Assembly: GCF_008831285.2 (NCBI RefSeq)
Contig: NC_045140.1
Span: forward strand, 24,260,131 to 24,324,130
Source of the DNA: Nymphaea colorata
Taxonomy: Eukaryota > Streptophyta > Magnoliopsida > Nymphaeales > Nymphaeaceae
Length of the DNA: 64,000 bases
Direction of reading: 5' to 3'
Part shown: positions 1 to 64,000 of the stretch, piece after piece
How positions within the stretch are numbered: the stretch's first letter is position 1
Layout: each line of letters starts with the position of its first letter
Program-made: the position numbers and the translations under genes
The notes under the pieces: model-generated
What the model was told of the DNA's origin: nothing
Database searches by the model: none
What the model saw: the letters and a program-made list of their open reading frames with translations, nothing else

Positions 1-40
1 ATATCATCGTTCGGTTCGATTCTCGTGGGTGCTGTTCAAT
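1..40 (+). repeat. possible 3' part of a tRNA-derived SINE at the window edge
   Basis: The first bases contain a Pol III box-B-like string (GGTTCGATTCTCG) followed by GTGGGTGCTGTTC. A SINE-like fragment near 54148 has the matching order, AGTTCGATTCCCG then GTGGGCGTTATGTTC. The likely box A lies outside the window, so this rests on similarity to the second copy only. Confidence 0.3.
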
Positions 41-1930
41 TAAATAATAAAAAAGAAATGCAATCCATACAAAGTTACATTATGACCCTAGACCTTAGGG
101 GAGACGGCACTAAGCAAGAGCTAAGGTGTTTAGATGTATTAGAACTTATGATTATTAGATAAGATAAGCATGTTTGGATGGAAAGTTACTTTTACCAAGG
201 TGGTGATTTAGCAATTTTTTTGGGTGACGGGGATGCAGCCACTTTCTTCCTTACCAGAACAAGTCAATAAGCAAGTTAAGAAAAGGCCAATGCATGCCTT
301 GAAACAAAAACAGTAATCTCTCTCTCTTTTCATTTGCTAGAAGGCTTCTTGTCCTGGGAAGGTCGGCTCTTAATTGCAGCATATCTTGCTTTGGCTTCTG
401 GTTCATGGTCACTGATCTCAAGTTGCCTCTCCTTTTTCTTTTTTGGTATTTCACCCTCATTAATCCAAGTGTCCTTGTGGGGTAATGTGTTTTCAAATAT
501 AGCAAACTCTATATATAAGGTGGCGCGTCCACATGTTTTCTAGCTGGAGAGGAAAGAACACAGAAAAGTGTTGGAGAGGAACCCGTAATTCGAAGGCATT
601 AAGATCATGTAGGTGACACAGGCAAACAAAAACAGACTAGATTACAAAATTCATATACAGAGGATTTTTTTCAATTCAACCCTGTGAGAAAAATCTTCCT
701 TTCAGTTCATAAAGTCTTGGAGAGCGATGGGTTTTCCCAATCTTTTCCTCTTGTTTTCAGGAAAAGAAGTGAAAGACCAGAGTAATTTGCAGTCTTACTT
801 GGTATAAAAATTTTAATGGCAAGTCTTTTTTATGAAACATCACCCTCAATGGAAAGTATTGTTCTTCTCTACAGAATGCAGGAAACCTCCAAAACAGAAG
901 GAAAATAGAGCTTAGAATCGATTCGAGGCCCAAGCTTTTTAGGGAAAAAAAACAGAGGCGTTGAGTTGTCAAGTCAAAAATAAAGCAATTTTGTTCTTCT
1001 AGATTACAGATGAACCAAACAGTTGATAATCGGAAAAAAAAAAGTTGCAAATTTCACCCCTACTTTCCCCACATGCGAGTCTAGGAAAGAGGATAAACTT
1101 GAAGAACCAAGGGAACTAGTACTCCTCTCATTACAACAACAGTAATAATAATAATCATAACTATTCTGGTTATTATTATTGTTGTTATTGTTGCTGTTGT
1201 TGTAAATTATTGTCCCTAGTTTGTATGTGAGAAACTGGTTATATGCATAGACCGGTGTACCTATACACCATGGAAGGGCACATGTCATGCATCAGAAGAA
1301 GATACATAACCACCTCTCTTGTATGTGCTTTTTAGGGTGCATATGATCGGCTACGGTTCAAGGCATTGAAGGTTAACTAAAAGATTGTTCATGGCTATTT
1401 GAGTACTTTCCTTTTGAGTGAAAGAACTGAAAAAAAAAAAACTTCAAAGCGAAGATATAAGAAATTCGATTCGCTGAAAATAATCCCAATATTTCTCTGT
1501 TCAGCAAATTCATGTAAAGAACCAGCAAAAAGGAAGAAAAAAAGGAAGAGATAAAAAGCAAAGATCTCGGCCACATTCTGATTTTAATCAAGTTGCAAAT
1601 AATACAGCTGATGGGCAGATGAATTTCGAAACGCCTGAATGGTGAATGAATCGGAGGCTGTCTATTTTATACATCAATTCACATCTCAACAAAGGAAATG
1701 AGGAAAAATGAAAATCTCTCAAAAAATTATTCCAACAGTGCTTATGGAACAAAATCTTGATAAAAATGAGCTTGATAGCAGGAAGAATCTTTGTTTCGAA
1801 TCTTGACTTCAATTCAAGGTCCTTGAGAACCTATCCTAACGATCAAAAAAGGCAGAAAGAAAAGAAGAAAATTTCATAAAACCAAATATTCCAAACCTTT
1901 AAAAGAGACTTCAACAGTGATGCGCGCAAG
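41..1930. other. intergenic, no gene seen
   Basis: AT-rich DNA with short chance reading frames that match no family I recognise. The only structure is an imperfect trinucleotide palindrome at 1131-1205: AAC/AAT repeats on the left face GTT/ATT repeats on the right, and could pair as a hairpin. Confidence 0.5.
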
Positions 1931-2450
1931 TAAGGTTGGGCATCGGGCCATGCCAAGCTGGCCCAAGGCTCGACAAAGTTGTGCTTGGGCTTTTGGTGGC
2001 AGCCCAAGCTCGGCCCGCTTAATTATTAGGTCAGACTCGACAATCAACTTCATACCTCTTGGGTACCTAGTTTTTGTTTATCCTTATTTGAAACTCTTAA
2101 CATGTTATTTTTTAATATTTAAGATACACACATTGATGTGTTTGCAAAAGAGCTATAAGTGACACAAAAAAAGTTTTTAAAGGAGTCATTAGTGATGCAC
2201 CAAAAGTTTGTATGTGGGCATTATATATATATATATTTATTGAGAGAGTGCGAGAGAGAAAAAAACAAAAACAAAATAAAATTTTTGAGACATAATTTTT
2301 AAATACATATATCGAGTTGGGTCGAGCATCCAATACTTGGCTTACTTCAATTTGACCCAAACAAATTTTTTTTTGCCGGGCTAACTCAAATGTCAAATAG
2401 CCAACCCAAACCCAACTCATAGACTCATACGGGTCAGTTGCCCACCCTTA
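1931..2450. mobile_element. hAT-like non-autonomous element (MITE)
   Basis: A 520-bp unit starts TAAGGTTGGGCA and ends TGCCCACCCTTA, an 11/12 terminal inverted repeat of the 'GGGTGGGCA' kind seen on plant hAT elements. The flanking octamers are CGCGCAAG (1923-1930) and GGTGCAAG (2451-2458), a 6/8 match consistent with an aged 8-bp hAT target duplication. The subterminal parts are rich in GGGCC/GGCCC and GGGTC/GACCC words. No transposase frame is present. Repeat and flank are read directly; the superfamily is inferred from TIR and duplication length. Confidence 0.65.
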
Positions 2451-2458
2451 GGTGCAAG

Positions 2459-3165
2459 AGAAGCCTTTTTTGCCATTATGTTTACGTGGCAACAAAATAT
2501 TTACATAAGATAGGATGGCAAAATGATAGATATAAGCTCACCTTTTACATTATTTACTATAGGTACTCATCTATTTCAAGAAACTAACATGTAATTTCTT
2601 TCTATAAAAAATATTAAAACATAAGAACATCTTAGCATTTTAATCATTTGCGGACTTTGCTGGAATGCTAGGATTGGAGTGATACCGTCGGGCTTTCCAT
2701 TAGAGAAAAAAAGACTGGCGGTCAGCAACGGAATAAAAAAAAATTTGATGGAGGGGCATTTGTTTAAAAATACTTAAATTTGGTAGGATAAAATAAATAT
2801 TTAACATTCTTATTTAAAAATAAAAAACTTTTAAAAAACATGTAAGCAATTGCACACACTAGTCAACCACAACCACAATGTAGCTACGCCATTGCTGGTG
2901 GCAGCTGCCCTTGACCTCGACAAAGAGGAGAGTCAATGATATTTTTTTTATATGTTTAAAATGATGAATACAATGGTAAATTATTTTATTCTATAATTTT
3001 TTTTATAAAAAAAGCATTGTTTGTGAGTTTTTTAGAAGAAAAATTAGCGTCTCGTGTGAAAGGTAAGCGCTTAATTGTTATTGTTCTGAAGATTTACATG
3101 AGAGCGGGGAACAACAGTTGGAAAAAAAAAGGGGAGGAAGCCGGGCAAAATCTTGATCATGGGGA
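2459..3165. other. upstream region of the MATE gene
   Basis: AT-rich sequence with poly-T and poly-A runs and no coding signal. Apart from the TATA box annotated separately, I see no recognisable control element. Confidence 0.4.
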
Positions 3166-3173
3166 TATAAAAA
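3166..3173 (+). promoter_or_regulatory. TATA box of the MATE gene
   Basis: TATAAAAA lies 78 bp before the start codon at 3251, a normal distance for a plant TATA box with a short 5' leader. A CT-rich leader follows it (TCCACGCCTTCTTCCTTC). Confidence 0.6.
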
Positions 3174-3250
3174 CCCCTTTGCTCGCGGCTTTTCACTCCA
3201 CGCCTTCTTCCTTCAAAACCGAGCACAGATTTACGTAGGAGAGGAAGAAA

Positions 3251-5127
3251 ATGTGCAGGCCACCATCTCCTCCTTCTGCTTCCTCCTCTTACCTTCTCTT
3301 TCCAGACGAAAATCGTCATCTCCCCATCAAAGCCACGTCCTCCCTCTCCGACCACGATGACTCTCATACTCTCCACAAGTGGCCTGCTTTCTCTGAGGTA
3401 AAACAAGTTATCCACATTTCTTGCTTTTTTTTTTTTCTCTCTCGTGAACACACAAACATACACGAAGATGATGAATGCCCACAAGAGTGGCATGCTCCCA
3501 ACTTTGTAAAATTATGTATTCCCCATTTCTGAGAAGCCAAAGGCCGAATGAAGTGGACAATTGAGATGTAAGATTGAAAAGAGCAAATTGGTGAAGAGGG
3601 ATAACCAGAAAAGAGTGAGATATGAGTATGAGAGGCGACTTGGTTGTGTTGCTGCAGGTGGTGGAGGAGATGGCGTCCATCAGCAAGATCTCGGGACCGA
3701 CCTTACTGACGGGACTGCTGCTCTACTCCAGAGCGATGATATCCACGATCTTCCTGGGCTACCTGGGTGAGCTCGAACTTGCCGGTGGCTCGCTAGCAAT
3801 CGGCTTTGCAAACATAACGGGTTATTCCGTCATATCTGGTCTGGCGATGGGGATGGAGCCCTTCTGCGGCCAGGCCTACGGCGCCCAGCAATGGAAGCTT
3901 CTGGGCCTCGTTCTGCAGCGCACCGTGCTCGTTCTCCTCTCCGCCTCGCTGCCAATCTCCGCTCTGTGGGTCAACATTCACCGCGTCCTTCTCTGGTGCG
4001 GCCAGGACGAACGCATCTCCTCCACAGCTTCCACCTTCGTTTTGTTTTCTCTTCCCGACCTCGTCTCCTTCTCTTTGCTCCACCCTCTGCGCATCTATCT
4101 GCGCGCGCAGAATATTACCTTCCCTGTGACGCTCTGCTCCGCCATTGCCATCGTCCTCCACCTCCCAGCTAACCTGCTTCTGGTTGTCTATCTCAAGATG
4201 GGCGTCGCCGGCGTGGCTCTCGCCTCCGCCTGGACGAACATCAACATGGTGGTGTTGCTCGTGGCGTATCTCTGCCTCTCCGGCGTGTACCGCCGCTCGT
4301 GGGTGGCGCCCGGCCGGGACTGCCTCCGCGGGTGGGGTGGGCTGCTCCGGTTGGCGGTGCCGACTTGCGTGTCAGTCTGCCTCGAGTGGTGGTGGTACGA
4401 AATCATGGTGGTGCTCTGCGGGCTGCTGGCGGACCCAAAGGCGACGGTGGCGTCGATGGGGGTGCTCATCCAGACGACCTCGCTCGTGTACGTCTTCCCA
4501 TCGGCGCTCAGCCTCGGCGTCTCGACTCGGGTAGGGAACGAGCTCGGAGCGAACCGGCCGGGGAGGGCTCGGCTCGCCGGGTTGGTGGCGATGGGTTGCG
4601 CGGCAGCGCTCGGCCTCTGCGCCATGAGTTTCGCTGTGGGGATGAGGCACAGGTGGGGCCGTCTCTTCACGTCGGACCCGCAGATACTGGCGCTGACGTC
4701 TGCAGCGTTGCCCATCGTGGGGCTGTGTGAGCTCGGCAACTGCCCGCAGACCACCGGCTGCGGCGTGCTCCGCGGCTGCGCCAGGCCATCCGTGGGCGCC
4801 AACATCAACCTCGGCTCCTTCTACTGCGTCGGCATGCCCGTGGCCATCCTGCTCGGCTTCGTCGCGGGAGTCGGCTTCCGGGGACTCTGGCTGGGCCTGC
4901 TCGCCGCGCAGGCCACGTGCGCCCTGGCCATGATGTGCGTTCTCGTCAGGACCGACTGGCAGCTCCAGGCCGAGCGGGCCAGGGCGTTGATGGGGAACGC
5001 TAATGAAGATGGTGGCGGAGGCGGCGGCGATGGTGGAACCACTGAGGTGGTGGTGGACGACGGCGGCCGTCTGGGGAGTGCAGATGATGTTGAGAGTGAA
5101 GCTGAGCCGTTGATGAGTCATGTCTGA
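3251..5127 (+). CDS. MATE (DTX) efflux carrier, ADP1/DTX48-56-type clade
   Basis: Two exons, 3251-3397 and 3658-5127, join in phase 0 (CTCTGAG|GTAAAA ... TTGCTGCAG|GTGGTG) to give 538 aa, about the family's usual length. Exon 1 is a 49-residue hydrophilic N-terminus; exon 2 carries the multi-pass membrane body. Family landmarks are EPFCGQAYG (116-124), CLEWWWYE (290-297), STRVGNELGANRP (338-350) and CGVLRGCARP (417-426). The acidic Gly-rich tail ends SEAEPLMSHV. Known relatives are proton-coupled exporters of organic compounds on endomembranes or the plasma membrane; several affect growth and leaf ageing or move abscisic acid. The substrate here cannot be read from sequence. The start ATG is the first after the TATA box. 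Exon 2 is strikingly GC-rich, so long antisense frames across it are shadows. Confidence 0.93.
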
Positions 5128-5299
5128 TGGTGGGTGACAGCAATTTTCTTCTGTGGTGTACTTTTTTCCTTTTTTTTTTTCCCTCCCTTCTACTTTGCTC
5201 TTAATATCACCCACTTACTGTAAATTGTTATTGATAGAGACTGGAAATTGATATAAGAGTTGGAGACGTATTTTCCAAGTACTGCATGCACCTACTTCA

Positions 5300-5305
5300 A
5301 ATAAA
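5300..5305 (+). terminator. possible poly(A) signal of the MATE gene
   Basis: AATAAA about 170 bp after the stop codon, in an AT-rich stretch that follows a T-rich tract (5161-5190). The position suits a 3' UTR, but the hexamer is common in AT-rich DNA. Confidence 0.35.
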
Positions 5306-6665
5306 ACCAAAAAGTTTCCCCATTTCCGTTTCTCTCATCGTTTCTGTTTTAACCGTTCTTGCTTTATCCTTCTTAGTGTTGCTCTTCCCATGTTGTTGAA
5401 CAGGGAGATTGAAGATGCGGTTCAAGGGCCAGACAGGCCATCTGATGCGTGTCAGGTTAAGAGAAAGAGAGAGAGAGAGAGAGACTGTGAGGGCCGAGTG
5501 GAGTCCTGCTTGAGTGTGGTCTCCATCTTCTTGGCCAGCTCAATATAAGTTCCCTGAAAGGGCTAAAAGAAAAGGCAGGTTCCTAATGAAGTTCTGCTAA
5601 CATGCATGGTCAGTGTTTGCTCCCCATTTGTAAATTTCCTTTTCTTGTTATGGTGGGGTTTGTTCTCTCCAAAAATATCTCCTCTCTGTGTTTGTTCTCT
5701 TCTCACCTTAAAGACCGGTTGCTTTCTTTTAACAGGCAAAGCAGCCTCGTGACTGTCACTAATTTCGTGGGGACGTCGTGTATTCCAATCTCAAGCAAGC
5801 ATCATTCGAACGGATTTAAAAAAATGCTTACGTTATGTGCTAGCTAATGAAGTGCTTAATTTCTCTTGGAGTAAAGGAATTAAGAGAAGAAAGAAATCTA
5901 GATCCATAGTTCATATGAAGATCACATTGATCAGAGAGACAGGTTAACTAATTACCCTTTAAGCAAGGAAATTGAGATCGCTAATGAACGGTAGAAATCG
6001 ATAATTATCGAACAAGCAGATGAAAAGAAAAGGGTGGGGAGGAGGTCGACGCTATTCTTGGTCTGCATTAAATATTCTATATGAAAACTGTGACGATCTG
6101 CCGATGGATGAACATTGAAAATGGTAAGATTGTAGAGAGGTAGGTGCAGTAAAAATCCTGTCCCTTCTATCGAAATCATGAAGAAGCAAAGAGCTGCGCG
6201 GGTGGCTCCGGCAACTGCACACGGCACAGTTGCGGGCACTTCCAAAAGCCCTCTCATTCGGCACACTGTGGTTACCTAGAATAGCCATATGTTCCCAAAC
6301 CGGCGACATCTCTGTCCTCCGTCCACGTATAAAAGTCCTAGCATCCAGATCTCCACATACCACAGAGAGAGAGAGAGAGTATATTGCATAAAAGCCAACG
6401 AGAGAGAGAGCATCATGAACGTGAGCATGTCATACAGATCATTTTCTCAGATGCCATTATTAAGTTTTGTAAGGATTTCAAAAACTTGATTGCGAAAACT
6501 TTTATGCTTATGAAATTATTATCCACTTGGGGAAAAAGGCTCGACTTGGATGTTGATCTCTAAATGAATGTTATCGATAACACAGGCTTTGCAAGTTATA
6601 AAAGAACAAAGTCGCAAGGATAAGGTTCACCAAGGTGTGCTGGACATAAGAGAGAGAGAGAGATA
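5306..6665. other. intergenic, no gene seen
   Basis: No supported coding region. It holds GA microsatellites near 5462-5483, 6363-6379 and 6649-6662. Short frames show no family features. Confidence 0.45.
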
Positions 6666-6775
6666 GGATGCAACTTTCCACAAGGTCATCCATCTCAGTG
6701 CTACTTTTATCCAAGCATGCTTAACTTTAGAATTTTGATGGAATCTAATGCATTATTATGTGCATGTGTGCGTGT
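6666..6775 (-). pseudogene. decayed 5S rRNA-like sequence, copy 1
   Basis: Read on the minus strand, this matches plant 5S rRNA over most of its length. The internal promoter region reads AAGTTAAGCATGCTTGG (5S: AAGTTAAGCGTGCTTGG), followed by a match to the GAGTAGTACTAGGATGGGTGACC region as AAGTAGCACTGAGATGGATGACC, and an end TTGCATCC (5S: TTGCACCC). Nearly all differences are C-to-T or G-to-A, as expected of methylated decaying DNA. Part of the GTCCTCGT stretch near the 3' end is missing. It is not a functional 5S gene. A second copy in the same orientation starts 287 bp further on. Confidence 0.75.
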
Positions 6776-6952
6776 AGGGGGGGAGAGAGAGAGAGAGAGT
6801 ATTAATCAACATGACTAAAAATAAGTCGCTCCCATTAGGATGTTGGAAGGACTACAACGCTCCCATCGAACTGATCGGAGAGAAACAAAAACCACCAACG
6901 AAGGAAGAACAACATATGATGGCAACAACAGTTGACATACCCCAACAAAACC

Positions 6953-7052
6953 ATCTACAAAGTAGAACTTTTCAGGAGGTCACCCATTTCAACACTGTTT
7001 TTACCTATGCACACTTAACTTGGGAGTTGTAATGAGATCCAATGCATTATTT
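6953..7052 (-). pseudogene. decayed 5S rRNA-like sequence, copy 2
   Basis: On the minus strand it contains ATGGGTGACCTCCTG exactly as in plant 5S rRNA, AAGTTAAGTGTGCAT for the internal promoter region, and TAATGCATTGGATCTCATTA for the 5S TAATGCACCGGATCCCATCA. Changes are again mostly transitions. A (TA)n(GA)n microsatellite lies directly against its 5S 5' side. With copy 1 it could be the two LTRs of a Cassandra-type TRIM or two units of a dead 5S array. Confidence 0.75.
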
Positions 7053-7053
7053 C

Positions 7054-7104
<51 letters not shown>
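7054..7104. repeat. compound (TA)n(GA)n microsatellite
   Basis: About 20 bp of TA dinucleotides run straight into about 30 bp of GA dinucleotides, beside 5S-like copy 2. Confidence 0.95.
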
Positions 7105-7108
<4 letters not shown>

Positions 7109-7236
7109 ACTTGTAGAATGTAAAAGTACTCATATAAACTATATTCAGTAATCCAATTCCATTAATCTAATACAGTGACTTACGTTCTGCCATATTATAA
7201 GTACTAGTTTTCCAAAATGCGTGCATGCACACAAAA

Positions 7237-7261
7237 AGAGAGAGAGAGAGAGAGAGAGAGA
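7237..7261. repeat. (GA)n microsatellite
   Basis: Pure AG dinucleotides. They are preceded by GTGCATGCACAC and followed by ATTATCAAC. The GA tract after 5S-like copy 1 is preceded by GTGCATGTGTGCG and followed by TATTAATCAAC, so this may be a further fragment of the same repeat. Confidence 0.8.
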
Positions 7262-8253
7262 TTATCAACGCTGTCATTTCTGTTGCTTAACCTTCTTCAT
7301 AATGTTGTTCTTGAAAGTAAACTCAAACGCATCAGGTACAAATAGCAAACTTTCGAGCCAATCTATGCATGTAAATGTGAAAGTTCAATATAATTAGTTC
7401 TTAACATGCAAACCATGCTTTTGCTTGAACGAAATTTGAAAATCATGGTTCCTATACATGAAATTTGAGGGCTCTCTAACCCAATTCTGATCCTTCGACC
7501 CGCTGAAAAGCAATTGGATGTAAGAACTAGTTTGAACTAAACCAATTTTGAGTCTTAGGATTTCGAACCAGAAATGTGGAACTATCTGTTTAACTTTGTC
7601 CTCTATTCCTCTCCCCCGATACATGGAAGTATCAGATTCATTCTTTGAACGTTTCTGGCATCTTCTCATTCACCATTATATGTTCCTTTTAACGCATAGA
7701 TCAGATTCTAAAAGTTCGAACAAGTTTTTTATCAACAATCATAATCTTTTTTAACAGATAATTCAGTTTAGACGTTAAATAACAGTGGTAGGCACTTATA
7801 TGAAAAAATGTTTGTGATTGTTCTTCATTTTACTTTAAAACAGTCCAAGTTAGCTCATTCATACATGTTGAATGGCCCTAGAGATCCAACTTCAATTTCA
7901 TGGCAAACAACATAATTATATGATGCATTACTACATGACATATTTTAAAAGTTTATATATACCCCGTGCATCTATGACATAATGCGCATGTCACAAGTTC
8001 AACACTCCCAATGATGAGCGACTATGTTTCTTCTGATGAAACCATAGATTACTTCCCTTTCCCCACTCCGAATTCCTACAGTTTTTGTCATTCATTCCTG
8101 TACTTGTGTACTTGTTACCCTCTCAATCTCTCGATCGACATGTTTTCAGAGGAAACTCTTTTCTTTACCGTGTGGAGCCAACTAAAAAGAAGCCGACAAA
8201 GGCTCCTTCCTCTCTGCGTGTGCGCCACGTCTCCATGTTCGGCATCCTCTCAC

Positions 8254-8284
<31 letters not shown>

Positions 8285-9519
8285 TCTATTCTCTTTGGCC
8301 GGTGAAGCATTCTTCTGAATCATTCAACGGCGGAACTTTTCAATAGAAGGTTGTACCATTCCAGCACCACCAGTTGGGCACCTTCTTCCCCTCTCACTTC
8401 TCGACACGCGCACGCCTCATCTGCGCCCCCTTTCCTCGAATCCCTCGCTTCCCAATTCTATTCAAGGCAAAAGCATGAACAAAAGCCACATTGGTTCTAA
8501 AGATACCCGACCATCGATCTTTCCTTGATCTTCCCCATTGCCAATCCGGCTGTACTAATCTCATCCAGATCTCTGTCTCTACCGTCCCTCCAACGCAGAG
8601 GCCATTAATCTGCAATCGTTAACTGTGTTTCCTCCAATGCAATCGGATCTCAGTGAAAGAAGATCCCCACGATCGGAGCTTGATCAGGTTCTCAAAATCT
8701 TGTATATGCCACCAAGATATGCCATTTTTGCGATGTTCTTAGTGACACGACTGCACACGTTATCGGATGGCGAAGGCACGTACGAGCGCATTATACTCTG
8801 CAAGTTTCATCGTGTAGACAATCTTTACTTAATGCAAAGTTTATTCTGATCCTGCGTACCAAAGGCAACCAAAGAGACTTATTTCACTATCGGACAACCT
8901 TTTCAACAGGGGTGGAAAAAAATCGTTGTTAAAAAGAAAGGTCCAATTTTCTTCATTCAGTTTGAGTGCAAGTACAGAGCGTCACAATACAACCTTTCAG
9001 GTGCAGTATTCGGCCAATCAGGCAAATTCTTGTATTACATGAACATAGTTTGATGGAAGAAGCACAAGAGCTACTCTATGTACCTACTGATTATGCTTCT
9101 CTATGCTAGTTAACCAATTGCTCAAGATCTTCGGGGGTAGGGGGAATGAGGGTCTTCAGCTCTTTTCTGGGTGGTGGGTTGTTAGTTTCTGCGCTTTTGA
9201 AAACTAGTTAACTAAATCCATAAATTTAATCCAATTATTACAAACCCCCATGAAGAAACAGGGTCAAGATGGAGATCTACTTGCTCCAAACGGCAAATAA
9301 AAAACATTCCCCGTCTTGATATCCTTTACCAACCGCTCGGCTTGCTGTTTATCTCAATTTAATGGACTGTTTCATCAAAAGCCCAATCCCAGCTCCAACC
9401 TTGTTGCTAAAATATCTAGGAAACTTCAAAAGAATAAGAGTCCTTGCAAATGGTAATTTTTTCCTCCTTTAGATTTTGGTGCACTCTGAGAAAAATGGAC
9501 ACAATACAACACTTGGGTC
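7262..9519. other. intergenic, no gene seen
   Basis: No supported gene. A (GA)n run lies at 8254-8280. The stretch 8380-8690 is less AT-rich and CT-rich, with a short ATG frame at 8637 (MQSDLSERRSPRSELDQ) running up to a possible donor CAG|GTTCTC at 8688. It looks like a leader plus first exon, but I found no following exon and do not call a gene. Confidence 0.4.
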
Positions 9520-9700
9520 AGCTCTGGCGCAGTTTTAACGGTGCCATTTTAGCGCCCGCCAATACAAGCGCCAAAGCTCGAACCGCCACTACCGCTTACA
9601 ATGACGAAAACGTTTAGCGACAGAGCTACTGTCGCTATTTTAGCGCCAGAAACAGAGGGTTAACTGACGGTCAAATCGCTGCGTGTAACCGACCCAACCG
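9520..9700. repeat. AGCGCC-rich repeat cluster with hairpin, possible DNA-transposon end
   Basis: ATTTTAGCGCC occurs at 9546-9556 and 9637-9647, with further GCGCC words near 9567. TAGCGACAG (9615-9623) faces CTGTCGCTA (9629-9637) across a 5-base loop. Clustered short GC-rich subterminal motifs in AT-rich DNA are typical of CACTA or MULE ends, but no terminus or target duplication was found. Confidence 0.35.
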
Positions 9701-9965
9701 TCAGGGATGGGCCATATAATTGACCTGGTAAAACGCAAGCCCTTGTCTTGGATGTTAAGCACTTTGGATTATAGTTTTGAAGTTAGAAAACTTTTGATGG
9801 CCTCTCATTGTACCCCAAATTTGGTTGGAACCTTTATGTCATACACGAATCCATGAATAGTTTTAGATTCCTTTGCACATTGTGCAGGCCCTCTATTGCG
9901 TAGCAAGAAGAGCTCGTTTCATAATTTGTATAGCTAGGGGAGAGGCCTGCCAAACCCTATTATGC

Positions 9966-9984
9966 TATATATATATATATATAT

Positions 9985-10024
<40 letters not shown>
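9966..10024. repeat. compound (TA)n(GA)n microsatellite
   Basis: TA dinucleotides (9966-9984) followed by GA dinucleotides (9986-10024), in the same order as at 7054, 11092 and 31284. Confidence 0.95.
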
Positions 10025-10026
<2 letters not shown>

Positions 10027-10669
10027 CACACACTTTTGACAACAATAAACGAGACAACTCAAAATTTTGTTTATATCTCTCTTCATCAAATGTTTAATAG
10101 TTAATATTTTAACTGTCTACTAATATATGTAAAGTTGTATATGTGTGTGTTGACAATCAGTAAGGCTTAATGGAGCTGCAACATTTTCAAAAGAGGTTGC
10201 TTTCCAAAGCGTGTCATTCTTGTTGGTATGCATGATGTGAACCGATTTCTCCTGGCACAACATCACTTGTCAAAAATTTGCGCCGATATTTTTGACCAGC
10301 ATGCATGTGGCCCAGTAAGGGTACTTATTCACTTTGTATTGGAGGAGGGGTGGGGGTCTCTGTTATAAAAAGATAACGCCCACAATATGACGACGGGCAC
10401 TTTTTATCATCAATTAGGAACTGCACTTGCATCTTATTGGTTGAGAATCCCAGTTGGGAGAAGCAAAGCTGCTATGGCTGCCCACAAGTTAGAACCAAGC
10501 CACAAGATTAAAAAAAAGAAGCATTTGAAGCCCCTCTTTCCTCTAACAACAAGCCTAGCCGTCATCTGCATATAACAGAATATTTTCCTGCCAACACTTT
10601 GTAAAGCATTTCATGAAGAGAGGGAAGTGTATATATATATATAAACAAATGATGATTCTGACTATTTAG

Positions 10670-11068
10670 AGTCACCTAGCCATATCTAACCGTCCATCTG
10701 AAATAGATAAATGATTGGGAGAAAAACAATGAAAAAAAATACTAATAATCAATGACGAAATGGTCTACCCTCTTTTTCTCATTGTTTTTCTTTTAATCAG
10801 ATCGAAGTTAGATGATTAGGCGAACTTTAAAAACTACCATTCAATTTTCCTATATATACATATATATAGGAAAATTGAATGGTGACTTCGAATTTTCAGA
10901 GTTATTCAACTATCTAACCGGGCCTGTCTGATTCAATATGAAAAACAAGGATAAAAAGAAGATGAATATTTTTGTTATATAGTATTAGTTCACTATTTTT
11001 TCTCCATGTTTTCTGTTATCCATCCATTTGGATCAGATGGATGATCCTAGTTAAATGGCTTGGTGACT
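10670..11068. mobile_element. foldback (long-palindrome) MITE
   Basis: The centre is a perfect 23-bp inverted repeat (10836-10858 and 10861-10883) with a 2-bp loop. Homology between the arms continues outward with mismatches to the ends: AGTCACCTAGCCAT at the left faces ATGGCTTGGTGACT at the right, and TTTTTCTTTTAATCAGAT on the left matches the reverse complement of GTCTGATTCAATATGAAAAA on the right. Almost the whole 399 bp could fold into one hairpin. No coding frame is present and I could not fix a target duplication, so the superfamily is open. Confidence 0.65.
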
Positions 11069-11090
11069 TTGGATAATGAGAACTACACTC

Positions 11091-11091
<1 letters not shown>

Positions 11092-11181
<90 letters not shown>
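11092..11181. repeat. compound (TA)n(GA)n microsatellite
   Basis: About 49 bp of TA and 41 bp of GA, the longest compound microsatellite in the window. It begins 23 bp beyond the foldback element. Confidence 0.95.
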
Positions 11182-11183
<2 letters not shown>

Positions 11184-14100
11184 AAAAACCTGCCGACTGC
11201 CTGTTGGGAGGTGGGATGTGATGTTAATGAAAGAGAAAGAGAAAGAATGACTTGAAGTAGAAAAAGTTGAAGTGAACTAATGGGAAAAGGCAAGAGAGGG
11301 AGAGGAAGAGAGATCTTCGCTTCCTCCACTTGCTGCACTGGGATAGCTGACTGAAAGCCGTAAGCCAATTGGACGGATGTTATTCGTTCTTGTTTTGCTT
11401 TTAAGAGTGAAATGAATAAAAAAAGAGAGGCTTATCCTCACGCAAACTGCCCAAGGTGGGCACCTAACAAGCAAATAGAGTACTCATTTTGAAGGACTCC
11501 TCTTTGTAACCACATATGTACCTCAACAACTAGCCTCGATTCCCTTTCTTTATTAAAAAAAAAAATGAAAATTTAATGTCATTGGTAGTAATAAATAACG
11601 AGAACATAACTTTCATGCTGTGTTTCATTGAAGAAAGAAGTTAGAACTTGAAAAGAGTCTTTTCAGAATGTGTTCCAAAGTCTTTTCCTCCTTTTTCATT
11701 TGTGAAGTATAATTACTAAACAATATGTAGTCCACTGCATGATAATCATATTCCTGTTTTATGCATTCTAGAACGCTAAAAAGCTGAAACAAAAAGTGCA
11801 CCAAAATTTTCTATTTTTTATTGGCAAAGCAAGTACAGCAGAATCTAGCCATATTATGCCAAGTCTGACTATAAAAAGGAGTTACCTTTATCAACTTTAA
11901 TTTCTTATGCTGTCAGTTAGCATAGTGGAGCTCTTGTTGCTGCCAATTTTATTCGACCATGATTTTGCTTAATGTAGTGAAATGAAAGCAATGAAGTTGC
12001 ACAGTAATTATGTAATAACATCTTAAAAACGACTATTGAGTATGCATCTAAAATTTAACAGTACAAATGCAAGATCCTAGTTCAAAACTTACAAATCTTC
12101 ATGAATATATTCCTGGACGTAAAGATTTTATACCCTCTGAAATCTTTGTAGTACAGATCTCAAGCTTTTGACCTCGATAGATTTTATCCAGACACTATGC
12201 ACCCAGGCGCAGATGTCTACATTTTAAACTGCAGAGCTCACACCCATATCCTCAAAATTTTGAAAAGGAACCTAAAATTTTGATCTCAAAACTCAAAAAT
12301 TTTGTAACACATTTATGGATCACTGTATTCCAAAGAATGCAGCATTCTTGTTACCAAATGCCCTCTACGGTGCAATTACTGTCTATGAATTGCATTGCAG
12401 AAGATCTGTTTTTTGAAAACTACAGGCCACAAGCGGCATGTGTGCACGCATCAATGAGTAGAAAGTTGAAGCAGCTGTGAATGCAAAGGGAACTATGCAT
12501 GCGTGAGCAAACATGCATTTAGTCAGCAAGGTTGCCGTACCATGACGGGAGAGCAATTTTGAACAACCAATGACCAGGAAGGTCGGTCTCCAGAGACATT
12601 TTTTAGTTGGGCAGCAGGATTATGAATTATAAAATGAAAGAAGGACAAGCCCATGATCTCCCAAAATCCAACAGGTAAAGGAAAGTTAAAGAAGAAAGAA
12701 CTGTCCGCAGCAAAGCCTACAGGGAAAGTTAGGCGAGAGTTGAAGTGTTCTGCAGAAGTAGGATTTCTTTGACCGCATTTCAGGAAGCCACTGGAATAAC
12801 TCTTTCAAGTTTGAGCACTTGAATACAAACAAATTTGCCGTTCAATTTCCAACCGTGACAGAAGATATAGCTTTAGGTCGCACATATTCTTCTTCTTTAT
12901 TTGGTAAGGGAGGTTGGGGGTGAGCACTACGAAGATCTGTATGTGCTCCGTATCAGCACTCAATGAATATTATAAAAAAATCTTCCTAAAGGAAAGTTCT
13001 CTTGTACAGTATAGTGCTTAAATGAATCTAATTATAGCATCCAATAAGGTGTTTATAGAAGTGGGATTTCCCTTCGTTGGCCAGCGGTTTCTAATGATGT
13101 GGACAACTTAATTAATAGTCACATAAGCGATCAAAACCATTTTTGTAGAAATAATCATCATTCTGCTGCAAGTTGATGCATATCTTCAAGTTGTTTCGTG
13201 GAAGTTATTGGAATTTCAGGCTGTTGATGAAATGTGTTTACTTCGAAAGGAAGGGGGAACACCGTGAAACGTGTTTCGGTTCTCTGTCGACCTGTAGAAT
13301 AGTTTTCTGCTCACTTCCCCCTGCCATTTGCATATGTAATACTGTCATATCACTTTCTCACTTTGTTCTCGGACATTTTGTTTCTCTCTTTACACATGCT
13401 TCTACTGATGTGGTTTGCCGTTTGTGCTTTACTATTAGTTTCTAAGTCACCCCCTATGTTCGAGCTTATACAATCAAAGCCTCCAAACTGTGATAGATTT
13501 ATATTAGGTAGCTGTATCAAAAGCAGAGTGTGATTCACATGCTATGTAAAGCCAGATTAGTATTCAACGATGGCAACACCAATACAATACTTTTGATTCA
13601 AGAAACCAACTTATCCTTGAGATCATTCAAGTTTCTGCTTAGTCCTAACCGTGGTCAAGGAATTTCCACCCCAACAGCAGCACGCCTTAAGCCCCCGAGA
13701 GGACATGAAGAATATGATATGACTTCGGCCAACCTTAGTAAAAAAAAATGTAGTCAAAACCACGAGTTACTTAAAGAATTAAGCACCACAATGTCCGAAA
13801 AATCTGTAGGATAACAGTGCTTGAGTGGAACAATCCCTAAGAATGAATTCTCAATCGTCACGTACAAGGTGCTTGGTGGCCGTAATAATTGACAAACAGA
13901 TGAATATGCCAAGAGAATAGTCTGAGCAGTAAACTCTCAATTCAAAATACATAGTTGGCGTTCTTTCACAGTGGTAGTAATCTTTCATTATTGGATGCAC
14001 AGCAGGTTCGCAGTTTCAGGACTCTTGATAGTGCAAGCGTACGAATAAAACGGCATTGTTACCGGTGATTTTGCAGAGTCCTGTACTCCCTGTAACCTGA

Positions 14101-16830
14101 CTACTGCAGCAACAAGGAAGCCAAGACACTCTGTCAGGTCCATGATCTAATACGGGTCTGACGATTTAAACTTGGATTTCTTTGAAGATGCAATGAATTA
14201 CGTTATTCGCCTAAAAGCACGAAAGATTTGATTCTGGAACTAGTGGCCATCTCAATCAGTGAATACGTAGCTAGTGATCTCTTGACAGTTTAATGTCTGC
14301 AAATAATTGAGGAGATCTTTAAAATGGCACATAGCTAGATGTCAGCAGCTGTTGGAACCACAGAGAATAGCACCGAACTCAATAATGCCCTCGTTTCATT
14401 CCTGCAGTCCTATAGCAGGAACGTCTGTGTTTGTATCGGGAGGGCATGTCTGCATTCATGGTAAGTTTAGTGCGTAATTTGCCTTCTCAAACCTTAGTTC
14501 CGGAATTCTTTCGTGCAACCAAAAGTGTCCAATTTCTTGAATACACAAGAAAATTCCTTCTCTCGAGAATCCACATGAGAACCTAGTAAGGACATATGAA
14601 GGAGCTGAATTGGTTCTTTGGCACCATCACCATGAGGCCCTGTGCTCATCGAAGGCGATGACCTGATGAAGAAAAACCCAGATTCCATTACCATCCATGC
14701 GTGATCAATAAATTTTGATTTCGAAAGTTGGATTTCTCCAACAGTATTGTCATTTAATCCCCTCACTTTGCATTGATATTATATTGTTAATTGAATTCTG
14801 CCAAATTTCCATGCATATTGTTCTGTGGAACTTCATGTATTAGTTTTGGAGAGGGAGGTTTCGGATATTGTGATCTGATGCAGAGTGTCGTTATCTTCAG
14901 AACTTTTCCACAAACAGGCTATGTAATTTACATTTACATGATTTTCCATTACCATACAATTACTTGGTCCACTGGTTTTGAAGTATAGGAAACTTGAGGT
15001 GAAGCGCATTTTGCAAGTGACAAAACAGGCAATGAAGATAGCCGCTGGGGTCACCAAAGCGGTTATCAGGAGTAAAGGAAAATATGCGAATGCAGCTTCA
15101 CTTCAAAGCATTTTTCTTTAAATTTATTGATTAAATCAGGATTTATTTCATGCATATTCACTATATATAGAGTATAAACAATTCATGTATGAAAAACTTG
15201 GTCGTTTCCCTCACCAGGAAAAGAAGTCATTCCACAGGTGCATTTACAGAGGAGGGTGCCCATTGAGAAATCCGACCCTGCGACGGTGCTAGAAAAACAA
15301 AAGGCCTTCTTTCAAGAACCATAATGTGTTACTAAAACTTGATTGGAGATTAATCGTGGTTGGGTAGCCAATGGAATGCCCTCGATTACCATGAGAAGGC
15401 GATTATATATTACAAATTATTTTTCTCCCCTCAATCCAAACTGTCAAATTGGATCCATACAGAGAAGATTAGCATATGACATGCACAAAATGAGAAATGG
15501 TCCAAATCCACCATAGTCATCTTTCCATCAACTCATATTGTTTACCATGCTAGTAAAAAACATATTCTGTGTTTAAAAATTTCACGGCCGACTATGTTTT
15601 ACATTTTTTAGAAACCATATATCCAATTGAACACGAACACAATCAGGTTCAGATAGAATCCAAAACAGCCAGAAATTGCTCAAGAACCACTTCTCTGAAT
15701 CCAATCAATGTCCTGGATAATGGTTTCTATGCACCCTTTCTCTCAATCCTTGGCTTAAGTGACTGAAATACCAACGCCGTATGTTTGTTCTGCACTTCCC
15801 TGGGAATAAGAAAATGTGGGAGTTTTGAGGCTTCATATCCAAAACATGACCTTGTTAGTAGGATATGAATCCATGTGAAAACCATCTTGGCGTGGTTGAA
15901 TTGTTTGTTACCCAAAACTTACAAGGGCGCGATTAGTTGTTTAGGCAGAATGTCAATGACATGGTATTGAAAACACTGTGTTACTCTTTATTTTAACGAA
16001 GGATCAGGAAAAATGTAGACTACTAATTCCCATGGAAATTGCTGGGAGATACGGTCTCCACCTTCATTGCTAAAAAAAAAAACATGTATATAAAAAAAGA
16101 ACTAGGCTACTAATTCACATGTCCATATTTTAAGAGAGACTGCTATGGCACAACAAGAAGTGATAAAAATCGAACCTCAAAATTGTGATCAAAGAAATCA
16201 AACACATTCATGTTATATCTTAGACAGGGCACCTCAGAGGAGGTGTGGTTGAGTCTTTATTCCTATGGGTATTACTCTTTTCAATTGCAAAAGGTGGTAG
16301 ATGATACTTTCAAGTTGAAGAGAGTAACTCTAAGTTCATTTAGGTCTTGATGCAGCTCCTGACCCCGGAGGTAGGAGGAACGAGAGAAAGGCTTTGACCT
16401 CTCATTGGGCACCCGGAGTCGCTGTCTGACCCAAACGCCTTAACTAGAGTGGTTACATACAAGTTCTAATCTCATTGTGGCATTTTGAGACCTAGATTTC
16501 CATCTAGGTTGCACCTCCTACAATGTTGAGACGAGTGTTGTAGGTATGGCAAGTTAAATCAATGTGTATAAATCTCTTATACGCTCAAAGCTGAAGCTAC
16601 AAACTTCTGTCTGGGGGGCACTAATACTTCAAATTAAATAATATGTAAATCAGAAGATACCTATGAAGTATTAATATATAAATAAACAATTTGCATGGGT
16701 ACATGTAGGCAATCACTGGCACAAGCCCACGTATGCCCCCACTACTACGTGTGAAGGGCTTAGCCATTTGATAAACACACCTCAACCTTGTGGTGATTGG
16801 CAAATTCAACCCCAATAATATCTTCCTTAA
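11182..16830. other. intergenic, no gene seen
   Basis: About 5.6 kb of AT-rich sequence. Its frames are all short, on both strands, without recognisable domains or consistent splice sites. A slightly less AT-rich patch at 16330-16620 may be an old retroelement fragment, but it has no repeat partner or motif that proves this. Confidence 0.45.
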
Positions 16831-17327
16831 GGGGCGTTTGATTGGTCTGGAATTTTGAATCTGGAATCAAAATTTCACCCGAAAATGAAATGGGAATTCC
16901 CATCCAATTCTAATTTCTGCCTGTGTTTGATAACTTGGAATCTTGATTTCAGAATTGAAAACGTCTTGTTTGATTGAAATAGAATCAAAATTTTGGGCTT
17001 GGGAGACCATTGGATTCACGTAAACTGCTGCAGCCTTCTAACTTAACGCACAACCCTATTAGCAATTTAAAAATCCAACAAAAAAATAGCTATGATAAAA
17101 TTAATCATAAAATAATATTGAAATAGCATGATATCACATAGACATTGTCTCAGTCTCTCTTTTCGGAGCCTTTTCCCCTTTGCTTGCATTCGTTGGTATG
17201 CCTCTTCCATGTGGTTGCACAATGGTGAATCACCTCTTGGGACCAATTAGAATTGGATTCACAGGTCCCCCCCTTTTTTTTTTTAACTTTTGCTGCACTT
17301 TTTTCCATTTTTGATGAGCAACCAAAC
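16831..17327. mobile_element. possible MITE with GTTTGATTGG-type ends
   Basis: The left end GGGGCGTTTGATTGG faces the right end GCAACCAAAC, giving an imperfect terminal inverted repeat. Related words recur inside (TGTTTGATAAC, CTTGTTTGATTG). Many plant MITEs have such 'GTTTGRTTGG' ends. No clear target duplication. Confidence 0.4.
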
Positions 17328-17539
17328 AATATTGGTCATATATCTGCCCATGACAGTTTTGATCACTATGTTCTGTAGCGAGCATGGAAGTGTGAAAGAT
17401 CTGGTACTATAAGTTGTTGCATAAATTCCAGTTAATGGAAGATTCTTACATTTGAATTAAGTTGGTAACTGTGTTCGATTTCGTTTCTGCAACCTTGCTT
17501 TGGAAGTGGATGCATAAATCCGAGATTTTGTGTTTCTGC

Positions 17540-17765
17540 ACCCGGAGGCAGAGCTAAATATGGGCTGGTGTGGGAAGCAGGGCCGGTATTTTGGCCTCTT
17601 CATAGAAAATTTCTAGCTCTGCTATGGTGGGCAGTTGCCCACACCAGCTCCTCAAGGTTTCTTTATCATTAGATTAATATATTTAAATATTTGTTATATT
17701 ATGTATATGGTGCCGCTGTTGATATGAAAATCCAGAAATTTTTTCTGGCTCGGCCACTGTCTGCA
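17540..17765. repeat. decayed dispersed repeat (GAGCTA...GGCTCGGCC family)
   Basis: The unit holds AGAAAATTTCTAGCTCTGC (17607-17625) and a terminal TTTTCTGGCTCGGCCACTG. An inner inverted repeat pairs GCTGGTGTGGG (17564-17574) with CCCACACCAGC (17638-17648). Similar word orders occur at 48840-49020, 54001-54440, 56541 and 59660-59860. The class is uncertain. Confidence 0.4.
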
Positions 17766-19427
17766 TCTGCCAAGGAAATTAAGGTGCCTTGAGAAAAATA
17801 AAAGGCCTATATGCTTCTCCTGTTACGAAGCCAATAAGCTCACAGAATCTAGGGATTCAAATGCCTGGGTTCACCAAACAACAGCTCTGCCCGTTTGGCC
17901 ACCTGAAGATCGGGCTTCAATTGTTCAAGAGAAAAAAAAAAACGAGAATTCAGTACCCAACCTTACATCTCTTTACCATAAACGGTAAGAGTTTGCCTTT
18001 CTCCAACTTATTTGTAAAGGAAAAAATGTTGGATATAAGACAAATTAACTATGTATAAAAGAAAAATTCTTATATTCTAAATTACGGCTCTACAAAATAT
18101 TAAACCAGATCTGAGCAACGCTTAGGAAAGATCACACCGCGTGCATTTGTGAGGTTCAAACAATAATAACTTTAAAGCAAGAATATAGTTGGAGAATCAA
18201 ACTATTCAGTCGCGGACTTGGATCCACACAGTGAAACCCAACTGGCTAATTGTGAAGCGTGTGATACATGATCATGTTCGATAACTCATTAAGATTGTTA
18301 CTGTCCGGTGATTATGCTCCAAAATTTGGGATAGATTTATAGAATATTATGTTACAGGGTTCCATAAATTTACACCAATTTTTGGACAATTTCAATAGAG
18401 TAACAATTTGTTAGTGATGCCAAACAGCTTCTAAGTGTCTCTTTTTGAAGACACTAAATATCAGAATTACATTCCCATTTCAAACTCTCCACTTGTAATA
18501 TTAGATCCAAGATACCTATCATGAACATCCGTAATGTCATAGCTTCTTCTTAGACCAACTTAAAGAAGTCGACCTAACTAATTTAAGTGCTGTTCAAAGT
18601 GCACCTACCGAATTTGGCTGTAGTTCATCAATAGGCTAGATTACGGTTAAAGACATTAATGGAAATTAATGAGCACGAGAAGATCCAAATTTTGAAGATG
18701 GCTTAACCATTTATGCTCGTCCATTCAATTTTGGTTTCAATTTGATCCAAGCTAAACTGGAAGAGCAAAATGGGTATTTCATTAGCACGTTAAGGTATGT
18801 ACGTGTTATGAGGATCACAAACATAAACAACTGAACATGGATCAGCCACCTCTGATCCACTGGCTCGGATCAATTACCATCCCTAAATTCAGGCCGCTCA
18901 TAAGCCGGGACGAGCCGCCGAGAATTCTGGGTTCCGACCACGGATCAAGGTGCATCTCTCTGTCTGGTTAAAGGCCTCCCACTGATCACAGTAGAAAAGG
19001 ACGGATCGTCCTTGATATTTTTAGAAGATGGAAGGTCGTTTCCTCAACAGCGAGGAGCAACCACCCCATTGCCCGTCCACCGTAGATGACGACATAGCCT
19101 TTCTTTTTTAGCATCCGACGATTGTAAGAAAATAAAGAAGAGATGATGGCAGGGATCCGAAGCTAAGAAATAAAATGAGGAGTTGAGGCTACCAAGAGAG
19201 AGGGGAGATCATCTCCCCTTCCTTCATCGACAGACGTCACATAGTATTTTCATGCTCGTAGACTTGATATGGTTTTGGTGTTTGTCTTCCCTGTGGACAA
19301 GAAGAGGATTCCCCCGTCCTTCCCATCACGAAAATTTTGATCAAATCCGTAGTTTCTCACTTGTCTTTTCTCGACCTCTTGCCAGAGAAAAAGAGGAACC
19401 AGACAAAAAGAGGAGAGTATTGAAGGC
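17766..19427. other. upstream region of the CYSTM gene, no other gene seen
   Basis: No coding region is supported. The last 250 bp are less AT-rich and probably hold the leader of the small gene at 19428. I see no convincing TATA box close to it. Confidence 0.4.
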
Positions 19428-19838
19428 ATGGATCCCAGATACCCTTACTATCCCCAGCCTTATCCCGCTCAAGGTCTGATTCTTCCATTGCTTTACCCGT
19501 TTGTTTCGTTTCATCTGTTGGTTTTCCCTCACGGGATGAGGGAACTACAGAGACTTATCGTTTGCGGGAATTTTAATTTTTCCAGGTTATTACCAAGGGC
19601 CTCCTGTTATGGCGCCTCCCCAGTACGCAGCTCCGCCACCGAGGAGTGATCGAGGGTGTCTCGAAGGATGGTACAAGCCATATTCTTCACCTTTGGTTTT
19701 TTCTTCTTGATCTGTTTCGATTCTGTTTCACCATTGAAATGTTTGGTTTGTCCCTTGATGGGCAGCCTCGCAATGCTCTGTTGCTGCTGCTTGATCGACG
19801 AGTGCTGCTGTGATCCAGAAATCATATTCGTGAGCTGA
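19428..19838 (+). CDS. small cysteine-rich transmembrane module (CYSTM) protein
   Basis: Three exons, 19428-19473, 19586-19670 and 19766-19838, give 67 aa; no single frame shows the whole gene. Junctions are CTCAAG|GTCTGA ... TTCCAG|GTTATT and GGATG|GTACAA ... GGGCAG|CCTCGC. The N-terminal half is Tyr/Pro/Gln-rich (MDPRYPYYPQPYPAQ, then GYYQGPPVMAPPQYAAPPP). The C-terminal module CLEGCLAMLCCCCLIDECCC (40-59) is the CYSTM signature: 9 cysteines and a short hydrophobic core. Family members are tail-anchored or membrane-associated peptides linked to stress and metal tolerance. The tail continues DPEIIFVS, longer than members that stop soon after the cysteines. The start context GGCATGG and the matching intron phases support the model. 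A specific role cannot be assigned. Confidence 0.82.
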
Positions 19839-21163
19839 TGACAACTTGCTGTGATATATGGAGATTGAAATGGTTTTAGCACCTGTCTCTTGTCTTCCTT
19901 TTCTGCTTCTTCTTCTTCTTCTCCTTCTTCTTCTACAGTTCTTAAAGTATGTACGTGTTATGAGGTCTCCAGATCTATGAAAAAAGTTTCTTAGTCTGTG
20001 TCATACGCTTTTCACGTTATTGAAGACCGCATTGTGTTTGTGTTCGTCTCTCGATTCTCGTGGCATTCTGCTCGTTCCCGCAAGGATGGAGACTCAATTC
20101 GGAGCATGCAACGTTATATCTCTCTCTTTCCACATATATATATATAGATCAATACATAAATATTGAACAAGTCTAATACATGTAATGAAAGAATGGTCTG
20201 AATTTTCTGTCGGACTTCAAGGGAGTGCAACTAAAAATGCAAAACTTTTCATCTGAATTAACCCACCGAAAGCAAATGTTCAGCGATTAAGCTACACTTA
20301 TGACTTTGATATCTCGTTGGAGGAGATTTTACGAGATTGATACCGAAGGTGCATCGCTTGACATGGACTCATAAGACTTGTAGAAGAAGAAAATTTCTAA
20401 AATAATTGACGAACTGAGGACTACCACGAAAAAGCTGGAGAGCTAATTAGATCTTTCCACTATATTATGGAAGAGATTGTTGAGCATTTGACTATGGCGG
20501 AGTTAGTGATTTACGGAAATTGGTCACGAACATGGATATTAGTGGTTGAGGAAGGGCACTCATATGTAAATATATAAAAATATATACTTCTACATAAATT
20601 TTCGAAAGTTAGGGGGCACACATCCCCCCCGGTGTATATGTGCAAACAGTATTACCTGCTTAGCATTCCTTCAAGGAAACAAATACCATTTGGTAGGCTT
20701 TTAAATAGTTCGCAAGATCTGATTATTGACCCGAAACTGGATTCATCTAGTCTGATGCAGTATAGTAAAATGGATCCGAATTATAACGGGATTCAAACTT
20801 GGGTATATGCTTTATGAATCTGAATCTACATTTGAGTTTGAAGTCCACAAAGAATCTGGCCTGATTATGCATAAAGGTCAAATCTTTCCCTGTCAAATCC
20901 GAGTTTGGTTTCAAAATTTCAGGTTTGAATTCTAATCAGTGCTGGAGCTCGATTAATTGGATATGGTTAATGGTGGAACCTATTCAAGTTTGCATATTGA
21001 ACTCGACTCCCTAGCCCTTTCAATTTGACATTCCTATTATATCCGTTTTGGGCTCTCACTACTTTAGGCTGATGATCGATCTCTCCCTTCCCTTCTTCTC
21101 CGCAGTGTTGAGCTCGACTTCCCTCAATTTTAAATTGTAAAAATGTGTCAACCTTGAATAAGA
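19839..21163. other. 3' flank of the CYSTM gene and intergenic DNA
   Basis: A CTT trinucleotide repeat (about 19904-19934) probably lies in or just after the 3' UTR. The rest is AT-rich with a short TA run at 20135-20146 and shows no gene. Confidence 0.45.
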
Positions 21164-21856
21164 GGGCCTGTTTGGTTGGAAGGAAAGGGAGAGAAAGGAA
21201 GGGATTCAGCAATCAATCCTTTGTTTGGTTGACTAATTAGAAATGAGGGAAATGGAGAAAGTCTGGAAAGGAAATGAGAGAAGAACAAAAGTACTGACTG
21301 CCCACAATACCCCTTCACATTTTTTTCTTCAACAAAAAAAAAAAGAGGAAGGGCCGAGGCCTTATCTCCTGCTGTGCGAGAAACAGACTTGCTCGTCCCC
21401 ATCGGCTGCTCCGACACCCATTTTCTAAAGGTATGTTCTTCTTTGGGGTCAATCTATTAGGAAGAGGGCTACATAGTTATGGTTCATTCACATTACAGAG
21501 ACCGAGCCTCCTCCCCGTCCTCTCTCTCTTCTTCACGACGATGGAGGCATGTGGTCACTTTCCTCATTTGATAGTCCTGAAATGCTGAAGTTCTTCCTTG
21601 TTTTGGCATAGAGGCAAGATCGCAGCGAGGCCACGAAGCAAGAGGGCGGAAAAAGCTTGTTTATAATTGAAAATTACATCTTATGTTTTTTGCATCCTTT
21701 TACTTTTCTTTCTATCCAAAGAAGCTTTTATAATCACTTATTTCCTTTTCTTTCCTTTTCATTTCATTCATTTCTTTTTCCTTTTTCTTTTTTTCCCTCC
21801 CTTTCCTTCCCTTCCTTCTCCTTTTTTTTCCCTCCAATCTTTCCGTCCAAACAGGG
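21164..21856. mobile_element. MITE-like element with GGCCTGTTTGG ends and TAAGA flanks
   Basis: The left end GGGCCTGTTTGGTTGGAA faces the right end TTCCGTCCAAACAGGG. TAAGA flanks both sides (21159-21163 and 21857-21861). If the duplication is just TAA this fits PIF/Harbinger (Tourist-like) elements; five bases is less typical. The left part is purine-rich (GGAAAGGGAG) and the right part pyrimidine-rich (CCCTCCCTTTCC), which extends the inverted symmetry inward. No transposase is seen. Confidence 0.6.
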
Positions 21857-21861
21857 TAAGA

Positions 21862-22348
21862 TTGAGTGCCACCTGCTAATGTATTGATATCTTTTTATTA
21901 ATTAACAGAAGGACTCTGACGTCGTCGTTCAGTCTTTCACTTTTGTGCAAGAAATATGGGAAGTCTGGGACGAGTTTTTCAAGCAAATTTATTCGTTAAC
22001 GACACCTCTTCCGAGTTGAATCCTCGTGATCTACCAAAATCCAAACCATTCTCAGCCGTAACATTGTTTAATAAAAATTTGAATAGATCAGGTGATCTAA
22101 TAGATCACTCTTTCAGAAGGGATCTGTCACTACCTTCGTCGTTTATTTCTTCAATGATAAGAAGATTCATTATAGCTGCGAGTTTACCTTTGGGGAGTCA
22201 TCATTCCCAGTGAAATCCGTCAAATACTGGCATATTATTAATAAGAATGTGGCGTTTTTTCACGAAAAATTCTGAGACGAACACATCTGCTCCGAGTTCC
22301 ATGAGGTGGCCTTCGTTCTTCCTCCTACTGGTGTGGTATTGAGGGAAG
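21862..22348. other. upstream region of the L-galactose dehydrogenase gene
   Basis: No coding region is supported. The translation start of the next gene has a good context (GGGAAGATGGCG). I do not see a convincing TATA box. Confidence 0.4.
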
Positions 22349-25300
22349 ATGGCGTCTCCGTCGCCTTCTCTTCCTCTTGCGGGAATGCTGGAGCTCCGTC
22401 CACTGGGCCAGACGGGTCTGATGGTCAGCGCCTTGGGGTTCGGTGCGTCACCTCTCGGAGGTGTCTTCGGCACCGTCTCCGAGCAAGACGCCATCGACTC
22501 CGTCCGCGAGGCTTTTCGTCTGGGCATCAACTTCTTCGACACCTCCCCGTAACTAAACCAACCTCTCTCTCGTTGTACTTTATCTTTCTCCTTTGATTTT
22601 TTCTATGGAGCTTTTTTCCGTTTTTCCTGCCTTGCTTTCTGTTTGATATTGTGAGGGCTGAATTCAGCATCGTCGACGCCCTTTTCCTTTGTTAAACAAT
22701 TTTTGGTTGTTCTAACAACGGGAATAAGATTTCCAGATATTATGGAGGAACTTTGTCGGAGAAAATGTTAGGGAAGGCTCTCCGAGCACTCGGAGTTCCG
22801 AGAGAAAGCTTCGTGATCTCCACCAAGTGCGGCCGTTACGCCGATGGCTTCGATTTTAGCGCAGAGAGGGTGACCCGGAGCATCGACGAGAGCTTGGCTC
22901 GGTTGAATCTCGACTACGTTGATATCCTGCATTGCCATGATATCGAGTTTGGGTCCCTTGATCAGGTATTCACGGATGTTATACTTTCTTTCATTTCAGT
23001 TATATTCTGCTCTGGACAACGAAAAAATTGCACATTCTTTTTCTCCTTCGGCCAATTTTGCGTGTTATTGGTTATTATTTGCTCTTATTTTTGTGGTCAT
23101 GGCATCAACTGGTGTAAGTTGTCATGTTCCACAGTTTCCCTGCTACTGCTGCCCGAACAATAATGCGGTACAGTACCTAATCTTTGAAAGCAATAGGGGT
23201 GCAAAGGTGGGAGTTTTGGCTGTAAATGAATTCAACCTTACCCGTTATCCACATATTTTAGTTGGTTTGAATCCAATCTGTCCGTATGACTGTAACCTGA
23301 ACCTCTCCCCTATGTTCTGGGGTGCTGGAGAGGAGCAGGATGAAGATGGTCTTATAATTTTTGGAAGAAGATGCAATCTTAGCACACGAATCATTGGTTG
23401 CACTTGACCGTTCAGAAAACTCTAACATTGCACCAAGCAATGGCCCTAAGGCCTCATCAGTAGCTCCTTATCAAAAGTTTATGATGTAAAATAAATTGCC
23501 AGAGAAACAAAAAAAAGTGTGAACAGAAGTACTTGTATTCCACATTTTGACACTATGGTCTTGTACTCTTGTTCGTTCCCAGTTGAAGAAGTTCCGGTTG
23601 CAAAATATATGAAGTCCTCCTAGATCTGAATAAGCTTGGCATGGTTTTCATTTAACTGAATTTTGGGTTGTATTTTAACAGGTTGTTAACGAGACTATTC
23701 CTGCTCTTATAAAGCTCAAAAAGGCTGGAAAGACACGGTTTATTGGAATCACTGGCCTCCCTTTGGGGATCTTCACTAATGTTCTCGACAGGATTCCACC
23801 TGGTTCCATTGATGTTGTCCTATCATATTGTCATTACAGCATTAATGACACCAGTCTGGAAGATTTGCTACCATATTTGAAGAGCAAAGGTATAGGTATA
23901 ATTACTGCTTCTCCCCTTGCAATGGGACTCCTCACGGAGAATGGGCCACCTGAATGGCATCCTGCATCAGCGGAGCTGAAGGTAAGGTAGTGCGTGCTAT
24001 TATTGGACTTTAAAAGTATGCACTTCTCTTACTTTCAACGTAATATAGGACTACATTTTTGAGGATTTCAGTATGACACTATGATAATTTCTTGTTACTG
24101 TCCAGCACGTCTATGTCTCCCAGTATGTAGATGTACTGACAGTTTAGAGACATTTTTTTGTATTTTGTGCTTTCCTTTTTTGCCACTATTAGTGTTATCC
24201 TCAAAAATCTTGTTGATTCATTGGAAATTTGGAAATTGTTAAGGGCCCTTCTTCCCTGTTTAGGTTTTGATACGTTTTACCAAAAAATCTGGTTGTTCAA
24301 TGTTCTCCATTGTCTGTTTTGGCGCTAATTTTGTTTTCTCATAGTCTATAATGACTGTTCCTCCTCTAGCATCTTGAAATAAGTCTACGATAGCTTTTTT
24401 CTTTGTGTGCATGCTACAAAATCTATAGTTAGCTTGTATGGATACCCTCATCTTCCAACTATCATGGGTTTATGAGTAGAAGCTGGTTGCCTTCTGCAAC
24501 ACTTCCTCTACCGCTCAACTGATATATAAGAACTACATCCAGAGAAGACAAGTTTGTGAATTACTTTCTCAACAGTAAATTTTCCACATATGGTTTTAAT
24601 AAACGGTGTTGAAGTTGACACATCCCTACTTCATGCAAAACGAAAAGTCCTATGCTGTACATTCGTGCAGTCACCTAATTGTTGGAACAAATCCAAGCAT
24701 GAATATATGATTAATATCTCCATTCATTAGGTGTTAGTTATCCAGATGTATCATAATAAAACAATCAAACTAGTTTCTTTCATCCATACAACATTTTGTA
24801 ACAGGATGATGAGATTTTACCTGGGAAACTATTGCCATTGCATCACACTGATGAAACTATTTTCCGATGCTCAAAAAACCGTGGTCCAAGTGACAGGCAT
24901 TGGAAAAATTGAAGCTTGCCTTAAACTGTGAGAGATGTATGGCATACTCATAGAATTGGATCCTTCTGTCTGGACAACGTCCTGTTCGACATTGTAGTCA
25001 TTGTAATAAATTGGGGCATTCTGTGGATTTCTGTTGGGATATTCATCCTGAGAAGTTTTGGAATTGTTTTGTCTCATAGTCAGATTTTTTGCTGGATGAG
25101 ACTTCTAGGAAGCATGCTATATAGAAGTATTCCATGAGCCAGATTTTTAGCTAAGAATGGAATGTGAAGCTAGTTACAATAATTGCAGTATGACAAGCAG
25201 TAATCAGAAAGAACGTAAGTTATTTTGCTGTCCACTCTTTAATATGTGTTGTGCTTGTTCCAGCTGTTCAATTATACATTGAGTCGTTGACTTACTAAAA

Positions 25301-26765
25301 GGTACAGAGTACTAGGTTTAATAGCTCATTCCACTGAAATTTTTTAATTCAGTTAAACACAGAGAATATGTGATCAGCTAAAATTTGGTGACACTACTTT
25401 CATCTTCTATGTGAAATTTAGCATGACCATGTTGGCTTCTTTACTTCGTATGTGGTCCACCTCTGGAAATCTGTTCGTGAGGAAGAAAATTTTGTGTTGA
25501 GTCTTGCTTTTGCACGCATTACATGATATCGTTGATGCTGTTTGCAGGCTGCTTGCCAAGCTGCAGCAAGTCATTGTAAATCAAAGGGGAAAAACATTTC
25601 AAAGTTGGCATTGCAGTATAGTGTAAAGAACAAAGACATTTCTACTGTTCTTGTGGGCATGAACTCTGTCAAGCAGGTTCCACATTCAGTAATCTTATAA
25701 TTGTGCTTAGTTTAATATTTCTGGACCGCCAATAGATGCTGTCTAGTTTGAGATCATAATCGTTTCTAGCTTATTTTTCACGCGTTCATGTTTCAAATCT
25801 ATACTCTATAGAGAAGTCTTTTGCCATTCCACTACCATAGAAAATGTATGGCTTATGCTTCACGTTTCTTTTGGTTTCACAATTGGATTGAACCATTGTC
25901 AATTTGTCACGTATATTTTGATATTCCAAAAACATCGCGATATTAATTAAAAATGAGAAAAACGAAAAAAAGTGAAAAAAAATGCATGTTGTCAAAAGAT
26001 AACGTGAAAATACATTTGTCCTGTTTTTCCCCTATTCTTGTTTTTTATCTTTTTCGACATTGATATCATCGTGGATGAAAATTTAAACTTAAATAAAATT
26101 ATTGCCATCATTTTTATCATTATTAGAACGTTACTTTTAGCATTGGTCTAGCTTATCTTATGTTTTCTTTTAGTTTCTGATTTATTTTATATTTACCTAA
26201 CATTTGGATTCTTTTTCATTTTCCTGAAATTTTTCCAACTTTGCCAAGAATACTCAAGGAAAACCTCGCCCGTTTAAAACCCAAGAACAATATTTGTGAC
26301 GATGGTTTGAACTTCTTGTAATTTTTAGTGAGATGTTCAACTGGCCATCTGCTTTTTTGTGCAGTTGAAGGAAACTGCAGGGTAGACGGTAAACAATCTC
26401 ACTACTTTCAAAGAGTCGGTGATGGGAGATGAGTTTATCTCCCTTTAGCAACACTTTAGATGTTGCTATTGATTTGTGGGATTTCAAAAAGTTTACATGA
26501 AGTTATTATCAGCTACCAGATTGTAGGATTGTGTCAAAGTATGGAAATCCAATATTAAGAGTGGTTATGTATTATCCATATGCATGACTAACAGCATTTT
26601 TTTTTTCCTAATTTGTAAATTTTACCAAATTCTCAGGTTGAAGAAAACGTTGCTGCTGCTACCGAGATTGGTGAAGAAGCAGATCAGCAGCTTTTGCAGG
26701 ATGTACAGGATATCTTAAAGCCAGTGAAAGATCAGTCATGGCCTAGTGGTATCCAACAAAGCTAA
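22349..26765 (+). CDS. GALDH: L-galactose dehydrogenase (aldo-keto reductase)
   Basis: Five exons, 22349-22548, 22737-22965, 23682-23981, 25548-25676 and 26637-26765, give 328 aa, close to the roughly 319 aa of the Arabidopsis enzyme. All introns are GT-AG and each junction restores the family sequence, e.g. NFFDTSP/YYGGTLSEKML and FGSLDQ/VVNETIPAL. The product oxidises L-galactose to L-galactono-1,4-lactone with NAD+, the next-to-last step of the Smirnoff-Wheeler ascorbate pathway, in the cytosol. The aldo-keto reductase tetrad is visible as Asp64 and Tyr69 (DTSPYY), Lys97 (STKCGRY) and His134 (LHCHD). The end WPSGIQQS resembles the Arabidopsis WPSGIQQN. The N-terminus carries about 10 extra residues before the conserved ELRPLG; Met13 could be an alternative start. 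Introns 3 and 4 (1.57 and 0.96 kb) hold no other gene. Confidence 0.96.
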
Positions 26766-26822
26766 CAGCTTTCTCAGTGCGTGTACTTTCCCGATATTTT
26801 CTCTTCATAATTGTTTTGCTTT

Positions 26823-26828
26823 AATAAA
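26823..26828 (+). terminator. possible poly(A) signal of the L-galactose dehydrogenase gene
   Basis: AATAAA 58 bp after the stop codon in T-rich DNA. Another AATAAA lies near 27500, so the 3' end is not settled. Confidence 0.35.
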
Positions 26829-28188
26829 AAGAGAAAACGGTGCCCGCATGTTTCCCATGTTTAAGAAACATGCATTTGTCTCTATGAAATCATGTATTAC
26901 TTTGTATGCTTTCTGATGATTCTATAAAAACCATTTTCCAATTGGATGGTGCCACTGAGCAAATAACAAACTGCAAAAAGTGACCAAAATTTTTGCTTTA
27001 TAGCTGGTCGTTCGGTTTATAGATCATCAAATTTCGACAACTGGTATGATAAGTAGATCCATGTAAATGATCGAGACCTGACAATCAACATTCCAAACCA
27101 TACGGCGTTCGGATGCGGGCGGTAAATGCCTATTTTTTCTACAAGGGCGTTGCCCGTGGCAAGATTTATATAGTAAGTTGGGAATCCCAGACCATCCGTC
27201 ATTTCAGCCTTCATCAAATGAGAAAGCATAACCTGGTAGGTGAGTGGACAGAGGCTTGTTCTTAAGTTCAACCACTGGGCCAATTGCGGCCACATTCCTC
27301 CGGTATTACTCTGCTCACGTGCAGATACATTACTAATTTACTAGGACTCTGCTAGGGCTTTCTGGTCTCTTTCTGGAGCTGTTTGTACGGAAGCGTGCAG
27401 AAGCAACTGAAATTCGTGAATAAAGGAGCTGGCATAGATCTTGCCTTGTTGATATGAAGAGATCAGATTGCAGATATATTGTAAATGCTCTGGTGAAGTA
27501 ATAAAATGCTGGTATGATTAGGCACGGTCTTCATTGTGCCTCATAATGTTGGGTGGGCAAAAGGATTATTTCACCCTAACACCCAACAGGAAAGATGAAA
27601 CCCCCACCTTTCCTCTCAATGCTCCCATCCCACCAGGATATCACACCCTGCTTTGGGCTTGCTCCACCGCCTGATAGTTTACTCAAGTCAAAAAAGCCCA
27701 ATTTACCAAGACAGACGGTGTTTATTTGGAAAATTTTCAACTAATTTCGAATCAACGATTATACAGAAATGAGTAACAGTGCAAAGCAATACACAAGATT
27801 GTAAGTGGACGACAGACTAATAAAGAAAGAACTATCCATGGAAAAAGTTCCCAGAATTAAGCAAATTTCCAGGTTTTCTTCCCACAATTCCATAAAATTG
27901 CCTCAAAAAGCATAAACTACATTAACGCAACTCTTGGCTTAACAAAAGGAGTGGCAAGGGAGAAGAAAAAAAAAATTAAAAAGAAATAAGAAGAGTGTTC
28001 TGTAAATCTCAAGCCTCACAAGGTATCAGTCGACAATGCCCAGCCACAGAAGTCTAACCCTGGTTGATCGGATACTGATGACGAGACGATGGCTTGGGTG
28101 AGGTGAGGTAAGCAAAACATCTCCCGAAGTTGAGCTCCCTGCATATACTCTTGACGGACAACCAATATCACATGTATGAAAAGAAGAC
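26829..28188. other. intergenic between convergent genes
   Basis: This holds the 3' ends of the plus-strand L-galactose dehydrogenase and the minus-strand coatomer gene. TTTATT at 27721-27726 reads AATAAA on the minus strand and could serve the coatomer transcript. No further gene is seen. Confidence 0.4.
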
Positions 28189-31100
28189 CTAACCACCTTT
28201 CTGCTTGAGAGTAATCTTGTCGCCTAGGCTCAGAGCTATTCCTTGTGTCTTGCTTCTGATCCTAATATACCCAGTCAGCTTACCATCTAACTGCTTCTCA
28301 ATGCTTAAGTTCACCAGTGCATCCTCTCCAAAGACACTTTTAGCATAAAGATTAGCAGCCAAGTATCCACAATCACCCTCTAGTGCACACCTACAGCCAG
28401 CAATAACAACACCCAAAGGTTCAGCACTCATTTTAGCTGAGAAAGGAAAGAAAATATCAGTGCAGCAAGACTTCAAGAGTTACATCCAGACTAGTGTCGT
28501 TAACACAAAGAAAGCATACACGTATCAGCATATAAATAAAATGACCAAACATACAATTTTTTCAAAAATGAATTGTGTGGTCTCCAAGCTGAACTAACCG
28601 CATTTAATCAGCAAAAATAAAAAATAAGGAATACGGACTGCCACTCAAAGACTAAATGCCACTTGGGAGTCAACAAGCTCAAGAACAATTATCAAATCTG
28701 ATCTCTCTGATTTATCTGTGCCAATCTTTTTGTGAAAGAATTTAGACAAGTTGATGGATATGATAAGCAGTGCGAAAAACTGAGGGACATTAATCTTGGA
28801 GTTTGGAAATTAGGCAGGAAATTTCTTTAATCTAATCCATGCATAGTTTTAGGAAAAAAAATATGTCGGAAACAGGAAAAAGAAATTTCATTATAGCCGA
28901 GCAGAGCACCATTTATGTCCTTGTCCAATCAGCAGTTGAAAAATTTGTGCATTTTCTTGCAACAGATAATGAGGACATGCCTATATAAAGCTCAGTAATT
29001 TCTTCAATTCCAAAAAACTCAAGAAGATTGACCAGAGAGGAACTCACGGTGGTGTTAGACATTTCATATTTGTAGACTTAACAATGTGATCAAGGAATTC
29101 TTTCTCGTCCAGAATTACAGTGTTCACAGCCACCTGCCATCAGCACAAGATAGTATAAATGAATCAAAACATGGCAGTAAAAATGAATCAAAACATGGCA
29201 ACACCAAAATAAGTCTTTGATCTGCATCTTAAGTTCCAGGTTTGCATTATAACTAGGTTCCCTATCCCATATTACCAGAAGAAAAGAAAAAGGCAGAAGC
29301 TTTGAGAAATTATCTCCTCCAATCTACAAAAACATAGTGCTACCTTGTTTTCCCACTCAAACTCTGCCCACATGGTCCGGAACGCCACATCAGCACAAGT
29401 AGCAGGAGATATGTAGTCCATGATATCAATGTGGATGTCATTGAGGACCACAACAGTACGATCGAGCACATTAGTTGTTTCGTAAACAATGTTACCAAAG
29501 ATCACACCAGTTTCAGTGGAAGAGACTTTTATGTTAGCACGGATCTGTTTGCTTGACTCAGGTGCCAAGGTGTAATTTTGAGGGCGCTCAACAAGTTTAA
29601 GGTCCCCCATTGTTGCGAGCTCCAAACATAAGTTCTGCAATGTTTCTTTGGTCCGGTTTATAATTGTGACATCAAGAACAATATCGTACTGATGTACAGT
29701 TACATAAGCTTCTGCATAAACAGGGTCGCTAAATCCTGTTAGTTGAAGAATTCTGTTCAGTTTGTTGACATCATCCCCATCCTTTGTGAATTCTCCTGTG
29801 GCCCTCTTGAGATCATCCTGCACTTCATCTTCCAATTCAAGCTGGCTCATCCCCTGCAAAAAATAATCAACATTTATAAATGTCATCATATTGCGTGGGA
29901 CGAACCAATTAACATCTAAAAATGTTGTTCAACAGAGATATACCACCCTCGAGGACTTAAAGGTGCCATAATGCTTCAAACAGAAACAACTTAAGAAACT
30001 CGGAACCTAGTTTCTACTAACACCTTTTCATTGACAGATACAAAAATCTAGCAAAAATAAAGCTATAAAATAGTACAAATAAGTGGACACAAAGAGAGAA
30101 CTACGTTTTTTATCTTCATAAAGAGAAATATGGACAAATGCTAAATCCAGTCCAGAAATGAACCAGCAAGCTCAAGCAATTCATGGTAAATAAGGAAGCA
30201 AAGAGGTCAAATATTAAATATGCAGGTCAATGAACAGAAAGTGCCTGGTACATGGATATGAATATATCCCTGGGATTCAAAGGTCCAAGGAAACAGACAG
30301 ACAGTTAATGAAGACATCTGACAGATACTCAAGTTTTGTCTAAAACAAGTCAGCCACAATGTTAAGAAATGCCTTATCAGCATAGACAGCCCACAAATTT
30401 ATCCAACTTTTTACAATTTATGAAACACATGTGCAGACTGGTCAAAACACATAGTAAGGGACAATATGCCATCTCCATCAGGTAATAACAATCATTTGAC
30501 AATTTGACCAACAAATTAAGTTCTCATACCAACAAAAGTATATATGCTGTTTGCTGACATACTTGAAAGAACCAAAACAAAATGAATTGCTAAATAAATA
30601 ATCAAAAGCTTAGATGGGTTAATTCTGTGGTCCCTTATCTTGAAATGAAGTCTGTGCACTCATGCGAGGTGCCAATCGTCCACTGTAATATTCACTCGGG
30701 ATATGCTTCAAGATTGCCAAGTTTACTGAGTACAAGATTCATGTGCAGTTTGGCAGGTTGGCAGAAGAATTAATGCAGTATACAGAACACTTTCTCCTGC
30801 TACCTAAGGTGGACAGAGAGGGGGCTATCCTTTCATTTTCGCGTTTTTTTTTTTAGTTTTAAACGGCATTTCATTTTCTCGCGTTTTTTTCGAAAATGAT
30901 GTGTTTTTTGTGACTATGGTAGAAACTATCTTACCTGATTGTACGACTTGCATTTTCTTAGTCACTAGAAACTAGGTTCCGAGTTTCTTAAGTTGTTTCT
31001 GTTTGATGCTTGATGCGTTAGATCTCTTGGACCAGTCTGTCCATTTATGCATCCTGCTCAGAGCTGCTGAAATCTTATAAGCATCAAGGATATTTTCTAA

Positions 31101-31279
31101 GACCCAGAAATGGCTCAAAACATCAAATTTTTTTCTAGGATCAAAAAACACCAATAACTACTAGTACCATGTACTATCAAACTTTCCATCCTGTGGATGC
31201 ATTTATGCCATCAGGTTATTAGGTTCTGCCATTGTGATTTCAACTAGCGTACAACATACATACATACATAGTTACATAC

Positions 31280-31330
<51 letters not shown>

Positions 31331-33756
31331 AGAGAGAGAGAGAGAGAGAAAGAGAGATGGATGCTCAGCACATTTGGATTATGAGTATACAAGGTGTCTA
31401 GTATATAGGAGGACTTTTACGGTGTGCATAATCACTTCAATGAAGAAGCAGATTTTGGAGGCGTTCACAATTTTTATGGAGATAACAATGTCATCTGCAC
31501 GAGGGGACAAATGAGGAAGTCAAGATGGGGCTTCATTCAAAGTATATAGGAAGTAAATCGACAATGAGAAGGGTAACTAAGAAAATGCAAGTCGTACAAT
31601 CAGGTAATACCAATCATGGATAACACACTAAAATAATCTTGCTTAATTATCAAAATACATTTCAGCAGAAAAGAGAAACATGTCAAGGGAACTCTTACCT
31701 TTCTGCTTTTCAAATGATAAAAATCAATCAGGTCATCTGGCTGAGCATGCGATACTTGAGCCTTTGCTTTGATCTCTTCTGATTCACGAAACTGCTTATC
31801 AGAAAGCATCTTCACAAAACTCTGCCGGCACGATTGCAACCATATCTTTCTAGTGTTGTCACCGGTATTACAAAGTATACGCAAACAGAGGACAATCCTA
31901 TCATGAGAATCATTGTCAATAGGTTGAGCAAGAACGGAGGACTGACCAAGCTGCAGAATGGAAACCATGATTATGAGAACTCCAGCAGATGCTTTGTTCA
32001 CTTCAACTTTTGACAAGTGCACCTCTTCCAACCTGAGAACAAGCTTAGTCAACGTACATGCCACAACTGCAGCCAGGAAAAAGTCCCCACTAAGGATCAG
32101 AGATCTCAAATTTCCAACTGAAGCTAATGATCCTTGAACAAGCGTTGGTGCTGAAATGGCTGTTTCAGAAGCAGCACTTTGTGTGGCATAGGTTCCATCA
32201 GCTAAAATTGCCGGCCTTCTGGAAGAGACTGCAGCTGAATTTGGCTGCTGGGGTTTAGAAGGCAACCCTTTTGCATCTGCAGTCTCTCCATCCTCTGCGA
32301 CGGTGAAGAAAGGGAGATCGCCTAGACTCTGTTTAATGGTTGTTATGCCATTTTCAACTTCAGATGCTGACAGGCAATACTCGCCGATGATCCAAAGAGC
32401 ACACGAGCAAACCCGAGATGAACGAATCTGATAGAATGTGTCCAAAAGCCTGGTGATTATTGACACTCTCAGTTTTGGATTCGTTTCAATGATCTCCCTT
32501 ACAAACAAAATCACATCCATTGCGGAGGAGACATTGCTATCACCCAAGAAATCCATCAAAAGATGCACGACGGTACTGGCCACTTCCGGGAACTTAATTG
32601 CACATGAATGGATTGCTTGAACCAGCATCTGCCGGTACTCCCCATTCTTCTCCAATTCCGTGCTCTGAGTCTTCACGACTTCTTTCTTAAGAGTAAGAAC
32701 TACCTCATCCACATTCCTAGGAGTAATCAACTCTAGTACAATGTCAAGTGTCTTCCTTCGAATGTCCAAATTGGGGCTAGAGAGTGCCCTCAAAATGTCC
32801 ATGATCATATCTATCATCACTTCCCTATGCGAAGGTTTCAACTCGTTCAACCGGTCAAGAATAATGAGCTTAACGTTGTTATCACTCTGCGAAAGCAGAA
32901 GCTGGCAATATGTGTTTGCAGCCGCCCTAATGGCGGTGGGCGCCGAAGAAAGGGAAACGAGTGTACCAGCACATTCATATACAACGGCAGCTGAAGGGGC
33001 ATTTAAAAGAGAGATAATGATCTTAATATACCTACCCTTTTCGCCGGGATTCGATCTGCAAACCTTTCGGATCAATTCGAGGACGACCATCTGAAGCTGT
33101 TCCCCCCAATTGGGCACATTATCCAGGTGACTCAAGAGGTAATTGATCGCCCGATCCTGTGCGCAATTAAACAGCATGAGGAAAGCGTTCCTCTTGGCAG
33201 ACGGATCTTGTTCTGTTGTCAACGCCCGTTCGATGCCCTCAGGAGCATCCACGAGCAATTGCTCCCCTTGAGGAAGCTTGTAGACGGACATGATAGCCAA
33301 AATCGCGTTCCGGCGTACAAACGGATGCCGGTGTTCCAGATTCGCCAGGATGGACGGAATCAGCGGCTCGATGAGTTCGGCCTCGTTCAACCGGCAGAGA
33401 AACCGGAGAGTCACCCCACGGATATACTCATTCGGGTGCTGCAGATTGTTCCTCAGGTTCTGGCAGATGAGGATCATCTCGGGCAGGATCTTCCCCTTTG
33501 AATCCGTCTTGTCGATTATCTCCAGATACAGAAGCAAGAGCTTCTGCACCGTGTGATCCTCCGAGGGGAGGACGTACCGTACGATCGTGATGAAGAGCTG
33601 AGGCAGCGTCTCGCCGTTAAGCAGCATCATGATCGACTTCTTCAGGGCGTCGATCTTCGCATCCACGTCGTTCCCTTCGAGGGCGAGCTTGATCTCGTTG
33701 GCGAGGGCCGGAGTTCCGCTGTCGAAGTGGACGAGAAGGCTGCAAGACTTCTCCAT
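28189..33756 (-). CDS. coatomer subunit beta (beta-COP) of the COPI coat
   Basis: Four exons on the minus strand, 33756-31699, 29853-29344, 29133-29048 and 28390-28189, give 951 aa (Arabidopsis beta-COP is about 948). All introns are GT-AG in matching phase; joins read [29 protein letters not shown] and [14 protein letters not shown]. The 686-residue first exon carries the adaptin-like alpha-solenoid ([16 protein letters not shown] ...), with a low-complexity linker ([16 protein letters not shown]) in its later part. Exons 2-4 hold the coatomer beta C-terminal and appendage domains, ending [11 protein letters not shown]. Beta-COP forms the F-subcomplex with gamma, delta and zeta and coats Golgi vesicles recruited by Arf1. 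It appears intact and is presumably housekeeping. The 1.85-kb first intron carries a notable inverted duplication. Confidence 0.97.
29976..31607. repeat. inverted duplication inside intron 1 of the beta-COP gene
   Basis: A 41-bp segment at 29976-30016 recurs as a perfect inverted copy at 30966-31006. A 32-bp segment at 31576-31607 recurs as a perfect inverted copy at 30931-30962. The two inverted copies are adjacent, split only by CAC (30963-30965). The block 30931-31006 is therefore the reverse complement of a joined form of the two outer segments, which now lie about 1.56 kb apart. Confidence 0.85.
31284..31357. repeat. compound (TA)n(GA)n microsatellite in beta-COP intron 1
   Basis: TA dinucleotides (31284-31328) then GA dinucleotides with one AA interruption, inside the 1.56-kb stretch that separates the duplicated segments. 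Confidence 0.95.
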
Positions 33757-35924
33757 TTTCTACAGGCAAAGCCTAATCTCAATTTCCTTGGCAACGCTAC
33801 CTAGAACTAGAAAGACACAGATCTGAGAAGAACGCTAGATTCCGAACCGCTGAAACTGAGATCTACACGAATGAAATCCAGGAAGTGGCAGACCGGCGAC
33901 GGCAGATTGGGCTTCTCGTTCATCGAAAATCAAGCATCCGACGAATGGCGAGGTTTTGGAACTTGGAAGCATCCACCGGGCGTCGGGCGAGATCTGAACG
34001 GAAGCAGTGGCGGAGAAAACAGCAGAGGGGAGTCGAAGAACGGAAGAACTGAAGCTTTTGACAAGTACACGTCTCTCCGACACTTGAAATTTCGCGATAT
34101 CTTCAATATATCGCTTGCTGCTCTGAAAATGTCTTTTTCCATCACAATGTTGATTAATTGAAAAAAATATATATAATCTTTGCAATCTTACTATGCATGA
34201 GCGTGTTGTTCACTTGAATTTAATTATTATTCGAAACTTAATATATGCTCACAATTTTAGAAATATGCGTACTTTTCTACGAATCTATTGGAATTAATTC
34301 ACTGGGTTAACTTTTAAATTCTTCGAAAATCATATATTAAAAGTGATGCATAAAAATGTCTCTCATGAAACAGAGTAGATCATGTGTCATCTCTCTTTCG
34401 CCCTTCTTTGTCATTTCTATTGTTAGTTTACTCTCATCAGTATAATTACCTTAATATTTTGACAGCTTTGTAAAATCAAATGTATATGGTCTAGTTGTGT
34501 TTATTCAAATTTAGTCAATAAGTGAGCCACTGATGGGCTACTCGACTTGTGTGTGTGCGTGTCCTTACACATTGCCTATTAATATGTACATTTATTTATC
34601 AATTTTATGACATTCAATTTTGTTTCAACTTTACTCTTCATGTAGACTCATCGACAAAAATCAGTTTGAAAGACCAAATGCATATATCGGATTTTGTAAG
34701 GAATCAAAATCAACCTTCCACAAAGTTAAAAATAAGTCAACATATATATGATTTAAAAGGTTTCGTCTTCTTCTTTTTTCACTTAAATAGATTTGGACAA
34801 TCCAACCTCATTTATGAGGTCAGTTTTTGTGGAAAACGGCCGTTGCTAGTAGTGGGCAGCTCAATATTTGCTACACTACAATACACCCAATTATTTTGCT
34901 TTGCGAGATGTTGTAATTATCTGTAATCCTGGTTGGTTTCGTATTAAATACAATACATTCAAGAAGGGGCCAAACCCCCAGCAGGATTGCATTGGAATGT
35001 GATCCAATTGTTAAGCGAATAGTCGGATTTGCACTCAATTGGATATCTGGACTACAGCAAGAATTTTTGGAACCGCCATGATTCCCCACCCAAGTGCAGC
35101 TTCTGATCACCACATGCGATTTGCTTCAATTGGCTGCAGCAAGATTCATTCACAATTATGCAAAAACTCAACGGTTGGTGGTTGAATATTTTAATGTTTT
35201 ATTCTAATTCATCCAAAGTTTCCATTCGAATCTGAATGTAGCTTTAATTAAAGTTGAAAAAGAAAACTCGGAAAGCGTTTTCTCATAATCTTTTGTTATT
35301 TTTTCTTTTAAATTCAGCTCATTTTCTCAGAATTTCCAGCATCTGAGTGCATTGACGTCGTCATTTTCATCATGTCATTCCTTCAAAAATATAACTTCTA
35401 TATACTGCACATGCTGGTGAGAAAGGAAGGAAAGGCCGACACTACTTTAACATGGTGAGCCGGAGGACCAATCTAATGTTGCTGCAGTAGATCTAGTAGT
35501 ATGACAGACCACCACAGACTCTGCTTAATGAGACAAGGTATGATGCTTATACTAACACTAATATCAGCAGGGCATAAGAGCAACAAATTTTTCCAAATCC
35601 ATCCCCAACTTACAAGCAATTGAGAAATCCACCATGTCATTGCAATTGACAAATCAATCTCTGCCTTTTACTGAAGAATTCCAAATCCAAATTAGTCTTT
35701 GGGGTTAAATTTGTCAGATAATGCTGTTTTTCTTTTAATCAAATGGCAAACAAGCATTTTTCAAATGACAGGACTCATTTTCCTAAGCATATTAACTGGT
35801 GAAGGTTGATTTTTCAATCACAAGGCAGGGATTGATGTGATGGTTACGCGCATATCATGAAAAATACACCTCGTGGAAGAGCCAAAATCGAGGAAAGATT
35901 GATATATTTACATCAACACAGAAT
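33757..35924. other. promoter side of beta-COP and 3' side of the kinesin gene
   Basis: The first 400 bp are less AT-rich and should hold the beta-COP leader and promoter, read on the minus strand. The remainder is AT-rich. Plus-strand frames at 33871-34161 and 34549-34926 match nothing I know. No separate gene is supported. Confidence 0.4.
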
Positions 35925-38900
35925 CTATACAAAACCGAAAGGGTGACCTCGGAATTCAGCGGTGAGGGAGCTGAGAGTCCTCATCCCTGGTGATGCAAAG
36001 GGTGGTGGTTGTAACTTGGATAATTCCGGGCAACTCTGATAGGAAGTGCCGCGTGCAGCACAGTATACCTGCTGAGAATTGGGCACATGAGGAGCGCGAT
36101 CCGAAGGCCTGTGAAGTGCTTTAGTCGCCTTTAATTGAGAACTTGTTTGGCAAGCATCTGGCCCCTGGAATTTTTGGTAGATCAGTGAGACCAATGGACA
36201 GTGAGATTGCTATTACCAGCATAGAATTAAAGCTCATGCTTTTCCAGGATTATTCATGATGGAACACAAACAATTTGACACTGAGAGCATCCAAGTATTA
36301 AGTCAATCAGCTTAACAAACATAATTCCAAAAGAGTGTCTAAAACAAGAAATTGCATCTTTCAGTCTGCCACCGTTTGGACAATTCATTAAATTGACATG
36401 AGGAGAAAGATTATAATAGTTACTGGACTGGAACTAATGAACTACCAGACAAGATATACTCTGTCTAAGTACAAGTTATCTTCTATCTATGTATCAAAAA
36501 AATGCTGCCATGTCGACTTTAAGTCACAGCAGGAACCAAGAAGCAGTCATGCAGATTGTAGGTAAGGTTACCCATTATTATATTTTGTTAATGTGAAACA
36601 GTTTCCCAGTTGGTTGTAGTGTCATCGGTAGACTGGCAAGCTGGTCATGGATTTCATTTTCAGGTAGTCTGATCTTACTTTAGTGGTACAACAGTGATGT
36701 GATCTCAGTTCAATAATGCCTACCCTAGGACTTGCTTCAGAAAATTCCACTTTTATGTTGGATGAGAGTACGAGGCAACAGGCTCTGTTGGACCAGATAT
36801 TTGGTTCTTTGAAGCCACTGAGGTTGATCCAAGTCGGGTAACTGGCACTCAGCAAATTCTTTCTGGAACTGATTTTATTCAGTTAACAAGTCGAGCATGG
36901 AAGTACATCACCTTTAGCCACTTTGACATGATGCAACTTAGTGGGGTCCTAATCATTGGATTAGCTTTTCAGTCATTTGTCCATAGGTCCACCCTTAGCA
37001 CACATCTGACTGAACACAAGGATCAAACAAGGACATTAATATTTTTCTGAATCATCATCAGTAAGTGTAAAAGATGAGAACCTGGAGTCTAGGGCAAAGC
37101 TGGCTTCTATCTTCAAGTACACAAAAGGGTGTTTGGTCACTGAGTATCTAAAATTCCCACCCACATGAAATAGGACAATATATACTCATACATATGGAGG
37201 CATGCAATACAAAGACAACCAACAAAAATCAAAGTAAAGGAAGAAATGACAGAAGGAAACATGACAAATCGATACCATACGCAGGCATGTAAACAAAGAC
37301 AATGCAATATGACAAATATTTGCACCTTATGCAGTCCACCATAGTCTTCTTTGAAAGAAGCCCAAGGCACACAATTGTCTTTGTTCCAATAGCAAGACTT
37401 GTTTTGCATTTCTGGGTGCAGAGAACCATGTGCATCTTGTGCATGTTTATCCGGAGAGCAGAAACGCTGAGATGGTTCTACTGCAGCAGCCCAATATTCA
37501 CTTGGATTTCTGGTCCCCAGATATGATGATGGTGAGTGGTCATGAGACAGTAAATAGAAGGAGCTATGGTGCTCTTGTCTGCACAAGGTACGGTTGTCCC
37601 ATGGACTATTGTAACAGGACATGGAACTGAAGTCCTGTTGATGCTGGAGTAGACATGCAGATGAAGCATATGGCTGTCTGTTATGAACAAAGCCAGGACT
37701 TCCTGGATATGATGGTAAATGTGGGAACCTGCCATAAACTCGAGCAGGTGACTGCTTTGTGCTAGGAAGTCCCAGAGGAGGAGGAGGTCTACCCCAATCC
37801 TCTATGGTAATGCCTTGCTTAGCAGCCACTTCCATTATCTGTTTATGGTCAAGACCTGAAGCCATGAGCAAGTTCCACAGATTCTTATGTGCTTCTCTTT
37901 GTTCATGTATAAATTGATCCCGTATTGCTATTTCAAACTGAAGTTCAGTATTCGCCATTCCCTGGAAATAAGAGGACAAATCTGAGACCAGCTTCATATT
38001 ATACTACCAGAAGAAAGTTGAGAATTTCCATCTTTTTGTTCTTACCAGGAGGCGATATTGACTGAGAATATGCAAGTAGGTTTTGTTGCCATTATTTCTT
38101 ATGGCTTCTTCAATCATATTTTGCAGCTGCCTGCGCTGTTTCTCATTTTCTTCAATTTCCTGCCAAAAATAAAAAGATAAGATTTGCTGCAAAGAAACAT
38201 ACAGCTGAAGAAAATAACCAGTGATGAATGGTAACCTTCTGGTAGCCAGACCCAGCCTCATCATTATCACGAATATTGTCAAGAATAACTTGCCTCCTTG
38301 ACCTTAGAGCTTGCACAACTGCTTCATCCTTTTCAGTGGCCTACCAAGATGGATTATGTGGTTATCCAAGTACCAGAATTTTATGAAGATGAAACTCGGG
38401 AATGAACCAAAAGAATAAATTCAAGAGGAAAAACAACTTTTTTTTCTTGACAATTAATTTGACCGAATCAGTCTGACCATAAGTTAAGTTATGATACAGA
38501 ACCTGTCCATAAATCTACTATTGCTACATCCAGATGAACTTGTGAACCTAAAAGGTGCAACTTAATTCTACCTCCATTGAAGCTGACATATTCTGTGGCA
38601 AAGCTGTAAAGGTTATGGATCAATATGTACTCGGGTTGGGTTCTCAGCATGCTCAAGATAGCCAACCTACTACAATAGAACAAAAGTTCTCTAAAATCTA
38701 CATATAGAAGGCCTCATAGAAGCACCCTCTCCTTGTTCTTACTCTTGACCTGCCAATAGTTAATAACTCAGATGGTCCAGAACCGTTAAGAAAGTGACAG
38801 AAATATATAACTGAAGTAACTCCTTCATTTTAGCCTAGGTGAATGTGAGATCACACAAACACTTCGAACGAATAGTAAAGATATCCCAAAGAAAATTTAA

Positions 38901-41900
38901 ATTTTAAAGAATAAAAGCACAAACGGTTATAAAACAATGTGGGAGTACATCGGAACACCAAATTGCAGAAATGCTGGCCCTTGATTATTTAAATGATCAC
39001 CACCTGATCACGTTTCTCAAATGTGTCCTCCCTATTAGTTATGCTCTAAAAGAAAAATGAACATAGTTGTCCACCATAATAAAATGTGAAGAAACTTGCT
39101 TTTATCTCACTTAGAACGGTATACAGATGAGTCCATTTTCATCGATAATGTAATCTCTAATGCCTGTCAAACATTGGGAGGACACATTTGAGAAACGTGA
39201 CGGTGATCATTTAAATCAAGGGCCAGCATTTCTGCCAAATGGCTCAAGCCTACGGCACAAAAAAATTTCTGTAGATTTATTATTGAAGGATATGTATATG
39301 TGCTTCCAACAAAATTTTCATGTCCAACAAAATTTTCATGGTACATGACTGAACTCAAATTGATTCCCATGTTTTAGCTTGTAAAGCGTACAATGAACTT
39401 GTTTTCAACACACTGATAATTAAGGAATGTGAAATTGTTCTTCCAACCTGTTGCTTGGCAATGGCATCATCAAGACGTTGCAGCTCAATACGGTTACGAA
39501 TATTAGTTTCCTCAAGTTCAAACATTGCTTTCTGTAAGTTTATACGTTCCTGAACATTTTCATTTGTTTCATGACTCAAAATGTTCAACCATGATAGCTC
39601 ATTGTCTGCAGCTTTTTCTGTTGGTTTAGTGCACAGCTGTAACTCCTTTTCTTCCAGTTGCTTTTTCAAAAGTGAAACTTCAACCTGCATGAGAATGGAT
39701 GCATGTTAGAACATTGAGGTAGCATTCAATAAGAGAACAAATAATAGCATCTTCTTGCCTGCAGATTGTCAATCATCCTCTGATAGTCTGAAACATGGGT
39801 ATCAATCGTGCCGACATTTTTCTGTGGCAGCAAGACCAAGAGAAATTAATTTTCATGAACAAAAAGTATCACAAAGAAAGTTCTGAATACAAAATGGAAT
39901 ATTGACATGCAGAATAGCACAAAAGCAAGTTTACATGGCACTATTTTCTCAAAAGGCTAGTACGTGTGTGTAATCATAATACGTGTCTGTGTGTGTGTGG
40001 AGAGAGGGACAGAGAGAGAGAGAGAGAAAATAGAATCCAACCGTGCCCCTTAAACATGCACTTGGTGCGTAGGCAGCACCAGTAAGCTTATTATATCCCA
40101 TGAAACAACGAGACTTAGATATTAGAGATTGGGCAATAAAACAAAAAAATATTGAAAAGCTCACTGGATCAAAACAACTGTTGTGCAACTTAATTCGTAT
40201 GAAGTAATTCCAAACTACGGGATTCTAAGAAACTGAGAAAAAAACCTGAATGTGTGTCTTAATCTCTTTTGCTCTGTCAGCATATTTTAATGTATTTACT
40301 GTATGATGATACTGGTCATCTGCAGGAGATATTGTTGCAACCATGACAGTACGGGAATTTCCACTAAGACCATCCTTCAGAATCCGTGTCAACTTGCTGT
40401 GTAACAAAAATTGGCATAAGACAGTAAACTTATGATGAAGCAGTCATCAGTGAAAAGATAATTTGTCTACCTATTCCGATATGGAACATATGCAAGGCCC
40501 TTTTTTTGTTGTTTCCCCAATGCATTGATGCAGTTAGCTAAGGCCAGAAGAGAACGATTAATATTTGCACCATCTCTAAGCTTTTGGCCTCCAATATTTG
40601 TTTCAGAAGCTCTTTCACTGGAAAATAGAAAAAGGTGGCCATAGGGTGCATAAAAAACTAAGATAACTGGTGATATGAGTGAAACATCCATAAAGCAATT
40701 ACCACCTTCCAGCAAGATCAACAAGTGCAAGCTTTCCACGTAAAACTTGACCACGGTACTTATTCTTCTGTTTTCTTTTTACAATGATCTCCAAAACAGC
40801 ATGTGATCTGTTGAACATGAGCAATGCCTTTACCATCTCAGTTGCTCAAAGATATCTCAAGGAAGATTGTGCAGTAGATTTTCCATTTTTCCTCAAACCA
40901 GATAGATATTATAATATTTATATAAAGCTACTTATGACAATAGACATGCATAAAAATATAGGGAATCTGGACAAGTGATCGATAATAAATCTTAGGCAGA
41001 AAGAGTTATCCACAATGCCCATTGTACCAGGCAAAATTATCATCCCATACTATGAGGCAAAATTGTCATCTACTGACCGTGAAGATGTTGCATTTGCTTC
41101 AGTGCTTTCTGTTTTCCGTCTACCGTTCCCCAAATTCAGTAGTTCAACAATCTTATCAGCAGAATGAACCTGAAGCATGGAAAGAACCAAACTACTTTTT
41201 GAAAAGTCATACTTCAGGCATCGAGAAGAAACAATAATCAATGCCAAGCAATCAAGAAAGAGCATAGAAAGTAATGCAAGAATGTCAAACTGATAGCAAT
41301 TCTACTTAGGAAGTGGTTCTGTAACCATCGGCCCACTTAGTCAACTGGAATTTCTAACATTCTTGTTATTGAAACTACTGAATTAGAGGAACCCAGGCAT
41401 GTTTTGTGGGAATGTTAAAGTGGAAAGGGAACGGGCATCAGACATAGCTCCACTTCCATCACTGAGGATAGTACAAGTGCAAAAATGTTCAGGGCTCATG
41501 GCAATGGTAGAAAAATGCAATTTTTTAAATTTAGAAAAGCCAAATTTTTTGGGCATATCCAAGCATTTACCTTTGGAATAAAGACGTGCACAATTAGGCA
41601 AATTTGGCTATTAAAAAATGGACTTAGCAAATGTGATAAGAGTTCCAATGCAACCAATAGAATGCTAGTCAGACTTAATGGAAGCTTAAAATTTTCTTTA
41701 TGTATGCATGTGTGAACATGTATATGTATATACTATATAGTATATACATATATACATGCATATATAATTAAAGTATTTATTTGATTTTGACCATGCAAAC
41801 GAAAAATACATTGGGACCTGTGGCTGATACTTTTTCTGCAACAGATGAAATAAGGAATTTCCCAAGTATAAGCAAATGGAAAACATAATTTGTTTTCAGC

Positions 41901-44900
41901 CAATGTGGAGGGGAGAAAAACAATGAGAAAAGGGTAATGGAAGAAAGTAGGATGTGAATGGTTGAAGGGGAGCATGCCTTTGTTGAATAAGGTAACCTAG
42001 TGAAGAGTATAAGATTATGAGACCTTAGGAAGCACGTAATACATGTATCCGTGTCTATGTGTGCATGAATGTGGCTAGGTACATCAATGTGCACCTATGC
42101 ACAAAACCTGAGAAGCAGTGACAACCTGATTAACAAACAAAAAGAAATATGCGAGCACAAGGTTGTATTGGTTAAGAATCAAAAGTCAATAACTCTATTT
42201 CTATAACAATACCTTTCACAATAACTATCTATTTAACCTAAAAACAGAATTATATTCCAAATATAACAATGAAAGGAGTTCAAAGGACCTACAAATAAAT
42301 CTTAATCAAACATCCTCCAGAAGAATAAATTATATAGCAATGCTCTGAACAAGTATTTGGGGAGTTCTAGTCCATATATCCAAAACAACACTATATGGAG
42401 GAAGAATCATATGAACATTAAGAACAAATCAGAGATGAGAATAACAAAAGTGCATGATTACACGAAAAACAATAAGAGCATTTTTCACTTCTAATGCACA
42501 TGCACAGCCTATACCAACATCAGCTACAACAAAATAAAGAAGCAGCATAAAGGATAAATATTGATAAAATTAACAAAGGGGTCAAGATAAATATTACAAT
42601 CCTACTAATGAAGGATTGAAATAACACCTTTACGCTTCTCAGACCAGCAACTGTTATTCCATGTTCAGGATCTTCTCTCAATTCCAAGTGGCCAGATGAC
42701 CTCTCAAGCAAGTCATATATAACCTACAGAAGAATCAATATTTTAATATATTGCATGAAGCAGAAATTAAAAAAAAAAAAAAGACAACCAACAGGTACCT
42801 CATTGTAAACTTCAAGATAAGAACATGTGACTTCAAAGTCATCTGTGCTTTTATTTTTATCAATCAGATCAAATATCGTTCGCAGACTAAGAACCATCAA
42901 TCCAGGATCCTGATGAGTACCAACCATGGTGTATGTTTTGCCACTGTTGATGAAGGGGGAAAAGAAACAAAGGTTTATGACTAAGTCATGAAGGTGGATA
43001 AATTCATTCATCAATCTTCAAAACAGATAGACAATAGATGAATTAAATCACAACAATTATTTAGAAAAATATAACTATACCATACCGTTAACGAACAATC
43101 TATGTAAAATTATTTTTTTCCACAATTTTTCCAACAAATAATGTTCAATGGAATAAAAAAAAGTCCAAGTTCATTAAGGAAACTACTCAAGAATGGCAAA
43201 GCGTTCATTAAGAAACCTAATATTACAGAACATTTTCTATTCTAGCCAAAAAATCCAAATTTCGGTAGCTGAGTCACACGGGTACATGTAATCTGCCCAA
43301 GTACCCGTGTTGTTACGTGGGTACGGTAACACGGGTCATGGAGTACGGCTGTATTTTAAAACTAAAACATTTATATTTTCAAACTTAATTTTTTCTTTAA
43401 TTTTGATTTTTCCCTTTTTTGGTTTCCCTTCCACCAAGATCTTATATTTTCCTCTTATTTTTCATTAATTTTGAGAATTCTTGTGGATTATTATACATAT
43501 AATATATATATTTACATATACACTCTACCGTACCACATACTCATACCTATGTGACTGGAACTAATTGAAAACCTATATATGTTCTTGAAATGCTCAAGGT
43601 GATTGGATTAATGAAACCAAAAAAAAAAAAACCTAATATTATAGAACATTTCTATTCTAGCCCAAAAATTATAACTCTTATAGCTTATTGAAAACATATA
43701 TATGTTCTTAAGAGTGCTCAAGGAGATTGGAGTAATGAAATGAAAAGTACCTCCCAGTTGAGCCATAAGCAAATATAGTGGCATTCAGACCTTGAACTAT
43801 GCCAGCAATTATTGACGATATATTCCTGTAAACATCCTGAGAGGAGTCAAATGAATCTCTGTTAGCTGCAGGCATAGAAAATATGAGAAAGTCAAAAAAT
43901 AATTGCTATACTTGACCAAATTAAGTAAATCCATAAACAAATAAATGGATATCATGAAGCCTTATTGGTTGGAATCCCTAGAAAACACAAATACCTAACC
44001 TCTAATCATGCATGTCTTAACATTAGAGCTAGATCTCCACTTTTTCATGTACTATATTTCATTCCTTGGATGTGGTCCATGTCTATCTTCAACGGATCTG
44101 GAGTGCATACATCAATACTATCATCAACAAAGTGGGATGCATAATGTGCTTTTTATTTTCTGGTCATTTTTGGGTGCAACCTGCTTTGGCTAAATATGTG
44201 AATCAATTGTCAAGCTTTAAAACTTTTATTGGAAATGATTTTTTGTTGTGGATAAGTTTCTGCATTTTTGGCTTCCCCTTTTGTAACCACGATGATCTAT
44301 GCATTCTTCAAACTCACTCCTTACAACGCATTACTACCACTCAAGGTCGAAACTAGTGTTCATCTGAAAGTCGATGAAGACATGATGGATGACCGAGCAC
44401 AAGAATTTTGCTGCATCTTCCATTTGTCACCTTGTTTACATGATAACATCTTTAATCACCTATCCATCACATTGCCAGAATCTGATAACATCGCGCTCAT
44501 TCTCTCTATATCACCAATCAAAATTGGTGTACTAGATCTTTCTTAACCTACCTTTCCCTCCTACTGTTCCTCTGAAAGTTATCATGGAAGTTGCACTAAC
44601 TAAATTCTGAATCATGGTGACTCAAAGAATGGAGAAATAAGGAAAAGTTCAACCAAGAATGCTGCAACATACATTAAATGAAAAATATACAGAAGCGGAC
44701 ATAAGCCAATGAATGTCAAAGAAGAATCTAGTGCTCAGAGATCCACCACAACATTCACTTACCGTGTTCGTACATCCAGGCGCAAATGCATAGTCAAACG
44801 AGTATCGTTTTTCCTTAGTCCGATTCTGAATTCGGTCCAGGTAATGCTTTGATTCATCAGGATCAAGAACAACAACTCCCTGCAGTTACAGTCCACGTCA

Positions 44901-45174
44901 ATTTCCAACACCTCAGAAACGAAAGAGAAGTCTATCTGAGCCCCAAGGGCGTGGCATTCACCTTATCATCAGTAACTCGGACAATATTGCGATTCCTTTT
45001 GCGTTCTGCGTCAGTTAACGGCCGGCATTTCACCGCAACCTGAAACCAAACATCAGAGAAGACTAAAATCATCAACAGAACAACCAAGCATCTCGACCAA
45101 AGCACGATCATAACCCAAGAACCGACCGTCAACGTCGCAGTTTGTTTCGATGCTGGCGGACGTATGCTCGGCAT
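35925..45174 (-). CDS. KIN8B: kinesin-8 family motor, KIN-8B type
   Basis: Sixteen exons on the minus strand give 818 aa: 45174-45127, 45039-44962, 44879-44763, 43836-43751, 42943-42799, 42723-42628, 41169-41078, 40807-40706, 40617-40471, 40396-40246, 39821-39759, 39684-39448, 38340-38236, 38159-38046, 37961-37326 and 36164-35925. The motor is N-terminal: start [17 protein letters not shown]-loop GSTGSGKT (106-113), switch I SSRSH (219-223), switch II LVDLAGSE (249-256), then [14 protein letters not shown] into the neck. Residues about 355-527 look coiled-coil; the tail is Pro/Ser/His-rich. Kinesin-8 motors are plus-end microtubule motors. The order closely follows Arabidopsis KIN-8B. Intron 11 has a GC donor, and introns 1 and 7 use GTCGGT and GTCAGT. 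The last junction (37326 to 36164) is least certain; a small extra exon near 36600-36860 cannot be excluded. Confidence 0.93.
38965..39235. repeat. inverted repeat in kinesin intron 12
   Basis: The arm at 38965-39032 (68 bp, starting GCAGAAATGCTGGCCCTTGA) is repeated inverted at 39176-39235 (60 bp, starting GGGAGGACACATTTGAGAAA). Apart from two short gaps the arms match almost exactly, across a spacer of 143 bp. Transcribed pre-mRNA could form a long hairpin here. Confidence 0.85.
39306..39341. repeat. 18-bp tandem duplication in kinesin intron 12
   Basis: CCAACAAAATTTTCATGT is followed at once by CCAACAAAATTTTCATGG. Confidence 0.9.
41721..41752. repeat. 32-bp perfect AT-rich palindrome in kinesin intron 6
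   Basis: Centred on ACTATATAGT, the sequence reads the same on both strands for 32 bp. It could extrude as a cruciform or mark an unstable TA repeat. Confidence 0.85.
43217..43741. repeat. A-B-A-B duplication with MITE-like insert in kinesin intron 4
   Basis: Block A (CCTAATATTACAGAAC ...) occurs near 43217-43250 and again at 43632-43663. Block B (TTGAAAAC.TATATATGTTC ...) occurs at 43566-43617 and again at 43689-43741. In the first copy A and B are separated by about 290 bp whose ends, GAGTCACACGGGTAC and ATACCTATGTGACTG, form an imperfect inverted repeat. In the second copy they are about 25 bp apart. This fits an intron segment duplicated in tandem with a MITE-like insertion in one copy. 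Confidence 0.75.
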
Positions 45175-48100
45175 GGTGACACAGAGTCCCCCAGATAAAC
45201 ATTAGCGTCCGCTTCCAAGCTCTCTACATTCACTACATCCCCGGAAAGAAGACCTCAAGATTCATTTCTTTCAACCTCTACTCCGCAAATGGTCTCCCCC
45301 ATTTCAATCTAACCCTCCCCACATATCAAAAAACGCAAAAAAAAATAACGTGGAATGAAAAGCAATCCCTTGTTTTCCTACCCAACGGTCCACTCCCCAC
45401 AAGAAATCGAAGAGAAATGCAGAAAAGAAACGACGAGAACCCTAAAGCTCGAGCCCCGGCAACAGCATTGACATCAAATCCAGCTCTGCTACAAAGCTCG
45501 CGAACCTTCATTCCCAGGTATAAAACCAATAAGAAAAACGAAGTACCAATGACGCGTCAAAACATGGAAAACGTCAACCCGAGACCATTTACTGCGATAC
45601 CCAGTAAGATCTCAAGAAATTTTACAGCCTCTCCTTCGTGACTCCGTCCAAAGGGCGTCCCTCAGATTCCGGTGAAGCGGACGAAAGAGGTGGGGGAGAC
45701 AAATCGGGGGAGAGATTCTTCGGAAAGAGACTTAAAATCCATATACTGAGCTAGACCGAACATCAAGAAACGGCAACTACGAGGGCCTGTTCGTTTTCTC
45801 TATAAAAAATGCCTTACTTAATCTACTCTTCTCCGTCCCATTTAACAAGTAAAAACCGGAGGGAAGGAAGTGAGATTTGTAGGAAGGAGGAGACAGAGAG
45901 ATGGACAGTAAGAAGGAAGAACCAAAGAGAGCATCTCAGTTTCTCTCTTGTCTCCTCAGCCATGGGAGGGTGAACGAGAATGGACCGTTACATCGGCCCT
46001 TGAGATTCGCGGTTTTATGAGGAAAGGATAATAACTCCGAATTCACGTTCCTGCGGCTTTTTCATCACCTTCTTCTTCCTGTTTTAACTTCAGTCGGTAC
46101 CTGAAATTTTCGAGGGAAAATTTTCAGGAGGTGTGTTCACAATTTGATGGAAATTCTGACAAGCACTTTTTCCAAAATTCTCAAACTTTTACACATAAAT
46201 TTTTGTTATTGTTCTAGAGAGTATGAACATTGCCAATCAAATCTTCCAAATCGTGATCAAGTTAGACTCTTTGTGTTGAGACAAGTTGACTCGAGCTCAA
46301 CTAGGAAATTTTGCATTATTAAATTGTTTTTATAGGTTGTTGTTCATATAATATACGTTATATAACACATGCATAAGTATTGCGAATCATGTAGCTAAGT
46401 TCGTACTTGTCTCATTTTTATTATGAAATAAATAAGAGCCCACACTCAAGCTCATTAAATGTGCCATGCATCTAAACGAGCCAAAATCAATGCCCCCACT
46501 CAATTTGCCAACTCCATTATTAGTTTCTTAAATTACATCTGGCAGTTGTTTTGGATATTTTTGAAAAGTGTGGGCGGCTATCAGGAAATTGAGACACCGA
46601 AAGCTGTCTTTTGGTATTTGACTAAAAAATTTTTGCAAACCTTACCGCCGCTTGTTACGTGAGGACCATGATTTTCAGCTCATTCCATTTCGAGTGTTGC
46701 TCGGAAGCCGTACTCCGGGACTGACTTGTCCTTTATTTCCATGCTGCAATCTTCGGTGTTATTCAATATTTCTATTTGGTGTATTTTCCAAAATCCAGTG
46801 GTTCTACCATCACCATCTTTTCCTTTGGGAAACTGTCACCAAGGATAGGTGTCACAATATTTAAACATTTTTTTATACACATTCTTGAAACCAAATGTCT
46901 TCTTCGATTGAGGAATATTATTTTAAAATCTCATAAGTTCCTTTTTTATTCTCAATAATGAGTTAATGACATATAATTTGATTTTAGATCTTCATGGTAT
47001 GAAGAAAATCTTTGGGTTTAAGGTATGGTGCACATAGATCATATGTTTGGCTAGTATAAAAAAATAAAGAGCAAAACGAATGTCACATTGGTATGTCTTG
47101 AGCATTCAATTAAGATCCTCAAGTATGGATGAATCACAAATCTTGGTGTGGATTTTTCTGTCACATCAGCAAAAAAAAACATGTCATGAATATGAAATAA
47201 GATCTATAAAGAAACACTCCCCTACTAATCCTTGTGATTGTGATGTTGCACAGTTTGGTGCTGTTGAATTGGCATGATGTTGAAAGTTTTAGTTGAATGA
47301 ATGCAAATGCTTGTTGCTTAAACTATAGTTGGCCATAAATGTATAGATGGAGACAAAAGTATACCAAATCTAAGTCTAACTAACAAAAGTGCATGCCAAC
47401 AAGAGCTTTGTACCATAACTGGGTAGGTAATTAGATCCAAAATCTTCAAGCTGAAGGAAGTGAACAGCTTGATACTCTAGGTGCATCTATTGGCATAATC
47501 TGGTAAGAGTCCACCTAACTCCAGCTTGGCTTGTAGAAGAAAATTAGGCTAACTAATTGCAATATTGATCAAAGATTCTATTGAATTTAAGAAGATCAAA
47601 TCTAGAATGGGAGTACTGTTTTGTTTGTATATGCACCAACCTATGTCCGATTGTTCACCTACTGAGATTTGAAATGCAAATCAAACACGACCGAGCATGT
47701 AAATCGGACATGAAATCGCCTTTTTAGCGAGAGAATTGAGATCAGGTCGCATACAGTGCACCAAAATCCATGGACAAGCAAACTGTATTTCTTGCTTGCA
47801 AGGCATGATTGTTCAGTTGCATGTTCTAATCGAGCTTGAATTGTTTTGTCTATTGAGCAGGTATGGGGATGAGCTTATGGTTGGTAAACTCATAACTCAG
47901 ACTCGGATCGGCTGAAGACTAGGTCACTGGGTTGGAGAGTCGACACGATGCCTCAACTAGATTAGGTCATAAATTTTTACAACGCATTTTTTATATAAAT
48001 AGATGAAGAAGGTAAGTCTATGAGGACCTCATGATTGATTTTTTTCATAAAAAAGGTAGGTTTTTCACCAAGGAAGTCACCAGTGTTTGTCATGAATGGG

Positions 48101-48441
48101 AAAGAGAATGAATTGCATAGTAAGCTAGGAATGGTCTTCGCTTGTTTCATTAAGACAATTCAAACACGTTTTCTTTTTTCTTGTAAAAGCATTGATTAAA
48201 ATCCACGCTTTCTTTCATTTCAACGTCAGATGTAAGATCCAAAGCACCCGCTTAAGTGTCGGCAACAACTCATTCTAATTAATTTCTTCTTTCAAAAAAG
48301 ATTCCTACTTTTTGCAAAATTTTCTTTAGGACGTGTTGACGACTCGGTATCTTAGACAGGGCGTCGCAAGACACTTAGTATGAGCCTCAAGCAAACGTTG
48401 AATGGGTGTGTTCATGGCATTTTATGTAGTGTGAATTTAAG
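45175..48441. other. upstream of the kinesin gene, then intergenic
   Basis: 45175-46000 is the probable leader and promoter of the minus-strand kinesin. GGGCCTGTTCGTTTTC at 45783 resembles a MITE end, but no partner end was found. 46000-48441 is AT-rich with no supported gene. Confidence 0.4.
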
Positions 48442-48689
48442 GTTGTGTTTGTTTTGCTGAAGATTTGAGGTCCGCAATGACCAAATCCTTGGATCACCTT
48501 TTTTTGCAACCTTGGATCTATGGCTATCAAATGCAACCTAACGTTGTGTTGTGACTTGAGATCCTAGAATTTGAGATCCATGGATTTACGATCCGGCTAT
48601 CTTTCCGTTCGACCTTAAATCCATGGTCCCAAAACACACTTTTTATCCATCCAGTTCTAGACATAAGATTTGGTGCTATCAAACACAAC
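48442..48689. mobile_element. small MITE-like element with GTTGTGTTTG ends
   Basis: The left end GTTGTGTTTGTT faces the right end ATCAAACACAAC, an 11/12 inverted repeat bounding 248 bp. The interior is built from GAGATCC, GGATCTA and CCATGGTCC words that recur in the element at 52710-52950. No clear target duplication. Confidence 0.5.
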
Positions 48690-48839
48690 ATAAAAAAAAG
48701 GACTGCAAGTGTTACAAAATTATTTATGACTTTCCTTTTCCAAGTTTAGAGCGACTAGTTATCTCATCCGAGAGCAGATTTGAGGAAGATCTGACAGGAC
48801 AACTCTCGAATCATGATTTAGTGCATGTTCGAATTGTGT

Positions 48840-49020
48840 GACGAGAGGGTCTCCATTATCGCTGGTGTGGCCCACAAAACTTACATTTATTTACATAAAC
48901 AAACTTCATTAATTTTTTAATTTTTTATATATGAGTGCCCCTTAAAATTTAAAATTTTAACATTTAAACTTGAAGTGCCCCATAATGAGAAATTTCTAGC
49001 TCCACTACTGAGACACCGAC
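48840..49020. repeat. decayed dispersed repeat (same family as 17540)
   Basis: It ends GAGAAATTTCTAGCTCCACTACTGAG and begins with GTGTGGCCCAC, words shared with 17560-17650, around AT-rich filler. It shows no reading frame. Confidence 0.35.
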
Positions 49021-50750
49021 TCGGCTGGGACCCTGCGACGATTTTTTAGGCTGAACACATAAACCATTGCCAATTTTGACAATTATGAACTTTAATTTCC
49101 TCTATTACCAGTCTTGATGCCATAAGCACGACTGAAAGTGAAAAGAAAACGATGAGAAAAAACAAAACTGAGTTGAAAAAAAATTCTCAAAAAGATTGAA
49201 ACGGGATGGAGAACATATCTGCTAATGAGAAATTAAAAAGAAATTAAAAAGAGAAAAACAAAACCATCTCGCAAATGGATAAACTTTATTGCATTAACTT
49301 TCTTCCTTGAGAAGGAAAAAGAAAAAGTAACCAAAAATTGTCTTTGCATTGTTTCTCGAATGGACAAAGGAACTACTTACTTAGGGAGGGTGCTTTCCCC
49401 TCTTTGAAGTCATCGTCAAGCAACCAGACCACAAAAGCAGACCAACTTTTCTCAAAACCGGCCCCTACATTTTCCGAAACACTAAACTGGAAAAGGAATT
49501 TTGGAGGTATCGAGAAGAATCAATGCCCTCAATATTTGAGGTGAAAACAACTTTTAGAAAACTAAAGCGCGTGCATTTAAATTTTCCAAAAAAGGGCAAC
49601 GGTGGCCTTTCGCTATATCGGCGGTGGTGGACTGGGCCGAATAATCATTAATCGCTGTGGGGACTCAAAAAGGAAAAAAGCAATAAGTTCAGGATCTTCT
49701 CCGACCGGCGCACACCGAACCACGTGGTGCATTTCCATTCGCTCTCTCTCGTCTGCATTGGGGGATGGGGCCCACGAGCTATATTATGGTGAGCATGGAA
49801 GCATGGGGTGGTGGTTGACGTGGGCCCCATCACCAATCCAGCACTATTGATGGAGACGCGGTGGTTATATATATATATATATTAAAACAGAAATTTCTCT
49901 TTCCATCCAGTTTTTGTCGATAATTCTAAAAGGGCCCCACAATTTTTATGTTTTAATACCTGGCGCAAACACTTTTGAGATTGATTTCCATATTATGCCC
50001 ATGACATGGAAAACAGTGTCCCCTACTTCATAACTCGAGTTGCATTTTGGGATATCTTTCTGACTCTTTCTATTTTTTACCTTTACCGGGTCTTTCGTTT
50101 AGCCAATTTTGGTAGCACATAAAGTTTGTTAGTAACTTGAATCAAAGTTGTAATATCGGGTTCCATTATTGAAACTGCTAGTATGATGTACATTGGTCAA
50201 CATATGACTGATTGATTCTAGCATCTAATGGAACAAATATAATCTTACTACCAAGTCATAGTAGGAAGGTGGCTTTGTGTTTTACGTTTTGGGTTGAGCC
50301 CCTTCACCGTTACAGTTTTAGGGCATAGCAATTAACAAACAACCTGCTTTAATCTAATCTGGATAAAAATACAACTGCCAAGCCCAAGAATGTCTGCATT
50401 TGGAATCTCAGAAATAAGAGGTTCGTTGTTACAATTATAGGTAAAAAGTTGGCTGCAAAATGAAATTTCAATTTACAATAAACAAGAAATAGATCTGGAA
50501 TTTATGCTTGGTGGGGCCGGACAAGGTCAAAGGTGGGCCCTCTTTAATGACCACCTCTACGCGGTTGGGGGGATTTTACAGGGGGAGGTCCGATTTGGTC
50601 ACATGCCAAATCACATTCTCAAAGGCAACATTTTGTCTAAAACTCGTCAGTGCCTTGGAGAAAATATAACTATTCTCGTTTTAATTGAAAAATAAGGTTT
50701 AATGGGTGAACTCTTTAAATTTGAAATAACAAGAAAAGTTAGAACCAATG
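49021..50750. other. intergenic, no gene seen
   Basis: AT-rich apart from a less AT-rich patch at 49600-49850. That patch has a 12-bp perfect inverted repeat, GATGGGGCCCAC (49764-49775) and GTGGGCCCCATC (49820-49831), and TGGGCC words like those in plant site II promoter elements. No gene follows it in an obvious way. Confidence 0.4.
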
Positions 50751-50836
50751 TACCAATGTCTAATGAATCAGATCGATGCAAATTTATAATACCAATGTCT
50801 AATGAATCTGCCTTAAAGATCGATGCAAATTTATAA
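50751..50836. repeat. two-copy tandem duplication
   Basis: TACCAATGTCTAATGAATC ... GATCGATGCAAATTTATAA occurs at 50751-50789 and again at 50790-50836; the second copy has about 8 extra bases in the middle. Confidence 0.85.
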
Positions 50837-51589
50837 AACATTAGTTGTAGTGTAGCGTTTTGTGAACTTGTTTCAATCTTTGAAACATATTCATGAAACA
50901 CTTATAGAGCATCCTTGCTGCCAAACTACCATTTCAATTTCACAATATATTGCAGCCCAAATAAATTATTGATCTCTAGTTTTAGTCATAGAGGAGAACA
51001 ATTGAGATGTTAGGATAAACCCACTAACCGAGTTAGTTAATTTGAGAACAATCAGTTGTTACTTTCAACTTGGAAAGAACATTTTTCAACTTTTGAGTTC
51101 TAACCCACGGGATAGGTTCTGCATAATTTTTGCAGACGCAGGTCATCAATGCGAGATCTGGATGTGCATTTGAATGGGATCTATGTCAGATTAATAAATT
51201 CTCTCCATGATTCGGATCTTGGATCCATTCCCCGTAGTTCACATGCACAAGTTTGATATGGTCCTTTTTCTCCTGAGAAATCCGAATGGGGTTGGCATAT
51301 CATCCGGACCAGGATGTGGATCCATTGCATGATTTTGGTACTCGAGATCTGATCTGATACGATCTGCCCCGTACCCAGTCCATTTTTTATCTCTATGGGC
51401 AAGGCTGTCAACGAGCCATTTGATGGCCGGCTAAGTGGGGCTTGAAAGATTATATCAATAATGTTATCTAAGCAACGGATTTAACCTGATCAAAGAAAAA
51501 ATTAGCTGGTTGATTTGAATTGTACAGGTAGGGTTTGGGATCATTTTTTCTTGCCGGCTGCACAAATTACAAATTTATGACTCCCGCGT

Positions 51590-51780
51590 AAAAGGGGCTC
51601 AGTGTAGCTGGTAGGTCCGTGAAAGTCGGGCCTTTGATTCAATTTCTGCAAGACACTATTTTTTTTTTTAAACTATGAACAGTGGATACTTGATGCGCTA
51701 ATTGACAAGTGTACTACTCCCCACTCAAATTGCGAAACAGCCTTAGACCCCCAAGTTGGGTTGAAGAGGAGGGGGCATGT
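51590..51780 (+). repeat. SINE-like fragment, copy 1
   Basis: It starts AGTGTAGCTGGTAGGTCC, a tRNA-like box A context, and continues through GAACAGTGGATACTTGATGC to AACAGCCTTAGACCC. The stretch 56035-56200 matches in the same order (AGTGTAGCTG, GCAAACAGTGAATATGTGC, GCAGCCATAGACCT). The shared order and tRNA-like head suggest a tRNA-derived SINE family, perhaps Au-like. Confidence 0.45.
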
Positions 51781-52709
51781 ATCCGTTTTTTACCAAACCC
51801 ACATGGGTCGGGTCCAGTGTGGTCACTTCACCTATATCTTTATCTTACTTCCATTGCATTTAGTATAGCACTCCAAAAGTTTAATCTCATATTAAAGATT
51901 GCAAAATATCTCCAATGACTTAAGAGTTGCTAAAATGGTTGATTGTCTTGGTTTCTAGCTTTTTTGGTGCAGGAACCAAAACTACTAGGAGCGGATTAGG
52001 ATCTACCAGAAAGCAAGAGTGGGTCCAACATTGGCCCATCATGACCCACGTGGTTGCCTCAGAGAATGCGTATATGAACAGACTGACCTTCAATTCGGCG
52101 TAAATTTGTCGGTCTCCGTCCATGTTGTTATGTCAATGTTGCCGAATTAGGTGAATTGTTCTACCAAAGCGTACAAAGAATGTGTCTCTGTCAGCGTATA
52201 TGGAATTGCCGTGAGTTTGTCTCTTTCAAACTTTTATGCATGACAAATGAGACAATCAAGAATCATAATTCAGAGGACAACCGGTACCCACATTGGCTGG
52301 CCTTGCTCCAATGGTGGACCAAGTTCACGCGTATTGTCATTGTGTCCATAACCAAACAAGGGCATGTACATTCATCTTTTCCCGAGCCCATCTTAAGCTT
52401 GCAGGCGAGCAATGCTTGCTTTATTGCTTTTGTTAGATCTTTTACTACTTTTTAGCTTTACTATTTGCTTTGCGAGTGCATGCTCTGTGCTTAGGTGATC
52501 TAAATTAGTTTTCTAAGGACAAATTTAGCAACTGAAAAAACGGATAAGAACATATGTAGAGCAATAATAATAAATTCACATCTGATTTCCATTAAGATTT
52601 GATGCTTTACGGTGCTGCACCGTATGTTTTGCTTTCAAGGATAAAATCCAATAGTACTGACCCATGGATCTAAAGCACAGATCCCATTCCTTATATTGAG
52701 ATCTTTCAT

Positions 52710-52950
52710 GGGTCCTTTGGTTACCTTAGATCTAGGGTCCGAGGTGATTTGAGATCACTGGGAATCTTACATTAGTCAGATCCCTCTCATCCAATCTGAA
52801 ATATGATGTTTTGACTATATATTGAGGATCTCAAATCCTCTTTCCTTACATGGTAGCGAAATCTAATATCTGTATACTCAGTAAACCTTATATAAAAGGG
52901 ACTCCAAATCAGCCTAAGATTTGAGATCCGAGGCCATCAAACACACCCTT
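52710..52950. mobile_element. small MITE-like element related to 48442
   Basis: The left end GGGTCCTTTGGTTA and right end CATCAAACACACCC form a weak inverted repeat around 240 bp. GATTTGAGATCC and related GATCTNAGG words are shared with the element at 48442-48689. Confidence 0.4.
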
Positions 52951-54000
52951 GGTTAGAGGGGCTTGTGCTGAGGGGCGGGCATGGATTGATAACCACTTAT
53001 GGTTATCAATGGATCTCCTGAGGGAACCATGGCATTGAACTGCCCACTAGGAATTAGGGTTTCTTGATGTATAAAAGAGTAAGGAGTTAGAGGTTTCTTG
53101 ATCAATGCTGTTCATGTGGTACAGTTGAGATGGTGATGGTGATGAAGATGGGAAAATGGAAGTGGAATAGACGTAAAAGATAGACAGGCAGGAGGGAGTT
53201 TTTAGATTACAAGATCAAAAGAACATGGAGAAGGCGAAGAGAGGTCGTCGTCACTCACATCTTTCAAAAGCTGAAACTCAAAATAATGAGAGGTCGATCT
53301 AAGGTCGCCGTCTAATTCTTCATCTCTTGATTTCTAAAGGCGTGCTTGACGGGCAACGGTCCATGGCTTAGAATGAGAAAGGAAAAATTTTGGAGCTGGA
53401 AAGTTTGATTTTTTTTTCCTTAGGAAAAGTCATCCGAGACAAGGATAAGGACACCTTACATGACTTCTCCGGTCCATCAAATAAGGCCTGATGTGCTTTT
53501 CTTTTTTCTTTTTTCTTTTTTTAACATTTGGGGTTGATCACTTCCTGCCCAATATGATCTCACATAAACTGTGAATCTCAAACTCTTTGGGAAACATTTG
53601 GTAAGAAGAACCTTGAGTTTTTGGAATATATGTTCCTAAACATATGATACAAAAAGTATTATGTTCCTGTTCCAAAAACCATGATGTGTGTATTGAATAT
53701 TGTTGTTAGATCTAACAATCAAAAATTGAATATAAATACATTATGATTCATGAAAAAATTGAAGTTCCTAACATATATAATATCACAGCTTCATGCTGCT
53801 TGTTTTTGGTGGATTGGGTCCAGCTGTTCTGCTGATGGGGCTTTGGTGTTCCTTACTGCTTGTTCCCTTGCTGCTTTTTGTTTTGATGCCACTCATCCTC
53901 TTTGACTCCCACTTAACTCCTTTTTCATTAGAACATATATATTACAAAATCATGTTTTAAAAACATAATGTTCTTGTTACCAAACTCTCATAAGACGTGT
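52951..54000. other. intergenic, no gene seen
   Basis: No supported gene; AT-rich, with T-rich and CTTTT runs near 53500-53525. Confidence 0.4.
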
Positions 54001-54440
54001 TAGTTGACGACAGAGGCAGAGCCAAGGTAGGGCCCGCATGGGCCTTGACCCCACCTCAATTTTTTTTTTAAAAAAATCACTTGTATTTCGCCTCAAGGGG
54101 CATAGCGTAGCTGGTTGAGCTAGGGGCCTGTACTAAGGCATGTCTCTAGTTCGATTCCCGTGGGCGTTATGTTCTTGTGTCTTAAGGCGGTAGGGCGTGA
54201 CATGTAAGCTGAATGGTGCACCGTTGCTATCGCTGACACCGACGCAGGACCCCGGAGGCAAGGGGAATGGGGGGGCCTTCGGGCCTTTTTCGGGCGGTGG
54301 AATTAATACCCCTTGCTCACCCGAAAATTTTATAAAATTTCACCTCTTTTATATAAAAATTTTGAAAAATGGTATTTCTGCCCTAGTCAAAATTTAAAAA
54401 CTTTAATTTGCCCCCGTATCAAAAAATTTCTGGCTATGCT
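54001..54440. repeat. dispersed repeat interrupted by a tRNA-derived SINE-like segment
   Basis: The outer parts (GGCAGAGCCAAGGTAGGGCC ... CCCCACCTCAATTTTT, then AAAAAATTTCTGGCTATGC) belong to the family also seen near 17540 and 59660. Between them, about 54095-54290, is a segment with a tRNA-like box A (TAGCTGGTTGAGC) and box B (AGTTCGATTCCCG), then GC-rich sequence. It looks like a SINE nested in an older repeat. Confidence 0.5.
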
Positions 54441-55153
54441 TCTGGTTGACGAGCCATTCTGGCCCCTAGTATGTGGTAGAACTCTTGATATGGGCTTACA
54501 GGGGCCACCATGGCATGATCACCACTTCAGATCCTTGGATCTAAGATTTGATGCATTGAAATGAATGCAGTAGGCCATGATGCAAAAGAAGAAGAAGAAA
54601 ATATCAAATTTAAGGAGTTGTCCGATCTACTATCGAGTGGTCCGACGACAAGTGGCGAAGATGCCACGACGGATGCTACGTGCACTCATGTACTGCTGAT
54701 ATGTGGTGTCTAATAAGGAGATGATTGCTTAAGGTGGACACTGGACTGGACCAGTTTTAAAAGCATATAGTTACCAGCTCAAGCAAGTTGAAAGGAGATA
54801 GTAAGGAGGGAGACGTGAAGAAGACTTTGAATCAAATTCAACTCAATCCGTCTACACTCTAAGATTAGTGCACTTGTGTTGTCCTTATAAGGCATAATAG
54901 TAGTTTAAATTGACTATGTTTTGCCTTATAAAAAATGAGAAATTATTGATATGTAGTTGGCCTCGCCCTAGGTCCACAATATTTATTGTTACAATCGACC
55001 CTGTGGAAATTTAAGAGGAGCAGTAAAGTTTTGTGCTCCACTGATTTCCTGCAGAAAAGAGACAATTGGTCGCAAAGATCGTTATCTCTCAAACAATAGT
55101 TTTTGTATGGTAGAGATAGCTTTATGGCGGTCACAGAATAAATTACGTTATAT

Positions 55154-55380
55154 GGATAACCAAAAAGCGGATGCCTTTCCTACCTTTTTGTTCATGTTCT
55201 TTGGAACGGGATGTTCTAGCAAAGAATGAGGTGCAAAGAACGTATAGAACAATTTGTTCTCAAATCACGTCCTTCTATGGATACCAAAAAATGGATGCCT
55301 TCCCTAGCTTTTTGTGCATGTTCTTTGGAACGAGTTGTTCTCAGGTGCAAAGAATTTGTTCTCAAATCACGTCTTTCTGT
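55154..55380. repeat. two-copy imperfect tandem duplication
   Basis: Unit 1 (55154-55278) and unit 2 (55279-55380) share GGATGCCTT.CCTA.CTTTTTG, CATGTTCTTTGGAACG and TTTGTTCTCAAATCACGTC in the same order; unit 2 has lost about 23 bp. Frames across it are repeat-derived and no family is recognised. Confidence 0.85.
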
Positions 55381-56034
55381 GCCCCGAGAATTCAGGGCTG
55401 CTTCAAGATTTTGGCGTTCTTATTATACACCATTCAAATCAAATATCGTGTATGTCATTATTTACAGTATAGAAGTGTCAAGTCAGAAGTGTCAAGTCTT
55501 ACAATATATACATATTTATGCACACTCATGTTTTCATCTCTACTCGTTGCTGCCAAAGAAGGCATTACACCGTTCCACAGTAAGTTCAGGGTTGTGACGT
55601 TAACCGCTTAATATCTCTCTGTCTCTTTGATCTCTTGCCAATATTGCTCGTAATCTCTCATTTTCTCCTTCTTTCTTTAATGTCGCTGCCAATGAAATAT
55701 GCCAAAGTTAGACGTTTTGTCTTCTGAGTCCTGCAACTGAACTTGATCTTCTTGAGGCAGAGCTTTATGTTTCCTAAGTGCATAGCTTCTTCCTATCAAA
55801 CGCTATCTAAAGGAATACGATCGAAGCAAACTAATGCTCCTGCAAGTGATAAATGAATCGGCTTGATTTCCTGTACCCATGGTTGGTGAGTATCTGCAAT
55901 CTCGGATCCCAATCAAACAATAGGGCTGCTGATCGGTCAATTTGGGAGTCAAGGCCGACTTCATCTAATGTTTTAAATGAAATGAAGGTTTTGTCTTAAT
56001 GTACCTAATTGTCGGGGCATGACTACCTGGTCTC

Positions 56035-56200
56035 AATAGTGTAGCTGCTCAAACTAGTGGGCCATAGAAAGTTCAATTGTCAATTTGATATCCGCAGACG
56101 TTATTTTTCCGAACTGCAAACAGTGAATATGTGCATTATAGTTGATGGGTGCGCCACTTATCACCCGAATCTAGATGCAGCCATAGACCTGACCTTAGAG
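56035..56200 (+). repeat. SINE-like fragment, copy 2
   Basis: It aligns in order with 51590-51780 (AGTGTAGCTG, AACTGCAAACAGTGAATATG, GCAGCCATAGACCT). Decayed, without a clear tail or target duplication. Confidence 0.45.
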
Positions 56201-56230
56201 GTAAGAAAAAAGGAGGATTGACGAGTTCGC

Positions 56231-56357
56231 ATATGAGCAGTTGCCTGTCATTAGATATTGACTAGTTTTAGAGGGTCCACTCAGTTCTCAAAGGAGTTAT
56301 TGGGTGCTATATATGGGCAGTTAGCTGCCATTGGATATTGACTAGTTTTTCGAGGGT
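56231..56357. repeat. direct repeat of about 46 bp
   Basis: ATATGAGCAGTTGCCTGTCA ... ATTGACTAGTTTTAGAGGGT at 56231-56276 recurs at 56311-56357 with few changes, 34 bp apart. Confidence 0.85.
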
Positions 56358-56540
56358 GTTTGAATGGTGGATGGGATATTCTCTCGACGTGAAAAAAATA
56401 TTCTCGCTCGACCCTACACCCTTCCATGCAAACACATCTTGGAATATCTTCTACCACAACCAAGTTGGCTTTTTCTCAAAATTTTTGTCGACAAATTGAA
56501 ACCAATAAGTCCTCACATAAGCAAGTCACGCGTTATCGTT

Positions 56541-58140
56541 CAGTGGCGGAGCCAGGAAAAATAGTTGGAGGAGCACCTATACATGTATAAACGTAAATAT
56601 TAAATGTATCAATACAAAAATAAAAGAATTTTAAAAAGCTGGTGTGAGAAGTTACCGTATAAGTATGCAACATGTAGCTGTTTGACATATTTCACACATT
56701 GAATCTGGAAAACTTCTTTAACAAAAAATTGCACATTCTTACATATTTAATCAGATTGGGATATCTATCGAAGTCGGGCTGCTGGTCAGTTGAACAACTG
56801 TGAATTTAACGGGATGACGTTGATTTCCTTAATAAATCCAACAGGGTCCCTGACTTTCGATCAACAATTTCAATTACTAATGTTCCAAGATTTCGTCTAG
56901 CTAAGAAACCGCGTCGTCTACGCGTTTGAGTCATCTCTACGGGCCTCATTTAGCTACGCAGATGTTCTATAGAAATGTCGTCCAAAAGCGTGCATGCTTT
57001 GCTGTTGCACATGGAAGGCTGAACCAATTCCCTTCAATTCAAGGGGGCAATGGCCCTCCTCAAGTTTTGAGAAAACAAAATTTTACAGTTATAATTTTGA
57101 AAAAAATTCATTTTTCAAAATTCTAAGCTTTTTTTCAAATTTGAAAAAATCTTTCTCATATCCATGTCCATGCTTAGTTGCTTTCTTGAAGCCCACAAGA
57201 ATCTATTATTCTAGATGAACGAGGAGAAGGGAGCTTAGCTTGGTCCTAGTGTATCACTGTGTTCTAGTGTATCTTTGCTGTGAAATGAGTAAAAGATTTT
57301 GCTTAGGCCCAAGTTCATTTTCCTTTCCCACTGTTTTCAAGATCTAGAACTGCTTTCAAGACTTATGATGGATCCATCAACTAAAGGAATGATTCATGGT
57401 TTGCAGTCCAAAAGAATAAACCATCTTACAAAGACCAAAAAAGAAATTAAAAAAAAAAAAAAAAAACTTCAATCTTGAGATGGACTTTTTAGAAAAACCC
57501 AAGCTCCAAATTTTGGTTTTATGCTCAAATTTCTCCAAATCAGACCCAAATTAACATATTTTCCTGATGGTGCCACCATGTTCCTGAAAACCACAAAAGA
57601 AAAAAGCCTCAACTAACATCACATCGACCGTCATGTTTTACTTTTCAACACGGTGTCCTTTGCAGTTCAAAACTACTTTTTCAGCTCTAACATGGAAGGA
57701 AAGTCACTCTGAAGCGATACTTTGACCAGTGACAAAGAAAAATTGTAAAGGAAGAGCCTCTATTCGAAAATAAAAAGCAGGCTTCTACTAAAAAGTTGGG
57801 AACAGGATCCCCATACTTATGATTTCAGTTCGAATCTTACAACTCAGTTTATTATCACCAAATCTAACGGTACACATGCGTGCAGCATGGCTAATCAATT
57901 ACATGTTCATGTTTTTCACTTAAAAACACGTTTCATTGATCTTATAGAATTTGATTTTGGCTGTCCAATGAACTTCAAATCTTTTTCCAACTTAGGAAAA
58001 TGCATTCATCTCCATTTCGGTCTAATAGTATATATATATTTTGATTGATAGACACCAAACCACTTGAATAAAATAAGAGAGATAAAACTTGTGTATTTTT
58101 GAAAAAATATAAAGCTGCTGGCTTTATTATTATTAAAATA
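56541..58140. other. intergenic with repeat relics
   Basis: It begins with CAGTGGCGGAGCCAGG, the reverse complement of the GGCTCGGCCACTG-type end seen at 17753, so an inverted member of that family may start here. 57030-57170 carries GGGGGCAATGGCCCTCCTCAA followed by T-rich sequence of the same kind. No gene is seen. Confidence 0.4.
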
Positions 58141-58179
58141 CATTGTTTAAAGGAAAAAAAAAAAAAAAAAAGGAAAGAA

Positions 58180-58516
58180 GAGAAACGTCATGGATGATGG
58201 TTGGGAAGCTGGCGTCATGGGAGAGGCGGCTGTCAGAACTCGCCGGCCCTGATTTTTCGGCGCGTTCCAGCAGAAGGTCGTGGCTGCTGCGGCTCCTTGT
58301 AATTGACGTGCCGTCGGCGACGGTGGTTGACGCGTGTGCGGCTGCAGTCCGGTCAAGCGTCGGCGTCGTTCTTTGATTTTCGCCGCCCCAGCCGACTTGG
58401 CCAGCGGGGCTCCAGCTAGTAGTCAGACAAACTGGGAGTAAAAGTTCCTCCCGTTTTGACTCCGACGATCTCTGTATCCTTCGGAAGCTCATGCTTTCAC
58501 GTGCTTTTACTTTCAT
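58180..58516. other. GC-rich island with open frames on both strands, function unknown
   Basis: A CpG-rich patch in AT-rich surroundings. The minus strand has an ATG frame (58516 down to 58133, 127 codons; start MKVKARESMSFRRIQRSSES) that ends in a poly-Phe run encoded by the A18 tract at 58157-58175. The plus strand is also open. I recognise no domain. It may be a small gene, part of one, or an old GC-rich insertion. Confidence 0.25.
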
Positions 58517-59380
58517 CCGATTACGGAAACGGTTTCTTCAAACTTCTTTTAGCTGAGATCAGTGTTTGAGTCGATAAAATCCGATCGGTAATACACCAAT
58601 GTTGAATACGTATGAGATGAACGGCTGCGATTTTTTAAAATATGTCATTTTTTGATTTCGATAAAGGGAAAACATGTTGTTTCTTGAAAGTTTTCAATGT
58701 AAATCTTAAGGAAGATGACCAACTTTCAGTGGCATAAGAAATGCAAGCTAAATCCTAATTTGTTAATCACCGTTTTTGTAAGTAAATTGGGAGACTGAAT
58801 GAAAGAAATTCCATTAAGAAATTCAAACTTCAGCCAAGAAGAAATCTGACTTAAGCTTCTTTTTCTTTCTCTTAGAAAATTCAGCGCGCTTTCTAAAAGT
58901 TTGTTTTCATGTAAAGAATATTTTATTTCTCACAAGCTTTAAATAAAGGTCTCAAATTAGGTACGTGCAGCCTTCAAGATTATAAAAATTTTTATGTTTT
59001 AGCATATTCTACTTTCAAGTCAAAAGGCGTATTTGTTAATTCTCCTTAAGATAACAATGCTAACACTTTTTGTTTCCACCAATTTCGCAGAGCTTGAGTC
59101 CCTCTAGAAGAAGTGCTAAAACTAGTTATTTAGTAAGAGCGGTTAGTAACTATTGAAGTTTAAAAGCTCTCCTACGTAGATTGTATAAAAAGTGTGCCTC
59201 AACTGAAATCTTTCTAATTTCCAAGCGACTTGATACAATGGTTGGAGTGAGGGCTGGTAGGTGGTCAGTTCTCGTTTTCAATCTGAGGACGTCAACTATT
59301 TATGTTCTAAAAAAAGACCCACTAACATCTAAGTTAAAGCGTACGGTACCTCAATGCATTAAAAGTAGGCCATGCATGCT
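58517..59380. other. intergenic, no gene seen
   Basis: AT-rich, without repeats or coding signals I can support. Confidence 0.4.
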
Positions 59381-59550
59381 AAGGCCCGTTCGTTTGGCAA
59401 GAACAATAAGTTGTTGTTTTATGAATCTGTGATAAACTTCGATGTTAATTTAAAGAACAATGTGTTACCATGGTCGATGATTCTATCATAATCTTCGAAA
59501 TAAATTATTAGGAGAGTAACAACTTGTTACTGTTGCCAAACATTTTCTAA
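59381..59550. mobile_element. small MITE-like element with GTTTGGCAA ends
   Basis: GTTTGGCAAGAACAATAAG followed by TTGTT on the left faces AACAACTTGTTACTGTTGCC followed by AAAC on the right, an imperfect inverted repeat of about 24 bp. CTAAG lies at both outer flanks. The length is about 170 bp and nothing is encoded. Confidence 0.45.
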
Positions 59551-59659
59551 GGAGACAAGGAGTTTAGATGTTCAACTTTCTTTTGACCAGTAAAACGAAA
59601 AATTATTCTTGCCCACTAAAAACTGAAATTTCTATTTTTAAAATGAGGAATGCTTGTGT

Positions 59660-59860
59660 ACAAAGGTGGTGGAGGTAAGAAGTGGTCAGCGGGTCCTTAG
59701 CCCCTCCTCAATTTTTTTAAAAAATTACATGTAAATTTTTCAAAATTTTATTTACCATATACAAAGAATCAAAAAATATATTTTATGTCAAAATCTTCAA
59801 ACTATAATCTTGTCCTCTTAAGAAAAATAAAAATTTTGGCTCCTCCTGCCATGTTTCAGC
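59660..59860. repeat. decayed dispersed repeat (same family as 54001)
   Basis: CCCCTCCTCAATTTTTTTAA, an AT-rich stretch, then AAAAATTTTGGCTCCTCCTG follow the same order as the two halves of the repeat at 54001-54440, without the SINE-like insert. Confidence 0.4.
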
Positions 59861-62638
59861 AAAGAATGTGAAAGGTGTTGAAGAATTTCCATCACGTGAG
59901 CATTTGAATTTGAAACAAAATCATGCAGAAATTTTAACTTTTGGTCTTATTTCTTCTTGAATTTCAGAAAGAGACCCTTTTTACTGTATTTTTTTTTAAA
60001 TTTGAGGCTACACCAATCTATTTTTGTTAGGCACACACATACAGATATATATATACATATATATATAGGCAACTATAAAGTTAATGTGTATGACTTTGTT
60101 GCTTGGTGCCTAAAAAGATTATGTGCGTGGCTTTGTTGCTTTAATTGTCATGGATATGATGCCAAAGAAGAAAAGGCATTGACTCTTTCGAAAGTATGAA
60201 AAGGCTTTACTTAATTGATGTTGCTAAAGAATATTTTTTTCCATAAGACACCAAACAGCTTTGGTTGCCCCTGTGGATGGTAACAGAAATACGTATTTAT
60301 GCCGCACATTTTCTAATGAAAATGATTCGTTTTTTTAAATAAAATGTTACATGAATTGAGGCATATTCATAAATCAGTGACACGTATGTAGCTGATAGTT
60401 ATTCCTCTCTTCAAAAAAAGAAAAAGAAAAGGCAGTCAATTAACAATTTGAAATTATGTTTGTCAATTTTACAAGAAAAATAGAAAAGACTAGTTCGAAT
60501 TATTTTGTAAATGAACTCATTGATTATATTTTTACCGTTTGAGCTAGAATTTTTCTGAAAAGTGCAGATACTTTAAAAAATCGACAGCCTTTTTTTAATT
60601 ATGAGCAAAAGGCAGGGTGGACAAAGAAGTTTTTTTCAAATAATGAATGCGAGCAAGAGAGACGTAAGAGCAAAGAAGGAAAGAGCACATTTTCCTCGCT
60701 TGGTCGGTGAAGACCAAGTCGTGGAGCTGCTTTCTCAAGTCTTGAACCAAAGTCTTTCATGTCTATCCATTACAGTAACATTCTCCTTTCGTCTTTTCCT
60801 CTTTCCAAGTTTGGCCGACACGAACCAAACCCAAAGCAGGAGAGAGCCAATGATTAATGTCACCGCCGGCCAACTAAATTAGTTCAGTCCACAAATCCGA
60901 TTTGGACACAAGAAGCAAAAGAAATTCATCAGAGTTGAATGATGTTATATTTATTTATTCACAATGCGTGGTAGACAGTTTTGAAAGATCAAATTTTCAA
61001 GCAGTATGCTATTCGATAGAAAATTTTAGTTTAAGGGCACTAGATATAAACACCTTTTAAGGGACATCAATTCCTGAAACATTAATATGAAGCTATGAAC
61101 TTATTGAGTCTGTGTGGGCAATTGCCCACACTTAGCCCATGCCTGCAGTTCACTAAGTAAAGCTCAGGGTTAGGCAGATATGGGGCTGCGTTGGCTTATG
61201 TGGGAGGGTTCCATGCCCCCGAGATCGATCTCGAAAACGACCGGATGAAGGGAGATGGATATAAGAGAAGGTGGACATTAGCATTGACTTCGCCGGAGAA
61301 GAAAGGAAGGCTTGATCTTATTAGATGGGTTGGATGAAGGGTTGCATTGACTTGCCGGAAGGGGTGGGGCGAAGTAAGGTGGACCACAACAATGGTTTTT
61401 AGTGGCGCAGGTGCAGCGAAAGGGGCACTTGATTTTGTTCACTCGAGTGAGTGATATATATCATGACCTCTGATGGAAAAACGTGATTGAAGACAGTGCT
61501 CTGAGGACCTAAATCCTATGTAATCCATAAATCTTATCAATTAATTATATATATATATATATATATTTGAAATCTAACCTTAGAGATATGAACTTAAGAG
61601 TGATTTGATGAAAAGCATATGTTAAGTTAATGGTTTTCTTACCTTAATAATGTTTTTTTAATAATAAAAAATGAACGGCTTTTATAACATCAAAAATTTT
61701 GGTAGTACAAAGATAAATTTTTTTACAAAAATGGCTTGAACTAAAGCATGATTTATATTAAATTAGTGCTTATAAAACACATTAGAAGGTTTATATTTTG
61801 TTTAAAACGCCTTTTAATATGTATTTAAAAAGGAAGTTGTTGGATACTCCAAGTTGGACTTGATCCTAGTGTTCAAATCACTTTTTCCTCTCTAAAAGCA
61901 AATCATTTCCATGACATGAGAAAGAAGATCGTCCATTATCTTTCTCCTTTTCTTCTTTCTCTTCATGTCCAGGTAGACCGTCAAGTGCTCCTTCTTTTTC
62001 GTTTCAGACTTGGACCAAAGAGCAGGGATGTCAAGGTAACTGGTTACCAACCTGAAACTGGAACCAGTAAACATTAAATGCTAATTGGATTCAAACTCGA
62101 TCAATGTGAGGCTTAAGTGACCAAATACTCATCAGGATTTGAACCGTTGTGTAAACTTTCGGTTTGATTCTGAACCTTAATTTCAATTAGGTTCGACTAA
62201 ATAAGTGGGGGATGCCAACATAGTCTATACAAGAAAAAACATGCTTTATAGTGCATAATCAGTTTGATTATGAAGCAATATAATACAAAATTTCTTGTCC
62301 ACTTAGCAAAATCTCCTTTAGTCTTTGGCCTTGGAACATTTTGAAACTAAACTATGGATGATTTTCCTTGCACTCCACTATCTTTACAAAGAAGCATCGC
62401 ACTTCCTTTGTTGAACTTAACTTTAATGTGTGGCAAAACTTCCATTGAATTTTCCATCTCTCGTCTTCTGCGGTCAAAAGTTCTTTCTCAGGAAGTTAAC
62501 AAAAGAAATACAGTTGCCGAGTGAAGCTTACTCGGGAAGACGGACAAAAAGAGGCCAGGTTGCTCAAGGTTTCCGGTGGGTCCTGCTATCCATTCACAAA
62601 GGAATTCCGATCCCGTCGTCTTGCCGCGCATTGTGTGC
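59861..62638. other. intergenic, no gene seen
   Basis: AT-rich, with TA runs near 60045-60067 and 61546-61566. GTGTGGGCAATTGCCCACAC at 61111-61130 is a perfect 20-bp palindrome using words of the 17540 family. No gene is supported. Confidence 0.4.
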
Positions 62639-62814
62639 TTGACTTAGCTGCCGAAAGCTGACCGCTCTTTTCCTCTCTCTCCATGGAAGACGACAACGAT
62701 ACCTCTCTTAAATGAGCCATGACAATTTAGTGACCAGAACAAACATGTCGACCACCTTCCTTTCTTCCTTCCTTCCTTTTTCTCCTTTAACTTGTTGCGC
62801 TCTTGACATTGACC
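62639..62814 (+). promoter_or_regulatory. W-box group upstream of the WRKY gene
   Basis: TTGACT at 62639-62644 and TTGACC at 62809-62814 fit the W-box TTGAC(C/T). A third core, TTGACA, sits at 62803-62808 directly next to the second. They lie about 175-350 bp above the TATA box. Group IIa WRKY genes are known to regulate themselves and each other through W-boxes, so auto- or cross-regulation is a reasonable inference. Confidence 0.5.
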
Positions 62815-62987
62815 CCGACACCCCGTCTTCACTCAACGAGTCTGCAGTTAGGTGCACGAAATTCAATTAATATCGTTTGTGAGAAATGTTTCTCATCAGT
62901 ATAAGTTATAGCAGAAAAGTGACGCACGATACATGACGTCTTAAACCTGATGTGAAATCGCAAGTCTCGCTTGATCTTCTTCCTCAT

Positions 62988-62994
62988 TATATAA
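62988..62994 (+). promoter_or_regulatory. TATA box of the WRKY gene
   Basis: TATATAA in ATTATATAAGGCG, 187 bp before the start codon, followed by a CT-rich leader. Confidence 0.6.
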
Positions 62995-63174
62995 GGCGAA
63001 TCCGCGCTCTTCTTTTTTCTTCACGTGTGCGGTGTGCCACCTTTCTTTCTCCTCTCGCCAGCCCATCGAAGACGTGTTCAGTTCGAACTTTTCCTCTGCA
63101 ATTACTTTTCTTTGGTACCGGGAGGCCCAGAAAGAAGAAAGGTCGGGAGGAAGACGGCGCAGAGAGGCAAGGGC

Positions 63175-63897
63175 ATGCTGCAGATCAGGCAGGAAGACAT
63201 GGAGAGCTCTTGTGCTGTTGGTCTGTCACTTGGGTTCGATCTGAACTCGTGCCCACCTCGTCGCTCCTCCCATGAGATCAAGGTATTGCAATTTCTCTCG
63301 AATCTCGGCAACAGGAAAACCATACTCACTTTAGTCTCTTCAGTGGTGGACAAATTGAAAGTCGGTTGCTCATGGGTGGTTTTTCTTTTTCTTATTTCTT
63401 ATGGCAGAAGCCGCCGGAATTCAAATTTACAGAGCTCCAAGTCCAACCACGGGGCGGCGGAGAGGTTAGTGTTGCACTTTGTTTCTTAAAACACTTTAAG
63501 AGTGATACAATTTTCCACCTGGGAGAGCTTTCGAGCGATGCATCCAAACGTCGATCGCCGGAAAAGTTTTTTGATGAATCGGTTCTTTTTTTTTTTTTCT
63601 CGGGGGGCTGTTGATCAGGCGAAGGCGGTGTTGGAGGCGGAGCTGAGCAGGATGAGCGAGGAGAACCAGCGGCTGAGCAGGATGCTGGGGGAGATGTGCG
63701 AGAGCTACAACGCCCTCCAGGCGCAGCTGGCGTCGTTGACCAGGAAGAGGAAGGAGGAAGCGCGGCACGGCGCCAACGCGGAGAGCAGCTCCAGCGAGGA
63801 CTCTTCCAAGCGGCCACGCGACGCCCTGGCCTCGCGAACAGCCACCCATCTCATCTCCCGCGTCCACTTCAAGACCGACCCCTCCGACACCAGCCTG
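63175..63897 (+). CDS. group IIa WRKY transcription factor (WRKY18/40/60 type), 5' part
   Basis: Three exons fall inside the window, 63175-63282, 63408-63464 and 63619-63897, all phase 0, giving 148 residues; the WRKY domain lies beyond the right edge. Exon 1 encodes MLQIRQEDMESSCAVGLSLG and FDLNSCPP; exon 2 is KPPEFKFTELQVQPRGGGE. Exon 3 has a leucine-zipper helix (AVLEAELSRMSEENQRLSRM onward), basic segments RKRKEE and SSKRPRD as likely nuclear signals, and HFKTDPSDTSL, which in group IIa proteins directly precedes VVKDGYQWRKYGQK. The exon 3 donor is CTG|GTCAGT. Relatives act in the nucleus as dimerising repressors in immunity and abscisic acid responses. DLNSCP (22-27) fits the DLNxxP repression motif. 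Met9 is an alternative start. Confidence 0.9.
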
Positions 63898-64000
63898 GTC
63901 AGTCAACCTTTCCATTCTCCCTCCATCTTCTTCATCTTCAATCTACCAATTGAGTTATAAAATGTTACCTCTCCCGGAGGCTTCGCCTAGTTGGTCCTGT
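63898..64000. other. intron 3 of the WRKY gene, cut by the window edge
   Basis: It starts with donor GTCAGT, is pyrimidine-rich, and contains no WRKYGQK coding sequence before the end of the window. Confidence 0.7.

Follow-up and report, generated by a model that had tools for sequence, protein, structure and literature searches.

In a window of 64,000 nucleotides from Nymphaea colorata, two dead 5S-promoter modules lie in an intergenic stretch, on the minus strand, at 6672-6757 (copy 1) and 6966-7051 (copy 2), each corresponding to 5S positions of about 19-104. They are most likely remnants of Cassandra-lineage LTRs that have diverged or been reshuffled, a reading to which we assign a probability of about 0.5. 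Derivation from Cassandra is the most that we claim for them, as the best reading of their origin rather than a proven one. The pair is not filed as a Cassandra element, because homologous LTRs, a primer-binding site (PBS) and element ends with a target-site duplication (TSD) all fail. Both copies look dead and ordinary.

The first-pass annotation had described two minus-strand 5S-like sequences and named an Infernal/Rfam 5S scan as a check, and the scan bears the description out. Copy 2 matches RF00001 at 6952-7068 (minus strand, model positions 1-120), passing the gathering score of 38 with 43.7 bits; with 64 kb searched for 4227 families, its E-value is 9.2e-06. Copy 1 matches at 6667-6766 (minus strand, model positions 10-110) with 34.6 bits, below the gathering score; its E-value is 4.3e-05 when 1.2 kb are searched and 0.0023 when the search covers the whole window. 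A chance match as the source of the 5S likeness is rejected on the cmscan E-values of the two hits. No third match to the Rfam 5S model was found in the whole window up to an E-value of 5. The two cores are identical at 63 of 86 positions without any gap, with 19 transitions and 4 transversions between them, and their offset is 294 bp, which replaces the 287 bp given previously.

Decay of the cores was assessed against an angiosperm 5S reference of 119 positions; the oligos printed in PMC5974128 and PMC6397220 bear out all of these but 11. Where UP46 and the reference have CACTAATGC, probe ang_1 has CACTAAAGC, and position 49 is A in the published angiosperm probe and C in Arabidopsis-type 5S. 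Relative to the angiosperm reference, 22 of the 86 core positions are changed in copy 1 (20 transitions, 18 of these changes being C>T or G>A) and 23 of 86 in copy 2 (19 transitions; 16 C>T or G>A), so the earlier remark that the differences are nearly all transitions stands. Neither copy retains any of the four CpGs of the 5S core. Decay by C>T and G>A together with loss of CpG would be the usual mark of methylated, unselected repeat DNA.

Some of this change may predate the separation of the copies. Ten changes to the same state are common to both, against about 6.8 expected when changes are shuffled within sequence contexts (P 0.035; the same context shuffle gave P 0.014 with Arabidopsis-type 5S, before A was placed at position 49). 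Without C20A, for which the alignment of copy 1 is unsure, nine shared changes against 6.8 are no longer significant (P 0.12). Two of the changes in common are not of the deamination type (C20A and A80G), which has a P of 0.012, and of 0.18 for one or more. Three-point distances give the copies a common stem, leading away from the 5S gene, of about 0.16 changes per site. Host 5S could already carry two of the shared states, as positions 67 and 80 are variable in the gymnosperm probe printed in PMC5974128 (Y, C/T, and R, A/G, respectively). Taken together, the sequences lean weakly towards a common 5S ancestor that had itself already diverged, which is what Cassandra would predict.

The Cassandra consensus given by Kalendar 2020 (PMC7215508) has box A RGTTAAGYRHGY and box C RRRATRGGTRACY separated by an 18-nt gap. 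In copy 2, box A (AGTTAAGTGTGC, 7009-7020, minus strand) and box C (GAAATGGGTGACC, 6978-6990, minus strand) both agree exactly with this consensus; in copy 1, box A (AGTTAAGCATGC, 6715-6726, minus strand) is exact and box C (GAGATGGATGACC, 6684-6696, minus strand) has one mismatch, and in each copy box A stands 18 nt ahead of box C. The promoter words quoted for the two copies in the earlier annotation are present. No further pair of box A and box C, with up to two mismatches each and 15-25 nt apart, occurs in the window. The motifs themselves do not discriminate Cassandra from 5S genes, because the angiosperm 5S sequence fits them too. Within the boxes 8 of 50 cells are changed, a lower rate than the 37 of 122 found elsewhere in the cores (one-sided Fisher P 0.037), and such a contrast is what a promoter maintained amid drift would show. 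Copy 2 has a T4 run within 30 nt past box C. One could imagine that this copy is still a TFIIIA binding site or the source of a short Pol III transcript, retained amid drifting surroundings because it influences the neighbouring MATE gene region, but we give this idea next to no credence.

The 5S pair sits about 1.5 kb beyond the MatE open reading frame. This transporter frame (3619-5127, plus strand) runs uninterrupted for 502 codons and lies in a GC-rich stretch, with 55% GC over 4-6 kb. Elsewhere in the window, among nine translated ORFs that were scanned, coatomer beta domains were found at 29.3-33.8 kb (minus strand) and an aldo/keto reductase exon at 22.7 kb. Such gene content would mark the window as nuclear DNA of a plant. 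A U6 snRNA-like sequence at 15417-15511 (plus strand) scores 36.9 bits, below its gathering score of 44, and combines an exact AUACAGAGAAGAUUAGCAU run with a 15-nt internal deletion; it is probably a U6 pseudogene.

If the copies belonged to one LTR pair, or to a homogenised 5S array, the sequence beside the core should match the likeness of the core itself. This is not the case. Extension from the two core edges, with simple repeats masked, gave a score of 0 on each side; among 150 random anchored pairs the mean score was 2.5 and the 95th percentile 8. When flanks were simulated with 27% substitutions, all 400 trials (100 at each of four indel:substitution ratios from 0 to 0.2) came out above that percentile, although these simulations are somewhat easier than the real flanks because they were drawn from unmasked window sequence. 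Free local alignment of the flanks, with 300 random pairs each, was likewise unremarkable (P 0.19 for the 3' flanks, 0.97 for the 5' flanks). No homology could be detected between the intervening stretch (6767-6951) and the sequence beyond either copy, in comparisons with 6380-6666 (P 0.22) and with 7069-7360 (P 0.96). In a fixed-lag scan of 6200-7400 at lags of 270-310 bp, requiring at least 14 identities in 20, the cores appeared at lag 294 and everything else was a match between GA runs. Homology between the copies therefore ends at the core edges, at 5S positions of about 19 and 104. The flank tests strongly lower the standing of a readable LTR pair, as the flank and spacer tests do that of a homogeneous 5S array.

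The first-pass annotation had offered a Cassandra-type element or a dead 5S array: the 5S origin and the decay survive from this proposal, whereas the single element with an LTR pair fails the tests applied to it, and the array fails the spacer test and has no third unit in the window. For the single element, copy 2 would belong to the 5' LTR and copy 1 to the 3' LTR, and the short flanks would have been erased by microsatellite growth and deletions. Two copies in one orientation, 294 bp apart, are what such an insertion would leave, and 5' of both copies an alternating pyrimidine-purine stretch is followed by a CT run. Even so, flank extension of 0 has to be set against simulated flanks that were detected in every trial, and the tandem periods of Cassandra listed for the species of Table 2 in Kalendar 2020 (PMC7215508) are 377-537 bp, so that 294 bp falls below all of them. 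We regard a single insertion as improbable and largely refuted.

The best site for the PBS TGGTATCAGAGC in the 250 nt scanned past box C of copy 2 has 5 mismatches in 12, in line with the earlier remark that there was no clear primer-binding site. On the copy 1 side, TGGCATCTGAGA at 6456 (minus strand), some 227 nt beyond box C, has 3 mismatches to the PBS, which is weak evidence for a 250-nt stretch, because 39 of 852 window segments of 200 nt have a site with at most 3 mismatches. TG...CA ends with an exact 5-bp TSD, a further check named in the earlier annotation, gave no candidate within 250 bp, either for the pair or for either copy as a solo LTR. The search took exact, non-simple duplications only, so that an old, decayed TSD would escape it, and its outcome says little, because with a null mean of about 0.24 chance alone often gives none. 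The best pair of 16-nt LTR starts has 9 identities and the best pair of LTR ends 10; in 200 random trials of the LTR-start type the best was mostly 9 or 10.

The GA microsatellites add little to the comparison of the flanks. AG runs of at least 6 units (12 nt) number 11 in the window, all with the purines on the plus strand and none as CT; they spread over 5466-40026, with 9 of the 11 crowded into 5.4-11.2 kb. At 5 units there are 12 AG runs versus 2 CT runs. It is true, as had been pointed out, that GA repeats sit at the same side of both copies, but this is uninformative, copy 1 having GA runs on both sides in a region full of them. The likeness of the 5' flanks, a pyrimidine-purine stretch and then a CT run, is in our judgement microsatellite background. 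Nor would a polypurine tract ahead of a 3' LTR be distinguishable from these AG microsatellites. A compound microsatellite at 11093-11181 consists of (TA)24 followed by (AG)21, an order that also occurs next to copy 2 (7053-7104).

The main rival to the Cassandra reading is that the copies are two dead 5S rRNA genes, either a stray array fragment or separately dispersed pseudogenes, with spacers that drifted apart or were replaced, either before the genes died or afterwards. A spacing of 294 bp is an ordinary 5S repeat length, near the 311-bp steps of the oat 5S ladder described in the Fig. 1 legend of PMC7215508, and a common orientation is natural for an array. The ends of the gene are harder to find. 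In tests that used the Arabidopsis-type reference (C at position 49), in-register agreement over the opening 18 nt of 5S was 7 of 18 for copy 1 and 4 of 18 for copy 2 (chance mean 4.4, 95th percentile 7), and over the last 15 nt it was 3 and 4 of 15, respectively (chance mean 3.6), which is about chance; neither copy is a complete 5S gene from 5' to 3' end in register. The Rfam model does align end to end on copy 2, where the sequence under the 5' end is an AT repeat. Following copy 1, a 9-nt exact run, GTTGCATCC (6666-6674, minus strand), is a candidate remnant of the extreme 3' end of 5S: it equals the 3' terminus of angiosperm 5S and is joined to the core via an apparent 8-nt deletion. Against the same Arabidopsis-type reference, a 9-nt run of this kind was reached in 0.015% of 20000 random 30-nt stretches, a figure that is suggestive only, because the run was spotted after the alignment had been seen. 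On its sequence, GTTGCATCC would favour either a 5S gene or a Cassandra whose 5S region is long.

Compared with 5S rRNA genes and pseudogenes (RF00001), the locus is thus alike in its Rfam match, in the possible 3' terminus of copy 1 and in the 294-bp spacing; it is unlike them in the unrecognisable 5' end, in the 22 and 23 changes per 86 positions, in spacers without homology and in having two units only in the window. Neither would plain post-mortem decay be expected to leave fewer changes in the promoter boxes. We consider an origin from dead 5S genes possible, if rather doubtful.

A double insertion of some other 5S-derived retroposon, for instance a SINE with a 5S head, would explain why homology is limited to the promoter-bearing head, and 5S-derived SINEs do exist (SINE3, PMC10886601). 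The body after the head would be expected to be common to the copies as well, yet the 3' flanks have no significant likeness. Moreover, we know of no 5S-derived SINE in plants, and an origin of this kind seems very unlikely. P5SM is a 5S mimic inside the TFIIIA gene; such a mimic was rejected as a candidate here, as a C2H2 zinc-finger regular expression had no match in the six frames of the window.

Remnants of Cassandra-lineage LTRs remain the reading that we prefer. Under it, the LTRs would already have diverged from each other or been reshuffled, leaving only the conserved 5S core alignable. In a live element, RNA would have been transcribed from within the LTR, where box A, the intermediate element and box C would have served as the docking site for TFIIIA and brought in Pol III. 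Binding of TFIIIA and recruitment of Pol III by these boxes are established for 5S genes and for Cassandra. The copies would then have decayed as methylated, presumably silenced DNA.

Cassandra LTRs are described as having a neat-bordered 5S core of about 70 bp (PMC10853983), and by this analogy the confinement of homology to the 5S core would speak for a Cassandra origin. The variable motifs of Cassandra keep their length, and the core at this locus is likewise free of indels between the copies. With Cassandra TRIMs as characterized in PMC7215508 and PMC10853983, the locus shares box A, the 18-nt gap and box C, the indel-free core and the common orientation, and it differs from them in its strong decay and in having no homologous LTR flanks, PBS in place, LTR ends or TSD. 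Against the Cassandra reading, two independent insertions in the same orientation within 300 bp would be unlikely a priori, the extreme 3' end of 5S may survive in copy 1, which fits a 5S gene too, and no PBS, LTR ends or TSD were found. Searches of viral-contig and genome-contig collections, neither of them a plant collection, gave no match for plant 5S or Cassandra.

By itself the locus is of little importance, as an example of 5S-derived promoter modules that are recognisable despite far-reaching decay. Copy 2 illustrates that a decayed relic can pass the Rfam threshold for a 5S gene. If the two copies represent different Cassandra subfamilies, they would, but only together with the other copies in the genome, bear on whether Cassandra had one origin or several, a question raised in PMC10853983.
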